A DNA stretch of 64,000 nucleotides from Candidatus Ruthia endofausta (lineage in GTDB: Bacteria; Pseudomonadota; Gammaproteobacteria; PS1; Pseudothioglobaceae): NCBI RefSeq assembly GCF_013342985.1, contig NZ_CP054490.1, positions 744,001 to 808,000 of the forward strand. The letters are read 5' to 3'. The notes beneath the pieces were generated by a model that saw only the letters and a program-made list of their open reading frames with translations, searched no databases and was not told where the DNA came from. The translations under genes and the position numbers were made by a program. Of this stretch, positions 1 through 64,000 are shown piece by piece. Positions within the stretch are counted from its first letter, which is position 1, and each line of letters begins with the position of its first letter.

Positions 1-770
1 ACACCCCCTGGCACTGGTGTAATCCAACCAACAACTCGCTTAACAAACTCAAAATCAACATCGCCAACTAAACGACCATTATCCAATCGATTAATACCTA
101 CGTCAATCACAATAGCACCTGGTTTAATCCAGTCACCTTGGATCATCTTAGCAATACCCACTGCAACGACAACAATGTCTGCTTGCTTTAACTTAGTAGA
201 AAGATTTTTGGTTTTGCTATTGCAAATGGTAACTGTTGCTTGAGCATTTAACAATTCGCACGCCATCGGACGACCAACAATATTAGATGCGCCTACTACC
301 ACGCAATTTTTACCCACTAAATCCACCCCAGTAGCCTCAAGCATTGTCATCACACCCTTAGGCGTACATGGACGTAAGAAAGGCTTATTTTGCATCAGTT
401 TGCCAATATTTTCACTATGAAAACCATCCACATCTTTTTTAGGAGAGATGGCTTCAATGACTGAATTTGTATCTAAATGCTTTGGGAGTGGTAATTGCAC
501 CAAAATGCCATCAATTTTATCACTATTATTCAAACGCTCAATTTCAGATAATAATTCTGCTTGGGTGGTATTGACAGGTTTGTTAATTTTTTCTGAATAA
601 AAACCCACCTCTTTACAAGCGTTGTCTTTATTACGAACATAAGCTGCTGAGGCAGGGTCGTTGCCAACTAAAATAACTGCCAGTCCTGGTTTTCTATCAA
701 GCGTATCAACTTTTAATTTAATACTTGCTCGTAAATTCTGTGCAATTTGTTTGCCATCAATAATGTTCAT
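1..770 (-). CDS. folD: Bifunctional methylene-THF dehydrogenase / methenyl-THF cyclohydrolase, C-terminus cut off by window edge
   Basis: Translating the minus strand from the ATG at 770 gives a protein beginning [13 protein letters not shown], with the family motifs [14 protein letters not shown] (substrate site; the Lys of YxxxK is catalytic), [10 protein letters not shown] and [11 protein letters not shown] (NADP site), and it runs off the window in the ITPVPGGV signature. FolD is cytosolic and interconverts 5,10-methylene-, methenyl- and 10-formyl-tetrahydrofolate for purine, fMet-tRNA and methionine synthesis; metF, the next enzyme of that branch, lies at 9419. About 256 residues are visible, so only the last 25-35 of the usual ~285 are missing. 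It lies 3 bp beyond the kdsB stop, suggesting cotranscription with lpxK and kdsB. Confidence 0.95.
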
Positions 771-773
771 AAT

Positions 774-1508
774 TCAGCTCAACTCTTTTCTTGCTTTATC
801 TAAATCACGTTGCATATCAACACCATGCCCAATGCTAGCACAAGCTAGCGCCACATGGATATCAAACCCTTCGTTAAGCACAGTTAATTGTTCTAATTTT
901 TCAACTTGCTCATATGAAGAGCTATCCATGGTTAAGTATTGTTTGATAAATCTTGCTCGATAAGCATATATACCAACGTGTTTAAAGCACAACTTTAAAT
1001 CAAAATCCTTTGCCTCTCTAAAAAAAGGAATGGCGGCACGTGAAAAATATAAAGCCTTGCCAACTTTACTAAAAACCACCTTAACACAGTTAGGGTCAAG
1101 ATATTGCGCCTCATTAGTAATTTGCTCACACAAAGTTGCCATGTGCATAGGACTGCTTGCTAAGTTATTAGCCACTTGGTCAATCACACTTGGATCTAGC
1201 ATTGGCTCATCGCCCTGCACATTAACGATAATTTCATCATCATCAATATCTAATACCTCTAACACTTGTGCAATTCTTGAAGTGCCAGAAGTATGACATT
1301 CGTCAGTCATGCAAGTTAAAGCGCCAAAATCATTAGCAACTATTTCAATGCGCTTATCATCGGTTGCAATAATGACACGATTTGCACCACTATTGATTGC
1401 ATTTTCATAAGCTAATTGAATCAAAGGCTTGCCATGAATATCTTTAAGTAGTTTGGCTGGCAATCTACTTGATGCGTACCTAGCAGGAATGATAACGGAA
1501 AAATCCAT
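774..1508 (-). CDS. kdsB: 3-deoxy-manno-octulosonate cytidylyltransferase (CMP-Kdo synthetase)
   Basis: The 244-residue protein has the family N-terminus (VIIPARYASSRLPAK), followed by RVIIATDD and the metal/nucleotide motif NVQGDEP. It activates Kdo with CTP in the cytosol for transfer to lipid A, so the cell still makes a lipid A-Kdo core. Length matches the family (~245-250). The ATG at 1508 overlaps the stop of the upstream Trm112-like gene (TAATG), and lpxK precedes that, so three genes form a compact lipopolysaccharide-linked operon. No defects are seen. Confidence 0.96.
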   Translation of the reverse strand: MDFSVIIPARYASSRLPAKLLKDIHGKPLIQLAYENAINSGANRVIIATDDKRIEIVANDFGALTCMTDECHTSGTSRIAQVLEVLDIDDDEIIVNVQGDEPMLDPSVIDQVANNLASSPMHMATLCEQITNEAQYLDPNCVKVVFSKVGKALYFSRAAIPFFREAKDFDLKLCFKHVGIYAYRARFIKQYLTMDSSSYEQVEKLEQLTVLNEGFDIHVALACASIGHGVDMQRDLDKARKELS

Positions 1509-1687
1509 TACTTTCTATCAGTACCTTGCTCTAATTGACGCGCCTCTTCGACCAGCAAAATTGGAATGCCGTCTTCAATTGGATAGGCCAAGCCACTCAC
1601 TTCACAAATAAGCTCATCACCTACTTGTTTAAGTGGAGCTTTGCTCTTAGGACATACTAATAATTTTAATAAGGCATCGTCAATCAT
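1508..1687 (-). CDS. Trm112 family small protein (YcaR-like)
   Basis: A 59-residue peptide, [20 protein letters not shown] to QGTDRK, is encoded between lpxK and kdsB. It has the Trm112/UPF0434 layout: an LLxxLVCPxxKxPL start, a middle segment with [20 protein letters not shown], and a short charged tail. The second Cys pair of zinc-binding relatives is reduced to one Cys here. E. coli ycaR likewise sits between lpxK and kdsB. The role is not established in bacteria; homologues elsewhere act as small partner subunits of methyltransferases. The ATG overlaps the lpxK stop (ATGA) and its stop overlaps the kdsB start, indicating translational coupling. Confidence 0.9.
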
Positions 1688-2631
1688 AATTTAGTATCTA
1701 GTTTTTTAAAAAAATCATCGCTCAAATCAGCTTCAACTTGAAGATACCACATTTGATTATTTGCGAATTGTACACATTTTACACAATCCTTAGCAGTCAT
1801 AAGAATTGGATGGTTATCTTCAAACGCTAAATCATTTTCTTGATAAGCGTAATGATCAGAAAACACATGTGACTCTAAATGAATACCCAGCCTTATTAAT
1901 GCATTAAAAAAACGTTGGGGATATCCAATTCCAGCAACACCATGACAACACTCACCTTTGAAATAATCCAGTGGCTTTTCTTCACCTGTTTGAACATTAA
2001 CAAACATTTTTAACACCAATTCAGTGCTAAATTCACCTGCACGTAAGCCAGCATTATTAATCACAAAATCAACACTTTTAAGACGGATGGTTGATTCTCT
2101 TAACGGGCCTGCTGGTAAAAAAAATCCATTCCCAAAACGTCGAATTCCATCAACTACAGCAATTTCTATATTTCTATCCATTTTGTAATGTTGTAACCCA
2201 TCATCGCTGATAATTAAATCAACTTGACATTGATTAATTAAATCCTTAACCGCTTGCGCTCTGTTCTTATTAACCATCACTGGCAAATCTATTTGCCAAG
2301 CAATAAGCAAGGGTTCATCACCTGATAAATAAGCATTAGTATCCTTATTCACTAGCAAACTACCTTGGTTGTGCACACCACCATAACCACGTGATACAAT
2401 ACCCACTTGCCTACCTTGCTGTTTAAAATGCTGTGCCAATGCAATCACAATTGGTGTTTTTCCTGTACCGCCAACCGTAATATTACCCACCACAATTACA
2501 GGGTATTTAAATTTTTGAACCTTAAAAAAGTTAGCTCGATAAAGCCATTTTCTAAACACTGACACTACATAAAAAATACTCGATACTGGTAGTAACAAAT
2601 AATTAATAATACCTCGAGTGTTTAAATCCAT
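1684..2631 (-). CDS. lpxK: Tetraacyldisaccharide 4'-kinase
   Basis: The 315-residue protein phosphorylates the 4' position of the lipid A disaccharide precursor at the inner membrane. It has an N-terminal hydrophobic stretch (about residues 8-25), the Walker A loop [13 protein letters not shown] (48-60), SRGYGG, and the DDGLQHY signature. It is slightly shorter than typical LpxK (~325-340) but has all core motifs. It is the head of a coupled set with the Trm112-like peptide and kdsB. In many gammaproteobacteria lpxK follows the ABC transporter gene msbA; here a small membrane-protein pseudogene lies upstream instead. Confidence 0.95.
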
Positions 2632-2637
2632 TACTGT

Positions 2638-2853
2638 CTAATACTCGTTTTGAGTTTGATATTTTTTCTCAGTGAATTTCAACATTCCTGCAGCAGACAA
2701 TATCAAAATCGAGACAACCTTAATAATCAAATACTCATGTACAGCTGACCAAATAATTGTTGCATCTATCACAAACAATCCCACAATATGGAAGGTTTCA
2801 ATAAGAATATCACCCAGTTAATCAATTTTATCTTTCATTGTTGAATTAGCCAT
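2638..2853 (-). pseudogene. Small membrane protein interrupted by an in-frame TAA
   Basis: Reading from an ATG at 2853, preceded by a good AAGGAG Shine-Dalgarno, gives MANSTMKDKID, then TAA as codon 12, then 59 further open codons in the same frame with two hydrophobic segments (FHIVGLFVIDATIIW and VVSILILSAAGML) before a TAG at 2638. The long unbroken frame after the stop suggests a recent single substitution (for example CAA or GAA to TAA). No efficient restart codon is obvious after the stop. The family is not recognised. It sits 6 bp upstream of lpxK and may be the relic first gene of that operon. Confidence 0.6.
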
Positions 2854-2911
2854 ATATATCTCCTTTATTTAGCTATTTATAAAGTAGTAATTATGACAAA
2901 ATATCATCCTA

Positions 2912-4147
2912 ATGAGTATCGAATTTACAATTTCTAATCAATATTTACGCTCTAGTCGGAAAAAAGGCTTTGTGTCCTTTATTTCTGGGGTTTCTGTGGT
3001 AGGTTTGATTTTATCTACCGTTACCTTGATTACAGTGCTATCTGTCATGAATGGATTTCACAAAGAGCTTAGAGATAGGGTGTTAAATGCCATTTCTCAT
3101 TCGTATATTACTCAATACAATGGTTTGGTTGATAATTGGCAAGATTTACAAACCAAAATCAAGCAACATCCTAATATTGTTAGTACCTCGCCCTATATTG
3201 AAAAATATGCTTTACTCAGTACAAAAGATGGTGCTCAAGGTATTAGTGTACGAGGTATTAAGCCTGATTTAGAGAAAAAAACTTCTATTCTGTTAGATAA
3301 AATTAAATCTGGTAGTGCCAACTTACTTAAGTCAGACATTTTAATTGGTGCAGGACTGGCAGCACAATTAGGCGTGATTGTTGGTGATAAAATTACACTA
3401 CTCACACCTAAATTATTTTCCAATATTATAGGTATTCAACCAAGGTTTAAACGCTTTACCATTAGTGGTATCTTTGATGCTGGTATTAGCGAGTATGACA
3501 ATAATTTAGCCTTTATTAACTTAGGGCAAGCACAGAAGTTATACTCTATGAAGGACAAAGTCTCTGGCATTCGACTCAAAGTTGATAATTTATTTAATGC
3601 CAAGAAAATTACTCATGAGGTTATTGCCAGCTTACAAAGTAATCAATATTATGGCGTTGATTGGACGGAGCAAAAGGCCAACTTCATTAAAGCACTTAAT
3701 CTTGAAAAGCAGATGATTGGTATCATATTATCACTCATTATTGCAGTGGCTGCTTTTAATATTGTTTCTATGATGGTTATGGTGGTGACTGACAAAAAAG
3801 CCGACATTGCCATTTTAAGAACCCTTGGCATGACACCCAACCGCATTGTAAAAATATTTTTTTATCAAGGGCTAACAATTGGCCTAGTTGGTATTACCAT
3901 TGGTAGTATCTTGGGTGCCTTACTCTCGCTTAATATTGAAATGGTTGTTAGTAGTATTGAGTCCATTTTAGGCCTCCAATTCTTTCCAAAAGATGTGTTT
4001 TATATCAGCCGCTTCCCTTCTGAAATACACATGATGGATATCATTAAAGTTGCCCTAGGTAGTTTTATTTTAGTCACAATCGCCTCTATTTATCCAGCCA
4101 AACGTGCAGGGAAAATAGACATTGCTAAGGTGCTAAATCATGAATAA
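2912..4147 (+). CDS. lolC: Lipoprotein-releasing ABC transporter permease (LolC/LolE family)
   Basis: The 411-residue inner-membrane permease has one N-terminal transmembrane helix (about 20-45), a large periplasmic domain, and three C-terminal helices (about 265-400) with the FtsX/LolE signature AILRTLGMTPNRI. It works with LolD to extract mature lipoproteins from the inner membrane for transfer to LolA. Only one permease gene is present next to lolD, whereas E. coli has lolC and lolE. A single LolF-type protein acting as a homodimer is plausible; whether a second copy exists elsewhere cannot be seen. The lolD start overlaps its end by 8 bp. Confidence 0.93.
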   Translation: MSIEFTISNQYLRSSRKKGFVSFISGVSVVGLILSTVTLITVLSVMNGFHKELRDRVLNAISHSYITQYNGLVDNWQDLQTKIKQHPNIVSTSPYIEKYALLSTKDGAQGISVRGIKPDLEKKTSILLDKIKSGSANLLKSDILIGAGLAAQLGVIVGDKITLLTPKLFSNIIGIQPRFKRFTISGIFDAGISEYDNNLAFINLGQAQKLYSMKDKVSGIRLKVDNLFNAKKITHEVIASLQSNQYYGVDWTEQKANFIKALNLEKQMIGIILSLIIAVAAFNIVSMMVMVVTDKKADIAILRTLGMTPNRIVKIFFYQGLTIGLVGITIGSILGALLSLNIEMVVSSIESILGLQFFPKDVFYISRFPSEIHMMDIIKVALGSFILVTIASIYPAKRAGKIDIAKVLNHE

Positions 4148-4820
4148 GATTATTGAGTGCAACAATCTTAGTTATAGCTACTTTGATGGCAAAAAAGCAA
4201 CGCCGATACTTAACAACCTCAACTTAAGCGTTAAACAAGGTGAATCAATTGCGATTTTAGGACAATCAGGCTGCGGCAAATCTACTTTGCTTAATTTATT
4301 AGGTGGTATCGATAAACCCACACAAGGCGAAGTGCTTATCAATGGTATCAATTTAGCCTTATTGAGTGAAAACGACACCACATTATTGCGTGGCAAATAT
4401 TTAGGCTTTGTGTATCAATTTCATCATCTATTGAATGATTTTAGCGCACTTGATAATGTTGCCATGCCTAAGCGAATACAAGGAGAAGATCAGAAATCTT
4501 CTCAAGCCAGTGCCAAAAAATTACTCTCAAAAATTGGGCTTAAACACCGCCTTAATCACTTGCCAAGTGAGCTTTCTGGTGGCGAGCGCCAACGCGTTGC
4601 TATTGTAAGGGCTTTAATTACAAACCCCAGTTGTATTCTGGCAGATGAACCCACTGGAAATTTGGATGCTAAAAATGCTTATGAAGTGTTCAATCTAATA
4701 CTAACACTTAATCGTGTCCAAAACTGCGCGCTGATTGTTGTCACTCACGATGAAAAAATCTCTGCAAAAATGGACAAAGCTCTTATTTTAAATCATGGAA
4801 CATTAACACCTCTAATCTAG
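4140..4820 (+). CDS. lolD: Lipoprotein-releasing ABC transporter ATPase
   Basis: The 226-residue ATPase carries Walker A GQSGCGKS (41-48), the Q-loop region VYQFHHLL, the ABC signature LSGGE (145-149) and Walker B ILADEPTGNLD (about 166-176). VYQFHHLL is characteristic of the LolD/MacB branch. It energises lipoprotein release by the adjacent permease. The ATG lies inside the end of the permease gene in a different frame, so translation is probably coupled. The length is normal (~225-235) and no key residue is missing. Confidence 0.96.
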   Translation: MNKIIECNNLSYSYFDGKKATPILNNLNLSVKQGESIAILGQSGCGKSTLLNLLGGIDKPTQGEVLINGINLALLSENDTTLLRGKYLGFVYQFHHLLNDFSALDNVAMPKRIQGEDQKSSQASAKKLLSKIGLKHRLNHLPSELSGGERQRVAIVRALITNPSCILADEPTGNLDAKNAYEVFNLILTLNRVQNCALIVVTHDEKISAKMDKALILNHGTLTPLI

Positions 4821-4845
4821 ATATAAAACCACGCAAATACACCAA

Positions 4846-4965
4846 TTACAAATAAGTTATTCGCCCGAAAAAGGCCGTATTATTTTTCGTGTTAGCAGTG
4901 CTAAGGATGAAGAAATTTGCTTATTTCTCACTCGTCGATTAATTCATGATTTTGTTATCCATTAA
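4846..4965 (+). pseudogene. Decayed fragment of a conserved hypothetical protein
   Basis: A short plus-strand frame with no start codon reads LQISYSPEKGRIIFRV, then ICLFLTRRLI, and stops at 4963-4965. It resembles the middle of a small conserved proteobacterial family with a pattern like LSYxPEEDRLLxR...WLTRR, recalled from memory only. With no start and about 40 codons it is a remnant. The segment 4821-5130 holds no intact gene. Confidence 0.35.
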
Positions 4966-5112
4966 AACCAAACCAGCCTCCAAACTTAATGCATTAACCA
5001 ACTCAAATATTGATAAATCAAAACTCAGTAATGCTTGGTTTATAAACACTTGATTAGCAGATAAAGTAAATTGACTCGCCCCTACTACCAAAAGTAAAAA
5101 TAATATAGGTTA
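4939..5112 (-). pseudogene. Remnant reading frame downstream of the panD operon
   Basis: About 55 open codons without a good start read PILFLLLVVGASQFTLSANQ and end LEAGLVLMDNKIMN. The hydrophobic beginning followed by a polar body resembles a secretion signal plus the start of a mature protein. It follows the 56-residue ORF on the same strand, 19 bp after its stop. The family is not recognised, and it overlaps an opposite-strand remnant, so at most one of the two was ever a gene here. Confidence 0.25.
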
Positions 5113-5130
5113 AAGAATTATCTTGATTTT

Positions 5131-5301
5131 TTAGCTTAGCGCTTCACCCTTGTCAAAAAAAGCTATTGAACTAGATGCTACATCAACCAACAAGCCTTTT
5201 TTCCTGATTGTTGTTTTAGAAGCAAAAAGAATTTTAAGTATTAAACTCAGCAGTAATAACAGAACTAATCCTTGGATGATGTTTTGAATGACTTCTTTCA
5301 T
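5131..5301 (-). CDS. 56-residue single-span membrane protein, unknown
   Basis: The ATG at 5301 overlaps the panD stop (ATGA). The peptide begins MKEVIQNIIQ, has a hydrophobic helix GLVLLLLLSLILKILFA (residues 11-27), then a basic loop TTIRKKG and a polar tail ending DKGEALS. Topology is probably N-out or amphipathic with one span. The overlapping start and intact frame suggest a translated peptide coupled to panD, but it could be the shortened front of a once longer protein, since the following bases hold another decayed frame. The family is not recognised. Confidence 0.5.
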   Translation of the reverse strand: MKEVIQNIIQGLVLLLLLSLILKILFASKTTIRKKGLLVDVASSSIAFFDKGEALS

Positions 5302-5669
5302 AAACTTATATTGACACTTATCTTAGTTAAAACATTTTGGTCATTAACATAACACAGCCTAGGCACATAATTCTCAAGTTCTTTTTCAGTGTATATGCCA
5401 TACGCAGCAATAATTAACACATCGCCCACATTCACTTTATGGGCAGCAGCACCATTAATCGAAATAACACCAGAATTATCCTTGCCACGAATTGTGTAAG
5501 TTGTAAAGCGATTGCCATTGTTAATATTGTAAATTTGAATTTGTTCAAATGCACCAAGACCTACTGCATCTAATAGCACACCATCAATCTCACAAGAACC
5601 CTCATAATCCAACTCAACCGCGGTTGTTGTTACCCTGTGCAATTTAGCACTCAAAAAAGTTCTTTGCAT
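5298..5669 (-). CDS. panD: Aspartate 1-decarboxylase precursor
   Basis: The 123-residue proenzyme contains the self-cleavage site in DYEGSCEID: cleavage between Gly24 and Ser25 yields the pyruvoyl cofactor. It also has the conserved ENGAAAH-like segment, here INGAAAHKVNVGD. It makes beta-alanine from aspartate for pantothenate and CoA synthesis. It lies 9 bp downstream of oadB on the same strand, so it probably shares the oad transcript. Length is normal (~126). Maintaining beta-alanine synthesis fits a symbiont that makes its own cofactors. Confidence 0.95.
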   Translation of the reverse strand: MQRTFLSAKLHRVTTTAVELDYEGSCEIDGVLLDAVGLGAFEQIQIYNINNGNRFTTYTIRGKDNSGVISINGAAAHKVNVGDVLIIAAYGIYTEKELENYVPRLCYVNDQNVLTKISVNISL

Positions 5670-5678
5670 ACAAATGAA

Positions 5679-6812
5679 CTAGCCTAAAAACTGAATCATG
5701 ATACCTGCTGCAATTGCCGAACCAATCACACCAGCAACATTAGGACCCATTGCATGCATTAATAAAAAGTTATGTGGATTAGCCTCTAAACCCACTTTAT
5801 TAGAAACACGAGCCGCCATAGGCACTGCAGAAACACCAGCAGAACCAATCAAAGGATTGATTTTATTTTTACTAAATACATTCATAAGTTTTGCCATTAA
5901 TAGCCCACAAGCCGTACCAATAGCAAAAGCTACCATGCCTAAAAGCAAAATACCTAAGGTGTCTAGTTGTAAGAATTTATCCGCCATCAGTTTTGAACCC
6001 ACTGCCAAGCCTAGGAAAATAGTCACAATATTAATCAAAGCATTTTGCGTTGTATCGCTCAAACGATCAACCACGCCAGACTCTTTCATTAAATTACCAA
6101 AGGTAAACATACCCAGCAGTGGCGCTGCATCAGGCAATAATAAAGCCACTAGTATTAACAACATAATGGGGAAAATAATCTTTTCGGCTTTTAACACTTT
6201 GCGTAATTGCACCATTTCAATTTGACGTTCTTTTTCAGTCGTTAGAGCGCGCATAATTGGCGGTTGAATAAGTGGCACTAACGCCATATAAGAGTAAGAG
6301 GCAACTGCAATTGCACCTAACAAATCAGGTGCAAGTTTTGCAGCAACATAAATACTGGTTGGGCCATCAGCGCCACCAATAATACCAATAGCAGCAGCAT
6401 CAGTCAGACTAAAATCAAAAATTCCTAGTGCTGTTAAGCCAATAGCGCCCAATAAAGTCGCAAAAATACCAAATTGTGCTGCTGCACCAAGTAGTAATGT
6501 CTTAGGGTTGGCCAATAACGGGCTAAAATCAGTCAAGGCGCCTATACCCATGAAAATAATCAATGGAAATGCACCAGACTCAATGCCTACTACATAGAAT
6601 ACATGCAGAATACCACTACCTTCAGCAATACCTGTACCTGGAATATTGGCCAAAATTGCACCAAAACCAATGGGCAATAATAACAATGGCTCAAAATTCT
6701 TAATAATTGCTAAATATAGGAGTAGCATCCCAACTAATAGCATTAAGCCTTGTCCCCAAGACATCTGATAAAGGCCTGTGTTAATCCAAAGTGTGTTTAA
6801 TTGTTGTTCCAT
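5679..6812 (-). CDS. oadB: Sodium-translocating decarboxylase beta subunit
   Basis: The 377-residue polytopic inner-membrane protein is hydrophobic throughout and has the family motifs [27 protein letters not shown] and the C-terminal [14 protein letters not shown]. The Asp in GGADGPT is the family's sodium/proton site. It decarboxylates the carboxybiotin delivered by the alpha subunit and couples this to sodium export. The gene order oadG-oadA-oadB is the canonical operon. The length is shorter than Klebsiella OadB (~430) but similar to many GcdB/MmdB-type homologues. It could run as an oxaloacetate decarboxylase or in the carboxylating direction. Confidence 0.93.
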
Positions 6813-6827
6813 GTTAAGATTTACAAA

Positions 6828-8657
6828 TTATGCAAGTGTTAATAAGGTTTGGCCTACATCAACTGTATCGCCTTCCTTAATCTCGATATTAGTCACAACG
6901 CCACTTCTAGCGGCTTTAATTTCAGTTTCCATTTTCATGGCTTCAAGAATAACCAAAACATCGCCTTGATTAATTTTTTGATTCACCTCAACCATTACTT
7001 TCCAAATAGTCCCTGATAATGGCGCATCAATGGCCTCAGCTTCTATTATTGGTGCTGTGCTAAGTATTTCTTTTTCTAGTGGCGTTGATGCTTGTGTTTG
7101 ATCAGAAGAGGCCTTCATTGAGGTAATATTACCCCCTGCTGAAACGTCAACAGTATAGGAATTACCTTTAAATGAAATGGTATAAGTCCCTTCTTCTTTG
7201 TCAGGCTTTTGGCAATTATCACCCACTTGTGGCACTGACTCAAAGAAATCAGGATTGTCTCGATTTTGTAAAAATAAGATACCCACTTGCGGAAATAATG
7301 CGTAAGTTAATAAATCATCAATCTTATCTTTAGCCAAAGAAATTCCTTTTTCAGCAACGATTTTATCAAACTCTTGCTCAAGAATATGCATCTCTGGTGC
7401 AATGTTATCAGCAGGTCTACAAGTAATTGGCTCACCACCATCTAAAACTTTAACTTGCAAGGCTTGGTCAACAGGTGCGGGTGTTGCACCATATTCACCT
7501 TTGAGCACACCAGCAGATTCTTTAGTAATCGTCTTATAGCGCTCACCAGCGAGTACATTAAGTACAGATTGTGTACCTACAATTTGAGAAGTGGGTGTTA
7601 CCAATGGGATATAGCCCAAATCTTTACGCACACGTGGAATTTCAGCCAACACTTCATCCATCTTATCAAGTGCACCTTGTTCGCGTAGTTGGCTTTCCAT
7701 GTTAGTTAGCATACCGCCTGGCACTTGGGATAATAAAATTCTTGAATCCACTCCTCTAAGCGAGCCTTCAAACTGTGCATATTTACAACGCACTAGCCTA
7801 AAATAAGCATCAATTTCTTCTAATTTTTTCAAATCTAGCCCTGTTTTTCTTGGACTGTTTTCTAAAATAGAAACCACAGAATTGGTCGCACTATGGCCAT
7901 AAGTCATACTCATAGAACCAATGGCAGTATCAACACGATCAATGCCAGCTTCAACAGCTTTAACGATGGTAGCAGTGGATAATCCAGTTGTTGCGTGAGC
8001 ATGTAATTGAATGGGAATATCAACAACTGCCTTTAACGCTTTAACCAAGTCATAAGCCACGTACGGTTGCAACAAACCCGCCATATCTTTAATACAAAGA
8101 GAATGTGCGCCCATATCTTCAATTTCTTTGGCCATATCTAGCCAAGTTTGAGTGTTGTGCACTGGACTGACTGTATAAGAAATAGTGCCTTGAGCATGCA
8201 TGCCTAATTTAACAGTTTGGTCTGTTGCTGTTTTAAGATTGCGAATGTCATTCATCGCATCAAAAATCCGAAACACGCTCACGCCATTTTCAGCACTTTG
8301 GTCTACAAATTTACGCACCACGTCATCACTATAGTGGCGATAGCCTAATAAATTTTGACCTCTAAGTAACATTTGCTGAGGCGTATTAGGCATTACTTTT
8401 TTAATCTCACGGATTCTATCCCAAGAATCTTCTCCTAAATAACGAATACATGAATCAAAAGTTGCCCCACCCCATGATTCCATTGACCAATAGCCAATTT
8501 TGTCTAATTTGTCGGCAATCGGCAACATATCATCAATACGCATGCGTGTTGCAAATAAGGATTGATGCGCATCTCTAAAAACAAGCTCAGTAATTTCTAC
8601 CTTTTTGCCTTGTACACTATCAGGCTTCTTAGTTAATTTTTTAAGAAAATTTAGCAT
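6828..8657 (-). CDS. oadA: Oxaloacetate decarboxylase alpha subunit (biotin carboxyltransferase)
   Basis: The 609-residue protein has an N-terminal carboxyltransferase TIM barrel (ELVFRDAHQSLFATR and CIKDMAG motifs, about residues 25-300), a PYC/OadA-type linker, and a C-terminal biotinyl domain with ILEAMKME, whose Lys is biotinylated. It transfers CO2 between oxaloacetate and biotin at the cytosolic face of OadB. It has no biotin carboxylase domain, so it needs either OadB (decarboxylation) or a separate carboxylase. The small gap to oadG and the oadG-A-B order argue for the membrane sodium pump. Confidence 0.94.
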   Translation of the reverse strand: MLNFLKKLTKKPDSVQGKKVEITELVFRDAHQSLFATRMRIDDMLPIADKLDKIGYWSMESWGGATFDSCIRYLGEDSWDRIREIKKVMPNTPQQMLLRGQNLLGYRHYSDDVVRKFVDQSAENGVSVFRIFDAMNDIRNLKTATDQTVKLGMHAQGTISYTVSPVHNTQTWLDMAKEIEDMGAHSLCIKDMAGLLQPYVAYDLVKALKAVVDIPIQLHAHATTGLSTATIVKAVEAGIDRVDTAIGSMSMTYGHSATNSVVSILENSPRKTGLDLKKLEEIDAYFRLVRCKYAQFEGSLRGVDSRILLSQVPGGMLTNMESQLREQGALDKMDEVLAEIPRVRKDLGYIPLVTPTSQIVGTQSVLNVLAGERYKTITKESAGVLKGEYGATPAPVDQALQVKVLDGGEPITCRPADNIAPEMHILEQEFDKIVAEKGISLAKDKIDDLLTYALFPQVGILFLQNRDNPDFFESVPQVGDNCQKPDKEEGTYTISFKGNSYTVDVSAGGNITSMKASSDQTQASTPLEKEILSTAPIIEAEAIDAPLSGTIWKVMVEVNQKINQGDVLVILEAMKMETEIKAARSGVVTNIEIKEGDTVDVGQTLLTLA

Positions 8658-8662
8658 AATCC

Positions 8663-8905
8663 TTATGCCCCCCTATGCATTTTGATTGCTTGTTCAATGA
8701 CAAATTTAGTTTCCTCATCCATCTCGTCTTTAAGTTCAGAATTGTTGTTAAAATCTTGCTGATCATGAACTTTACTTTGAAATTTTTGAATCATCATAGA
8801 CATTAATTTAGTAACACCAACCAACAAAGTTAAAAACAAAAATACGAACCCCATACCAAATAAGGTTAAATTAAGTGCTTGAGCTATAAAATCTATTTGT
8901 TCCAT
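8663..8905 (-). CDS. oadG: Oxaloacetate decarboxylase gamma subunit
   Basis: The 80-residue protein has one transmembrane helix (ALNLTLFGMGFVFLFLTLLV, about residues 10-30) followed by a charged cytosolic tail. This is the layout of OadG, the small subunit that anchors the alpha subunit to the beta subunit. Sequence conservation in this family is low; the call rests on topology, size and position as the first gene of oadG-A-B. The tail lacks the His/Pro-rich zinc-binding end of the Klebsiella protein. Confidence 0.85.
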   Translation of the reverse strand: MEQIDFIAQALNLTLFGMGFVFLFLTLLVGVTKLMSMMIQKFQSKVHDQQDFNNNSELKDEMDEETKFVIEQAIKMHRGA

Positions 8906-8928
8906 ATTATGATTTTTTTATATTAATT

Positions 8929-9013
8929 TGGTACCGATGGACGGAATCGAACCGTCACTCCCGAAGGAACCGGATTTTGAATCCGGCGCGTCTACCAATT
9001 CCACCACATCGGC
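8929..9013 (-). tRNA. tRNA-Leu (anticodon CAA)
   Basis: The minus strand folds into a class II tRNA. The 5' acceptor half GCCGATG pairs with CATCGGT (one G-U pair), the D-loop has TTGGTAGACGC, and the anticodon stem CCGGA/TCCGG encloses loop TTCAAAA, giving anticodon CAA (reads UUG). A variable arm TTCCTTCGGGAG is followed by T-arm GACGGTTCGATTCCGTC. The CCA end is encoded (8929-8931). It lies between oadG and infA on the same strand. Confidence 0.96.
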
Positions 9014-9020
9014 AATATTT

Positions 9021-9239
9021 TTATTTGTGTCTAAAAGTAATCCTTCCTTTAGTTAAATCATAAGGTGTCATCTCAACGGTTACTCTATCACCTGGAAGAA
9101 TGCGAATATAGTACTTGCGAATTTTGCCAGAAATATGCGCCAAAATACGATGACCATTTTCTAACTCAACCGTAAAAGTCGTATTTGGTAACTTTTCTTT
9201 AACAACACCTTCTAATTCAATGTAATCGCTTTTTGACAT
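9021..9239 (-). CDS. infA: Translation initiation factor IF-1
   Basis: The 72-residue single-domain OB-fold protein has the usual IF-1 sequence features: [49 protein letters not shown]. It binds the ribosomal A site during initiation. Length is exactly typical. It is divergent from metF and immediately upstream of tRNA-Leu on the same strand, so the tRNA may be cotranscribed with it. Confidence 0.97.
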
Positions 9240-9418
9240 AAATCGCTATAAATTTTCAAATTTTCAACTAAATAAATTCGTTTATTTTACCCGATTGTTA
9301 GAGGATAGTTAAAAAAATCATAAATCCAAAATCTAGCTTTTATAGAAATTGGAAACGCCTTAATCTTAACTGACATCAGTTATAATAAGGGCACTTTTAT
9401 TATAGATGTATTGCATTA
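9240..9418. promoter_or_regulatory. Divergent infA-metF intergenic region
   Basis: This 179-bp AT-rich spacer separates two divergent genes and must carry both promoters. A TATAAT at 9381-9386 lies 33 bp before the metF ATG and is a candidate -10 box for metF, but no good -35 is seen at the right distance. No riboswitch-like fold was recognised by eye. The reading is weak in such AT-rich DNA. Confidence 0.3.
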
Positions 9419-10240
9419 ATGAAAATCAGTTTTGAGTTTTTTCCGCCTAGAACAAATCAAGGCAAAGAGAAACTAACCCAAGTTAGGCAAAGTTTAAGTG
9501 TGATATCGCCTGAATATTTTTCAACCACTTTTGGCGCAGGTGGCACAACACAAAATGCAACCTTAAAAGCGGTGTTAGATATTCAAAAAAACGGCAACAT
9601 TCCAGCTGCGCCACATCTGTCTTGTATTGGTTCAGAAAAGTCCAACATTGTTGAATTATTAGACAAATACAAATCTGCAAATATTAATCGTATCATTGCA
9701 CTAAGAGGCGATATTCCTTCGGATATGCATGATATTGGCGATTTTCATTATGCCAATGAATTGGTTGAATTTATCCAATCTGAATATAATGACTACTTCC
9801 ATATTCAGGTGGCAGCCTATCCTGAAATGCACCCGCAAGCCAATAATATTGCAAGTGATTTAGCGCACTTTGTTAACAAGATTAAAGCAGGCGCTAATGG
9901 TGCAACTACACAATACTTCTATAATGCTGATGCCTATTTTAGGTTTAGGGATGATGTGCAAAAACTGGGTGTAGATATCCCAATCACACCAGGTATTATG
10001 CCAATTATCAATTACACTCAACTGCTTAACTTTTCTAATATGTGCGGCGCGCAAATTCCAAAGTGGATTTTAGAACGGCTCAAACTTTATGAAACCGACT
10101 TAGAATCACTTGGTGATTTTGGTTTTGATGTTGTCTCCAACTTATGTCAGACACTCAAAAGTCAAGGCGTGGGTAGTTTTCATTTTTATTCAATGAATCG
10201 TACAGAGCCTTCTCTCAAGTTAGCAAAAAGCATTGTGTAA
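9419..10240 (+). CDS. metF: 5,10-methylenetetrahydrofolate reductase
   Basis: The 273-residue FAD enzyme begins ISFEFFPPR, the substrate-site signature, and contains STTFGAGGTTQ, NRIIALRGDIP and the GIMPI segment. It reduces methylene-THF to methyl-THF for methionine synthesis and follows FolD (1-770) in the pathway. Length is slightly short of E. coli MetF (296), mainly at the N-terminus. The start at 9419 sits directly before the conserved motif. It converges with the small ORF at 10241 with no spacer between stop codons, so no terminator separates them. Confidence 0.95.
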   Translation: MKISFEFFPPRTNQGKEKLTQVRQSLSVISPEYFSTTFGAGGTTQNATLKAVLDIQKNGNIPAAPHLSCIGSEKSNIVELLDKYKSANINRIIALRGDIPSDMHDIGDFHYANELVEFIQSEYNDYFHIQVAAYPEMHPQANNIASDLAHFVNKIKAGANGATTQYFYNADAYFRFRDDVQKLGVDIPITPGIMPIINYTQLLNFSNMCGAQIPKWILERLKLYETDLESLGDFGFDVVSNLCQTLKSQGVGSFHFYSMNRTEPSLKLAKSIV

Positions 10241-10635
10241 TTATTTAATTATGGATTTTATTCTTTCAAGGTATATCAAAGAATAAGGCATAGTTTTATC
10301 CTTAGCAACTAAGCGATTATCAACACTCACTATTTGAATGAGTCGCCATCCATTATTATAGAACGCTTCAAAAGTTTCTCTTCTAGTATTAGAGTCAATA
10401 TCACATAATAATTTGCTATTGACACTGGCCAAATGATAATAGGCTGGGGTTTTCTTAACTTTGGTATTTACTGAACAAATTGCCAATTCATATTGAGTTT
10501 TAACTGGGTTTGATTTTTTAATAGTGCTGATTTTTAATGGCTCGTCTTTAGTATCAAAAAACCCTGAAAATGATGAAATAGGAAATAGGAAATAGGAAAT
10601 AAAACCCAAACAGCCAATAATATCTTTTCTATCAT
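10241..10635 (-). pseudogene. Small exported protein, frameshifted at a heptanucleotide repeat
   Basis: A well-spaced ATG at 10635 with an AGGA ribosome site opens a signal-peptide-like start, MIEKILLAVWVLFPIS. The rest of the protein (about 110 codons, from SSFSGFFDTKDEP to LERIKSIIK) is in another frame. The switch lies in a 3.7-copy GAAATAG tandem repeat (10575-10600). With 2.7 or 4.7 copies the two frames join cleanly, so gain or loss of 7-bp units toggles the gene. As written, translation could only start at an internal ATG (10609) that lacks the charged signal-peptide start. The family is not recognised. It may be a true pseudogene or a slipping locus. Confidence 0.6.
10575..10600. repeat. 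Heptanucleotide tandem repeat (GAAATAG, 3.7 copies)
   Basis: Three perfect copies plus five bases of a fourth of a 7-bp unit. As 7 is not a multiple of 3, each slipped unit changes the reading frame of the overlapping small gene. Such repeats expand and contract by replication slippage. Confidence 0.95.
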
Positions 10636-10770
10636 TAGATAATCCTAATAAAAAATAACCTAATTAAAGGCTATTTTCTATAATTTAATAGAGTTTAAAA
10701 AAATTAAAATGCTCAATCAACTACTGAGCCAGCATTATTACCTGAACCTGTCTGAGTAGCTTTAACACTA

Positions 10771-11267
10771 TTAAGTCAAACCATATTCATCATCATGATA
10801 AGAAGCCGCCAATGGCAAGTGAATTCTGAGCATTAAATCTACCAATACTTACCCCTAATTGAACCTTTACCGTTAAAAGTTTGTGGAATACCATCCATTG
10901 CCATACTCATGGCAACACCTTTATTAACTTTGTCTACATGCGTATTGCCATCTGAATTTGTAACCAATAAATTAGCCTGACCTGAATCAACTTCAAGTTT
11001 TTCACTACCAATTGTGAGTGAATCTAATCTGCTTTGCGCTGTGTTTATAGTGGTTTATACATCCGCAGCGGCATTGGCGTTTGCCTGTTCTGCTGCTCTA
11101 GCGATTATTGTTTCGGCATCGAGGTCTGTTTGTTCGACTAGGACTGTGTGTGCCTGTTGTGGTTCCAGTGCCATCAGACCCGGTGGTTGTAACTACTGCT
11201 TGTGAAGTGGTGATTAATAAACCAAGAATTAGTATGAAAAATCTATTAATTTAGCTCTGTTCTTCAT
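10771..11267 (-). pseudogene. YadA-like trimeric autotransporter adhesin, decayed
   Basis: Three minus-strand frames add up to a shrunken surface adhesin. A signal-like start at 11267 continues as ILILGLLITTSQAVVTTTG. Then comes a coiled-coil stretch (LDAETIIARAAEQANANAA), then VDKVNKGVAMSMAMDGIPQ, then a shifted frame GVSIGRFNAQNSLAIG and a last frame ending DDEYGLT. The KGVAMAMAM...GVSIGRFxGQNSLAIG pattern is the YadA C-terminal membrane anchor. There are at least three frameshifts and one stop (a TAA inside the coiled-coil part). It overlaps the end of the next gene by 17 bp. Confidence 0.7.
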
Positions 11268-11694
11268 GGTTTTTAATCCAATGCTGAAGTTTATGTAAGG
11301 GCTCTTTATCTTGAGCGTGGCAACATTTCTCAAGCACATTTAAACGATTTCCCAATTCTTCAAACACCATTACATAATGCTCATTCCTTAACTCTTCTTT
11401 ATAAAGCTTGGATTTAAGCGAGGTGATGATGCTGATTAATTTTTGTTCATTTTCTTGTTTAGCAGTATCAGTTGCACCGGTTTTAAACATGGCATCAGCT
11501 TTGATTTGTTGCATTTTTTGTATGTGTTTATCTTGCTCTGAATGCAAACTTATTTTAGGATAAGCCAGTCTAATGCTGTCCGTTGTCACGTAACCCTCAT
11601 GAGTCTGCAACTTGCCAGAATTGATTTGTGCTTGAATTTGGGTGCGACTTACCCTAAGCTTACGTGCTACTTGTGAAACACTTAATTTAATCAT
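11251..11694 (-). CDS. Small DNA-binding-like protein with N-terminal helix-turn-helix
   Basis: The start is set at the ATG at 11694 because GGAGGGT lies 5 bp upstream; an ATG 12 bp earlier overlaps that ribosome site. The 147-residue protein opens MIKLSVSQVARKLRVSRTQI, a MerR/excisionase-like helix-turn-helix, followed by a long charged segment likely to form a coiled coil (about 60-125, with NEQKLISIITSLKSKLYKEEL). The C-terminus ends CCHAQDKEPLHKLQHWIKNH. The target is unknown. It is the last gene behind hemD on the same strand, 37 bp away. Confidence 0.6.
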   Translation of the reverse strand: MIKLSVSQVARKLRVSRTQIQAQINSGKLQTHEGYVTTDSIRLAYPKISLHSEQDKHIQKMQQIKADAMFKTGATDTAKQENEQKLISIITSLKSKLYKEELRNEHYVMVFEELGNRLNVLEKCCHAQDKEPLHKLQHWIKNHEEQS

Positions 11695-11731
11695 ATTACC
11701 CTCCAAAAAACCACCAAAGATAGTTGATAAA

Positions 11732-12484
11732 CTAACTAGATTTTACTGATTTGTCAAGTGTATTAAGATTTGTTAATACTGAAATAATACCATTATCACT
11801 AGCATTCGGCGTGACCAATACCTTGTCAAACCCAATTGAATTAACATAAGTCTTTATTCTGTCACTTAAAACTACTAATAAATAGTTTTTAAGCTTATTA
11901 ATATCAAGAATTTGGCTGGATATTTCCAGTAGTGATTTCATGCTATCTATGCTAGTAATGCTAATAATACCTTCATTGCTTAATAAAAATTCATTGAGTG
12001 ATTGATAGTGCAGAGAGTTAATATCATGACTCACACGCTCGTACACTTCAACGTATTCAACTTGATTATCTTGCTTAATTAGGCCTTGCTTTAAGGTTTC
12101 TCTACCACCTCTACCTCTACCTCTAAAAATTAAAATTATTTTATGATGCAAGCAATTCACACTATCAAGAGCCAAAAGCGCCTCACTGGAAGCGTTTTCT
12201 CTAGGAAAGTCGTCAATCTTTGTGTCATTCTCGCTTAGTTTTCTGGCGGTAGCACTACCCACTGCAAAAATCTGATGATAACTCATTGTTTTAAGAATTT
12301 TTAAGCCGTGTTCAACAGCATTGGCACTAATAAAAATAACCACATCATAATGACTTTTTTCTGCTTTGGCATCAATAGGATTAAGCTTTAATGTTGGAAA
12401 GAAAAGTGGCTTATTGCCACTTTTAAGCACCATAGATTGTAGTTCTTTTACTTGTAAAAGTGGTCTAGTTAGTAATACATTCAC
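11732..12484 (-). CDS. hemD: Uroporphyrinogen-III synthase
   Basis: The 250-residue protein matches the poorly conserved HemD family: it begins NVLLTRPLLQVKEL (the RP near the N-terminus is typical), has DVVIFISANAVEHG and FAVGSATARKL in the first domain, and GIISITSIDSMKSLL in the second. It cyclises hydroxymethylbilane to uroporphyrinogen III, the branch to heme and siroheme. Siroheme is the cofactor of the DsrAB enzyme encoded nearby, so this gene is needed for sulfur oxidation too. It starts 3 bp after the stop of the upstream unknown gene. Confidence 0.85.
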   Translation of the reverse strand: MNVLLTRPLLQVKELQSMVLKSGNKPLFFPTLKLNPIDAKAEKSHYDVVIFISANAVEHGLKILKTMSYHQIFAVGSATARKLSENDTKIDDFPRENASSEALLALDSVNCLHHKIILIFRGRGRGGRETLKQGLIKQDNQVEYVEVYERVSHDINSLHYQSLNEFLLSNEGIISITSIDSMKSLLEISSQILDINKLKNYLLVVLSDRIKTYVNSIGFDKVLVTPNASDNGIISVLTNLNTLDKSVKSS

Positions 12485-12487
12485 TAA

Positions 12488-13081
12488 CTAAAACCCTAGT
12501 ATTTCGGCAATAATTCGTATTTTATTCAACGTTTCACTTTCTGCATGCTTGCAAATAAGTACAGTTTTGGTGTTAATAAGCGATATGTCTTGTAAAAAAT
12601 ACCGAATTTGCTTTTCATCCCAAACATTAGAAGTGTAAAGAATAGGCAATTGATTAAAATACAAATGCTTGTTTGCTATTAGCTTAGTATTTAAATCAAA
12701 TTTAAGTTTCTTGTCAGACTGAAAGCATAATTGATAGCCATTTAATATCGCCATTATTTCATTATTTAGCTGCTTATCAAGTTCACAAAATAAGATAAAT
12801 TGAGATTGATATTGCTGGATTGGTTTAAGTTTTGATGCAAGTTGAGTTGCATCTAATAATTGAGCTTGTTCAATAGATATAACCAATTCAAATACCTCAT
12901 CAGAGTCTTCTAATTCTGTAAATATTTGCTCAAAATCTTCTTCAGTATCAATTTTTAAAGCCAAGGCTTTGAATAAGGTTGAGTAATAATCAAAACGCCA
13001 TTCATTAGGCAAATCATCAGGGTAAAAGTCGTCAAGTAAATCTAAGCCACTACGGCCAATTAAGAATTCTGTTTTATTCAT
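12488..13081 (-). CDS. Conserved hypothetical protein, unknown function
   Basis: The 197-residue soluble protein begins MNKTEFLIGRSGLDLLDD and is rich in acidic residues. It has no membrane segment, signal peptide or metal motif. The N-terminus, with IGRSG...FYPDDLP...WRFDYYS, faintly recalls the DUF72/YecE fold, but the later catalytic-looking features of that family are not visible, so no function is claimed. It is 3 bp from hemD and probably cotranscribed. The frame is intact and the coding pattern resembles its neighbours. Confidence 0.6.
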   Translation of the reverse strand: MNKTEFLIGRSGLDLLDDFYPDDLPNEWRFDYYSTLFKALALKIDTEEDFEQIFTELEDSDEVFELVISIEQAQLLDATQLASKLKPIQQYQSQFILFCELDKQLNNEIMAILNGYQLCFQSDKKLKFDLNTKLIANKHLYFNQLPILYTSNVWDEKQIRYFLQDISLINTKTVLICKHAESETLNKIRIIAEILGF

Positions 13082-13140
13082 TTGGTTTTATATATCTTTA
13101 TAATAAGTGAAAGTTTTATACAAAAATCTCTTTATTAATT

Positions 13141-14094
13141 ATGCCGGATATTCTACTATCAATTATTGCCTTGTTATCAGGATTTGTACTTTTAATTTGG
13201 AGTGCGGATGAATTTACTGAAAATGGGGCAAAAATTGCCAATATCTTTAAAATATCGCCACTCATTATTGGATTAATTATCTTTGGATTTAGCACCAGCG
13301 CACCTGAAATGTTAGTATCTGCACTTGCTGCTATGGAGGGCAATACAGGACTTAGTATTGGCAATGCGATTGGTTCTAATATTTTTAATATTGCGCTTAT
13401 ATTAGGCATTAGTGCAATTATTGCTCCAATTAAAGTGCAGGGAGATATTTTGAAAAAAGAGTGGCTATTTTTAATGATTGCTACACTTTGTGCAGGGCCA
13501 CTGTTGTGGGATTATCGTCTTGATTTTACAGATGGCATGGTTTTATTGTCTTTACTAATTTTATTTTTTGTTTATACCTTTAAGCAGGCAAAAAATAAAA
13601 CGCATCATGAATTTGACGAACTTGAACATAATGTGAGCAAAACTCAGGTTAAAAAAACTTGGGTAATGTTGATTGTGGGTTTAGTGGTTTTAGTCTCTAG
13701 CGCAAAACTTGTGGTTTGGGGTGGTGTGGCAGTGGCCAAAATATTTGGTGTTTCAGATTTAATTATTGGACTTAGCGTAGTAGCACTAGGTACCAGTTTG
13801 CCAGAATTGGCAGTATCAATCGCAAGCGTTCTGAAGAAGCGATATGCAATGGTGGTAGGCAATGTAATCGGCTCTAATCTATTTAACACCGTTGCCGTAT
13901 TGGCCATACCAGGATTAATCCACCCATCAGATGTGCCAGTAGAGGTTATTAATAGAGACTACCCAGTCATGTTATTATTGACTATTTTACTACTTGTTGT
14001 CTCTTATAAATTTAACAAAAAACACATTATTAATCGTTTTGAAGGGTTTGTGCTTATTGGGGTATTTGGTCTTTATATGTGGCAATTATTTTGA
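13141..14094 (+). CDS. yrbG: Calcium/sodium:cation antiporter, CaCA family (YrbG-like)
   Basis: The 317-residue membrane protein has two alpha-repeats with opposite topology. The first contains GFSTSAPEMLVSA and GNAIGSNIFNIA, the second VALGTSLPELAVS and GNVIGSNLFNT. These are the ion-binding helices of the cation/Ca2+ exchanger family; about ten helices are predicted by eye. A charged cytosolic loop (KQAKNKTHHEFDELEHN) lies between the halves. It probably exports Ca2+ or another cation in exchange for Na+ or H+. It is divergent from the unknown gene at 12488 with a 59-bp spacer. Confidence 0.9.
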   Translation: MPDILLSIIALLSGFVLLIWSADEFTENGAKIANIFKISPLIIGLIIFGFSTSAPEMLVSALAAMEGNTGLSIGNAIGSNIFNIALILGISAIIAPIKVQGDILKKEWLFLMIATLCAGPLLWDYRLDFTDGMVLLSLLILFFVYTFKQAKNKTHHEFDELEHNVSKTQVKKTWVMLIVGLVVLVSSAKLVVWGGVAVAKIFGVSDLIIGLSVVALGTSLPELAVSIASVLKKRYAMVVGNVIGSNLFNTVAVLAIPGLIHPSDVPVEVINRDYPVMLLLTILLLVVSYKFNKKHIINRFEGFVLIGVFGLYMWQLF

Positions 14095-14549
14095 AATTAA
14101 CCCTTCACAGTGAGTCTGAGACTTATGATTTTGCACATCAATTGGCTCGGTGCGCTCAGTTGGTTGATAACTCTATTGTTATTTATTTAGAGGGTGATTT
14201 AGGCGTTGGAAAAACCACATTAGCTCGAGGATTTATTCAATTTTATGGGTTTAAGCGAGTTAAAAGTCCTACCTACTCTCTAGTAGAGAGCTATGTTAAT
14301 GACAAAGTCAATATCCACCACTTTGACTGTTATCGATTAAGCGATGCGCAAGAGTTAGAATATATTGGCATCCGCGAATATTTAACACCTGGTCATATTC
14401 AACTGATTGAATGGGCAGATTTAGGCAAAGGCATAATTGCATCAGCAGATATGATGATTAAAATTACTGATGATTTTGATAAGCGCGAACTAGAAATTAT
14501 CACATATACACAAGTTGGAAAGAAACTGCTCACATGTATCAATTTATAA
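14079..14549 (+). CDS. tsaE: tRNA threonylcarbamoyladenosine biosynthesis ATPase TsaE
   Basis: The protein carries the P-loop EGDLGVGKTTLARG (about residues 38-51), the SPTYSLVE switch and HFDCYRL, all diagnostic of TsaE/YjeE. It works with TsaB and TsaD to make t6A37 on ANN-decoding tRNAs; the YrdC-like protein at 46791 is a relative of another enzyme of that pathway. The open frame begins at a GTG (14079) inside the antiporter gene; a TTG at 14091 directly at the antiporter stop is an alternative start. Length (about 152-156) is typical. Confidence 0.93.
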   Translation: MAIILKLTLHSESETYDFAHQLARCAQLVDNSIVIYLEGDLGVGKTTLARGFIQFYGFKRVKSPTYSLVESYVNDKVNIHHFDCYRLSDAQELEYIGIREYLTPGHIQLIEWADLGKGIIASADMMIKITDDFDKRELEIITYTQVGKKLLTCINL

Positions 14550-14612
14550 AAAATATCAAATACAACTTCTTTCAATTTAATAAATAAACAAAGCCTTCTT
14601 TGTATTGAGAAG

Positions 14613-14992
14613 ATGCATTTATTCGTCTTATTCTCTTTATTATTAGGCAATGTTTATGCAGACAATAAAAAAAACAACCAAACAAGATTAAAACACAACC
14701 AAAATCATTTTAATTGATGCAGATCATGGCGGTGAAGACTCAAGTGCGATGGATTATCGGCGCTCAAAAGAAGAACATATTACCTAAAAAATTAGCAAAA
14801 AAATCAATCGAACCTGAAGCATGAAAGTCATTCTTATTATTTGTTGTCTTAAAAATACCTCCTATTCCTTCTGTGCTAGTTGAAACTGCACTTATTTCTA
14901 ACCCTGAAGAGGAAAAATGACTTAATAATTCAAAAGAATAGGATAAGATTGCCAATGCAATTTATCAAGGAATTTTAGATTATTACAAATAA
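14613..14992 (+). pseudogene. N-acetylmuramoyl-L-alanine amidase (AmiC-type), decayed
   Basis: An intact signal peptide start (MHLFVLFSLLLGNVYA at 14613) is followed by the Amidase_3 zinc-site start IILIDADHGGEDSSA (normally IDAGHGGxDxGA), then stops and a large internal deletion, and finally the family C-terminus IPSVLVETALISNPEEE ... KIANAIYQGILDYY ending at 14992. Several TAA, TGA and TAG codons interrupt it. The normal gene is ~400 codons; about 125 remain. It follows tsaE, the usual tsaE-amiC order, which supports the identity. Confidence 0.85.
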
Positions 14993-15002
14993 TCCGAGTG
15001 GG

Positions 15003-15344
15003 TTATTTTTTATCTGATTTATCAGGCGCATGCTCCTCTTTTGGTGGCTCGTAGTTTGGATCATTTGGGTTCATAAATACAAAGTGATAATCGCTGTCTT
15101 TATTCATTTGGTCAAAATCCACCACCATGCCTTCAAGTAGTGCTTTTTGCTCATAAGCAAGAATGTACTCAATGCCATTAGATCTAAGATGGATATCGCT
15201 CTCATTACAATCATCAAAGCCCATCAAATATTGGAAGCCATCATCGGTTTTATCAACAGCAAAGCGAATTAACAGTCCTTGAGTTTCTGGATTATGGGTT
15301 GATAAAATAATTTCATCTGCTGCTTTTTTTGTAATTGTAATCAT
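15003..15344 (-). CDS. dsrR: DsrR, A-type scaffold-like protein of the dsr system
   Basis: The 113-residue protein has the IscA/ErpA-like start MITITKKAADEI and the fold pattern LLIRFAVDKTDDGFQYLMGFDD, but lacks all three cysteines that bind iron-sulfur clusters in A-type carriers; its single Cys (in FDDCNESD) is at another place. Cys-free A-type homologues next to dsrN are known in purple sulfur bacteria as DsrR, linked to post-transcriptional control of dsr expression. The ATG overlaps the dsrN stop (ATGA). Its acidic/basic tail (PPKEEHAPDKSDKK) is unusual. No dsrS follows here. Confidence 0.85.
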   Translation of the reverse strand: MITITKKAADEIILSTHNPETQGLLIRFAVDKTDDGFQYLMGFDDCNESDIHLRSNGIEYILAYEQKALLEGMVVDFDQMNKDSDYHFVFMNPNDPNYEPPKEEHAPDKSDKK

Positions 15345-16702
15345 AATTTTTGCTTTTTAATCTTACTTATAAAGTTAACAAATTGCACAACCCACGCATT
15401 GCCTTCCACGTTGCGTAAGTGTGTATAGGAAGCTAAAAGGTTATGTTTAATAATGCCATCGAACTTATTATCCACACCCACACCACGCAAAACCTTAAAA
15501 GCATAACGTGTATTGGCGTTAAGATTTTTAAGCTTTGAGTAGTGAAACTCGTGCGCATAAATACGCTTAGACACGCCAGACCAGCAATGCTCATCGGTTG
15601 GCTCAAGTTCAACATAACCCCTGCCAATAGGTTTGGGTGTCATATGCGTATCTGCATCAATCACACCTACCATTGGATAGGTTTGTTTATTATAGGTAAT
15701 ACTGTTGGTTAAATACATCAAACCACCACATTCTACGTACGTTGGTAGACCTTGTTCTATTTTAGTTTTAATATCTTCTAGCAAGGGTTGATTGGCATTT
15801 AACACTTTAAGTTGCATTTCTGGAAAACCACCGCCGATAAATAATCCATCACATACTGGCAAGTTGTTGTTTTTAAGCGTGTCAAAATATTTTATACTAA
15901 CACCTAGTGACTCAAATTTATCTAAATCATCTTGATAATAAAAACCAAATGCGCTATCTTTAGCAATAGCAACCGTGATTTTTTCCTTAATTGTACTAGT
16001 GTTAATAATTTGCTTATTGGGCTTAATACAAGTCAGATTCATTAATGCATTAAGGTCAACTTGATCGGCAATAATATTGGCAATTTTTTTGATAAAAGTT
16101 TGCGATTGTGGCGTTTCATTGGCAGGCATTAAACCCAGATGGCGCTCATCAATCACTAGTGATTTAGAGCGACGTACGCAGCCTAACACAGGAAGATCAG
16201 TGTAATACTCAATCGCTTGAATTAATTTTGACTGATGACGCTCACTGGCTACTTTATTAAGGATAACGCCAGCAATATCTATATTTTTATCAAACGTCTG
16301 ATAGCCACTAAGTAGTGGTGCAACACCACGAGTAATGCCTGTGCTGTCAATTACTAATACTACGGGGATGTTCAACAATTTAGCAAGATCAGCATTAGCA
16401 TTACCACCAGTAACACTCATGCCATCAAACAAACCCTTGTTACCCTCAATAATAGTAAGGTCACTATTGACACTTTGATTGTTATACAATTGGATAATTT
16501 CATCATCAGCCATGTTGTAAAAATCTAGGTTATAACAAGGGTTGCCACTAGCTTGAGCAAGCCAAATAGGATCAATGTAATCAGGGCCTTTTTTAAAGGC
16601 TTGAACCTTGAAAGACTGTTGTTTAAACGCAGCACACAACCCTAAACTAACAACAGTTTTGCCTGAGGATTTATGACTAGCAGATAAGTAAAAACAACTC
16701 AT
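15341..16702 (-). CDS. dsrN: DsrN, siroheme amidase (cobyrinate a,c-diamide synthase-like)
   Basis: The 453-residue CobB/CbiA-type amidotransferase has an N-terminal P-loop SASHKSSGKTVVSLGLC (about 7-23), FKKGPDYIDP, a central ATP-binding domain, and a C-terminal class I glutaminase domain with nucleophile motif YVECGGLMYL. In the dsr system this enzyme amidates siroheme to the siroamide bound by DsrA. It could in principle serve cobalamin synthesis, but no cobalamin gene is near and dsrR is coupled to it. A strong terminator lies just upstream, and no Shine-Dalgarno is seen before the ATG at 16702. Confidence 0.9.
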   Translation of the reverse strand: MSCFYLSASHKSSGKTVVSLGLCAAFKQQSFKVQAFKKGPDYIDPIWLAQASGNPCYNLDFYNMADDEIIQLYNNQSVNSDLTIIEGNKGLFDGMSVTGGNANADLAKLLNIPVVLVIDSTGITRGVAPLLSGYQTFDKNIDIAGVILNKVASERHQSKLIQAIEYYTDLPVLGCVRRSKSLVIDERHLGLMPANETPQSQTFIKKIANIIADQVDLNALMNLTCIKPNKQIINTSTIKEKITVAIAKDSAFGFYYQDDLDKFESLGVSIKYFDTLKNNNLPVCDGLFIGGGFPEMQLKVLNANQPLLEDIKTKIEQGLPTYVECGGLMYLTNSITYNKQTYPMVGVIDADTHMTPKPIGRGYVELEPTDEHCWSGVSKRIYAHEFHYSKLKNLNANTRYAFKVLRGVGVDNKFDGIIKHNLLASYTHLRNVEGNAWVVQFVNFISKIKKQKL

Positions 16703-16718
16703 AAAATTTTATGATAAT

Positions 16719-16747
16719 AAAAAAGGAGGCGTTACGCCTCCTTTTTT
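16719..16747. terminator. Strong bidirectional-type terminator hairpin
   Basis: A perfect 13-bp inverted repeat, AAAAAAGGAGGCG / CGCCTCCTTTTTT, with a 3-nt loop (TTA), flanked by A and T runs so that it can terminate in both directions. It lies 29 bp downstream of the PG-binding gene stop and only 16 bp upstream of the dsrN start. Confidence 0.9.
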
Positions 16748-16775
16748 TAAGTTATTTAAATCAAACTCTAATACT

Positions 16776-17363
16776 TTAGTATTTAATACCTAAAGATTTA
16801 ACTGTATCCATATTAACCAAACCATCAATATCTAAACCTTTAGATTTTTGGTAAGATTTAATAGCAAATGTTGTTTTATTATTAATAATTCCATCTACCT
16901 GATTTGAAACTAAATAACCAGATTTAGACAATGCTTTCTCAAACGACTTTAGCACTAAAGTGGTCGCATTTTGTTCGCATAAAATTGAACGCCATTGGTA
17001 ATGACCAGCTGTTTTCTCGACGCACTCTTGAATTGTAGAATAAACCGCAGGATGCGATTTTACGATGCGTGTTTTTGCAGGTATTACAATGACTGTCTCT
17101 TTATATGTTTTATAAATTGCAGCAACTTCTCTAATTTTTGTTGAGGCGGGTATTTTTAATACTTTTTTCATTTCATTTTTACAACTAGCTTCTACATAAG
17201 CAGGCACGTAACTCTCGCCAATTTTGGCAATACTATCCAAGCCTTTCATTCCTTTAATAATCTCTTTGCTGGCGATGCGAGGACGTTCCGTAACATTTGC
17301 TATCTCATGGGCATGGTTAGTTTGATTCCAATTCCAATCACTGATATGAGCCCGCTCATTCAT
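16776..17363 (-). CDS. Peptidoglycan-binding-domain protein inserted in the dsr cluster, perhaps N-terminally truncated
   Basis: The 195-residue protein ends in a PG_binding_1-like domain (about 130-195: LKSFEKALSKSGYLVSNQVDGIINNKTTFAIKSYQ pattern, then GLDIDGLVNMDTVKSLGI). The middle has repeats of a conserved style (VLKIPASTKIREVAAIYKTY and VIPAKTRIVKSHPAVYST), as in other PG-binding lipoproteins. The start MNERAHISDWNWNQTNHAHE has no signal peptide, which a periplasmic wall-binding protein would need, so the front may have been lost. It lies 51 bp downstream of dsrP and ends the main dsr transcript at the terminator. No known role in sulfur oxidation. Confidence 0.65.
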   Translation of the reverse strand: MNERAHISDWNWNQTNHAHEIANVTERPRIASKEIIKGMKGLDSIAKIGESYVPAYVEASCKNEMKKVLKIPASTKIREVAAIYKTYKETVIVIPAKTRIVKSHPAVYSTIQECVEKTAGHYQWRSILCEQNATTLVLKSFEKALSKSGYLVSNQVDGIINNKTTFAIKSYQKSKGLDIDGLVNMDTVKSLGIKY

Positions 17364-17414
17364 AATTTATAGTTCTAACCTCGAAATAATTATACATCTT
17401 TTTACGGAAAAACA

Positions 17415-18608
17415 TTATTTATTTTGTGCTGCATTATCTGCCAAACTTTCTGGCAAGAACGCTAAGAGTTTAACCAAGAATGTCACCGCAATGATTGCCA
17501 AAGCAACACCACCAATACCAAGAAAAATCTCTGGCAGAGAAGCTGAATACTGAGCAACACCACCATAACCTTCTAAAATTTCCTTACCTGGGAATAATTC
17601 CATTGGATAAGCCTGACCGCCAATAATAATAACGTACAACTGAATAAGTCCGCCAATAATAATCAACACAGAAGCTAAGCCTAACATTGAGCGATTACCC
17701 TTAGTAGCAGGATGGTAAATCAAAACCGTTGGAGTAAGCCCACCTAAAATAATTTGCCCATACCAAAATAATTTTGTATAAATACCGCCATCAAAAAGAA
17801 TGAAATTTTCAACGCCTGTATTTTCTGCTAAATACAAATTACCCAAATGATATACAGCCACAAAATACATTACTGCTACGACAAACACACCTAGAAGGTT
17901 ACTCAAACGATTAACCACAGCGTCCTCTAAAGGTCTGTTAGTCCACTGATAACTTGCCATCAAAATGAGTATGAAAAATGCCAACCCGAACGCAAAAGAC
18001 ATGATGATAAACATAGGTGCCATAATAACGGCATCGTAAGCCTGCTTAGCAACTAAAAACCCAAAAATAGAACCTGTGCCTGTGGTCAGAATTAAACGCC
18101 AACCAAAAGCGACTAAGCCAGCTTTTCGGCTAAATTTATTCATACGACGTTCAAACAGCAACCACAAATAAACAGCAACCACCACAAAAAAACCATTATA
18201 TAAAATAATATTCCAAGCAAAAATTGATTTAAAATTATATTCAGTCATGGCAATAATCAAACGATCTGGGCGGCCTAAATCAAGCACCAATACCATTAAA
18301 CCACCTGCTAATAATGATAACGCAACCAGACCAGATAAGCGTGATAAAGGCTTATATAGTTTTTTATTAAACACAGAAGAAATTGAAGCCACGTTTAGTG
18401 CACCACTCGCCGCCACTATCAAAAACAAAGCAAACACATGTGGCATGCCCCACACAATACGATTACTCATACCAGTCACAAAATGACCATGATGCTCCAT
18501 ATAGTACGCACTACCTAGTGCAGCTAAAACTAGCCCCCCCAGTCCTGCAATTAGTGCATAAAACCCTAGGCTTTTTCCTTCAATTTGTTCAAAACGAATA
18601 TTGCTCAT
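17415..18608 (-). CDS. dsrP: DsrP, NrfD/PsrC-type quinone-interacting membrane subunit
   Basis: The 397-residue protein has about ten hydrophobic helices and the NrfD-family pattern (GGLVLAALGSAYYMEHHGHF near the N-terminus, DLGRPDRLI after helix 3, then a C-terminal helix bundle). It is the quinone-reactive anchor of the DsrMKJOP complex and pairs with the iron-sulfur protein DsrO. It is 25 bp downstream of dsrO. Length is normal (~400). The complex is thought to move electrons between the DsrC trisulfide/thiol pair and the quinone pool. Confidence 0.95.
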   Translation of the reverse strand: MSNIRFEQIEGKSLGFYALIAGLGGLVLAALGSAYYMEHHGHFVTGMSNRIVWGMPHVFALFLIVAASGALNVASISSVFNKKLYKPLSRLSGLVALSLLAGGLMVLVLDLGRPDRLIIAMTEYNFKSIFAWNIILYNGFFVVVAVYLWLLFERRMNKFSRKAGLVAFGWRLILTTGTGSIFGFLVAKQAYDAVIMAPMFIIMSFAFGLAFFILILMASYQWTNRPLEDAVVNRLSNLLGVFVVAVMYFVAVYHLGNLYLAENTGVENFILFDGGIYTKLFWYGQIILGGLTPTVLIYHPATKGNRSMLGLASVLIIIGGLIQLYVIIIGGQAYPMELFPGKEILEGYGGVAQYSASLPEIFLGIGGVALAIIAVTFLVKLLAFLPESLADNAAQNK

Positions 18609-18633
18609 AAAATTCCCAAATTAAATTTATTAT

Positions 18634-19365
18634 TTAAATACCACTATAACGTATGCCAGTATTTAGATTAAGGTCTGCTCTGATTTGTGCAGATTGAACT
18701 GTTTTTAAAGTTTGATTAATTTTGCTTGATACATCATACAAATCACCAAAAATAACAGCGTCACTGTTCACGCTTGCAACACAAGCAGGTACTTCACCTT
18801 TATCAACCTTATGTACACACATCGTACAAGACTCAACAGTGCCTTTGCCACGAGGCATGTGTTCTTTTTGATTTCTTAGTGTCTCGTGTACAAACGAGCG
18901 TGCATCATACGGGCAAGCCATCATGCAATAACGACAACCAATACATAAATGTTTATCTACCAATACAATGCCATCTTCACGTTTCATAGAAGCATTTGTT
19001 GGACAAACATCAACACAAGGCGGCTCTTCGCAATGCTGACACATGAGTGCAAGATTGCTTACTTTGCCAGTCGCTTTATCTTTAACTTTTAGTTTTTTAA
19101 TCCAGCCTGGTTTTTGATTGCCTGTTGAATATAGCTCTGAACCCCAACCTTGTTCTTTTTGACAAGCACTAACCATGCCATCAATATCAGCCTCGGTTAA
19201 TTTATTGGTATCAATCAACATGCCCCAACGTTTTTCATTGGTCACTGGCACCTTGTTAGTACTAGCGAATGTTGTAAGTGTAATACCACTAGCAACTGTG
19301 GCAACACCAATCGTTGTTGCACTCATGGTTTTGATAAAATCACGACGATTTAATGTTTTATTCAT
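18634..19365 (-). CDS. dsrO: DsrO, periplasmic 4x[4Fe-4S] ferredoxin-like subunit
   Basis: The start is placed at the ATG at 19365, which overlaps the dsrJ stop and follows AAGGAAGG; the frame is open 14 codons further up. The 243-residue protein starts with a twin-arginine signal, LNRRDFIKT, followed by a hydrophobic stretch to about residue 35. Cysteine groups CQHCEEPPCVDVCP, CIGCRYCMMACPYD and CTMCVHKVDKGEVPAC bind iron-sulfur clusters as in NrfC/HybA-like subunits. It relays electrons between DsrJ/DsrP in the periplasm. The Tat route means it folds with its clusters before export. Confidence 0.94.
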   Translation of the reverse strand: MNKTLNRRDFIKTMSATTIGVATVASGITLTTFASTNKVPVTNEKRWGMLIDTNKLTEADIDGMVSACQKEQGWGSELYSTGNQKPGWIKKLKVKDKATGKVSNLALMCQHCEEPPCVDVCPTNASMKREDGIVLVDKHLCIGCRYCMMACPYDARSFVHETLRNQKEHMPRGKGTVESCTMCVHKVDKGEVPACVASVNSDAVIFGDLYDVSSKINQTLKTVQSAQIRADLNLNTGIRYSGI

Positions 19366-19745
19366 AAGGAGCCTTCCTTTGGAATCGTACGGTGACAAGT
19401 GAAGCAATCAAGGCTAACGCTGACCTGTTCATGACAATCTGAACAAAATTGACCTTTCTTATCAACTGAACGATACTGGTTGTTTGTCTTATCTTTATTG
19501 ACATGACACGACACACAGCCTTTTAAAGAATACTCGTCTGTTCGAACGCCTTGGCGTAAGGTTTTATCACGCTTATGGCGTAAAAATTCAGGGTGTATTT
19601 TTCGAATAATTGAAATACTTTCATGAAATACTTTACCAGATGCCTTAATAGAGCTGGCCTGCTCACCAAGATTAGCGTGTTCGTTAGTATGCGCAAACGC
19701 ACTGCTTATCAGCAAAGTTAAAAAAACAATCAAAAAACGATTCAT
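19362..19745 (-). CDS. dsrJ: DsrJ, triheme cytochrome c
   Basis: The 127-residue periplasmic protein has a Sec signal peptide (MNRFLIVFLTLLISSAFA) and three heme-binding motifs CVSCH (77-81), CSDCH (101-105) and CFTCH (114-118), the number typical of DsrJ. It is the cytochrome of the DsrMKJOP complex; one heme in the Allochromatium protein has an unusual ligand set. Its stop overlaps the dsrO start. The length fits the family (~130-150). Confidence 0.95.
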   Translation of the reverse strand: MNRFLIVFLTLLISSAFAHTNEHANLGEQASSIKASGKVFHESISIIRKIHPEFLRHKRDKTLRQGVRTDEYSLKGCVSCHVNKDKTNNQYRSVDKKGQFCSDCHEQVSVSLDCFTCHRTIPKEGSL

Positions 19746-19773
19746 AATTTTATCCCGCTTAGATTAAATTGAA

Positions 19774-21738
19774 CTACTCACCAAGACCCATTTGAATATA
19801 ACCAGTCGGGCAAACATCAGCACAAATATGACAACCAATACACTTATTGTAATCAGTATCAACATATCTGCCTAATGTTGCCTTATCTTTCTTAACTTTA
19901 AAGACTGCGTCTTGAGGGCAATACATCACACAGTTATCACACTCAAAACACAAGCCACAAGACATACAACGGGCTGCTTCTTTTTGCACTTCCTCTTCAG
20001 TATAGCCAATTAAACGCTCATCAAAGTTACCCAATACGTTATCAACATCTACCAATTTGTGATTGCGCTGATTGCGTTGTTCATAATCAAAATGACCTAA
20101 GAACAATTCCGCATGTGGAATGATGGAAGCAAAAGCACGATCTTCATAATTATGCACCGCAAAATCGGCAATATCTGTTGAGGCTGCAACATCAGAGCCT
20201 TGCTCATAAGACTCAGGAGAAAGGTCCCACTCTTTCAACTTATCCATTAAATCAAAGTAACTAACATCGACCTTAGGACGAGTATGTTGATCAGAACCTG
20301 CAAGATAATCACCAATACTTTCAGCAACAATTGACGCTTGACCAATGGCAGTCGTTAATAAGTGTGGACGAACCACATCACCACAAACAAAGAAACCTGG
20401 TTTATTAGGCACTTGGTAGTTCTTATCTGCGTCAATAAATCCATGCTCATTAAAGAAGGAAGTGTCCATGCCTTCAGAATCAACACCTTGACCAATGGCA
20501 GAAACAATCAACTCACATTCAATATCAAACTCAGAGCCTTCAATTGGTGTGTTTCCATCTTCTTCTAAACGAATCATACGCAGTGCAGTTGCACGACCAT
20601 CTTTTCCTGTAATTACTTCAACAGGTTGTAATTGACCTTGAATTTCAACACCTTCACGAGTTGCATCATCAATTTCTTCTTGCGCTGCTGGCATGTTTTC
20701 AACAGTAGAGCGTGTTGTTAACAATACATCTGCGCCTAGACGCTTAGAAGTATCAACCACGTCATGCGCTGTGTCACTAAAAATAATATGTTCAGGACGA
20801 TCTTTTTCAGCGACATTAGTAATGTCACCCAAACGACGTGCAACTGATACAACATCAATTGAAGTATCGCCACCACCAATACAAATCACCTTGCCTGTAA
20901 TGTGCTTTAAACGGCCTTGGTTGTACGCCTCAAGAAAAGCAACACCAGAGACGCAATTTGTTGCTTCACCGCCTGGGACAGGCAACGTACGGCCGCTCAT
21001 AGCACCCATTGCAAATAAAACCGCATCAAATTCTTTTTCTAATTCATCAATAGTAACACTAACACCAACCTTGGTGTTCATTCTAGTTTCAATGCCTGTA
21101 TTGATAATACGATCAATCTCATAAGACAATACATCGCGTGGCACACGATAATCAGGAATACCGTACATCATCATGCCACCTAATTGATCATATTTTTCAA
21201 ATACAGTGACGCTGTGACCCTGACGACGTAATTTAAGTGCTGCTGCCAAACCACCACAACCACCACCAATAATGGCAACTTTTTTGCCTGTGTCTTTAGC
21301 ATCAACTTTAAATGTGTAACCTTCAACTTTTGCATTATCACCAATAAACTGTTCAACCGCATTAATACCAACCGTATCTTCAACTTCATTACGATTACAA
21401 CCATCTTCACAAGGTGCTGGACAAACACGACCCATTACCGATGGAAATGGATTTGAATTTGTAGAACATTGGAATGCATACTCTTGCCAAGATAGGTCAC
21501 CAGAAGGCTTCTCCATACCGCGAACAATGTCTAACCAGCCACGAATATTATGCCCTGAAGGGCACGAACCTTGACAAGGTGGCGTTTGGGTGACATAAGT
21601 AGGACACTTATGAGAGGTGTCTTCTTTGAAAATCTTTTGGCTCCATGGCACTGTTTTTAGTTCATCACCATCATCGGTATATAATCTGAATGTGTGATTA
21701 TCGCCCTTAGTTGGTACGCCATATGGGTTCTTTTGCAT
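19774..21738 (-). CDS. dsrL: DsrL, NAD(P)H:acceptor oxidoreductase of the dsr system
   Basis: The 654-residue protein resembles the small subunit of glutamate synthase with an added ferredoxin domain. The N-terminus has a cluster-binding Cys set (CPTYVTQTPPCQGSCPSG, CPAPCEDGC), followed by the FAD site IIGGGCGGLAAALKL, the NAD(P) site CIGGGDTSIDV, and C-terminal clusters CMSCGLCFECDNC and CIGCHICADVCPTG. DsrL is essential for sulfur-globule oxidation in Allochromatium and couples DsrAB electrons to NAD(P)+. AAGGAGA lies just before the ATG. The paralogous GltD at 28333 lacks the C-terminal ferredoxin domain. Confidence 0.95.
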   Translation of the reverse strand: MQKNPYGVPTKGDNHTFRLYTDDGDELKTVPWSQKIFKEDTSHKCPTYVTQTPPCQGSCPSGHNIRGWLDIVRGMEKPSGDLSWQEYAFQCSTNSNPFPSVMGRVCPAPCEDGCNRNEVEDTVGINAVEQFIGDNAKVEGYTFKVDAKDTGKKVAIIGGGCGGLAAALKLRRQGHSVTVFEKYDQLGGMMMYGIPDYRVPRDVLSYEIDRIINTGIETRMNTKVGVSVTIDELEKEFDAVLFAMGAMSGRTLPVPGGEATNCVSGVAFLEAYNQGRLKHITGKVICIGGGDTSIDVVSVARRLGDITNVAEKDRPEHIIFSDTAHDVVDTSKRLGADVLLTTRSTVENMPAAQEEIDDATREGVEIQGQLQPVEVITGKDGRATALRMIRLEEDGNTPIEGSEFDIECELIVSAIGQGVDSEGMDTSFFNEHGFIDADKNYQVPNKPGFFVCGDVVRPHLLTTAIGQASIVAESIGDYLAGSDQHTRPKVDVSYFDLMDKLKEWDLSPESYEQGSDVAASTDIADFAVHNYEDRAFASIIPHAELFLGHFDYEQRNQRNHKLVDVDNVLGNFDERLIGYTEEEVQKEAARCMSCGLCFECDNCVMYCPQDAVFKVKKDKATLGRYVDTDYNKCIGCHICADVCPTGYIQMGLGE

Positions 21739-21759
21739 ATCAAATCTCCTTATATTCGT

Positions 21760-23352
21760 TTAAGTTTCTGTCAACATGGCATCATCAGTATCAGTTTGTG
21801 GTTGAACCTTCTGAACTGCTGTTTGTGGCTTATCCATAATAATTGCTTCGCTCACTAATTGGTGAACACTCACAATCATGTACGGATCAAAATTAAATTT
21901 AGGTAGTACTTTAGAAAACTGCGACTTACAAATGGCACAAATAGCAGCCAGTGTATTAACGCCATTATCTTTTTCAACTGCTTTCAGTGCTTGCATTCTT
22001 GGCATTGCACCCTTCACACGAATTTCCATTAAATCGTCTGTTAATAAGCCACCACCACCACCGCAACAAAAAGTAGCCTCCTTAATTGTGTTACGTTTCA
22101 TATCAACATAATTATTGCACACAGCTTTAATAACATCACGTGGCAAAATAAATTGACCGTCTGAAATGCCACCCATATTGGTTGCACGGGCAACATTGCA
22201 TGAATCATGGAAAGTAACCGTGCGATCATCATTAGCAGACTTATCAAAAGCCAGTTTACCTCTTTGAATTAAGCCATGGGTGTATTCAATAATATGTTGT
22301 GGTTGCGGATAACGATGATCTAATTGATCTTGTAATTTTTGACCAAATTCATCGGTAGCACCTGCACCTACGCCCGATAGAGTATTCCAAAAACTATAGG
22401 CAACACGCCAAGCATGTCCACATTCACCTACCATAACCCGTGACACTTCTAAATCAAGTGCAGCCTTGCGAATACGCAAAGCAGCTTTACGCATCACATC
22501 ATAAGAGCCAATAAACATGCCAAAGTTTGCACCTTCAGAGGCATATGAACTTAGCGTCCAACTAACACCGTCTTGATGAAACACCTTGCCATAACCGATT
22601 AAACCATCAATATGAGGTTCAGCAAAAAAGTCTGCTGAGGGGGTGATTAATAGAATTTCTGCGCCCTTTTGATCTAAGGGGTATTTAACAGCAACCCCAC
22701 CTGTTTCTTCTTCAATTTCTTCTTCAAGGTCAAGCAATGTATCACGCAAAGCCGGCTCAGGCAAACCTAAGTTATTACCAATTGTTAAAGCTTTACCTAA
22801 AATTTGATTGCAATATTTTTGACCTATACCAACTGCATCTAGCACCTCACGAGCTGCCATTGAAATTTCAGCTGTGTCAATACCGTATGGGCAGAATACC
22901 GAACAGCGACGACATTGTGAACACTGATGAAAATAGTTATACCAATCATCCAACATATCATCATCTAGCTCTTTAGCGCCTACTAATTTAGGGAAGTATT
23001 TACCTGCAAAGGTAAAATGGCGACGATACACACTTCTAAATAAATCTTGGCGTGCAACTGGCATATTTTTCGGGTCTGAAGAGCCCAAAAAGTAATGACA
23101 CTTATCAGTACAAGCGCCACATTTAACACACGAATCTAAAAATACTTGTACAGAGCGATATTTAGACTTAAGTTCGCCCATTTTATCAATAGCAACTTGC
23201 TGCCAATTGTCTACTTTTTCACCAGGAAAGCCTAATGGATTTTGAAATTCTTGTACGGATTTGAACGGACCCTCGCCATCCATAATACCTTCTTTTAACT
23301 CAGGAATTTCAAGATAAGTGGGTAATACTGGAATGTCAAATTCTTTTGCCAT
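21760..23352 (-). CDS. dsrK: DsrK, HdrD-like iron-sulfur catalytic subunit
   Basis: The start is set at the ATG at 23352 (MAKEFDIPVLPTY), about 9 bp after AAGGA; an ATG three codons earlier would overlap dsrM but lacks a spaced ribosome site. The 530-residue cytosolic-face protein carries two [4Fe-4S] motifs (CVKCGACTDKCHYF, CSQCRRCSVFCPYG) and the CCG-type cofactor motif TFCCGGGGGLL plus GECGHAWRV, as in heterodisulfide reductase HdrD. It is believed to act on the DsrC disulfide/trisulfide. DsrM, its membrane partner, is immediately upstream. Confidence 0.94.
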   Translation of the reverse strand: MAKEFDIPVLPTYLEIPELKEGIMDGEGPFKSVQEFQNPLGFPGEKVDNWQQVAIDKMGELKSKYRSVQVFLDSCVKCGACTDKCHYFLGSSDPKNMPVARQDLFRSVYRRHFTFAGKYFPKLVGAKELDDDMLDDWYNYFHQCSQCRRCSVFCPYGIDTAEISMAAREVLDAVGIGQKYCNQILGKALTIGNNLGLPEPALRDTLLDLEEEIEEETGGVAVKYPLDQKGAEILLITPSADFFAEPHIDGLIGYGKVFHQDGVSWTLSSYASEGANFGMFIGSYDVMRKAALRIRKAALDLEVSRVMVGECGHAWRVAYSFWNTLSGVGAGATDEFGQKLQDQLDHRYPQPQHIIEYTHGLIQRGKLAFDKSANDDRTVTFHDSCNVARATNMGGISDGQFILPRDVIKAVCNNYVDMKRNTIKEATFCCGGGGGLLTDDLMEIRVKGAMPRMQALKAVEKDNGVNTLAAICAICKSQFSKVLPKFNFDPYMIVSVHQLVSEAIIMDKPQTAVQKVQPQTDTDDAMLTET

Positions 23353-23353
23353 A

Positions 23354-24127
23354 TTATTCATCCTTACCTAAAGTTTGTTCTAGTCGTGTTACATGTTCTT
23401 GTTCTTGCTTGAGCGCCCAAGATGAAATATGGCGCTTTAAACGAGCATCGTCTACCTGATTTCGTGTTGGACTAAAAAAAATACCTGGCACGTGTAATAA
23501 TTTAGAAATTGGGAAAACTGCCATCAGCACAAATACCAAGAAAATGTGTACTAAAAAATGCACTTCTGTTGGTAGGTTTGCCCAATTAAAACTGACTAAG
23601 CCTGAGGCAAATTCCTTGACCATAATAATGTCTGTATGACTGCTGGTGAATGTCATCACAGCGCCACTCACACCAATAATAATTAACATGATTAACATTA
23701 AATAATCACTCGGTGCTGAAATATAACGAATACGCTCAACAAAAATACGGCGTAACATAAGCCCAATAAGACCAATTACCATGGCAAAAGCAGCATACTT
23801 AAATGGCTGGGTTAATAAAAAGATATCGGGCAAGTCACCTGGCCAAAAATAACGTATATGGCGAATTAAAACCAATAATAGACCGAAATGAAACAACCAG
23901 CCAAATAACCAAATCCATTTGTTTGATTTGAACAGACTTTCAAATAAAGCCACTTCACGCATCATGCGCATAACCACACCTGTTTGTGTTAATGGAGTTG
24001 GTGCAGTAGGAATTTTAAGGGGAACTGGCGTTATCCAAAATTGATAAATTTTTCTCGCCATTCCGACAAGGAATACAATTAATGAAATATAAAATAAAGC
24101 GGTAAAAAAAATGCTTATTACAGACAT
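23354..24127 (-). CDS. dsrM: DsrM, NarI-like cytochrome b membrane subunit
   Basis: The ATG at 24127 (MSVISIFFTALFYISLIVF) follows GAG with suitable spacing and starts directly in the first helix; the open frame extends 13 codons further into the hairpin region. The 257-residue protein has about five to six membrane helices and histidines suited to bind two hemes b (LFGWLFHFGLLLVLIRH and FLVHIFLVF). It passes electrons between DsrK and quinones. Length agrees with other DsrM proteins. Confidence 0.93.
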   Translation of the reverse strand: MSVISIFFTALFYISLIVFLVGMARKIYQFWITPVPLKIPTAPTPLTQTGVVMRMMREVALFESLFKSNKWIWLFGWLFHFGLLLVLIRHIRYFWPGDLPDIFLLTQPFKYAAFAMVIGLIGLMLRRIFVERIRYISAPSDYLMLIMLIIIGVSGAVMTFTSSHTDIIMVKEFASGLVSFNWANLPTEVHFLVHIFLVFVLMAVFPISKLLHVPGIFFSPTRNQVDDARLKRHISSWALKQEQEHVTRLEQTLGKDE

Positions 24128-24158
24128 ATTGCTCTCAAATTCAATGGTTAAAATATTA

Positions 24159-24186
24159 AAAAACACCCACCAAAGCAGGTGTTTTT
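24159..24186 (-). terminator. Hairpin with U-tract between dsrC and dsrM
   Basis: On the minus-strand transcript a 9-bp perfect stem, AAAAACACC / GGTGTTTTT, with a 10-nt loop ends in a U run, 16 bp after the dsrC stop. It looks like a partial rho-independent terminator, or a 3' stabiliser, that would leave more dsrC than dsrM-P message. Confidence 0.65.
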
Positions 24187-24201
24187 ATTGCTTGTATTGA
24201 C

Positions 24202-24525
24202 TTAAATACAGCCAGTTGGTTTTGGCAATCCAGCGAAACGACAACCTTGCTTACCAGGACCATATGGGAACAAAGAGTACAAGTACTTAGAGTTACCTTT
24301 GTCTTTACCCATTCTTTTAGCAATTGCTTTGGTTAATACGCGCACTGCAGGTGCAATTTGGTACTCTTCAAAATAATCACGTAAGAAATTAATCACATCC
24401 CAATGCTCATCACTTAAATCAACATCGTCATCTTTTGCCATTTTCTCAGCAATTTCTTTGGTCCAATCGCCCAAATCTACCAAGAAACCTTCTTCATCTA
24501 CTTCTGCGCCTAAAATATCAGCCAT
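24202..24525 (-). CDS. dsrC: DsrC, sulfur-carrier protein
   Basis: The 107-residue protein has the flexible C-terminal arm PGKQGCRFAGLPKPTGCI with both reactive cysteines, Cys95 and the penultimate Cys106, spaced ten residues apart as in functional DsrC. It accepts sulfur from DsrEFH, delivers it to DsrAB as substrate and is regenerated through DsrMK. AGGAG precedes the ATG. A hairpin downstream may raise its dose relative to later genes. A second, one-cysteine paralogue is at 43845. Confidence 0.97.
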   Translation of the reverse strand: MADILGAEVDEEGFLVDLGDWTKEIAEKMAKDDDVDLSDEHWDVINFLRDYFEEYQIAPAVRVLTKAIAKRMGKDKGNSKYLYSLFPYGPGKQGCRFAGLPKPTGCI

Positions 24526-24551
24526 TTTTTACTCCTATATAAAAATTTAAG

Positions 24552-24848
24552 TTAAACCCAAGAAACCGCGGTTCCATGTTCAACAACCAAATCAACAAAA
24601 CCTGCATAATCAATTAATTTGATATTATCAGCAAGTTTTGAAGAAATTCCTCTTGCTTCAACGTCACCCTGAAGTGCATAAACTCTACCTTGAGCGGCAA
24701 GATTAGCAATCATTGGTGTGTTGGTATTTTTCGCAGCAGAAATAACACCATCTTCAATTAATAAAATAACACTTGTATCATCAATTATATTAAGACAGGA
24801 TTTGAGTGAATTTCGCTCGAAAGATGATTTATTAACAGTATGTAACAT
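24552..24848 (-). CDS. dsrH: DsrH, sulfurtransferase subunit
   Basis: The 98-residue protein begins MLHTVNKSSFERNSLKSCL, with a conserved-position Cys18, and contains VILLIEDGVISA, typical of the DsrH/TusB family. With DsrE and DsrF it forms the soluble E2F2H2 hexamer that hands persulfide sulfur to DsrC. GGGAG precedes the ATG. It is 12 bp after dsrF and 26 bp before dsrC. Normal length (~100). Confidence 0.93.
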   Translation of the reverse strand: MLHTVNKSSFERNSLKSCLNIIDDTSVILLIEDGVISAAKNTNTPMIANLAAQGRVYALQGDVEARGISSKLADNIKLIDYAGFVDLVVEHGTAVSWV

Positions 24849-24860
24849 ATTTAATCTCCC

Positions 24861-25265
24861 TTAGAAACTTAGACATACGTCTTGTTCAGACATAATTTTT
24901 GAAAGCTCGACATTAGAAATCACTTTAACGCTCGGCTTTTCTGCCCAATCATCGTCTTCATCTTCATACACTAAAGGCATTAAATCATCTACATTCAATC
25001 CTCTTTCTTCTAAAGACTCTGCTGATACATAAAGCTTATTAATGTCATAATCACCCAATGCATGGAAGGTTTTAGAAAAATTCTTCATACCAATACCATC
25101 AGCATTTTGCCCTTCAACAATTTGATATACACCATCATCAATAAAAGCCAAAGAAACATCCTGTTCAAATGCTGCAGCAATTAACACTACTTCTAGCGAC
25201 TCAATTGCATACACTGTGCCAAATGAAGAACGGCGATTTAAATATATAAATTTCTTAGTTACCAT
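24861..25265 (-). CDS. dsrF: DsrF, sulfurtransferase subunit
   Basis: The start is taken at the ATG at 25265, which follows GGGG and lies 1 bp after the dsrE stop; a TTG 12 bp earlier overlaps dsrE. The 134-residue protein has RRSSFGTVYAIESLEVVLIAAAFEQDVSLAF, the TusC/DsrF pattern (the RKAPYGxxxxxExLD region), and DVCLSF at the C-terminus. It is the non-catalytic central subunit of DsrEFH. Length matches the family (~120-136). Confidence 0.93.
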   Translation of the reverse strand: MVTKKFIYLNRRSSFGTVYAIESLEVVLIAAAFEQDVSLAFIDDGVYQIVEGQNADGIGMKNFSKTFHALGDYDINKLYVSAESLEERGLNVDDLMPLVYEDEDDDWAEKPSVKVISNVELSKIMSEQDVCLSF

Positions 25266-25266
25266 C

Positions 25267-25668
25267 TTAATCCCCAAATACCACTAAACGATCGGACTGA
25301 ATGCCCGCTTCAATCAACTGACCCAAGCCAGAAATACGAAATGCTGGATGAATGTTATTACCATCAATACCATTCTTACTTGCCTCAGATTTATCTAGCA
25401 TACCGCGACGAAGCGCTGCCGCTATACACACAACAAGTTCAGGCTCACCATCAACGTTCTTAATGCCTAACTCTGCCCACTGGTTAACAACATTACGATC
25501 ATCTTGTGGTGGTAATGTAAAACGTGATGCATTATTCACACCATCATGATAGAAAAAGACACGAAAAATTTCATGGCCTTTTTCAATCGCCGCTTTGGCA
25601 AATTGGTACGCCGTATCAGATGCTTGATGCTGGTACGGCCCTTCATTAATTTGAATAGAAATCTTCAT
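25267..25668 (-). CDS. dsrE: DsrE, catalytic sulfurtransferase subunit
   Basis: The 133-residue protein has the TusD/DsrE pattern, including FFYHDGVNNAS, and the active-site cysteine Cys81 in ELVVCIAAALRRG, equivalent to the persulfide-carrying Cys78 of the Allochromatium protein. It receives sulfur from upstream carriers and passes it to DsrC. It lies 12 bp after dsrB. Ribosome-binding sequence before the ATG is weak. Confidence 0.95.
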   Translation of the reverse strand: MKISIQINEGPYQHQASDTAYQFAKAAIEKGHEIFRVFFYHDGVNNASRFTLPPQDDRNVVNQWAELGIKNVDGEPELVVCIAAALRRGMLDKSEASKNGIDGNNIHPAFRISGLGQLIEAGIQSDRLVVFGD

Positions 25669-25680
25669 AATAATCGATAT

Positions 25681-26754
25681 CTAGAAACGAATATATGCAG
25701 AAGAATTTAACTCATGACGTGCACCTTTCCAATCATTGATGTGGAATTTAGTGAACGGCAAACCTGTCTTTTCAAAAAATGCTGGCCAACCAATACGATC
25801 AACCCATTCGCCCATTCTTTCCCAATCACGGGCATCGTCTTTATAAACAGACAAGATATTCTTAACCACGGCGCCAACTTCTGGCCATCTTGGCGGATTG
25901 TTAGGTAAATTAGAAGCGACTAATTTATGGAACGAAGGTTTAGATCTCGCATTTGAGTTCTTGCCACCAATCCATAACGCAATCTTAGAATGCTCAGGAT
26001 CGTTAATTTGCATCGGCGGACATGGCGGAAAGCACGCACCACAGCAAATACATTTCTTCTCATCAACTTCCAATGTTGGCTTGCCATTAACCATTGCAGG
26101 ACGAATCGCAGCAACTGGACAACGTGCAACAACGGTTGGACGCTCACACACATTAGCCACTAAATCATGGTTAATTTTAGGTGGTTTAGTGTGTTGAATA
26201 TTAAGTGCGATATCGCCTTGACCACCACAGTTAATTTGACAACAAGAAGTGGTCATATGTACACGGTTAGGCATTTCTTCACGCGTAAATTCCTCATGCA
26301 GTTCGTCCATGAGCGACTTTACAATACCCGAAGCATCTGTACCTGGAATGTCGCAATGCAACCAACCTTGGGTGTGTGAAATCATGGCTACCGACGGACC
26401 TGTACCACCTACAGGAAAACCTGCTTCAATTAATGCTACAATTAGCGGTTCAACTTTTGCGCCATCAGCCACCATGTACTCAACATTAGAGCGCATGGTA
26501 AAACGAACAAAGCCATCCGCAAACTCATCAGCAATATCAGCTAATTTTCTAATGGTATAAACATCCATTTGACGTGCGGTACCACAGCGAACTGTCCAAA
26601 CTTCTTCATTATTTTTTGAAGTGTGGTGCAATACACCTGAACGAGGACGATCATGATAAACCCACTGTCCGTAGTTACGACGCATCGTCGGGTGCATGTA
26701 TTGAATAGGATCAGGGCAACCTGATTCGATAGGCATTCTTGGTGCTTCAGCCAT
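25681..26754 (-). CDS. dsrB: DsrB, reverse-type dissimilatory sulfite reductase beta subunit
   Basis: The 357-residue protein has a siroheme/[4Fe-4S] motif (TTSCCQINCGGQGD plus VCERPTVVARCPVAA) and an inserted ferredoxin domain KKCICCGACFPPCPPMQI. With DsrA it oxidises DsrC-bound sulfur to sulfite in the cytoplasm. Its motif and the neighbourhood (dsrEFH, dsrL) indicate the oxidative type. AGGAGAAATAAA precedes the ATG; 72 bp separate it from dsrA. Confidence 0.97.
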   Translation of the reverse strand: MAEAPRMPIESGCPDPIQYMHPTMRRNYGQWVYHDRPRSGVLHHTSKNNEEVWTVRCGTARQMDVYTIRKLADIADEFADGFVRFTMRSNVEYMVADGAKVEPLIVALIEAGFPVGGTGPSVAMISHTQGWLHCDIPGTDASGIVKSLMDELHEEFTREEMPNRVHMTTSCCQINCGGQGDIALNIQHTKPPKINHDLVANVCERPTVVARCPVAAIRPAMVNGKPTLEVDEKKCICCGACFPPCPPMQINDPEHSKIALWIGGKNSNARSKPSFHKLVASNLPNNPPRWPEVGAVVKNILSVYKDDARDWERMGEWVDRIGWPAFFEKTGLPFTKFHINDWKGARHELNSSAYIRF

Positions 26755-26826
26755 TTTATTTCTCCTAGTATATAAAGTTAGGTGAGATCTCTACTCACCT
26801 TAAAAATTGTTATTTAAACGATGTAC

Positions 26827-28128
26827 CTATGCACTTGCCTCTGCTTTATTTTCAAACCACTTAACAGCCTCTTCGTCCCATGTGTCCATACGAACGTAAG
26901 ATGAAGTACGTGTAGAATTAACCATATTAGGGTCTACATTAAGGCCAATGCCTTCAAGGAAGTTAACCACGCCAATACGCTCAATCATTTCACCCGTTCT
27001 TTCGTGCTCTAATGCATTCTCAGCAAAAAAATCAATCACTTCACCTGCTAAATCTTCAATCGCTTCAAAATCATCTGCTGTGTCCATTTTCATAAATGGC
27101 ACAACGACTGAACCAAACAAGTCACCAATTTTAAGCGTACGCTTACCACCCATGATAATCATCACGCCTTTATCATCACCTGTTGCTAAGATAGGTTCTA
27201 CGTCACCTTTAGCAATATATTTATGAGTTAAAGGACTGGTAACATTTAAACAATGCATACATTTAACGCAGTTCTTGTTATCAATTGTAATTGAATTATC
27301 TTCATTAAGTGTCATCGCACTGGTAGGACAACGAGAAGTAATGTTGTCAATAACATAACTACGACCTTTGTCTGCAACCATCGCTTTCCATAGGTCTTGA
27401 TTAACTTTAATATCGTCTCTCCAAGTGCCAATAACCGCAAAGTCAGCACGCTGAACTGTATTCATACAATCGTTTGCACAGCCTGATACTTTGAATTTCA
27501 TTTTGTATGGTAATGCTGGACGATGCATGTCATCTAAGAATGCATTAACCAAGGTACGTAAAACTGCTTGCTCATTAACATTTGACATCTCACAACGTGA
27601 AGCACCAACACAAGACATACCCGTGCGCACTGCAGGACCAGCACCGCCTAAATCAAAACCATAATCATTAAATGTATTAAAAATAGTCTGTGTTGTTTCT
27701 TCAGTCGCACCTTGTAACATGATGTCGCCTGATTGGCCATGAAATGCAATCAAACCAGAACCACCGTTATCTACAAACATATCACACATATCTCTTAATA
27801 AAGTTGATGTGTAGTGCATGCCTGCTGGTGGTTGAATGCGTAAAGTATGGAACTCGCTTGCTGCAGGAAACTTATAAGTACCATCTTCGTTTTTTAATTC
27901 GTTAAAACGTGGAATAATACCACCGCCATAACCAATAACACCAACTGTACCGCCTTTCCAGTAGCCTTTTTTGGTTACATATGAAGTTTCTAGTGTGCCT
28001 AATACGTCACGTGCCATTTCAGCGCCAGCATGACTGTCACTTGCTAATCTTTTAAGACCTGTAACGAACGAGGGCCATGGACCATTTTCCAACTCATCAA
28101 GGTTGGGTGTGTTATATAACTCTGCCAT
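26827..28128 (-). CDS. dsrA: DsrA, reverse-type dissimilatory sulfite reductase alpha subunit
   Basis: The 433-residue protein carries the coupled siroheme-[4Fe-4S] ligands CVGASRC and SGCANDCMN and a ferredoxin domain (RCPTSAMT, NCVKCMHCLN). It holds the catalytic siro(heme)amide; DsrN supplies amidation. It is the first gene of the operon and has a strong TGGAGAGA ribosome site. dsrEFH and dsrL downstream mark it as an oxidative enzyme. Upstream, 105 bp separate the ATG from a large inverted repeat. Confidence 0.97.
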   Translation of the reverse strand: MAELYNTPNLDELENGPWPSFVTGLKRLASDSHAGAEMARDVLGTLETSYVTKKGYWKGGTVGVIGYGGGIIPRFNELKNEDGTYKFPAASEFHTLRIQPPAGMHYTSTLLRDMCDMFVDNGGSGLIAFHGQSGDIMLQGATEETTQTIFNTFNDYGFDLGGAGPAVRTGMSCVGASRCEMSNVNEQAVLRTLVNAFLDDMHRPALPYKMKFKVSGCANDCMNTVQRADFAVIGTWRDDIKVNQDLWKAMVADKGRSYVIDNITSRCPTSAMTLNEDNSITIDNKNCVKCMHCLNVTSPLTHKYIAKGDVEPILATGDDKGVMIIMGGKRTLKIGDLFGSVVVPFMKMDTADDFEAIEDLAGEVIDFFAENALEHERTGEMIERIGVVNFLEGIGLNVDPNMVNSTRTSSYVRMDTWDEEAVKWFENKAEASA

Positions 28129-28332
28129 TTTATCTCTCCAGTATATTTAAGTAAATCCCCTTGCTTTTTCCAAAAGGAAATATGAACGAAATAGATTATA
28201 CTTAAATGAAAGAAAATACCAGCGTTTATTAGTGGTACTAACTACTATCCCTTAGGAGGTAGATTGCTTTAATTCTCAAAAAATCAAACTAATCTACCTC
28301 CTAAGGGATAGTAGTTAGTATGAGCAAGTATT
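28129..28332. promoter_or_regulatory. dsr operon leader and promoter region
   Basis: The 204-bp gap between gltD and dsrA contains the 30-bp inverted repeat and, between 28129 and 28235, an AT-rich stretch in which a dsr promoter is expected. No convincing -35/-10 pair was identified by eye. If the inverted repeat ends the gltD transcript, the promoter must lie in the 107 bp on the dsrA side. Confidence 0.45.
28236..28320. repeat. Perfect 30-bp inverted repeat with 25-nt loop upstream of dsrA
   Basis: Arms at 28236-28265 and 28291-28320 are exact reverse complements over 30 bp (left arm begins TACTAACTACTATCCCTTAG). The loop is AT-rich. It begins 13 bp after the gltD stop. It has no T-run after the stem on the minus strand, so it is not a standard rho-independent terminator, though it could still end or stabilise transcripts. 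Confidence 0.97.
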
Positions 28333-29766
28333 TCATACTAGATATTCATTAACTTTAGCAGCAACACCACGACCTTCATTAATAGCCCACACAACCAACG
28401 ATTGTCCACGACGACAGTCTCCAGCGGTAAAAATTCCTTTTTGTGATGTTGTGTATTGACCGTATTTAGCCTTATAATTACCACGTTCATCAAGCTCAAT
28501 ATTAGCATCATCACTTAAATAATGCTCAGGAGATACAAAGCCCATTGACAGTAAAACTAATTGTGTATACCAAGTTCTTTCACTGCCATCAATTTGGGTT
28601 AATTGCCCGTCTTTAAAATCAACATTGACCGTTCTTAAGCCAGTGACAAAACCCTGTTCATCTTTAATAAACGATTTGGTCATTAAATGATATTGTCTTG
28701 GATCTTTACCAAACATTTCTGTTACTTCGGCGTGTCCATAATCCACACGATAAATGAGTGGCCATAATGGCCAAGGATTGTTTGACGAACGCTCAACTGG
28801 CGGCTTGGCCATTAACTCAAAATTCACAATCGATTTTGCACCTTGGCGTAGCGCTGTGCCAATACAATCTGTGCCTGTATCGCCACCACCAATCACAATC
28901 ACATCCTTACCTTTGGCGGATAAATCTGACTCATCTTCACGTCCAATATCTAGCAAACTTTTGGTGTTTTTAGCTAAATATTCCATTGCCAAATGTATGC
29001 CTTGTGCTTGGCGATTATCCACTAATAAATCTCGTGCTCTACTTGCACCTGTGGTTAACACAAGTGCATCAAAACCTTGTTGTAATTGTGTGGTGGTGAT
29101 GTCTTTGCCAACATCGACATTGGTTATAAATTCAACCCCTGAGTCTTGCATTAATTTCACACGGCAATCAACCACATTTTTACCAAGTTTCATATTTGGA
29201 ATGCCATACATTAATAAGCCGCCAATACGGTCATCACGCTCAAATATAGTAACATTGTGACCGATTTTATTTAACTCATCTGCCGCTGCTAAACCTGCAG
29301 GACCAGAGCCAATAATAGCAATTTTTTTATCCGTTCTATACTCAACTGTGTAGGGCTTAACCCAGCCTTTATCAAAACCTTTGTCAATAATGGCTTGCTC
29401 AATATTCTTAATCGCGACTGCAGGATTATTAATACCCAATACGCAAGAACCTTCGCAAGGCGCTGGACAAACTCGACCTGTAAATTCTGGGAAATTATTG
29501 GTTTTTAATAAACGTGCTAGTGCTTCTCGCCATTTATTATGATAAATTAAATCGTTAAATTCTGGAATTAGATTATCAACTGGACAACCATTTTCTGACT
29601 GGCAAAAAGGCACACCACAATCCATGCACCTTGCACCTTGCTCTTGAAGATGAGCCTTATCATGATGATTCGTAAAGATCTCACCATAATCTTTAATGCG
29701 CAAATCCACAGAGCGATAAGCCTCGGTTTTTCTATCAAATTCTTTAAAGCCAGTTACCTTTCCCAT
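28333..29766 (-). CDS. gltD: Glutamate synthase small subunit
   Basis: The start is set at the ATG at 29766 (MGKVTGFKEF), the normal GltD N-terminus; a GTG 9 bp earlier is in frame. The 477-residue protein has the N-terminal cluster motifs CMDCGVPFCQSENGCPV and CPAPCEGSCVLGI, FAD site IIGSGPAGLAAADEL and NADPH site VIGGGDTGTDCIG. It feeds NADPH electrons to GltB for glutamate formation from glutamine and 2-oxoglutarate. gltB is not in the window. It is paralogous to DsrL, which has replaced the NADPH-to-GltB role with dsr electron flow. Confidence 0.92.
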   Translation of the reverse strand: MGKVTGFKEFDRKTEAYRSVDLRIKDYGEIFTNHHDKAHLQEQGARCMDCGVPFCQSENGCPVDNLIPEFNDLIYHNKWREALARLLKTNNFPEFTGRVCPAPCEGSCVLGINNPAVAIKNIEQAIIDKGFDKGWVKPYTVEYRTDKKIAIIGSGPAGLAAADELNKIGHNVTIFERDDRIGGLLMYGIPNMKLGKNVVDCRVKLMQDSGVEFITNVDVGKDITTTQLQQGFDALVLTTGASRARDLLVDNRQAQGIHLAMEYLAKNTKSLLDIGREDESDLSAKGKDVIVIGGGDTGTDCIGTALRQGAKSIVNFELMAKPPVERSSNNPWPLWPLIYRVDYGHAEVTEMFGKDPRQYHLMTKSFIKDEQGFVTGLRTVNVDFKDGQLTQIDGSERTWYTQLVLLSMGFVSPEHYLSDDANIELDERGNYKAKYGQYTTSQKGIFTAGDCRRGQSLVVWAINEGRGVAAKVNEYLV

Positions 29767-29862
29767 AACAAACACTCAAATATAAATTTAAAAGATTATG
29801 CCATATTTTTCGTAAAAGTGTACCACTCAAAAACTAGATAAAATTATATGACAAAATAGCGG

Positions 29863-29868
29863 TATAAT
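29863..29868 (+). promoter_or_regulatory. Candidate -10 box of rplS
   Basis: A perfect TATAAT lies 40 bp before the rplS ATG in the gltD-rplS divergent spacer. No good -35 hexamer is at 16-18 bp, so only the -10 is proposed. An AGGGA ribosome site follows at about 29895. Confidence 0.35.
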
Positions 29869-29908
29869 TATTCCTTTTTTATGAAAGTTTATTCAAGGGA
29901 ACACTCAA

Positions 29909-30262
29909 ATGAATTTAATTGATCAAATTGAGAGCGAACAACTAAGATTAGACCTACCTTCATTCGCATCAGGCGATACGATTACTGTACAAGTAAGAGT
30001 ACGTGAAGGCGAGCGTGAAAGATTGCAAGCATTTGAAGGTGTTGTTATTGCCAAGAAAAACCGAGGTATTGGCTCAGCATTCACAGTTAGAAAGATTTCT
30101 TATGGCGAGGGTGTTGAAAGAGTTTTTCAAACCCATTCAAAAATGATTGATTCAATTGAAGTAAAGCGTCGCGGTAAAGTTCATCAAGCCAAACTTTATT
30201 ATCTTCGTGGCCTTACTGGCAAGAAAGCTAGAATTAAAGAAAAACTTCAGCTTAAAAAATAA
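29909..30262 (+). CDS. rplS: 50S ribosomal protein L19
   Basis: The 117-residue protein has the family features: [59 protein letters not shown] and the basic tail [11 protein letters not shown]. It sits at the 30S-50S interface. In most gammaproteobacteria it ends the rpsP-rimM-trmD-rplS operon; here it stands alone between gltD and xerD. Sequence and length are normal. Confidence 0.97.
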
Positions 30263-30334
30263 ACGATTTTTTTGATGAAAAATATCGGCCTTCACCGGCA
30301 TTTTTTATAAGCCGTTATCTGTCATAATTTGGTA

Positions 30335-31216
30335 ATGGATAATTCAATACTCATTGATCAATTTTTAGACAACTACTGGCTTTCATCAGGCGCTAGCAAA
30401 AATACGCTATCGGCTTATCGCTCTGATCTTAATTTATTTTCAAAATGGGTCAATAAATCACTCTCTGGTATTAGCGATACACATATTAATCAATATTTTA
30501 ATGAGCGCCAATCAACATCTATGAGTGCCGCCACACAAGCCAGAATACTCACCTGTTTACGTATTTTTTACCAATACTTAATTAAACAAAAAGTCATTAA
30601 AAAAAATCCGACTGATAAATTACACCATCCTAAACAAGCGCAAAAACTACCCGTTTTTTTAAATATTAATGAGGTTGAGAGGCTGCTTAATACACCCGAT
30701 CATAACACTATTTTTGGCCTGCGTGACCAAGCCATGTTAGAACTTTTATACGCTTGTGGACTGCGTGTCTCGGAGTTGATTAATCTGAGTTATCATCATA
30801 TTAACCTGGCTGATGAATATATTCGCATTCATGGTAAGGGTAATAAAGAGCGTCTTTTACCAATGGGTGAAATGGCAATGGATTGTTTAACAAATTACGA
30901 AAAAAATGCAAGGCCATTTTTATTAAGGAACGGCCAAACTGATGGTTATTTTCTAACCAATCGTGGCACTAATATGAGCCGACAAAATTTTTTTTATATC
31001 ATTAAAGGTTACGCATTCAAAGCAGGTATTAATAAACCCTTATCACCACATACACTGCGCCATGCTTTTGCCACACACCTTGTACAAAAAGGGGCAGACT
31101 TACGTAGTGTGCAATTAATGCTTGGACATAGTGACATTTCTAGTACACAAATCTACACCCATATTCAAAATACCCAGCTTAAATCACAACATAGCAAGCA
31201 CCACCCCAGAGGATAG
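30335..31216 (+). CDS. xerD: Site-specific tyrosine recombinase (XerD-type)
   Basis: The ATG at 30335 starts MDNSILIDQFLDNYWLSSG, as XerD does; a TTG 6 bp earlier is in frame. The 293-residue protein has an N-terminal SAM-like DNA-binding domain (1-105) and a C-terminal catalytic domain with YACGLRVSEL, HGKGNKERLLP, HTLRHAFATHL and LGHSDISSTQIYTH, supplying the Arg-His-Arg-Tyr set. With XerC it resolves chromosome dimers at dif. XerC versus XerD assignment rests on the N-terminus and is fairly secure; no dif site was found in the window. Confidence 0.9.
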   Translation: MDNSILIDQFLDNYWLSSGASKNTLSAYRSDLNLFSKWVNKSLSGISDTHINQYFNERQSTSMSAATQARILTCLRIFYQYLIKQKVIKKNPTDKLHHPKQAQKLPVFLNINEVERLLNTPDHNTIFGLRDQAMLELLYACGLRVSELINLSYHHINLADEYIRIHGKGNKERLLPMGEMAMDCLTNYEKNARPFLLRNGQTDGYFLTNRGTNMSRQNFFYIIKGYAFKAGINKPLSPHTLRHAFATHLVQKGADLRSVQLMLGHSDISSTQIYTHIQNTQLKSQHSKHHPRG

Positions 31217-31289
31217 CAATAAATAGATCATAATCTTATATCAAATAAGAGATAATAAGTACAGCACAATCTTCCCTTTAAGGCTATTA

Positions 31290-31477
31290 ATATTTTGCAA
31301 AAAAAAATAAGTAATAGCGTTATTGCCATCCATTTTTATTTCAGTAACTGCACACGAAAGTTCACACTCTATGTTAAAAAAAATAAAGTAGTGTCCCTTC
31401 AAAAAGACTACAGAATTGGCGATAGTGGGCATGATATTCTTAAAATAAAAGAATGGGCTAATGCTGTGGCAACTTAA
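31290..31477 (+). pseudogene. Remnant frame of an unrecognised protein (perhaps peptidoglycan-binding)
   Basis: About 60 open codons, QKKISNSVIAIHFYFS to ILKIKEWANAVAT, end in a TAA that overlaps the next ATG (TAATG). The segment RIGDSGHDILKIKEW resembles the beginning of a PG_binding_1 repeat. There is no clear start or ribosome site. Together with the following frames it suggests a lost wall-enzyme operon downstream of xerD. Confidence 0.35.
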
Positions 31478-32060
31478 TGAAAACTTTACTAGCAATATTA
31501 TTAGGCTTAGCCACACATAGTGTTTGATCAAACAACTGAAACAGTTCTCGAACAAGTGCAATAATTTCTCAACCTACCCCCGCCACAGGCATACTTAATA
31601 ATACGACTTGGAAAGCCCTGGTTTCACCTATGACTAAAACATTTAACACTTAGGCTTTTTCCAATAGAACCTTGCGTGAAAAAATGAGATACTTTGCCAC
31701 TAAACACTTGCAATATAAAGCATCTGAATTGACAGAGGGGAATATTGGGCCGTGGGTTAAAGAATGACCATGATGGCGATTGGACGTACTGGTGTCAAGG
31801 ATTTGTATGTTTTGTATGTACCATTTTAAATCAAACTTTTAGCACTATTGGCGAATATTTTAGTAAATACTATGCCAATACTTGGACAGTTGAAGTTATG
31901 CGCAAAAAAGCACGCATTAAAAAATTATTGGCCCCATCAGCAACTCAAAGATAAAACATCACACCCCACAAGAGGACTAGATTGCGCTGTACATATCCAC
32001 TAAAGATGCTCCCTCCGTGCTCATCACACAGAAATTATCAAGCAATACAAGAAATATCCA
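31478..32060 (+). pseudogene. Exported peptidoglycan-binding / CHAP-like protein, decayed
   Basis: A signal-like start MKTLLAILLGLATHSV is closed at once by TGA. Broken frames continue with TGILNNTTWKALV (PG_binding-like), REKMRYFATKHLQYKASELT, GNIGPWVKE, and GDWTYWCQGFVCFV with YANTWTVEVMRKKA, where the Cys in a WCxGFVxxV setting recalls CHAP/NlpC-type hydrolases. At least four frame changes and several stops are present. The original function is inferred only from these motifs. Confidence 0.45.
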
Positions 32061-32079
32061 AGCAATATAGAGAAATTAT

Positions 32080-32671
32080 TGAGAAGTTACCCGAATACAA
32101 TTGTCCTTTTTTAATGACAATCACATCATTTTTAAAAAAGGACAAACGTTTATTATTTGATGATAATAAGACCAAAACACTTGTTTGACCCGGGAAGAAT
32201 TACTAATCAAGATTTTTTCAAAACCATGTATGGCGATACCCAAGAAAAAGTTGAACAAAATCTTACTGAAATTATTTGAGAGCCAAAACTTGATGGACGT
32301 AAAATTAAAGTGACTAAAATTAATGGTGTAGCAAGCAAAATAAAAGCCATTGGGCGAGGAGTTAGACAGCTATCCAGAACTCAAACCATTCATCCATAAT
32401 ATTGCAGAAAACTATAAGTGGCGTAAAGTTAAAGGCACTAATTAATCAAGCCTACCTAACTTTTGGTATTGCGATTGACCTTAATGTTGCTGAATCTAGT
32501 TACTTGAAATGGGGTTGAAAATGCACAGATGAGCACCAAATTCTTGCTTCACATGTTAATAAAATACCACAAATTATTATTGATACTTTTGAGAAATATA
32601 GCTTTATTTGGGATGGAAAGTGGTATCACCACGATACGATGCACTTTGAATATAGAGCTGAATTATTATAA
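32080..32671 (+). pseudogene. M15-family (VanY-like) peptidase, decayed
   Basis: Pieces in three frames match an M15_4-type peptidase: LLFDDNKTKTL, PGRITNQDFFKTMYGDTQE, KLDGRKIKVTKINGVASK, ELDSYPELKPFIHNIAENYKWR, FGIAIDLNVAESSY, IIIDTFEKYSFIWDGKWYHHDTMHFEYR. The zinc site FGIAIDLN and HHDTMHFEYR remain readable. Frameshifts and stops (for example TGA in place of the residue before EPKLDG) rule out a product. It ends 4 bp before greA's stop, on the opposite strand. Confidence 0.8.
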
Positions 32672-32675
32672 AACG

Positions 32676-33152
32676 TTAAATATACTCAACATTTAATATT
32701 TTATAAACAATATCACCTTTGGGCGCTTTCACTGTCACCTCATCACCCTCTTCATTACCCATTAATGCACTGGCGATTGGCGAATGACAAGAAATCTTAC
32801 CTAATACAATATCAGCTTCATCTTCACCCACAATTCGATACGTAATTTCACTATCATCTTCAATGTTCATTAGAGTAATAGTAGTACCAAAAACACAGCG
32901 ACCATCTTGCTTAAGTTTGACAACATCAATCACTTGCATGCGCGAAAGTTTTGACTCAATTTCTTTAATTCGACTTTCAATAAAGCTTTGCTCTTCTTTA
33001 GCGGCGTGATATTCAGCGTTCTCTTTAAGATCGCCATGGGCACGTGCTGTGGCAATATGTTCAATAACACGTGGACGACTAATGTCTTTAAGTTTAAGTA
33101 GCTCTGCTTCTAGTGCTTTTGCACCAAAAACGGTCATCGGTATATTTTCCAT
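32676..33152 (-). CDS. greA: Transcription elongation factor GreA
   Basis: The 158-residue protein has an N-terminal coiled-coil (1-75) with the tip motif ATARAHGDLKENAEYHAAKEEQ carrying the acidic residues that stimulate RNA polymerase cleavage, and a C-terminal FKBP-like domain with GKISCHSPIASALMG. It rescues backtracked polymerase. Its start overlaps the last base of the carB stop, so it ends a carA-mlaA-carB-greA run; carAB-greA linkage is common. Confidence 0.97.
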   Translation of the reverse strand: MENIPMTVFGAKALEAELLKLKDISRPRVIEHIATARAHGDLKENAEYHAAKEEQSFIESRIKEIESKLSRMQVIDVVKLKQDGRCVFGTTITLMNIEDDSEITYRIVGEDEADIVLGKISCHSPIASALMGNEEGDEVTVKAPKGDIVYKILNVEYI

Positions 33153-36100
33153 TATGAGTGTAGTGATTGAAGTTTAGTTATGGTAAGTTTATTATTGGCT
33201 TTCAAACCATCCAGCATAGCGAATGCAGCTGCTACTGTGGTGGTAAATGGTACTTTATGTACTAATGCTTGACAACGAATCGCTGCAGCATCAGTCACAC
33301 CTTGAGTATCTTCAGTTGAGTTAATAATCAAATCGATATCATCATTTTTAATCATATCGACAACATGTGGTGAGCCTTCTGATACCTTATTAACCACTTC
33401 ACATTCAAGCCCAGCTTCATTTAGCATGTCTCTATTACTGCGTGTTGAAACCAAGCTAAAGCCTTGTGCTGATAATTTTTTACCCAAATCAATCAGCTTA
33501 TTACGATCAAGCCTGCGCAAACTAACAAACACCTTGCCATTTTCTGGTGCACGACTGCCTGCTGCTAATTGAGCTTTATCAAAGGCTGAAGCAAAATCTT
33601 TACCAATGCCCATCACTTCGCCTGTTGAGCGCATTTCAGGACCTAAAATTGGATCCACACCTAAAAATTTATTAAATGGAAACACAGCTTCTTTAACGCT
33701 AAAATGCTTAGGAATAATCTCTTTGGTAAAATTTTGTGCTTTGAGTGACACGCCCGACATCACACGTGCGGCAATATTAGCAAGTGGCACGCCAATTGCT
33801 TTAGAAACAAAAGGAACTGTGCGTGAAGCACGTGGGTTAACTTCAATAATATAAATCTCACCATCTTGATAAGCCAATTGGGTGTTCATTAAACCAACCA
33901 CGTTTAATTTTTTAGCCATGGCAACAACCTGAGCACGCATTTCATCTAATACATCACTGGCTAGCGAATAAGGCGGCAATGAACAAGCAGAATCGCCTGA
34001 ATGGATACCTGCTTGCTCAATATGTTGCATAATACCACCAATCACCACATCTTCACCATCGCAAATTGCATCAATATCAACTTCAATAGCATGGTCTAAA
34101 AATGAATCCAACAAAACAGGGGAATCGTTTGATACTTGGACTGCTGTGTGCATGTAATGCTCAAGACTGTCTTTGTCATAAACAATCTCCATCGCTCGAC
34201 CACCAAGCACATAAGAAGGTCTAACTACTAATGGAAAACCAATTGCATCTGCAATATCTTGTGCTTGTTCTAATGAACGTGCTGTACCATTTAGCGGCTG
34301 CTTAAGCCCTAATTCTTGCAACATTTTAGAAAAACACTCTCTATCTTCAGCCAAATCAATAGCATCTGGGGTTGTGCCAATAATATTTGCACCACTTTTT
34401 TCCAATGCCTCAGCTAGTTTAAGTGGTGTTTGACCACCATAATGCACAATAATGCCATCTGGATTTTCAACATCAATAACCGCTAGAACATCTTCTAAAG
34501 TTAATGGCTCAAAATACAAACGATCTGAAATATCATAATCGGTTGAAACTGTTTCAGGATTACAATTTACCATAATTGTCTCAAACCCATCTTCTCGTAA
34601 AGCGAGTGATGCATGCACACAACAATAATCAAACTCAATACCTTGCCCAATACGATTGGGCCCGCCACCCAAAATCATAATTTTTTTCTTATCAGTTGGG
34701 TTGGCTTCACACTCAAGTTGATAAGTTGAATATAAATAAGCAGTCTGGGTATCAAATTCTACCGCACAACTGTCCACTCGCTTAAACACAGGTTTAATGT
34801 TAAGTGCACGGCGACGTTCACGCACTGAGGATTCGCTACAGCAGAATAATTGCGCCAAACGTGCATCAGAAAAGCCTTTACGCTTCAAAGTAAACATTTT
34901 ATCAGCGTCAACATTGGTCACATTCGTGCCGTTAATTTGTGACTCGATTGAAACAATGTCTTGTATTTGCGCTAAAAACCAAGGATCAACTCTAGACAAA
35001 TCAAACACTTCTTCAACACTCATGCCTAATCTAAAGGCATCAGCCAAATAGAAAATACGCTCGCCTCGAGCTGAAATACACTCAGAACGTATTTTATTGC
35101 GTGCATCATAAGCGTTCAAATCAACAACAGGATCTAATCCGACCTTATCGGCCTCCAGCCCTCTTAATGCTTTTTGTAAAGATTCTTGAAAGGTTGAACC
35201 AATAGCCATTACTTCACCCACAGACTTCATTTGCGTGGTTAAACAATCATCCGCTTTGGGAAATTTTTCAAAAGCAAACCTTGGAATTTTAGTTACTACG
35301 TAATCAATACTTGGCTCAAAAGAAGCGGGTGTTTTACCACCTGTAATTTCATTGTCGAGTTCGTTTAAAGTGTAGCCTACAGCTAATTTTGCAGCCACTC
35401 TGGCAATAGGAAAGCCTGTTGCTTTTGATGCCAATGCTGATGAGCGAGACACACGTGGGTTCATCTCAATAATAGTTAAACGACCATCTTCTGGATTAAG
35501 CGCAAATTGCACGTTTGAACCACCTGTATCAACCCCAATTTCACGAAGCACTGCTAATGAAGCATTACGCATCACTTGATATTCTTTATCAGTTAGCGTT
35601 TGTGCAGGTGCAACAGTAATTGAGTCACCCGTATGAATACCCACAGGATCAAAATTTTCAATAGAACAAATAATAATACAATTATCCTTGCTATCACGTA
35701 CCACTTCCATCTCAAACTCTTTCCAGCCAAGAATAGACTCTTCAATTAAAAGCTCATTAGTCGGCGAAAGGTCTAAACCTCGTTCGCAAATTTCAACAAA
35801 TTCCTCTTTGTTATAAGCAATACCACCACCACTACCACCCATGGTAAATGAGGGGCGAATAACGGTTGGAAAACCTACTGTTTCTTGTACAGTATGTGCT
35901 TGCTCCATATTATGAGCCACGGCGGCTTTCGGCATATCAAGGCCAATTTTTAACATCGCCTCACGAAATAGATTACGATCTTCGGCTTTATCAATGGCTT
36001 CTTTCTTAGCACCAATCATTTCCACGCCGTGCTTCTTAAGCACACTATGACGCTCTAAATCAAGTGCACAATTAAGTGCAGTTTGCCCACCCATGGTCGG

Positions 36101-36361
36101 CAACAAAGCATCGGGCTTTTCTTTTTCAATAATTTTTTCAACCGTACGCCACTCAATTGGTTCAATATAAGTTGCATCTGCCATTTTCGGGTCGGTCATG
36201 ATGGTAGCTGGATTGGAATTAACCAAAATAACACGATACCCTTCTTCACGCAATGCCGTACAGGCTTGAGCACCAGAATAATCAAATTCGCAAGCTTGAC
36301 CAATAACAATAGGCCCAGCGCCGATAATTAAAATACTTTTAAGATCTTGTCTTTTTGGCAT
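33152..36361 (-). CDS. carB: Carbamoyl-phosphate synthase large subunit
   Basis: The 1069-residue enzyme contains two ATP-grasp halves (each with a [14 protein letters not shown]-like start: [10 protein letters not shown] near 22 and [10 protein letters not shown] near 570; [11 protein letters not shown] and [11 protein letters not shown]) and a C-terminal allosteric domain. It makes carbamoyl phosphate for arginine and pyrimidine synthesis. The small subunit carA lies further upstream, separated by mlaA. Length is normal (~1070). No defects. Confidence 0.97.
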
Positions 36362-36383
36362 TAGTGTTGTGCTTTAAATTAGG

Positions 36384-37070
36384 TCAGAAGTCATCATCTT
36401 CAATAGGCGGATTACCATCAAAGATATCAAATTGTCTCTTTTGTAGATAAGAAGAGCGTGCTGCAATATAAACATCGTCTGAATTTTTAAGTAAATCCGT
36501 TGCTGGTAATAGTTTAACTCTAGTATCAACGGCTCTGACGAGTAATAAAGCCGTTTCTTCAGTGATATTTAACACCTTGGTTACATCAACATTTTCAGTA
36601 ATATCAACATAAGTACCCGTTAAATCACGCATGGTTGATAAACCTAAAACTGGCAAAACCACGTAAGGACCGCTTGGCACACCCCACACTGCCATCGTTT
36701 GACCAAAATCTTCATCAGTTTTTTCTAGCCCAATATCACCGGCAACATCAAACAATCCAACCAATCCTATGGTGCTATTCACTAAAATTCTGCCAAACGT
36801 GCTCACACTGTCAAATAATTTAAACTGTAAAATTTCATTACCTAGTGTGGAAATATCATCTAAATTAGAAGAAAAATCACTAACTCGATTTTGCGCCGTT
36901 TTAGGTACAGATTCTTTATAAACCTTAGCTACAGGCTCAAAAAAAATTTCATCTAAGGTTTGATTAAACTCAAAAACTGCTCTATTTAATACCTCAAATG
37001 AATCAACATCTTCAGCCATAGTAATTGTACCAAATGCCAATAACACAAAACTCATTAATAAATTTTTCAT
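36384..37070 (-). CDS. mlaA: MlaA/VacJ-family outer-membrane lipid-asymmetry protein, lacking a lipobox
   Basis: The 228-residue protein has the MlaA body: [63 protein letters not shown] and LSTMRDLTG. MlaA pulls misplaced phospholipids from the outer leaflet and passes them to MlaC. The signal peptide ([19 protein letters not shown]) has no cysteine, so this copy would be cut by signal peptidase I rather than lipidated. It sits between carA and carB, with ATGA overlap to carA. An intact frame suggests it still works. Confidence 0.9.
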
Positions 37071-38191
37071 TCGTTCATCTCCTGAATAAATATATCAAAT
37101 AAACCACTCACATCGTGCGGCCCTGGCGAGGCTTCAGGGTGCCCTTGAAAGCCAAATGCTTTTTTATTAACAACACTAATGCCTTGGATAGAATTGTCAA
37201 ACAACGAGCGATGTGTCACTTCTAAATCGTTAGGCATATTTTCCTCTGACACTGAAAATCCATGATTTTGAGAAGTAATTACCACTTGTTTGGTGTGTAA
37301 ATTTTGCACAGGATGGTTAGCACCATGATGGCCAAATTTCATCTTTTGCGTTGTTGCGCCAACTGCCAAAGATAACAATTGATGACCTAAGCAAATACCA
37401 AACAACGGCATATCTTTTTCTAACAAGGTTTGAATGTTTTCAATAGCATAATCGCACGGTTCAGGATCGCCCGGCCCATTGGATAAAAATACACCGTCAG
37501 GGTTCATCGCTAATATTGTTTCTACTGGTGTTTGTGCATTAACAACAGTTAAATCACAACCTCTGTCTACTAACATCCTTAAAATATTTTTCTTAACACC
37601 ATAATCATAAACCACAACTTTAAATTTAGCATCTAATTTGTTAAATTTACTCTCTTCTAACGAATAAGAGCCTTGATTAAATTCATACGACTGAACAGTT
37701 GAGACCACTTTTGCTAAATCCATATTTTTAAGACCAGCAAATGATTGAGTCTTGGCAATAGCTGCCTCTTGGTCAATGTCATCACCTGCAATAATACACC
37801 CTTTAAGTGTGCCCTGTGTTCGCAGGTGGCGTGTTAATGCGCGGGTATCAATATCACTAATAGCAACAATATGATTTAATTTTAAATACTCACCTAGAGG
37901 CCTATCTGAACGCCAATTACTTGCCATCAAAGGCAGATCACGGATAACTAAACCTGCTGCATAAACTTTGTCTGATTCTTCGTCAACTGGGTTGGTGCCC
38001 GTATTGCCAATATGTGGATAAGTCAGTGCAACGATTTGTTGTGCATACGACGGGTCGGTTAAAATTTCTTGATAACCCGTCATTGAGGTATTAAACACTA
38101 CTTCGCCTAAAGTTTCACCATTAACGCCAATAGATTTTCCATAAAAAATCTTCCCATCTTCTAATGTTAATAAGGCAACTTGTGACACCAT
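37067..38191 (-). CDS. carA: Carbamoyl-phosphate synthase small subunit
   Basis: The 374-residue glutaminase has the CarA-specific N-terminal domain ([31 protein letters not shown]) and a class I amidotransferase domain with nucleophile motif [13 protein letters not shown] and [18 protein letters not shown]. It hydrolyses glutamine and feeds ammonia to CarB. Its stop overlaps the mlaA start. No leader peptide or PyrR-type element was recognised upstream. Confidence 0.96.
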
Positions 38192-38308
38192 AATACTCCC
38201 AAATGAAAAACTTCGAGGATTTTACCATATCATCGCACTACTCTGACGTCCAAATGCACAAACTCAAAGTGATATAATGATGGTTTTAAAAACCAAACAA
38301 GAGGTGTT

Positions 38309-38578
38309 ATGAAGATAACCGTTGACAATATCAAATGTGGTGGTTGTGCAGCCACCATTACTAAAAAATTAACAACAACTTTTGATGTCGAAAATATTGA
38401 TATCAATATTGAACAAGGCATTATGAATCTTGACGTAGACGATGCTAAAAAAGCCGAAGTTGTTAAAGTTCTACTAAATCTTGGCTATCCTGAAATCGAT
38501 TCAGTTCATGGCTTTAATTCTGTCAAAGCCAAAGCAAAATCCTTTGTTTCTTGTGCCATTGGCAAAATGGACACATGA
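38309..38578 (+). CDS. Heavy-metal-associated (HMA) domain protein, CopZ-like
   Basis: The 89-residue protein has the ferredoxin-like HMA fold with metal site IKCGGCAATI (Cys10, Cys13), then FDVENIDINIEQGIMNLDV, and an extra C-terminal tail ending SFVSCAIGKMDT with a further Cys. It probably binds Cu(I) or another soft metal as a cytosolic chaperone. No P-type ATPase is near. GAGGTG precedes the ATG, and a TATAAT at 38273-38278 is a possible -10 box. The thiS start overlaps its stop. Confidence 0.85.
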   Translation: MKITVDNIKCGGCAATITKKLTTTFDVENIDINIEQGIMNLDVDDAKKAEVVKVLLNLGYPEIDSVHGFNSVKAKAKSFVSCAIGKMDT

Positions 38579-38775
38579 CACTCACCCTAAATGGTGAATT
38601 GCTAAAATTGGCTGATAATTTAAACGCACATGATTTGATTGTTCAACTGAGTTATGAAAATCAACGCATTGCGCTAGAAGTCAACAAAGCCATTATTCCT
38701 AAATCCAAACATGCTGAATTTACCCTAAACGAAGGTGATATTTGTGAGATTATTAAAGCAGTGGGTGGTGGGTAA
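38575..38775 (+). CDS. thiS: Sulfur-carrier protein ThiS
   Basis: The 66-residue ubiquitin-like protein begins MTLTLNGELLKLADN and ends EIIKAVGGG, with the C-terminal di-glycine that is adenylated and thiocarboxylated to donate sulfur for the thiamine thiazole. The ATG overlaps the HMA gene stop (ATGA); a TTG start further up in the same frame is less likely. thiG is not adjacent in the window. Confidence 0.9.
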   Translation: MTLTLNGELLKLADNLNAHDLIVQLSYENQRIALEVNKAIIPKSKHAEFTLNEGDICEIIKAVGGG

Positions 38776-38802
38776 ATACCGTAAATTGCGCCTAAGTCCA
38801 AC

Positions 38803-39127
38803 TTAAATGTGCTTTTGATTCATATCAATATCACCATTTAATAGCTTATCAGTCGAGCTTGACAACAATCCGCTACGAGTAGTTTCTAACCTTTTGGCAT
38901 AAATGTTCAAGTTGTTAATCCTATCCTTGGTCATCGAAATATTGATTTTTCTAGTTTTATTTAAATCTTCAGGTTCTGGAATAATATCTTTATTTTTGAG
39001 TGCAACATCAAGATAGCATTTAAAAGCACTTTTCACATCTGTAATTGCCTCCACCGTTTTGCTCATCTAAATTTGTGATAATAATGTCATAATCGATTAC
39101 TAAGTAATAGTCTTTATCTTTAATCAT
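38803..39127 (-). pseudogene. HicB-like antitoxin, frameshifted
   Basis: From the ATG at 39127 (overlapping the hicA stop) the frame reads MIKDKDYYLVIDYDI and soon shifts; the downstream frame continues as TVEAITDVKSAFKCYLDVA, IPEPEDLNKTRKINISMTKDRINNL and a ribbon-helix-helix-like tail to about 38803. The middle of the HicB N-terminal domain is also missing. An internal ATG at 39066 could give an 87-residue C-terminal fragment with the DNA-binding part. The order toxin then antitoxin with overlap is typical of hicAB. Confidence 0.7.
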
Positions 39128-39364
39128 TTTTCATTCTCCAATATTGCCAATACTTTTTTCACATAAATAACTTTAATTGGGCGTTTGAACGGAATAGTGA
39201 TACTTGGTGCATTATCTTTACGAAATACAAAATGACTGTCGCTAGAATTAATACATTCATACCCATTTTGAAGTAGTAATTTCTTAAGCAAGTCAAAATT
39301 AATATTTTTAGGTTTGTTTTGCAACTGCTGCAATATTTTCTAAAATAACAGTTACTTTATTTTC
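39124..39364 (-). pseudogene. HicA-like mRNA interferase toxin, frameshifted near the N-terminus
   Basis: The ATG at 39364 opens MENKVTVILENIAAVAKQT and stops; shifting one frame restores NKPKNINFDLLKKLLLQNGYECIN, SDSHFVFRK with the conserved catalytic-type His, and PFKRPIKVIYVKKVLAILE to the stop at 39124. This is the HicA double-stranded-RNA-binding-like fold. The only in-frame starts for the main part are TTG codons, so a product would lack the first helix or be absent. Partner hicB is damaged too. Confidence 0.7.
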
Positions 39365-39402
39365 CATAGTTGAATATTTTTCACTGCACTTATTCTATGT
39401 AA

Positions 39403-39775
39403 TCATTGGTGATATTCCATAGGTGCAAGCAATGAAGTTTTTCCGTCATATAAATATTCGACATAAAGAGTTTCAAAAACTTTAGTTTTGTACTCAAAAG
39501 ATACTCCCGATACAAAGCCAAATGCAGCATAAACAACATACATCGTCGCTGCTAATCTTTAATTTTTTATTATCTTAGCCAAAATATTTTTATAATTCTT
39601 TTCGTTATTGGTAAACAGTACGCTTTAAGTCTTTTTGCTTATTCTTTAATACTGTTAAACCACTAAAAGTAAAGTTGGCTTTTGATTCATTGCTACGAAT
39701 GTTAGCCTCAATTTGGCAACTATTCAATACAACCCCAACTATCAAAACGCCACTCATTGTTATTAACTTTTTCAC
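39403..39775 (-). pseudogene. Lipoprotein of unknown family, decayed
   Basis: A GTG at 39775 with GAGAG upstream starts KKLITMSGVLIVGVVLNSC, a lipoprotein signal with lipobox VLNSC, and the frame runs 56 codons to a stop at 39605. A second frame continues with YVVYAAFGFVSGVSFEYKT and LYVEYLYDGKTSLLAP to 39403. The parts look like one ~115-residue lipoprotein broken by a frameshift. The family is not recognised. Confidence 0.4.
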
Positions 39776-39878
39776 AACACTCTCTTTTTAAAAAACACGC
39801 ATTCACTAAAAGGCTAGGGAAAAACATTGTGTGAACCCTAATGACAATAAACTTGAACTACTAAAAAAAATAACACTA

Positions 39879-40725
39879 TCACAAATTATCATTAACAGCT
39901 AAATTGAAAGTAGTGGTTACAAATCCACTGTCAGGATTGATTACTTTTACGGTAATAGTAAGAGTAATAATATTACCATTCCAAGTGAGTAATCCTGTAT
40001 TTATATTAATGGTTAAAAATCCACCAGTTGGATTAGCAACAATTTCATAAACAGCACCTGCTTGTATATTCTCACAATAGGTAGTGTTAAATCCGAAGAA
40101 ATCGCCCCACCATTATCATCAACACTTTGCTCTGCCATTGATATACTCGATTGAAAAAGTGGCGTTACCCTAGTTACACCTTTCCTGCTTTGAATACTTA
40201 TATTTATGAGTAAGCACAATGTCTTCAAAACAGCGGGGTTCTGATAGATGCGGCAGGATTTGCTGTGATGAGTAAGTACTAAGATCAAAGGTGTTGTCAA
40301 AACCTAGTTCAATTTTATTACTGTCTTGAGGGGTATTACGCTGATAATTTGCAAACCAATGTTTGTGTTTAATGCCTAAAGTGTTAATGTTATTATCACG
40401 TTCAAAGCCACAGAGTATTGATTAATCCTTGCGTAAGCATTATCACCAGAAATAAGTTTTTGATTGGATAAATTAAGTCCCGTTTTAAATGGGTTGAACT
40501 TTGTAACCATACCCGTTTTAATAAAATTCTTATTAAGTTCTAATTTTAGTTTTAAATCCTCGGAGTTGAATTTAACACCAATACCGTATGGTGTTTTTAA
40601 CAGCATACGGTATTGAGGACGTAAAGCTCTATATTGCTTAGAAAATTGGTTTGTTCAACTGCATTTGTAGTGTGCACGGCAAACATTGATAAGCCAAATA
40701 AAGCCAAGTTTTTAAATAGTTGCAT
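39879..40725 (-). pseudogene. Large exported surface protein with cadherin-like domain, decayed
   Basis: The ATG at 40725 has an AAGAGA ribosome site and a signal peptide (MQLFKNLALFGLSMFAVHTTNA). Shifted frames then give QYRMLLKTPYGIGVKFNSED, INTLGIKHKHWFANYQRN, KIELGFDNTFDLSTY, AEQSVDDNGGAISSDLTLP, and finally AGAVYEIVANPTGGFLTININT with NPDSGFVTTTFNLAVND, a putative-Ig/cadherin-like beta-sandwich. At least four frame changes. It was probably an adhesin or outer-surface protein. Confidence 0.55.
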
Positions 40726-40743
40726 AATGTCTCTTGTTAAAGA

Positions 40744-41084
40744 ATGGATAGTAAAAAATTACAAAGTAAGACAATTGGTGAAAGAATTGGAATAGCAAGG
40801 GGATCTTTGAAATTATCAAAATCAAAGCTTTCAAGAAAAATGCATTTATCTAGGTCGATTTATGGACAATGAGAACGTGGTATTTCCAACCCATCCACCG
40901 CACATTTGGTGAAACTTGCCCATGTATTGAATATATCGTTTGAATGATTGGCACTAGGAAATGAGGCGACTAAGCCCAATGTTGTCAAAAATAAAACCGG
41001 ATCAATATCAAGCAACTGTTAGATAAAACCACACCCAAACAAAAAAATTATTTACTTGAGTTGTTAAGCGATATTACCAACTAA
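40744..41084 (+). pseudogene. XRE-family (HTH_3) transcriptional regulator, decayed
   Basis: A frame from 40744 reads ERIGIARGSLKLSKSKLSRKM, HLSRSIYGQ, TGA, ERGISNPSTAHLVKLAHVLN, ISFE, TGA, LALGNEATK, then shifts once and ends KNYLLELLSDITN at 41084. This is the helix-turn-helix of a Cro/CI-type repressor with a linker. Both TGA codons fall where relatives usually have Trp, so simple TGG-to-TGA changes explain them. Confidence 0.8.
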
Positions 41085-41105
41085 TCCTAACAAGGGCAAA
41101 CCTTG

Positions 41106-41463
41106 TCAAGGGTCATCGTGAAAACCCAGTATTCACTCAAGTTTTTTCTCAATTTCTTGCATTTCATTTTTACTAAGCCTAGTTAGCATATTTGAGGTGA
41201 ATTTATTGGTATCAATTGCACGAATATAATCACAAATGACATCTGAATCATATTCTAATTAATCTTGTTGTTTAACCCTAAAACGCAAAAGTATCATTTT
41301 TTAGATGTATTGTTGATGGGAAAACATTAACAGTTGGATGCTTGATATTGTTTAATTCGTTAGATTAAATCACTAAGACTGGACGAATTTTGCCAATTCC
41401 AGCACCTTTACTAGGATTGAGATTAGCTAGATAAATCTCGCCTCTTGCAAAAATCTTATTCAT
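41106..41463 (-). pseudogene. MazF-like mRNA interferase toxin, decayed
   Basis: The ATG at 41463 starts MNKIFARGEIYLANLNPSKG, IGKIRPVLVI, then TAA, SNELNNIKHPTVNVFPSTIH, and after shifts EYDSDVICDYIRAIDTNKF and NMLTRLSKNEMQEIEKKLE with TGA. These are the PemK/MazF beta-barrel and substrate-site segments. At least two stops and two frameshifts destroy it. The antitoxin gene overlaps its start. Confidence 0.85.
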
Positions 41464-41756
41464 TTTTCTTGATTTCCAGTATTGCTTTCTCAATCACCTC
41501 ATCACTAACTCAGCCGGTTCTTCTTCCAATCCATCCATTAACGTGCTATCAAAATCACGACTCAACTCAATGTCTAAATCTCTAGTTTCAAAAGAGGAAT
41601 CTTGCATTTGTTTAATAATTTTTTTCTTTCAAGACTTTTATGATAATCTGTAATTGCTTGACGAATCAGTGCACTTTTGGATAGGTGTGCCTCTAATGCC
41701 ATTTTATTGACTCGATCATAAAAATCGTCTTGGGTTTTTAGAGTAATTGTTTTCAT
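41456..41756 (-). pseudogene. Ribbon-helix-helix antitoxin of the mazF module, frameshifted
   Basis: From the ATG at 41756 the frame gives MKTITLKTQDDFYDRVNKMA and LSKSALIRQAITDYHKSLERKK, a ribbon-helix-helix DNA-binding domain, then leaves frame at a run of seven A's. With one more A the reading continues IIKQMQDSSFETRDLDIEL, DSTLMDGLEEEPAEL, and after a second shift SDEVIEKAILEIKKNE, ending at 41456 across the mazF start. A truncated DNA-binding peptide of about 60 residues could still be made. Confidence 0.75.
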
Positions 41757-41767
41757 TATACTTTTTA

Positions 41768-42814
41768 TTAAACCATCCACTCTTTTTGGATTTCATCAGC
41801 AGAAAACGGCTTAACGCTTAATTGTTGTGCCACGCCAACATTGAGTTTAACTTCCACATTAACTAACTTTTCTTCTCTACCTTGGGAATAGCGTGCTAAT
41901 ATTTTAGCGGCAATTTGCAAGTCTTCTTGATTTGGCCCGCCATCAATTAATGCCAAAGGACCATTACAACTGGTCGGATACAAATTGGCATATTGATTAC
42001 GATAGCCTTCTAGGAATTTAACTTCGCCTTCTTCACGGGCAACAATCATTTTAAAACGTGGATTTGGGCGAATGTGTCTGCCAACTTTGAGCATCATTAA
42101 ATCATCCAGTTGATAATCACGATTGCCACGCGATTGCCACATATCGACCAGTTTATCTGAGTATTGTTTATCGGTTAGAAAACAACAACCGCCTGCTGGG
42201 GTGGCGTAATCATCAAAGCCATATTCTTTTGCTAAAGCCATTTGTGGCTTACGTGTACGCCCTGAAAAATCCAGTAATTTTTCTCTGTCCACCCAGCCTT
42301 CAAGTTCTGCTTTGGTGGCTGGTAAATGTTTTGCGCATAAGGGTCTTAGGAGTAAATCATTTGCATTTGATTCTGCTTGGACAATGGGCATGGTCTCGCG
42401 GCGCTGTGACATGGGACGTTGACCCATAACTTCACCTGTAATAATAAAGTCAAATTCATGCTCAATCATCCACTCTTTGGCTTTTTTGACCATAAAGCCC
42501 TTGCAATCTAGACATGGATTCATGTTTTTGCCATAACCATGCTTAGGGTTTAAAAGGACATCACGATATTCTTCAATCACATCAATAATATGTAATTTAA
42601 TACCCAACTGCTCTACTACCCATAAAGCATTGTTACGTTTTGGTTTGTCTTTTTTTTGCTTACGAATAGCATGCGTATGTCCCTCCACACAAAAGCCAGT
42701 AAAAAAATTAATGCCTTCTACATGAATGCCTTGATCCAGCATTAGTTTAGTACTTAATAGCGAGTCTAGCCCACCTGAGATTAACGATACAGCTTTAATT
42801 TGTTTGTTTGTCAT
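41768..42814 (-). CDS. PP-loop ATPase, MnmA/ThiI-like sulfurtransferase domain protein
   Basis: The 348-residue protein has a pyrophosphatase loop SGGLDS (13-18), a CLDC motif (Cys101, Cys104) after HGYGKNMNP, ITGEVMGQRPMSQRR, and a double Cys (210-211, PAGGCC), like tRNA 2-thiouridylase MnmA and ThiI. The C-terminal third (VGRHIRPNPRFKMIVAREEGEVKFLE) is a ThiI/NFACT-related domain. It probably uses ATP and persulfide sulfur to thiolate tRNA or a small molecule; related proteins occur in many sulfur oxidisers. Its ATG overlaps the broken prmA stop. True MnmA is longer in a different way, so no gene symbol is given. Confidence 0.8.
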   Translation of the reverse strand: MTNKQIKAVSLISGGLDSLLSTKLMLDQGIHVEGINFFTGFCVEGHTHAIRKQKKDKPKRNNALWVVEQLGIKLHIIDVIEEYRDVLLNPKHGYGKNMNPCLDCKGFMVKKAKEWMIEHEFDFIITGEVMGQRPMSQRRETMPIVQAESNANDLLLRPLCAKHLPATKAELEGWVDREKLLDFSGRTRKPQMALAKEYGFDDYATPAGGCCFLTDKQYSDKLVDMWQSRGNRDYQLDDLMMLKVGRHIRPNPRFKMIVAREEGEVKFLEGYRNQYANLYPTSCNGPLALIDGGPNQEDLQIAAKILARYSQGREEKLVNVEVKLNVGVAQQLSVKPFSADEIQKEWMV

Positions 42815-43697
42815 GCTTGTTTTCTAATGTCATCTACACGACAGACACTAGTCACCCTTTTGTTTAACATTTAGTGTTGAAAAATAATAACCATACTTGT
42901 CTAAAATCATTTCTACTTGGTCTTGCAAAATACCAGATAGTACAATTTTTCCACCTGATTTAATTTGCTTGGAAAAAATGTTCACATAAACCAACTAAGG
43001 AATTAGCCAAGATATTGGCAATCAATAAATCAACTTGATTTAACTCACCTTCTTCGTCACTGTGTAATACAATTATTTTAGAGTCAACATAGTTGGTTTG
43101 AATCTTGTTCGTAGTAGCAAGCACTGTTCGTGGGTCATTATCAATGGCGATGATTTCTTTTGCACCTAACTTTGCTGCAGCAATTGCCAAAACACCAGTA
43201 CCCGTACTATAATCAATCACAGTTAAATCTTTTGGTGGGTTTTGATCCAAAATATTGCAAGCATAAATCTGTCGTTTTGTGCGTGCCAAATGCCAAGCCA
43301 GAGTCCATGTCAATAATAACACCCTCTTTTGGCAAAATGGACGCATCTTCCCAAGAAGGACAAATCCAAATATTTTTTCCAAATTGTATTTTGTGAAAAT
43401 CTTTTTTTGTATTCATCTTCCCAGATGCGATTTTTTAACAATTCAAAAGAGGTTTGCCTAATATTACAGATTTGCTTTAGCATCATCTGTACATGCGTTT
43501 GCTCCACATCTACATTAAACAAAGCGTTGACCATCGTATCTTGCCATATAAGAGGTTTTACTCACAGGTGGTTCAAAAATAGCATCATCAAATGAGTCGC
43601 TAAAAATAATAGACAAAGCATCCAAGCCCATCAGCACCTCAGAGATGAAATCTGCTTGGTCTTTGTTTGTTTTAATAGTGAATTGCATCCAGTCCAT
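42811..43697 (-). pseudogene. prmA: Ribosomal protein L11 methyltransferase PrmA, shattered by frameshifts
   Basis: Five frame segments line up with PrmA in order: MDWMQFTIKTNKDQADFISE ... DDAIFEPP (from 43697), VEQTHVQMMLKQ ... LLKNRIWEDEY, IWICPSWEDASILPKEGVII and LAFGTHKTTDLCLQYFG, VIDYSTGTGVLAIAAAKLGA ... ANILANSL, and KSGGKIVLSGILQDQVEM. The SAM-binding motif is itself altered (DYSTGTG for DFGCGSG). At least four frameshifts and a TAG near the end. The stop overlaps the following gene start, showing the old coupling. L11 methylation is dispensable in E. coli. Confidence 0.9.
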
Positions 43698-43844
43698 AGC
43701 GGATAAATTATACCCTACAGAATATGCTAATGCCTCGTCACACAACCTCTTTACAGCCTTGATGAATATTTTTATAAAAACCAAGTAAAAAATTAAGGTA
43801 TTAAGTATAATATTCATTATTTAACAAAATAACAAGGTAATAAA

Positions 43845-44135
43845 ATGGGACTAGAAAGAACAGGCAATGGCTACTTAGTTGATCCAACAATTTGGACGCA
43901 AGACATTATGCATGAAATGGCCAAAGAAGATGACATTGAATTAACTGAAAGTATGGTTAATCAAATTCTTATGGCTAAAGAATATTTTGAAGAAAATTCA
44001 TCAGTGCCGCCCATTAGAACTTTTGCCAAAGTTGTCGGCATTGATAAAAAAATCCTATTTAAAGAATGGCTAACTGGTCCGATGAAACCTATTACCAAAT
44101 ACGGTGGTATGCCTCAACCAACAGGTTGTGTTTAA
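43845..44135 (+). CDS. DsrC/TusE-family protein with only the C-terminal cysteine
   Basis: The 96-residue protein has the DsrC fold pattern (GNGYLVDPTIWTQDIMHEMA, MAKEYFEENSSVPPIRTF, KKILFKEWLTGP) and the arm end MPQPTGCV with Cys95. The second reactive Cys of DsrC is Thr84 here. One-cysteine members (TusE and relatives) act as sulfur relays, for example to MnmA for tRNA thiolation, rather than as DsrAB substrates. A PP-loop thiolation-type enzyme is encoded 1 kb away. It has its own AAGG ribosome site and is divergent from prmA. Confidence 0.88.
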   Translation: MGLERTGNGYLVDPTIWTQDIMHEMAKEDDIELTESMVNQILMAKEYFEENSSVPPIRTFAKVVGIDKKILFKEWLTGPMKPITKYGGMPQPTGCV

Positions 44136-44143
44136 TCTCTAAC

Positions 44144-46741
44144 TTAAATTAATGATTTAACTGAGGCAAGCGCTTTGGTTAAATGCTCAGGCTGAGTGCC
44201 ACCGCCTTGTGCCATATCTGGGCGACCACCACCTTTTCCACCAATTTGCTCTGCAACATGGTTAAGAATTTTTCCAGCTTGATACTGCTTAGTTAAATCT
44301 TTTGTTACGCCTACAACTAAGGATACTTTATCATTATTTACTACTGCTAATACGATAACAACCGAGCCTAACTTGTCTTTGAGTTTATCAGCAATATCAC
44401 GCAAATCTTTGCCACTCGCCCCTTCTACGACAGTTGATAATAATTTAATACCCTTTACCTCTTGAACCTGCCCAACCAAATCATCGCCTTGGTTGCTGGC
44501 TAATTGTTTTTGGAAAATGGCAATTTGTTTTTCTAATTCTTTTTGCTGTTTAATCAATTGTGTGACTTTTTCTACCACTTGTACGTTGCTTGACTTGGTT
44601 ATTTGTGCAATTTCATTCAAGCTATTTTGTGTTTGATTATCAAATTGATATGCATCATAGCCTGTTAACGCTTCAATACGACGTACACCAGCAGAAACAC
44701 CGCCTTCTGAGGTAATTCTAAAAAGTCCGATATCACCAAGTTGGCGCACGTGGGTGCCACCGCACAATTCTACTGAAAAATCATCTTTACCCATGGTTAA
44801 AACACGCACAATATTGCCGTATTTTTCACCAAATAGTGCCATTGCACCTTTCTTTTTTGCATTTTCAATATTGGTAATATCGGTGTGTACTTTTGTATTT
44901 CCTAAAATTTTACGATTAACCATGCTTTCAATTTTTTCTAAATCTGACTTAGTAATCACCTCATCATGCGAGAAGTCAAAACGCAGTTTTTCACTATCAA
45001 CCAAAGAGCCTTTTTGCGTTACTGTCTCACCCAGTACAATGCGAAGTGCGGCGTGTAATAAATGCGTTGCTGAGTGGTTCCTAGTAATGCATTTGCGAGA
45101 TTTTTTATCAACATTGGCTTGTACCGCATCACCCACTTTTAAAACACCCTTATTTAGAACGCCGTGATGCTCAAATGCACCTGATTTTTGCTTATTCGTA
45201 TGACCCACTCTAAACTCAACTTTCGCATTAGATAACACGCCACTATCGCCAATTTGGCCGCCTGACTCAGCATAAAAACTTGACTGAGTTAAAACGACAA
45301 CACCATGCCCACCTGCTTCAATTTTTTCAACCAGTTTTCCATCTTTAACAAATGCCTGAATTGAAGAAACATTCTCTAACTGTTCATAACCTAGAAACTC
45401 AGTTGCCTCACTAATATCAACCCCTTTTTTCGATATTTTAAAATCACCTGTTTGTCGGGCACGGTCTCTTTGTTTGGTCATTTCAATCTCAAAACCTAAC
45501 ATGTCAATGGTTAAATTACGCTCACGAGCAATGTCTGCTGTTAAGTCCACTGGAAAACCATAAGTGTCGTAAAGTTTAAAGACTGTTTTGCCATCAATTT
45601 CACTACCTTTAAGACTGATAATTGCCTCTTCTAAGAGGCTCATACCTTGGTCTAGCGTTTGTACAAAGCGTTGTTCTTCGTGCTTTAGTATCTTTTCAAC
45701 TTTGGGCAAAGCTTGTTTTAATTCTGGGTAAGTGCCTTTAAATTCCACTGCCAGTACTGGCGCTAAACGGTAGAAAAATACTTTATCAATACCCATCTTA
45801 TGTCCATGACGAATACCGCGACGAATAATACGACGAAGCACATAACCCCTACCTTCATTTGAAGGAATAACACTATCAAGGATCATAAAAGCAGCAGAAC
45901 GGATATGATCAGCAATCACACGCACCGAGGCATTGTCATTTTTAATATTATTGGATTTAGGTATTAAATCCACAACAGCTTTGATCAGGCTTTGAAAGCC
46001 ATCTGTATCGTAATTATTATTCTTGTGTTGTAACACAGCTGTTAAACGCTCCAAACCCATACCCGTATCTACACAAGGTGCGACCAATGGTTTTAAATAA
46101 CCGTCTTCTTGTTTGTCAAATTGTGTAAATACCAAGTTCCAAATTTCAATATATCGATCGCCATCTTCATCAGCGTGCCCTGGCGGGCCACCAGCAATAT
46201 GCTCACCATGGTCGTAAAAAATCTCACTTGATGGGCCGCATGGACCTGTATCACCCATTTGCCAAAAATTATCTTTAGCACCACAACGAGAAATGCGATT
46301 TTTAGGAAAGCCGATTTCATTTATCCAAATATTTTCTGCCTCATCATCCTCTTCAAACACACTCACCCAAAGCTTTTCTTTGGGCAGGTTTAACTCTTTT
46401 GTAAGAAATTCCCAAGCATAATGAATGGCTTCACGCTTAAAGTAATCGCCAAAACTAAAATTACCCAGCATTTCAAAAAAAGTATGGTGGTGCGCTGTGT
46501 AACCAACATTTTCAAGGTCATTGTGCTTACCACCAGCACGCACGCAACGCTGAACAGATACAGCACGTTTGTATGGGCGTTTTCCTGCACCACTAAAGAC
46601 ATCCTTAAATGGTACCATGCCAGAATTAACAAACAATAAAGTCTTGTCATTGTGAGGGATAAGTGATGCACTAGGTTCAATCGTATGATCTTTGGACTCA
46701 AAATAATCTAAGAATTTTTGTCTAATTTGCGCGGTTTTCAT
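44144..46741 (-). CDS. alaS: Alanyl-tRNA synthetase
   Basis: The start is set at the ATG at 46741 (MKTAQIRQKFLDYFESKDH), the family N-terminus; the frame is open for 39 more codons that overlap the neighbouring gene and have no similarity. The 865-residue enzyme has the class II core (VNSGMVPFKDVF, GDTGPCGPSSEIF), the editing-domain zinc motif HSATHLLHAAL with CGGTHVRQLG, and the C-terminal DHHA1 domain GGKGGGRPDMAQGGG. Length is normal (~870). Confidence 0.97.
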   Translation of the reverse strand: MKTAQIRQKFLDYFESKDHTIEPSASLIPHNDKTLLFVNSGMVPFKDVFSGAGKRPYKRAVSVQRCVRAGGKHNDLENVGYTAHHHTFFEMLGNFSFGDYFKREAIHYAWEFLTKELNLPKEKLWVSVFEEDDEAENIWINEIGFPKNRISRCGAKDNFWQMGDTGPCGPSSEIFYDHGEHIAGGPPGHADEDGDRYIEIWNLVFTQFDKQEDGYLKPLVAPCVDTGMGLERLTAVLQHKNNNYDTDGFQSLIKAVVDLIPKSNNIKNDNASVRVIADHIRSAAFMILDSVIPSNEGRGYVLRRIIRRGIRHGHKMGIDKVFFYRLAPVLAVEFKGTYPELKQALPKVEKILKHEEQRFVQTLDQGMSLLEEAIISLKGSEIDGKTVFKLYDTYGFPVDLTADIARERNLTIDMLGFEIEMTKQRDRARQTGDFKISKKGVDISEATEFLGYEQLENVSSIQAFVKDGKLVEKIEAGGHGVVVLTQSSFYAESGGQIGDSGVLSNAKVEFRVGHTNKQKSGAFEHHGVLNKGVLKVGDAVQANVDKKSRKCITRNHSATHLLHAALRIVLGETVTQKGSLVDSEKLRFDFSHDEVITKSDLEKIESMVNRKILGNTKVHTDITNIENAKKKGAMALFGEKYGNIVRVLTMGKDDFSVELCGGTHVRQLGDIGLFRITSEGGVSAGVRRIEALTGYDAYQFDNQTQNSLNEIAQITKSSNVQVVEKVTQLIKQQKELEKQIAIFQKQLASNQGDDLVGQVQEVKGIKLLSTVVEGASGKDLRDIADKLKDKLGSVVIVLAVVNNDKVSLVVGVTKDLTKQYQAGKILNHVAEQIGGKGGGRPDMAQGGGTQPEHLTKALASVKSLI

Positions 46742-46790
46742 TTTGCCAAAAGTGCTTGATAAAAAAGTGCGCATTATACGCCGTAAAAGC

Positions 46791-47405
46791 CTATACAATG
46801 AGGGAAGTGTCTCCTGCACCTTGGCGAATAATATCAGCACCACCTGAAGATAAATCAATCACAGTAGTTGGCTCTGGTGGACAATAGCCCCCATCAATAA
46901 TCACATCTACATGCTTTTCTAATGCACCGCGCACATCATCAATATCAAAAAATTCGCAATTTTTGATAATTAATGACACACTCATCATTGGCTCATTTAA
47001 TGTATCTAATAAAGCCTGCACCACGCCATGATTAGATACTCTAAGACCAATGGTTTTTTTCTTAGCATGTAACAAGCGATTAGGTACGTCACGTGCACCT
47101 TGTAAGATAAATGTGTATGCACCAGGTAGGATTTTCTTGAGCAATCTAAAAGAAGTATTATCTAGCTTGGCATATTCACCGATATGCGCTAAATCACGCA
47201 TCATCAAGGTAAAGTGATGTTGTTTTGAAAGATTGCGAATGCGCCTAATACGCTCTAATCCATTCTTATTACCCAGTGTTGTTCCTAACGCATAGCCAGA
47301 ATCTGTTGGATAGGCAATCACTGTACCACGATGTAACTCATCAATCACCTCTTCAACCAAGCGTGGTTGCGGGTTTTTTGAATGAATTTCTAATAATTTT
47401 GCCAT
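46791..47405 (-). CDS. yciO: YciO/YrdC/Sua5-family threonylcarbamoyl-AMP synthase-like protein
   Basis: The ATG at 47405 (MAKLLEIHSKNPQPRL) aligns with the E. coli YciO start; an ATG 15 bp earlier lies in the previous gene. The 204-residue protein has the family motif GTVIAYPTDSGYALGTTLGN, the basic RIRRIRNLSKQHHFTLM and PGAYTFIL. YciO relatives bind RNA/ATP like TsaC but their role in t6A is unclear. tsaE is at 14079. Its end lies 49 bp before alaS. Confidence 0.85.
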   Translation of the reverse strand: MAKLLEIHSKNPQPRLVEEVIDELHRGTVIAYPTDSGYALGTTLGNKNGLERIRRIRNLSKQHHFTLMMRDLAHIGEYAKLDNTSFRLLKKILPGAYTFILQGARDVPNRLLHAKKKTIGLRVSNHGVVQALLDTLNEPMMSVSLIIKNCEFFDIDDVRGALEKHVDVIIDGGYCPPEPTTVIDLSSGGADIIRQGAGDTSLIV

Positions 47406-48229
47406 GTCCAATTTCTCCATACTGCTTGCTCAAAATTGGGTAAATCTTGCAAACAACCCATTCGCACTCTTTGATTTAGCCAGCCATGATAATCAGAACC
47501 AGTTGATGCTAACAAGCCTAGTTCATTCGCCCATTGACTAGCAAGTATGATTTCATCAGCGCTACTTGTAGCTGTTACCACTTCAATCCCATCACAACCA
47601 TTAATAGCCAAATCATTCATCATGCGTTTAATTTTAGTATGTGTCATTCTATAACGGAAAGGATGTGCTAGCACCGCCACACCACCTGCGCCACGTATCC
47701 ATCCAATCACCTCATCAAATTGCGCCCACTTAACACCCACACCACCTGGCTTTTTGCCTACTAAAAAACGTCTGAATACTGATTTCATGTCCTTACAAAT
47801 GCCTTCTTGGATCAGCATTTGGGCAAAATGTGTGCAAGTAATCATATTTGTTTTAGCAAGCGCTTTGGTTTTTTCCATGGCGCCAATAATGCCAGCCCCA
47901 CCCAAGCTACACGCTATTTTTTCGCTGCGAATTTCTCGAAGCTGCTGGTGCTTTTTAAGTCCAACCTGTAATATTTTGTTATTTGGATTGATTTTTAGCC
48001 CAAGAACGTGGATTGTCATGTTGTTCCATATGGCTGATATTTCAGTACCAAATACAAATTGTAAATTTAATTTATTCGCCTCAAGACTAGCCTCAGCAAG
48101 TCCGTCAATCGTATCATGATCTGTTAGTGCAAATACATCACATTTTTGTTTTTTAGCCAAGCGCACCACTTCAGTAGGTGATAAAACCCCATCTGAATAA
48201 TACGAGTGATTGTGTAAGTCAATAACCAT
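47390..48229 (-). CDS. PHP-domain phosphoesterase (RNase AM / TrpH family)
   Basis: The 279-residue protein begins VIDLHNHSYYSDGVLSPTEV, the PHP metal-site motif, with LTDHDTIDG, FGTEISA, AHPFRY and STGSDYHGW, which supply the trinuclear metal site. Members act as 3',5'-nucleoside bisphosphate phosphatases and 5'-3' exonucleases that trim 5S/23S rRNA. In E. coli the yciV (rnm)-yciO pair is similarly adjacent. Its end overlaps the YciO-like gene by 16 bp. Confidence 0.9.
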   Translation of the reverse strand: MVIDLHNHSYYSDGVLSPTEVVRLAKKQKCDVFALTDHDTIDGLAEASLEANKLNLQFVFGTEISAIWNNMTIHVLGLKINPNNKILQVGLKKHQQLREIRSEKIACSLGGAGIIGAMEKTKALAKTNMITCTHFAQMLIQEGICKDMKSVFRRFLVGKKPGGVGVKWAQFDEVIGWIRGAGGVAVLAHPFRYRMTHTKIKRMMNDLAINGCDGIEVVTATSSADEIILASQWANELGLLASTGSDYHGWLNQRVRMGCLQDLPNFEQAVWRNWTWQNY

Positions 48230-48310
48230 AAGTTGTTTATTATAATCTATCTGTTTTGTTAGCGTAATTAGCTATAATTTCAACCATAATTATTTAATAC
48301 AATCAACACT

Positions 48311-50158
48311 ATGTGCGGAATCATTGGCGGCATCTGTAAGGGCAATATTACCCCAATCCTACTTAGTGGGTTAAAACGCTTAGAGTATCGCGGGTATGAT
48401 TCAGCAGGTATTGTGGTCTTATCAAATGACAATAAACTAAGTCGCGCACGCGCAGTAGGCAAGGTGGTTAACCTTGAAACTGACATTCAAAAACAAAGTC
48501 CGAAAATACAAGGTGGTGCTGGTATTGCGCATACTCGTTGGGCAACTCATGGCGAACCATCAACGCAAAATGCGCATCCACATATTTGTTTTGACACGGT
48601 TAGTGTTGTACATAATGGCATTATCGAAAACTTTCTTAAACTCAAGCAAGAACAAAAAGCACAAGGTTATGCCTTTACTTCAGATACCGATACCGAAGTG
48701 ATTGTTCACAGCATCCATCAAGCTCTGAAAACGTCAAAAAATTTACTTCAAGCCACTCAAAAAGCCGTTCAAACCTTTGAAGGGGCTTATGGTTTAGGGG
48801 TAATATCGTCAGAGTACCCAGGGCATATCGTTGTTGCTAGAAGTGGCTCGCCACTCATTATAGGCATCAGTGATGAAAGTAATTTTATTGCCTCAGATCA
48901 GGTGGCTTTACTGGATATTACTAAGAAATTTATTTTTTTGGAAGAAGGGGATATTGCCGATATTACGCTTAATTCAATTACTATTTACAACAAAGATGGC
49001 AAGCAAGTTAATAGAGCCATTAAAACCTCAAATCTTAACAGTAAACAAATTGACCTAGGTGATTATAAACATTACATGCAAAAAGAGATTTTTGAGCAAC
49101 CGCAAGCAATTCGTGACACACTAGAATCACGAATTACCAAAGACGCTGTATTGCTTTCTGCCTTTGGGAATTGTGCTGAAAATATTTTCACAAATACAAA
49201 ACATATTCAAATTATTGCTTGTGGCACTAGTTATAATGCAGGCTTAGTCGCTAAATACTGGCTTGAAGACATTGCAAAAATGCCAACTAATATTGAAGTG
49301 GCTAGTGAGTATCGCTACCGTAATCCGATTGTGCTTGATAACACCCTATTAATTACTATTTCTCAAAGCGGGGAAACTGCTGATACTTTAGAAGCGCTAA
49401 GATCTGTCAAAAAGCATCACAAGAATACTCACACATTAACCATTTGCAATTGTGCAGAATCTTCCCTGACACGTGAATCTGAACTGACCTTGTTAACTCA
49501 CGCTGGCCCTGAAATTAGCGTAGCCTCTACTAAAGCCTTCACCACACAATTGGTGTCTTTAGCATTGTTGTCAGTCGCCATTGGGAAATGCCATAAACAG
49601 GTGGACAAACAACAAGAAGCCTCTATTGTAGATGGTTTAAATCGCTTGTCAGGTTTGATTAAAAAAACACTCGAACAAGAAAGTCAAATTATTGAACTCG
49701 CACAATCTTTTAAAGACAAGTTTAATGCTATTTTCTTAGGAAGAGGTACAATGCATGCTATTGCCATGGAGGGTGCGCTTAAATTTAAAGAAATTAGCTA
49801 TATTCATTCAGAAGCCTTTCCAGCAGGTGAACTCAAGCATGGCCCTATTGCTTTGATTGATAAAGATACACCTGTTATTGCAATTGCGCCTAATGATCAA
49901 CTATTGGATAAACTCAAATCAAACCTGCAAGAAGTTAAATCTCGTGGCTCACAGATGATTGTTTTTGAAGATGAAATGTCTAACGTACCACCAATGCAAA
50001 ATATGACTGTCATGTCAATCACGCATAATCTTGGTAGAATTACAGCGCCCATTATTTTTACCATTCCTTTGCAATTACTCAGTTATCACGTGGCACTAAT
50101 TAAGGGGACTGATGTTGATAAACCTCGCAATTTGGCTAAATCAGTCACCGTAGAATAA
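48311..50158 (+). CDS. glmS: Glutamine--fructose-6-phosphate aminotransferase (isomerizing)
   Basis: The 615-residue enzyme starts MCGIIGG with the nucleophile Cys2, has the glutaminase motif RWATHGEPS and two SIS isomerase domains (IACGTSYNAG..., ISQSGETADTLEAL; LGRGTMHAIAMEGALKFKEISYIHSEAFPAGELKHGPIA region), and ends NLAKSVTVE as the family does. It makes glucosamine-6-phosphate for peptidoglycan and lipid A. It heads a glmS-pgi-galU group. No glmS ribozyme or GlmZ-type site was seen upstream (81-bp spacer). Confidence 0.97.
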   Translation: MCGIIGGICKGNITPILLSGLKRLEYRGYDSAGIVVLSNDNKLSRARAVGKVVNLETDIQKQSPKIQGGAGIAHTRWATHGEPSTQNAHPHICFDTVSVVHNGIIENFLKLKQEQKAQGYAFTSDTDTEVIVHSIHQALKTSKNLLQATQKAVQTFEGAYGLGVISSEYPGHIVVARSGSPLIIGISDESNFIASDQVALLDITKKFIFLEEGDIADITLNSITIYNKDGKQVNRAIKTSNLNSKQIDLGDYKHYMQKEIFEQPQAIRDTLESRITKDAVLLSAFGNCAENIFTNTKHIQIIACGTSYNAGLVAKYWLEDIAKMPTNIEVASEYRYRNPIVLDNTLLITISQSGETADTLEALRSVKKHHKNTHTLTICNCAESSLTRESELTLLTHAGPEISVASTKAFTTQLVSLALLSVAIGKCHKQVDKQQEASIVDGLNRLSGLIKKTLEQESQIIELAQSFKDKFNAIFLGRGTMHAIAMEGALKFKEISYIHSEAFPAGELKHGPIALIDKDTPVIAIAPNDQLLDKLKSNLQEVKSRGSQMIVFEDEMSNVPPMQNMTVMSITHNLGRITAPIIFTIPLQLLSYHVALIKGTDVDKPRNLAKSVTVE

Positions 50159-50167
50159 AATAATATT

Positions 50168-51403
50168 ATGATTAACACACTAGGCTTTGATTCTGATTTT
50201 GACCCTTCTCTTTTAGGTCGAATTATCAATGAAAAAAAAGAGATTGGCTATTACAATTTACCCAATCAAGATACTACTTATATTGATAACTACTTAAAAC
50301 AATTAGACAATCAACAAAATTTAGATAGTATTAGTGATGTTGTTGTTATCGGCATTGGCGGATCAAGCTTAGGTGCTAAAGCGGTTTATCATTTTATTAA
50401 ACCCATCAGACAATTAAAACGAAACTTGCATTTTATGGATAGCACCGATCCTGTTACTATTGCCAATATTTGCAATAGTCTAAACATCGGCTCAACACAT
50501 TTTATTGTTATTTCTAAATCAGGTTCAACCATTGAAACAATTGCGGCTTATAAGCACATTCTTGCAACCACTAAAAGCGCTCAACTTTCGTATTTTCCCT
50601 TTACATTTATTACTGACCAAGGCTCACTACTAGCGCAACATGTTCAAAAAGTTGGCGGCTTCATTATTAATATCCAACAAAATATTGGCGGTAGATTTTC
50701 ACTCCTAAGCAGTGCAGGTATCATTCCATTGGCATTAACAGGGATAAAAATTGATTGCTTGCTAAAAGGCGCTGCAAAGATTAAAGATAGTTTTTTTAAT
50801 CAAGGCTACATGCAAAATATTTTGCTCAAAAAAGCAACTTTTTATGCAAAAAACTCTTCAAACTATAATATTAATGCTTTATTTTCTTACACTGATTCAC
50901 TGAAATATTTTAATGATTGGTACGTGCAATTATGGGGGGAAAGCTTAGGGAAAAAACAAAAAAACTCAGCTTTTAATGTGGGGTTAACCCCTATTGGACT
51001 AACCGGACCAAAAGATCAGCACTCTTTTTTGCAATTATTATCCGAAGGAACACGAGATAAAAGTGTTACCTTTATTAAACTTAAAACTTTTGATAATCAT
51101 CAAAAAATACCTGACATTACTTTGGAAAAATTAGAAACGCTAGACCTAATTAATCAAGTTGAATTTTCAACCTTAATTAATATGCAAGCTGATGCCATTA
51201 TAGAATCTTTAAAAGAACACACAAGAATCCCGCTTGATGAAATTATCTTGCAAAAACAAGATGAATTCAGTATCGGTCAACTTATTTATTACTATGAATT
51301 ACTAACATCACTCGTTGGAGACTTACTCAATATTAATACTTATAACCAGCCAGGTGTAGAATCTGGCAAAAACATCCTCCTTAAAAAATTACAACAATTA
51401 TGA
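50168..51403 (+). CDS. pgi: Glucose-6-phosphate isomerase
   Basis: The 411-residue protein has the PGI motifs VIGIGGSSLGAKAVYHF, ISKSGSTIETIAAYK, GGRFSLLSSAG and GPKDQHSFLQLL. It is shorter than the ~550-residue E. coli enzyme and belongs to a compact bacterial type. It links fructose-6-phosphate (GlmS substrate) to glucose-6-phosphate for UDP-glucose (GalU). It starts 9 bp after glmS and its TGA overlaps the galU ATG, so the three are cotranscribed. Confidence 0.93.
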   Translation: MINTLGFDSDFDPSLLGRIINEKKEIGYYNLPNQDTTYIDNYLKQLDNQQNLDSISDVVVIGIGGSSLGAKAVYHFIKPIRQLKRNLHFMDSTDPVTIANICNSLNIGSTHFIVISKSGSTIETIAAYKHILATTKSAQLSYFPFTFITDQGSLLAQHVQKVGGFIINIQQNIGGRFSLLSSAGIIPLALTGIKIDCLLKGAAKIKDSFFNQGYMQNILLKKATFYAKNSSNYNINALFSYTDSLKYFNDWYVQLWGESLGKKQKNSAFNVGLTPIGLTGPKDQHSFLQLLSEGTRDKSVTFIKLKTFDNHQKIPDITLEKLETLDLINQVEFSTLINMQADAIIESLKEHTRIPLDEIILQKQDEFSIGQLIYYYELLTSLVGDLLNINTYNQPGVESGKNILLKKLQQL

Positions 51404-52230
51404 TTAAAAAATGTCTTTTCCCAGCAGCAGGCTTTGGCACTAGATTTTTGCCCGCTACAAAAGCAGTACCTAAAGAAATGCTACCTATTCTGACCAAACC
51501 ATTGTTACAATACGCTGTAGAGGAAGCGCTTGATGCTGGCATGAGTAATATGGCCATCGTCACCGGCAAAGGTAAACGAGCCATTGAAGACCATTTTGAC
51601 CGAGCTTTAGAGCTAGAAACGAAAATTCAAGGCACGCAAAAAGAAGTGCTACTAAAAGAAATCAATGCTGTTTGCAACAATGCCACTTTTACTTACGTTA
51701 GACAAAAACAAATGCTAGGATTGGGGCATGCAATTCTCACCGGTGAAGCATTAATTGGTAATGAGCCATTTGCTGTTCATTTAGCTGATGATTTGTGCAC
51801 ATCAGAAAACGATAGCGTACTGACTCAAATAATTCAAGTGTACAACAAATATCAATGCTCGATCGTAGCTATCGAAGAAGTACCTACGGATCAAACTCAC
51901 AAGTATGGCCTGATTGCTGGTGATTTAGTTGATAATACTAATGATACATATCGTGTTACTGATATGATTGAAAAACCAGCGCCAAAAGATACACCCACCA
52001 ATATGGCCATCATAGGTCGTTATATCTTAACACCAGATATTTTTAATATCCTCAAACAAACCAAACCGGATAAAGGTGGTGAAATTCAAATCACTGACGC
52101 ATTACTCACCCAAGCAAAACAAGGTCGCGTGATTGCTTATAAATTTAAAGGTAAATGGTTTGATTGCGGTAGTATTCAGGGCTACCTTGAAGCAACAAAC
52201 TACTTTGCCAAACAACAAGGTATTATTTAA
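51400..52230 (+). CDS. galU: UTP--glucose-1-phosphate uridylyltransferase
   Basis: The 276-residue nucleotidyltransferase begins KKCLFPAAGFGTRFLPATKA, followed by PKEMLPILTKPLLQY, RQKQMLGLGHAI, VHLADD and VEKP-like MIEKPAP, with the C-terminal KGKWFDCGS. It makes UDP-glucose for surface glycans. The gene is coupled to pgi (ATGA). Downstream lies the decaying polysaccharide locus, so UDP-glucose may now serve mainly the lipopolysaccharide core. Confidence 0.96.
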   Translation: MIKKCLFPAAGFGTRFLPATKAVPKEMLPILTKPLLQYAVEEALDAGMSNMAIVTGKGKRAIEDHFDRALELETKIQGTQKEVLLKEINAVCNNATFTYVRQKQMLGLGHAILTGEALIGNEPFAVHLADDLCTSENDSVLTQIIQVYNKYQCSIVAIEEVPTDQTHKYGLIAGDLVDNTNDTYRVTDMIEKPAPKDTPTNMAIIGRYILTPDIFNILKQTKPDKGGEIQITDALLTQAKQGRVIAYKFKGKWFDCGSIQGYLEATNYFAKQQGII

Positions 52231-52291
52231 AACTTTTGCATATTCTTGAAACGCTGCTCGTTCCTTTGGGTGTGTCTTAAAAACGTTTCAT

Positions 52292-53990
52292 TTAACCATT
52301 GAATAACAAATCACTAATGTCACACTGTGGCTTAAAGTCTGGCACAAGTTGTATCAATAATGAGCGTAGTTTATCTTGGTCATAATTAGTAATAGCAAGC
52401 TCCATACTGGCTAACACCAACTTTAATTCATCCCAAGAAAGCATATTGTCTTGGGCTTTCATAATCATTGAATGATTAGTGCCTAATGCATTATCATCAA
52501 TCAATAACTCTTCAAAAATCTTTTTCCCTGAACGAAGATCTGTGATTTCAATCTCAATATCTCCGTTTAAATTAGTACTGTCTTTAAGCTCTAATCCAGT
52601 TAAATGAATCATCTTTAAAACTAGATCATAAATTCTAACAGGCTTGCCCATATCAAGCACAAATACATCATCACTAGAACCCATAGCGCCTGCTTGAATA
52701 ACCAATGCCACTGCTTCAGGTATGGTCCATAAAATAACGAATAATTTTCTTATCAGTGACCGTTACTAGCCCACCTGCTTTAATTTGTTTTTTAAACAAA
52801 GGAATCACTAAGCCAGTAAAATCTAACACATTGCCAAATCTCACCATATTAAATCTTGTACCGTTTGATGACTTTGATAGTGCTTGCAATACCATTTCAG
52901 CACTACGTTTAGTAGCGCCCATAGGCATTTGTTGGGCGAACAGCTTCATCGGTGAATATTAGTACAAACGTTTCAACCTTGCTACTAATAGTAGCTTGTG
53001 CGCAACTGAGCGTACCAAAAATGTTGTTCATCACAACACCTTCAGTAGTGATTAGATTCTACCATAGGTACGTGCTTATAAGCTGCTGCATGATAAATTG
53101 TCTACACCTTGAATTGCTTACACACTCTTTCTATTCTATCTTGATTAACCACCGAACCCAATATTGGAAACACCTTAGTGCTATCCTTCAATTCTTTGTC
53201 AATGATACAAAGTTCCAATTCACTTTGTTCAAATAATATTAACTTGGACGCACTGAGACTAATAACTTCTCTACACGGCTCTGAACCAATTGATTCATCA
53301 GCACCTGTAATCATAACAACTTTGTTTTTGATGTTCACCTCAAGCAGGGATTGATTAAGCCTAACAGGCTTTCTACTCAGCAAGTCACCAATACTCACAT
53401 CACGCAAATAATCAACTTTAACCTTGCTTTGCGCAAGTGCAGACACACCCGGCAAAATCCACACAAGAACTGGATGTGGCTCTAACTAGATTGATGATTT
53501 CATTACGCCTTTGACGTGATGCCAAAGATGGTGCTAATAAAATTTCATTGACACTATATCTGTGTATCAATAATTCAATATGTTTGGCGCTATGCACTTT
53601 TACGCCATTAATATGTTGCTTGTTTAAATCCTTCGCATCATCAATAAAAGCAACAGGCTTATACTCTTTTGATTGTAACAACACTTCAGACAACGCCCAT
53701 CTGGCCAACATTCTCAATCCGCCAATTGGCCATGATTGCCATGATTGCCAGCAACCCATTAATAAGTATAACCGACCTTGGAATACCCTCTACAGCAGAC
53801 ATAAAGCCCAAATTGAATAAAAACTGGAATAGCAATCACTGGCACACCAATAGTCACCCAAAAAAGATCACTTTGTGGCTAATGCCAATATCCAAGTCTA
53901 AGAGAAAAGGAAGCTAACAATATACCGACCAGTACAACTGAATCAATTAGTAATACAATTAATTGCTTAATATCTGGGCAAATGTTGTTA
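52292..53990 (-). pseudogene. WbpM/CapD/FlaA1-type nucleotide-sugar dehydratase, decayed
   Basis: Minus-strand pieces in several frames make up a membrane-anchored UDP-sugar 4,6-dehydratase/epimerase. The N-terminal helices IVLLIDSVVLVGILLASFSL (with a TAG after LRLGYWH) are followed by KEYKPVAFIDDAKDLNKQHINGVKV, the Rossmann start VVMITGADESIGSE (normally GAGGSIGSE), FGNVLDFTGLVIPLFKKQI, and the end FVLDMGKPVRIYDL ... SGKKIFEELL. At least four frameshifts. It normally initiates O-antigen or capsule sugar synthesis. A 9-bp direct repeat (ATGATTGCC) lies at about 53734-53751. Confidence 0.88.
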
Positions 53991-54109
53991 ATTTATTAAA
54001 TAATCATCATTAAAAAGTGTTTCAGCAATATACTGTATATGCCCTTTATTAATATAAAATATTCTACTAGTTATGGTGTTATGAAAAAAATAATCTAGAC
54101 AAAAAACAA

Positions 54110-54838
54110 ATGAATAAAGTTAATATTGTATGTATGAAGTGGGGGGATAAATTTCCTGTTAAGTATGTTAATCGACTCTTTAGCATGGTTTCTCGTCATC
54201 TTTCTATACCATTTCGATTTGTGTGTTTCACTGAAAATAATATAGGTATACGGAATGAGATAGAAATACAAGATTTACCAGAATTAGACTTACCATCTGG
54301 GCTGCCAGAAAGAGGTTGGCGAAAATTAACTGTATTTAAACAAGGCTTTGGTGGCTTATCTGGGTCTACTTTGTTTCTAGATTTAGACATAGTGGTGGTT
54401 GGAAATTTAGATGAATTTTTCACTTATTCTGGTGATTTTCTAATTGCCCATGATAAGAAAAATCCAAAAAAAATAGAGGGAAACTCATCAATATTTAGGT
54501 TCGAAATTGGTCAATACCCAGAAATTTTAAGTTATTTTGAACAAAACCCTGAACTGATAAAGAGCGAAGTTCGCCACGAACAAGCGTACTTATCACGCGA
54601 AATACACCAACAAGACAAATTGAGATATTGGCCAGATGAATGGGTACCAAGCTTTAAGTATCGCTGTTGTCCTTCTTGGATAAAGTCTTGGTTTCAAGCA
54701 CCCTCTATACCCAAGGGTGCAAAAGTTATTTTATTCCACGGTTTGCCCAATCCACCTGAAGCAATTACTGGGCACAGTGGAAAATGGTATCGGCACATCC
54801 AGCCATCACCTTGGATTAAAAAATATTGGAAAATTTAA
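54110..54838 (+). CDS. Glycosyltransferase with DLD motif (GT8-like/unclassified)
   Basis: The 242-residue protein starts NKVNIVCMKWGDKFPVKYVN, has VCFTENN, WRKLTVFKQGF and LFLDLDIVVVGNLDEFF, a DxD-type metal/nucleotide-sugar site (about residues 88-103), and a later KVILFHGLPNPPE segment with a His typical of GT-A enzymes. It probably adds a sugar in lipopolysaccharide core or surface glycan synthesis. The acceptor cannot be told. The next (dead) gene's ATG overlaps its stop (TAATG). Confidence 0.8.
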   Translation: MNKVNIVCMKWGDKFPVKYVNRLFSMVSRHLSIPFRFVCFTENNIGIRNEIEIQDLPELDLPSGLPERGWRKLTVFKQGFGGLSGSTLFLDLDIVVVGNLDEFFTYSGDFLIAHDKKNPKKIEGNSSIFRFEIGQYPEILSYFEQNPELIKSEVRHEQAYLSREIHQQDKLRYWPDEWVPSFKYRCCPSWIKSWFQAPSIPKGAKVILFHGLPNPPEAITGHSGKWYRHIQPSPWIKKYWKI

Positions 54839-55544
54839 TGAGTACCAAAGAAATTCCTATTTATATTATCAATTTAGGTAGAAGCCTTAACAGGCTATCT
54901 CATATGGACAAACAGTTATCTAAATTAAAGATGCCATTTGAAAAGATGGTCGCAATTGATGGTCACCAAATTCAACTTCAAATATTACAATCTTACTAAC
55001 AATAATCAAAGCGCTCATGGATTCATTATGCGACTTTATCTGCAGGAGGAATTGGTTACGTTCTTAGTTGGCATAACGCTTGGTGAACAGTATCAAACCA
55101 TAACTCTAAGGCATGTGTTGTATTAAAGGATAATGTCAAAATACATAACAACTTTAAGAATATAATTGAAATTATATTTCAACATTTAGATGAAAATATT
55201 GTAATTGATTTATCTGACAAAAAAGGTATGATAGAAAAAATATTAATGCTGTTATGCTTATTCGTTATCAAACACCACCACTTAAAAATCAAGGTACTAT
55301 TTATGGCGGGTTAGCTGCTCAAAAAAAATTTAAACAAAATGCAAAATTTTAAGGCACCCGTCGACACGCTACAGAAAATGCTCTAGTTCCATAATGTACA
55401 AACTTGGAGTCTAGATAAAGATTGCATCTCTCACCAAGATTTTGAAGTAGGTGGCTCAACAATTTCAACCAAGAAAAGGAAATTACCAACAAGAATAAAG
55501 AATGAACTAAGTCATCCTTATATGGAGAATGTGGATTGTTACTA
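54838..55544 (+). pseudogene. GT25-family LPS glycosyltransferase, decayed
   Basis: An ATG at 54838 gives MSTKEIPIYIINLGRSLNRL, SKLKMPFEKMVAIDGH, the GT25 start. Shifted frames then give LSAGGIGYVLSWHNAW, VVLKDNVKIHNNF (normally LEDD), VIDLSDKKG and, later, LELHNVQTWSLDKDCISHQDFE. At least three frameshifts and several stops. It is a relative of the intact gene at 56313. Confidence 0.85.
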
Positions 55545-55571
55545 GAAATTTTTTGTCGAATTAAGTAAAAA

Positions 55572-56312
55572 ATGGGACGCAAAGATAAAAGTAAATTTGA
55601 AAAATGGTTTTCGTTAAATCGTCATCAAAGACGACTTGGCGCAAAAAACCTATCCAATCAGATTGATACAGATTTTAGAAGCCAAAAAAATAAATTAATT
55701 ACCGATGGCAAAATCATATATACACACGGCAGTCCCAAGAGTATTGAAAAACACTTTAATACTTTGAAAAATGAGTTTTCTGGACAAAGTGAATTTTGCT
55801 ATACCCATGCAAAGATTATTGTTTTAATCAGACAGGACTTTGAATCAAGCAAGCATTTTGCTATTTTTAAGAATCTTCGGTATAAAGAGACAAGATTTTT
55901 ACTCAAGAATTTAAACACACGGTGGTTAATTTCTGCAACTGATACCTTTGCAGATTACTCTAATGATAATGCGCTTAGGGGTTTATCCATAGCTTGTTCA
56001 TGCCTGTTAAATACTGTCAAAATACAAGAAAGTGAGCGTTTCATTACCAACACCCAAAACTACAAAGATGATAAAGAAAAAATCATTAGACTAGATAATG
56101 AAGAGAGAATAGCGCTTTTTTATGGCATTTCGGTATTTAAAATTGGCACTAATGACACGCTTAGAAATATGCGTTGGCGTATTGATAAAGCAGCAAAAAT
56201 TAATATTGTAGGTCAAATATTACTTGAGGTGTTTCTAAGATTACAAAAATTTGATACCATCTATAAGCGCCTAAAGAATAAGCACACAAGAGGAAAAACT
56301 GGTTGGTGGTAA
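55572..56312 (+). CDS. Hypothetical protein inside the glycosyltransferase cluster
   Basis: The 246-residue soluble protein begins MGRKDKSKFEKWFSLNRHQR and is strongly basic (many Lys/Arg). It has no signal peptide, membrane helix or nucleotide-sugar motif. Features include KIIYTHGSPKSIEKHF, FCYTHAKIIVLIRQDF, RWLISATDTFADYS and IRLDNEERIALFYGISVFKI. Its stop abuts the next ATG with no gap, so it is translationally linked to the GT25 gene. I do not recognise the family. The intact frame among dead neighbours suggests selection. Confidence 0.6.
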   Translation: MGRKDKSKFEKWFSLNRHQRRLGAKNLSNQIDTDFRSQKNKLITDGKIIYTHGSPKSIEKHFNTLKNEFSGQSEFCYTHAKIIVLIRQDFESSKHFAIFKNLRYKETRFLLKNLNTRWLISATDTFADYSNDNALRGLSIACSCLLNTVKIQESERFITNTQNYKDDKEKIIRLDNEERIALFYGISVFKIGTNDTLRNMRWRIDKAAKINIVGQILLEVFLRLQKFDTIYKRLKNKHTRGKTGWW

Positions 56313-57101
56313 ATGGATATTTTTATTATTAATCTAATAAGTTCGATTAAACGACGAGAGTTTCAAGAAAGGCAATTATCATCATTAAAACTAGATTACC
56401 AAATAATCCATGCCATGTCTACCAAAGATATTGATAATAATACCTACAAAAAGCATTACTACGACTGGCAAAGACCGCTAAAAAATACTGAAGTTGCCTG
56501 CTATTATTCACATAAATTGGTATGGCATAAGATTATCAAAAATAATCAACCAGCTCTAGTATTAGAAGACGATGTATTGCTATCAAAATGCGTACCAAAA
56601 TTACTTGCAGGTCTCTCTGGCAAAAAAGGCATGGACTTAGTCAACTTTGAAAATAGAGGTAGAAAAAAATTCGTTTCAAAATCTAGCGTAGCTCTTGGAT
56701 GCAACTCGAAACTTCTTCGTCTTTATCAAGATAGGACAGGCGCAGCAGGATACATACTTTGGCCAGAGGGTGCTAAAAAACTTATTCAATGCGAAAAAAG
56801 AAAAGGAATTGCACTAGCTGATGCACATGTTACCGCTTGCCATAGTATTCGTGCCTATCAAGTAGAACCAGCACCTATTATTCAACTGAATCAATGTGCT
56901 TATTACGGGTTAAGCAACACCTATTCGGATGAAATATCCACATCAACCATTAATAATTGCAATAACCCAAAAGGTAGTTTTTTATTCCGAATTAAAAGAA
57001 ACTACTTCCAATTGAAACTAGGATTATACCAATTGTTGTTAATAACAAAATCAGACAGGCGTTATATCAAAACAAGGAAGAAAGATTTTTTTACTAGTTA
57101 A
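56313..57101 (+). CDS. GT25-family glycosyltransferase (LPS biosynthesis)
   Basis: The 262-residue protein begins MDIFIINLISSIKRREFQER, the GT25 start, with STKDIDN, TEVACYYSHKLVWHKII and the acidic nucleotide-sugar site ALVLEDDVLL (about 84-93), then GAAGYILWPEGAKKLI and ALADAHVTACHSIRAYQVEPAPI. It probably transfers a hexose to the lipopolysaccharide core. The C-terminal tail is basic and could touch the membrane. The last intact gene of the cluster. Confidence 0.87.
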   Translation: MDIFIINLISSIKRREFQERQLSSLKLDYQIIHAMSTKDIDNNTYKKHYYDWQRPLKNTEVACYYSHKLVWHKIIKNNQPALVLEDDVLLSKCVPKLLAGLSGKKGMDLVNFENRGRKKFVSKSSVALGCNSKLLRLYQDRTGAAGYILWPEGAKKLIQCEKRKGIALADAHVTACHSIRAYQVEPAPIIQLNQCAYYGLSNTYSDEISTSTINNCNNPKGSFLFRIKRNYFQLKLGLYQLLLITKSDRRYIKTRKKDFFTS

Positions 57102-57159
57102 CAACATTAAATAATGGAAAAAAATCTACACTTAACAACACCTATCAAAATCAAACCCT

Positions 57160-57236
57160 CTGATATTTTGAGAATGCCAATTGGCAATAAAAATATCAGG
57201 GGATTAACAATATATGAATAAATAATTGGCATTCTC
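57160..57236. repeat. Nested inverted repeats upstream of glnS
   Basis: CTGATATTTT (57160-57169) and AAAATATCAG (57190-57199) form a 10-bp perfect stem enclosing the palindrome TGCCAATTGGCA. In addition GAGAATGCCAATT (57170-57182) is repeated inverted at 57224-57236, so two alternative hairpins can form. They lie between the GT25 gene and glnS, 44 bp before the glnS start. No T-run follows the first stem. Confidence 0.8.
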
Positions 57237-57279
57237 ACGGAGCGTATTTTACATTTATATTGACTATAATCTGGTACTT

Positions 57280-58938
57280 ATGAACAAGGATACTTACACC
57301 AACTTTATCCGCAATCAAATTGATAACGATTTAGAGCAAAAATTGCATACTTCTATTCAAACACGTTTTCCACCTGAACCTAATGGTTATTTACATATTG
57401 GACATGCTAAATCAATTTGTCTAAATTTTGGTTTAGCAAAAGATTACAAGGGGCAGTGTAATTTTCGATTTGATGACACTAATCCTGCTAAAGAAGATAT
57501 TAAATTTATAGACGCCATCAAAGGAGATATTAAGTGGCTTGGGTTTATGTGGGATGGTGATATTAAGTATAGTTCTCATTATTTTGACCAATTTTATAAA
57601 TACGCCATTGAGCTTATTAATAAAAACCTAGCTTACGTTTGCTTTTTAAATGCAAATGAAACTCGTACTTACCGAGGCACCTTAAAAGAGGCTGGGGAAA
57701 ATAGCCCTTATCGAGATGCATCAATTGCAGAAAATCTAGAATTGCTTGCAAAAATGAAGGCAGGTAAATTTTCAGAAGGTGAGTGTGTACTACGCGGCAA
57801 AATTGATATGAGCAGTTCATTTATGTGTATGCGCGACCCAACTCTATACCGTATTCGCTTTGATAAACATCACCAAACTGGTAATCAGTGGCGTATTTAT
57901 CCCATGTATGATTTTGCTCATTGTATTAGTGATGCCATTGAAAAAGTAACTCACTCTCTATGCACATTAGAATTCCAAGAGAATCGTCGTCTATATGATT
58001 GGATACTAGAAAACCTAAATGATTTTAACAAGCCTAATCGCCCACATCAATATGAGTTTTCACGGCTGAATTTAGAATACACCGTTATGTCAAAACGTAA
58101 ATTACAAAAATTAGTCGAAGATGAGTTGGTATCTGGCTGGGATGATCCACGTATGCCTACGCTTTCAGGGCTTCGTCGTCGTGGCTATACTGCGGCTAGT
58201 ATTCGTGATTTTGTCAGTCGAATTGGCATTTCTAAAGTAGACAGCATGACCGATATAGCAATTCTAGAAGCTGCTGTACGTGATGATTTGAATATCAAAG
58301 CACCACGCACAATGGGTGTAATTGATCCAATACGCGTTATTATTGAAAATTATCCTGAAGATAAAATTGAAACCTTGAAAGCCCCTATTCACCCACAAAA
58401 TAAGGCGATGGGAAAGCGTGATATATTCTTCTCTCGTGAATTATATATTGATAGAGCAGACTTTAAAGAAGTGGCGCCTAATAAAAAATTTAAACGACTG
58501 ACAATCAATAAAGAAGTGCGCCTACGATTTGCTTATGTCATTAATGCCACTACTTTTGATACCGATTTTGATGGCAATGTTACCACCGTATACGCAACAT
58601 ATGACCCTGATACATTAGGTAAAAATCCTACAGATGGTCGTAAAGTCAAAGGCGTGATTCACTTTGTTGAAGCCACCAAAGCACTCAAGGCAGAATTTAG
58701 ACTATATGATCGATTGTTCACACTTGAGAACCCTGGCAAAAATGACCACTTTGAACAATTGCTTAATTCACAATCACTAATCAGCACTTATGGTGTGGTA
58801 GAACCTAGTATGACTAATAGTAAGCCTGAATTTGCTTATCAATTTGAACGTGAAGGATATTTTTGTCGAGACAATCAATCAAACGATGAACTGGTATTTA
58901 ACAAAACGACAAGTTTACGTGACACTTGGTGCGCTTAA
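57280..58938 (+). CDS. glnS: Glutaminyl-tRNA synthetase
   Basis: The ATG at 57280 starts [18 protein letters not shown]; an open frame 18 codons longer overlaps the inverted repeat and has no similarity. The 552-residue class I enzyme has [18 protein letters not shown] (HIGH motif), FRFDDTNP, and a KMSKS-type TVMSKRKLQ motif, and matches E. coli GlnRS in length (554). Its presence means Gln-tRNA is charged directly, not by the amidotransferase route. Confidence 0.96.
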
Positions 58939-59020
58939 TACTCTAATCATCCATCGCTCATGAATAATCACGAAAAAAAATCTAGTAATACTAAAATCAA
59001 CCAAACAAATAAGATTGTCA

Positions 59021-59764
59021 TTATTTGATTTGATTTAGCCATTCTGATACCGTGTCAATCTCGTTATATTTAGTCAAATCAATTTGTAAAGGCGTGACTG
59101 ACACATAATGATTAGCAATGGCATGAAAATCTGTGCCTACGCCATTATCAGCCTCTTTACCATTTTCACCAATCCAATAAAGGCTTGGATCGTCTTTATC
59201 AGCAACACTTTGCTCCGACATATGACGCTTTCCTAAGCGTGTTGTTTGAAACCCTTTAATATCTCTAAAAGGCACATCTGGTACATTAACATTCAACACA
59301 GTATCGTGTGATAACTGAGTATGAGATATTTGACTAATCAGTTGCTTGGCAACCATGCCCGCTGTTTCAAAATTCTGACCTTCCCAGCTTGCCAATGATA
59401 TTGCCACCGATGGCAAGCCTAAAAATCGTCCTTCTATCGCACCAGCAACTGTGCCTGAATAAATCACATCATCACCTAAATTAGCACCAAAGTTAATGCC
59501 TGTCACTACCAAATCAATTTTTTCATTTAAGAAGCCACATAGAGCTAAATGCACACAATCGCTTGGCGTTGCGTCAATGCTATAAACATTATTTGATATT
59601 TGAATTGGCCCTAAAGGATTATCAAGTGTAAGCGAACTACTGGCAGCTGATTTGTTTTCACTGGGTGCAACCACGATAACGTCATGTTCCTGCGCTAAAG
59701 ATTGGGAGAGTTGCACAATACCTGGAGCTTGATAGCCATCATCATTGCTAATTAAAATCTTCAT
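59021..59764 (-). CDS. surE: 5'/3'-nucleotidase SurE
   Basis: The 247-residue protein has the metal-site start ILISNDDGYQAPGI, VVAPSENKSAASSSLTL, GTPSDCV-like DATPSDCVHLAL, and VTGINFGANLGDDVIYSGTVAGA, all SurE signatures. It dephosphorylates nucleoside monophosphates and short polyphosphate. In many gammaproteobacteria it is with pcm, nlpD and rpoS; here it follows clpS-clpA instead. Length is normal. Confidence 0.95.
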   Translation of the reverse strand: MKILISNDDGYQAPGIVQLSQSLAQEHDVIVVAPSENKSAASSSLTLDNPLGPIQISNNVYSIDATPSDCVHLALCGFLNEKIDLVVTGINFGANLGDDVIYSGTVAGAIEGRFLGLPSVAISLASWEGQNFETAGMVAKQLISQISHTQLSHDTVLNVNVPDVPFRDIKGFQTTRLGKRHMSEQSVADKDDPSLYWIGENGKEADNGVGTDFHAIANHYVSVTPLQIDLTKYNEIDTVSEWLNQIK

Positions 59765-59787
59765 CTTTAATTAGCAAATACTTTGCA

Positions 59788-62010
59788 TCACGATTGCATT
59801 GCAAGGATAATTTTATCTTTTTTAACACCAACTTTCACCAATCCACCATTGACTAATTTACCAAATAATAACTCATCTGCTAATGGTTTACGAACTTCTT
59901 TTTCAATCAGACGCACCATGGGTCGTGCACCCATCTTGGCATTATAACCATGCTTTGCAAACCATTTTCGAGCAGTGTCAGATACAATTAGCAAAACCTG
60001 TTTATTTTCTAATGCTTCTTCCAATTCAAATAAGAATTTATTCACCACGTAAACAATAGTTTGCTCGTTAAGTGCATTAAAATAAATAACCTCTGATAGA
60101 CGGTTTCTAAATTCTGGTGTAAATAACTTCTTCAATTCAGTTTCATAATCCAATGAGTAATCTTGTTCACTAAAGCCAATTGACGTACGTTGAATACTTT
60201 GTGCACCAGCGTTTGAAGTCATTACCAAGATCACATTTCTAAAGTCAACCTCTCGACCATTGGCATCAGTCATCTTGCCGTTGTCCATAACTTGTAGCAA
60301 TAAATTAAAGATATCAGGATGGGCCTTCTCAATTTCATCAAGCAATAACACAGCATACGGACTGGCATTAACTGCTTCAGTTAGCAAGCCACCTTCATCA
60401 TAGCCCACATAACCTGGTGGTGAGCCAATGAGCTTTGAAATTGAGTGACGTTCTCCGTACTCACTCATATCAAAACGTAACAACTTAACCTCCATAATTC
60501 GAGCCAGTTGCTTACAAATTTCTGTTTTACCCACACCTGTTGGGCCTGCAAATAAGAATGACCCCATCGGCTTATCAGTTTGTGCCAAACCTGAACGTGA
60601 TAATTTAATCGCTGTGGATAAACTACTTAGTGCATAATCTTGCCCAAACACACCCAATTTAAGTTCTGATTCTAAGTTTTTAAGTAAAGATTTGTCATTA
60701 TTAGTCACTTGCTTAGATGGAATACGTGCTAATTTAGCAATAATATTTTCAATATCACCCACGCCAATATTAATCTTACGTTTTGATTTAGGCTGAATCT
60801 GCTGATAAGCGCCTGCTTCGTCAATCACATCAATGGCTTTATCTGGCAAGCGACGATTATTCATATAACGATGGGACAATTCAGCGGCAGAGCTTAATGC
60901 CGCTGCTGAATATTTAACTTTATGATAATTTTGGTAATATTTTTTAAGACCTTGCAAAATTTTGACAGTATCTGCTATCGAAGGCTCATTAATATCAATT
61001 TTTTGAAAACGACGCGACAACGCATAATCTTTTTCAAACACTTTTCGATATTCTTCATAAGTGGTTGAACCCATACACCTAAGAGTGCCATCAGCCAATG
61101 TAGGTTTTAATAAATTAGAAGCATCTAATGAGCCACCAGAAACACTACCTGCACCAATTAATGTGTGAATTTCATCAATAAACAAAATAGCTTGCGGGAT
61201 TTTTTCCAAATCTGTTAATACTGCTTTAAGGCGTTTCTCAAAATCACCTCGATATTTTGTACCCGCAATAAGCACGCCGATATCTAATGAATAAATACTG
61301 GCTTTCTTTAAAATCTCTGGTACTTTTCCCTCAACAATTTTCAAGGCAATGCCTTGTGCAATAGCTGTTTTACCAACACCAGCAAGGCCAACAAATAGCG
61401 GGTTATTTTTACGACGCCTAGACAGTACTTGCACTGTACGAACAACCTCTTTCTCTCTACCGAGTAAGGGGTCTATTTGCCCAGATTTTGCTTTTTCACA
61501 TAGATTTATTGTATAAGCTTCCAATGAGGATTGTTTGGATTTTTTCTTGTCTAGTTCAATTTTTAATTCACTTGTAATAGATTCTGGCACTCTATTTAAA
61601 ATACCTTCCATGGCATCTAGGCGTGAGATATTATTAAGTTTTAGTAAATAAACCGCATGGGACTCCTTTTCAGAAAAAATACTCACCAACACATTCATCG
61701 CATATACCGTATTTCTTTGTGCAGATTGTGCCTGATAAACACTACGCTGTAAAACACGCTGGAAGCCTACTGTTGGTACGATATCGACATTAGACTCAAG
61801 CGCAATGAGTGGTGTATGCGAATCAATATAGCCTTCTAATTCATTTTGAAATTCGTCAATATCAACCCGCTTATTTCTTAAAAAAGTGACTACTTCATCA
61901 ATATTAAGTAGTGCTAAAAGCAAATGTTCAACCGTTACAAATTCCAAACGATTATTGCGCGCTTGTGTCATAACATAATTAATTTCTTGTTGTAATCCTG
62001 TTTCAATCAT
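59788..62010 (-). CDS. clpA: ATP-dependent Clp protease ATP-binding subunit ClpA
   Basis: The 740-residue AAA+ unfoldase has an N-terminal double-Clp domain (about 1-145), first Walker A GLAGVGKT (208-215) with LFIDEIHTLIGAG, and second Walker A GPTGVGKTEIC with LLLDEIEKAHPD. The IGL-type loop for ClpP binding is not easily read by eye. It unfolds substrates for ClpP, with the ClpS adaptor encoded 7 bp upstream. Somewhat shorter than E. coli ClpA (758). clpP is not in the window. Confidence 0.95.
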   Translation of the reverse strand: MIETGLQQEINYVMTQARNNRLEFVTVEHLLLALLNIDEVVTFLRNKRVDIDEFQNELEGYIDSHTPLIALESNVDIVPTVGFQRVLQRSVYQAQSAQRNTVYAMNVLVSIFSEKESHAVYLLKLNNISRLDAMEGILNRVPESITSELKIELDKKKSKQSSLEAYTINLCEKAKSGQIDPLLGREKEVVRTVQVLSRRRKNNPLFVGLAGVGKTAIAQGIALKIVEGKVPEILKKASIYSLDIGVLIAGTKYRGDFEKRLKAVLTDLEKIPQAILFIDEIHTLIGAGSVSGGSLDASNLLKPTLADGTLRCMGSTTYEEYRKVFEKDYALSRRFQKIDINEPSIADTVKILQGLKKYYQNYHKVKYSAAALSSAAELSHRYMNNRRLPDKAIDVIDEAGAYQQIQPKSKRKINIGVGDIENIIAKLARIPSKQVTNNDKSLLKNLESELKLGVFGQDYALSSLSTAIKLSRSGLAQTDKPMGSFLFAGPTGVGKTEICKQLARIMEVKLLRFDMSEYGERHSISKLIGSPPGYVGYDEGGLLTEAVNASPYAVLLLDEIEKAHPDIFNLLLQVMDNGKMTDANGREVDFRNVILVMTSNAGAQSIQRTSIGFSEQDYSLDYETELKKLFTPEFRNRLSEVIYFNALNEQTIVYVVNKFLFELEEALENKQVLLIVSDTARKWFAKHGYNAKMGARPMVRLIEKEVRKPLADELLFGKLVNGGLVKVGVKKDKIILAMQS

Positions 62011-62017
62011 GGTTTTA

Positions 62018-62317
62018 TTATATCTCCAACTCGCGCAATACGCACATTAATGGTTGTTCATTTCTACGCGCAAACTCTATTACCTGTGTTACTTTAGTTT
62101 GTGCAATGTCATGCGAAAAAATACCACAAATTCCCTCTCCCTCTATATGAATTTTAAGCATAATTTCTTGAGCCGCCTTGTCACTTTTGGAAAAAAATTG
62201 CACAAGCACATCAATCACAAATTCCATGGTTGTGTAATCATCGTTTAGCAATAATACTTGAAATTTATTTGGTTTTTTTAGCTTTGGTTTTGAAGTTTTT
62301 GTTAGTGCCTTTGTCAT
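62018..62317 (-). CDS. clpS: ATP-dependent Clp protease adaptor ClpS
   Basis: The 99-residue adaptor has the family core [50 protein letters not shown], which includes the N-degron-binding Asn-Asp and His residues. It delivers N-end-rule substrates to ClpA, the next gene (7 bp). The N-terminus is a basic extension ([17 protein letters not shown]). It is 1 bp from the lptG stop, so lptG-clpS-clpA may be cotranscribed. Confidence 0.96.
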
Positions 62318-62318
62318 T

Positions 62319-63401
62319 CTAAGTCGCTGATTTTTTCTTTAACAATACCCATACAAAAACTAACACCACCAATGTTGGTATTGAGGCACTCAAGAAGTGA
62401 TTATAGTCAAACCTAAGTGACAATACACCGCCAATACGCGAGGCTAACTCAAAAAACAAGCTCATCATCAAACCTAAGAAAATCTTCTTGCCAAGTGATG
62501 CATCACGAAGTGAGCCAAAAATAAACAGCATTGAAAATAATATCATCGCAATCAAAGTAATGGGCTTCATAAGACGTTTATATATTTCTACTTCAGAAAC
62601 ATCAGCGGCAAGATGGTTAATTGTTAAAAAACGTATTTGTTGATAAAGATGCCAAGTGGATAGTTCACGTGGGTCTTTTTTAAGGCTTTCTATCAATTTT
62701 TGATTAAACGACACTTGGACACTGTATTTCTCAAAATTATTTTCAGAAAATGTTGTCAACTGACTATTTTTACCTAACTGATAATGGATTGACTGACCAA
62801 GCTCTAAATTATCCCCATTAGAAATAGCACTATCAGAATGCGTTATAGAGTCTAATCTATTTGATTCTCGCAACTTAATAAGAGTGACATCTTGAAATGA
62901 TTTACCATCAAAGTTCTTTTTAACATGAATAAAGAATCCACTATCTTTAAGCCAAAAACCTTGCTGATTCTTAAACGTTATGTTTTGTCCTAGCGCTCTA
63001 GCACGTGAACCTTCTGCATACTCAGTGGTTATTGGTGCAATCAATTCACCTATAAAAATAACAATCGCAATAAACGTAAGCGCAGCTCTAACAACAATAT
63101 GTGAAATTTGCATAATTGAAACACCTGCGCTTCTAATAACAACTAGTTGAGATGTGGACGCTAAATGACCCAATGCCAAAAGCGAGCCTAATAAAATAAT
63201 CACCGATGAGTGCGAATACATAACTGCAGGAATATCTGAGATTACATATTTTGTTGCTTCAAATACCGTGTAATCAGCTTGCCCTATAAATTTAACTTCT
63301 TCAAGAAAGTTAAAAAATGCATAAATACCTAGCCAAACTAACATAACAGCTAATGTGTAAAAGGTCATGCTTTTAACAATGTAGCGGTCTAAAATTTTCA
63401 T
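62319..63401 (-). CDS. lptG: LPS export ABC transporter permease LptG
   Basis: The ATG at 63401 starts [20 protein letters not shown], as LptG does; the frame is open 15 codons more into the guaA start. The 360-residue protein has three N-terminal and three C-terminal helices around a periplasmic beta-jellyroll domain, with [16 protein letters not shown] (the LptF/G cytosolic coupling helix) and a [14 protein letters not shown] segment. It extracts lipopolysaccharide with LptF and LptB. lptF, usually adjacent, is not here. It is divergent from guaA, whose start overlaps the longer frame. Confidence 0.92.
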
Positions 63402-63444
63402 TAAAATATGAGTCTTAAAAATAGAATTATTTAACTTTGGCGCC

Positions 63445-64000
63445 ATGATGAAAAATATTCACCTTGATAAAATCCTTATTCTTGATTTCGGCTCTCAATA
63501 TACCCAACTTATTGCTCGCCGTGTGCGTGAAATTGGTGTTTATTGTGAATTATTTCCCTATGATGTAGATAATGCTTTTATTAAAAATTTTAACCCTAAA
63601 GGCATTATCCTTTCAGGTGGACCTGACACCGTAACACTTGATAATTCTGCTAGAGCGCCAAGTATTATATTTGATCTTAATGTGCCAATACTAGGTATTT
63701 GTTATGGTATGCAAACCATGGCCATACAGCTTGGTGGCCATGCTACTTCAGCCGATAAGCATGAATATGGTTTTTCTAAAGTTCATGTTCGCAATCACTC
63801 ACCACTACTTAGTAACATTAGTGACGAAATTAATCATGAAGGTCATAGTTTATTAGATGTATGGATGAGTCATGGTATTGAGGTAGAACAATTACCAGAT
63901 GGATTTAAATTGATTGCCTCTACAGACAACTGTGATATAGCTGGATTTGCCAATGTAAAAAAGCATTATTACGGCTTACAATTTCATCCAGAAGTAACTC
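63445..64000 (+). CDS. guaA: GMP synthase (glutamine-hydrolysing), 5' part only
   Basis: The frame from 63445 reads MMKNIHLDKILILDFGSQYTQ, RRVREIGVYCELFP, GIILSGGPDTVT, the class I amidotransferase nucleophile motif ILGICYGMQTMAIQLGG and the end of the domain YGLQFHPEVT, where the window stops. Only the glutaminase domain (about 185 residues of ~525) is seen. It converts XMP to GMP. The start could be the second ATG at 63448. No ribosome site is strong. Confidence 0.95.
   Translation, partial: MMKNIHLDKILILDFGSQYTQLIARRVREIGVYCELFPYDVDNAFIKNFNPKGIILSGGPDTVTLDNSARAPSIIFDLNVPILGICYGMQTMAIQLGGHATSADKHEYGFSKVHVRNHSPLLSNISDEINHEGHSLLDVWMSHGIEVEQLPDGFKLIASTDNCDIAGFANVKKHYYGLQFHPEVT

Follow-up and report, generated by a model that had tools for sequence, protein, structure and literature searches.

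A heptanucleotide repeat that gained two units has probably made a recent pseudogene in a clam symbiont

Does a short tandem repeat in Candidatus Ruthia endofausta switch a gene for a putative small exported protein on and off, or has its expansion killed that gene? The repeat lies in a 64,000-nt stretch of DNA, here called the window, and an earlier note on the letters of this stretch had read the locus as a possible on/off slippage locus or a mixed population in the host rather than a dead gene. The species is represented here by one genome, a single contig of 1,188,809 bp from the 'Ca. Ruthia' group of vesicomyid clam symbionts. The locus is laid out as follows, in window coordinates:

9419..10240, plus strand: metF (methylenetetrahydrofolate reductase), intact, the convergent neighbour and synteny anchor
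10241..10576, minus strand: rest of the reading frame, open over 111 codons and a stop; identity to the whole ortholog in genome G004, 75%
10534..10635, minus strand: 5' part of the gene, ATG plus leader, running out of frame to a stop after 33 codons
10575..10601, minus strand: 7-bp tandem array, 27 bp, 3.86 copies; unit GAAATAG on the plus strand, TTTCCTA on the coding strand
10643..10646, minus strand: AGGA, ribosome-site-like as read from the sequence, 7 nt upstream of the ATG
10648..10681, minus strand: hairpin with a U-rich stretch after it, immediately 5' of the ribosome site, z = -3.4, perhaps a terminator
10697..11270 (extent estimated), minus strand: ruined gene of a YadA-type trimeric autotransporter adhesin, adjoining upstream

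The ATG at 10635-10633 (minus strand) begins a hydrophobic, signal-peptide-like leader, MIEKILLAVWVLFPIS..., which then enters the array, a 100% match to GAAATAG over all 27 bp. The frame breaks at this array, and the remainder lies in another frame that is open to the stop at 10241. The earlier note had described just this arrangement, a signal-peptide start with a ribosome site (AGGA, 10646-10643) out of frame with an open remainder of about 110 codons, broken within a 7-bp repeat; it stands, the remainder counting 111 codons and the perfect array 3.86 copies instead of 3.7. Its statement that the gene is whole with 2.7 or 4.7 copies did not hold under scripted changes of copy number: one unit more (4.86 copies) does give a whole frame, of 133 codons, one unit less (2.86 copies) gives 24 codons, out of frame, and a whole frame of 126 codons returns with two units fewer (1.86 copies). 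The two counts lie 14 bp apart and therefore cannot share a frame. A tandem repeat within the gene sets the frame through its copy number, as in simple-repeat phase-variable loci. No other perfect array in the window (periods 4-12) reaches both 20 bp and 2.7 copies, none comparable was found in 60 third-order Markov sequences, and the array is a non-chance feature.

Comparison with relatives revealed that leader and remainder are one gene. The larger genome G004 carries it whole, at 127 aa (MIKKLLIVWVLFPVLSFSGFF...) and without any array; the leader of the window gene matches that of this ortholog, and the remainder holds no stop and no second frameshift. In the whole ortholog, about 105 mature residues follow a leader resembling a signal peptide, and the product is probably a small exported protein. 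Searches for function against Pfam, NCBIfam, PADLOC and PDB sequences returned sub-threshold matches or none. DUF4177 (PF13783) was considered and rejected, the C-terminal part of the G004 ortholog reaching E=0.035 and 14.8 bits against a gathering cut-off of 25. That part has a weak likeness to DUF4177, including a strand-helix-strand-strand order in a poor AlphaFold2 model (two-row alignment, pLDDT 51), and differs from an accepted member in that the match lies below the Pfam cut-off. Weak matches to proteins of about 820 aa in other genera ran at 24-28% identity.

The direction of the change can be read from the relatives. G002, the closest in the comparison set, groups with the window genome by metF (support 93/99) and has an array of 13 bp, shorter by 14 bp, exactly two units. 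No relative has an array above 13 bp, and the expanded form occurs in one of the 12 genus genomes. The 13-bp array of the sister G002 is the ancestral state, and the change was thus a gain of 14 bp in the window lineage, a direction polarised by G002, G004, G010 and G003; that the break arose in the repeat, as had been proposed, is thereby borne out as an expansion. With a whole ortholog in G004 and a window frame interrupted by an extra 14 bp, the window copy has the make-up of a pseudogene, and it has company. The G002 copy retains the short array but is marred by added single bases and a deletion inside the gene, the G010 copy has a large internal deletion, the G003 copy has stops and gaps, and in G007, G008, G011 and four genomes of about 1.0 Mb the next conserved gene follows directly after metF, the gene being absent. 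It is broken or absent in 10 of the 11 other genus genomes and dispensable in the group, G004 holding the sole whole copy among the 12. Nowhere among these 12 genomes did we find an otherwise intact gene whose array had been kept and varied in length between relatives. In the metF tree the only groupings to be resolved were G000 with G002, G007 with G010, and the four genomes of about 1.0 Mb, which gives no exact count of independent losses. A trace of the gene adjoining metF at a contig end in G035, from another genus (LATKDKTVPYSLIYLERLKK), suggests that the gene's place is old.

The claim that the rest of the gene shows no other defect stands for stops and frameshifts; six of the ten private single-base changes, however, alter the protein. 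With G004 as outgroup, the window branch of the remainder has four synonymous and six nonsynonymous private changes, two of which turn glycines into acidic residues, and the G002 branch has one and five. For intact neighbour genes the window-branch counts are 19 synonymous and 16 nonsynonymous changes (16/35), and the nonsynonymous excess over them, in this small sample of ten changes, does not reach significance (p=0.33; pooled, 0.09). Against a neutral expectation of 0.75, the share of 6/10 in the same small sample likewise does not reject neutrality.

The expansion has parallels elsewhere in the window. The part aligned with G002 contains 99 indels; setting the 14-bp array gain aside, the window has four strict tandem gains of 4 bp or more and G002 has one. 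An 8-bp tandem duplication at 9250-9267, between an infA-like gene and metF, is single copy in the ten relatives read, and a hemD-like gene has one extra ACCTCT unit (6 bp) at 12107-12125, in frame (GRGRGGR vs GRGGR) and private to the window among relatives that could be read. Both are polarised by several relatives, and with the array they make three private tandem gains of the window lineage within 3 kb of one another. Given these other private gains, the array is most plausibly one outcome of a general tendency to slip. Two 9-bp tandem gains, at 31802-31819 and 53729-53750, were compared with G002 alone.

Searches for mismatch repair genes revealed no match to mutS (TIGR01070) or mutL (TIGR00585) in all 12 genus genomes, with controls working. 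Across the 37 genomes of the family (G000-G036) mutS again had no match in any, and mutL had nothing over the cut-off, with two marginal matches. Most other families of the class carry both genes, and mismatch repair seems to be missing family-wide, beyond the clam symbionts alone; we found no report of this in the literature. Such an absence would raise the slippage rate. In the window's genome recA is intact.

Upstream of the gene, the hairpin at 10648..10681 has similar bases in G002, G004 and G010 and is absent from the list produced by a consensus terminator scan. The adhesin gene beyond it has broken frames in the window, where the fragment itself is without a Pfam match; its G004 counterpart matches YadA_anchor (E=8e-10, Pfam). 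The G004 island with this counterpart (region L027) also has a transposase gene and broken glycosyltransferase-like frames, both named by eye.

Our preferred reading, to which we give a probability of roughly 0.8, is that the gene was inactivated recently when a tandem repeat slipped, in a clam symbiont that is passed on vertically and whose genome is shrinking. The alignment shows that a 13-bp stretch with a 7-bp period had arisen by base changes in the ancestor shared with G002, and that the window lineage then added two units, putatively by replication slippage or tandem duplication. The shift ends translation from the ATG after 33 codons, in a gene that was already dispensable, as its repeated loss in relatives through unrelated lesions shows, and missing mutS and mutL may have let such slips escape repair. 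A recently dead gene is favoured over an on/off switch, since in close relatives the gene has already disappeared or been ruined in other ways.

A switch would mean frequent gain and loss of units, with part of the symbiont population inside the clam making the protein and selection keeping the mechanism, so that a heptanucleotide array of few copies would act as a contingency locus in a vertically transmitted clam symbiont lacking mismatch repair, and only some of the symbiont cells in a gill would make the small exported protein. The perfect array lies inside the leader, one unit gained gives a whole frame, mutS and mutL were not detected, the gene adjoins the remnant of a surface adhesin, and the short tetranucleotide array of S. 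aureus icaC switches without RecA (PMC4117637). The expanded array is nevertheless private to one genome, its ancestral length is not that of an expanded repeat, the whole ortholog has no array, and relatives have been losing the gene, all of which makes a maintained switch unlikely; the array has 3.86 copies only, and as one of several private micro-duplications, the others intergenic or in frame, it points to a general mutation habit. The on/off proposal of the earlier note hence finds little favour here, and we regard it as quite improbable, keeping it in view because the few-copy icaC array slips both ways without RecA and neuO relies on a heptanucleotide repeat within its coding region. 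Nothing physical prevents the array from slipping back, and a small share of cells with the frame restored is conceivable.

A polymorphism without any switch, in which the shifted allele has yet to reach fixation and intact copies persist in some clams or cells, would suit a young copy with no second frameshift or stop, and some supply of length variants is to be expected from slippage without mismatch repair. We judge this reading unlikely: in the one related clam symbiont for which we found an ultra-deep study, the population was largely clonal and confirmed variants did not exceed about 2% (PMC13345212). We hold it to be very unlikely that ribosomes still read the remainder, either by frameshifting or by starting in its frame at a codon other than ATG (e.g. 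TTG at 10609-10607): the remainder's frame is open for 140 codons and the 5' part (IIGCLGFISYFLFPISSF) is still hydrophobic, but the AGGA is positioned for the old ATG, and by eye there is neither a clear ribosome site before the TTG nor a canonical slippery heptamer. Assembly and sequencing errors do arise in repeats, but one is scarcely credible here, where any common read is longer than the 27 bp, the difference amounts to exactly two units and other places in the window show private gains of a similar kind.

As a recent pseudogene, the locus catches gene loss in a symbiont at an early stage, cleanly and with its direction known: a chance 13-bp near-repeat gained two units and killed a gene that is being lost in relatives too. 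It points to tandem-unit gain as a source of pseudogenes in a family without detectable MutS and MutL.

Among known systems, neuO of E. coli K1 has a coding heptanucleotide repeat with demonstrated switching by slipped-strand phase variation (PMC9659370). The window gene shares the 7-bp unit in a coding region whose copy number sets the frame, but has few copies, in one genome, and no sign of maintenance. The short tetranucleotide array of icaC is reversible, being changed in about 9% of S. aureus isolates with reversion observed (PMC4117637); there too a few-copy array breaks the frame by gaining a unit, whereas the gene studied here is dead or gone in nearly all relatives. Also close are the pseudogenes of recA, mutY and uvr genes in vesicomyid clam symbionts under reductive genome evolution, where short repeats are held responsible for RecA-independent change (PMC3202245, PMC5310779). 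The loss proceeds lineage by lineage in both, with small lesions first and differing deletion patterns afterwards (PMC3202245, PMC5310779), but the first visible lesion here is a 14-bp tandem gain instead of a base change or small deletion.
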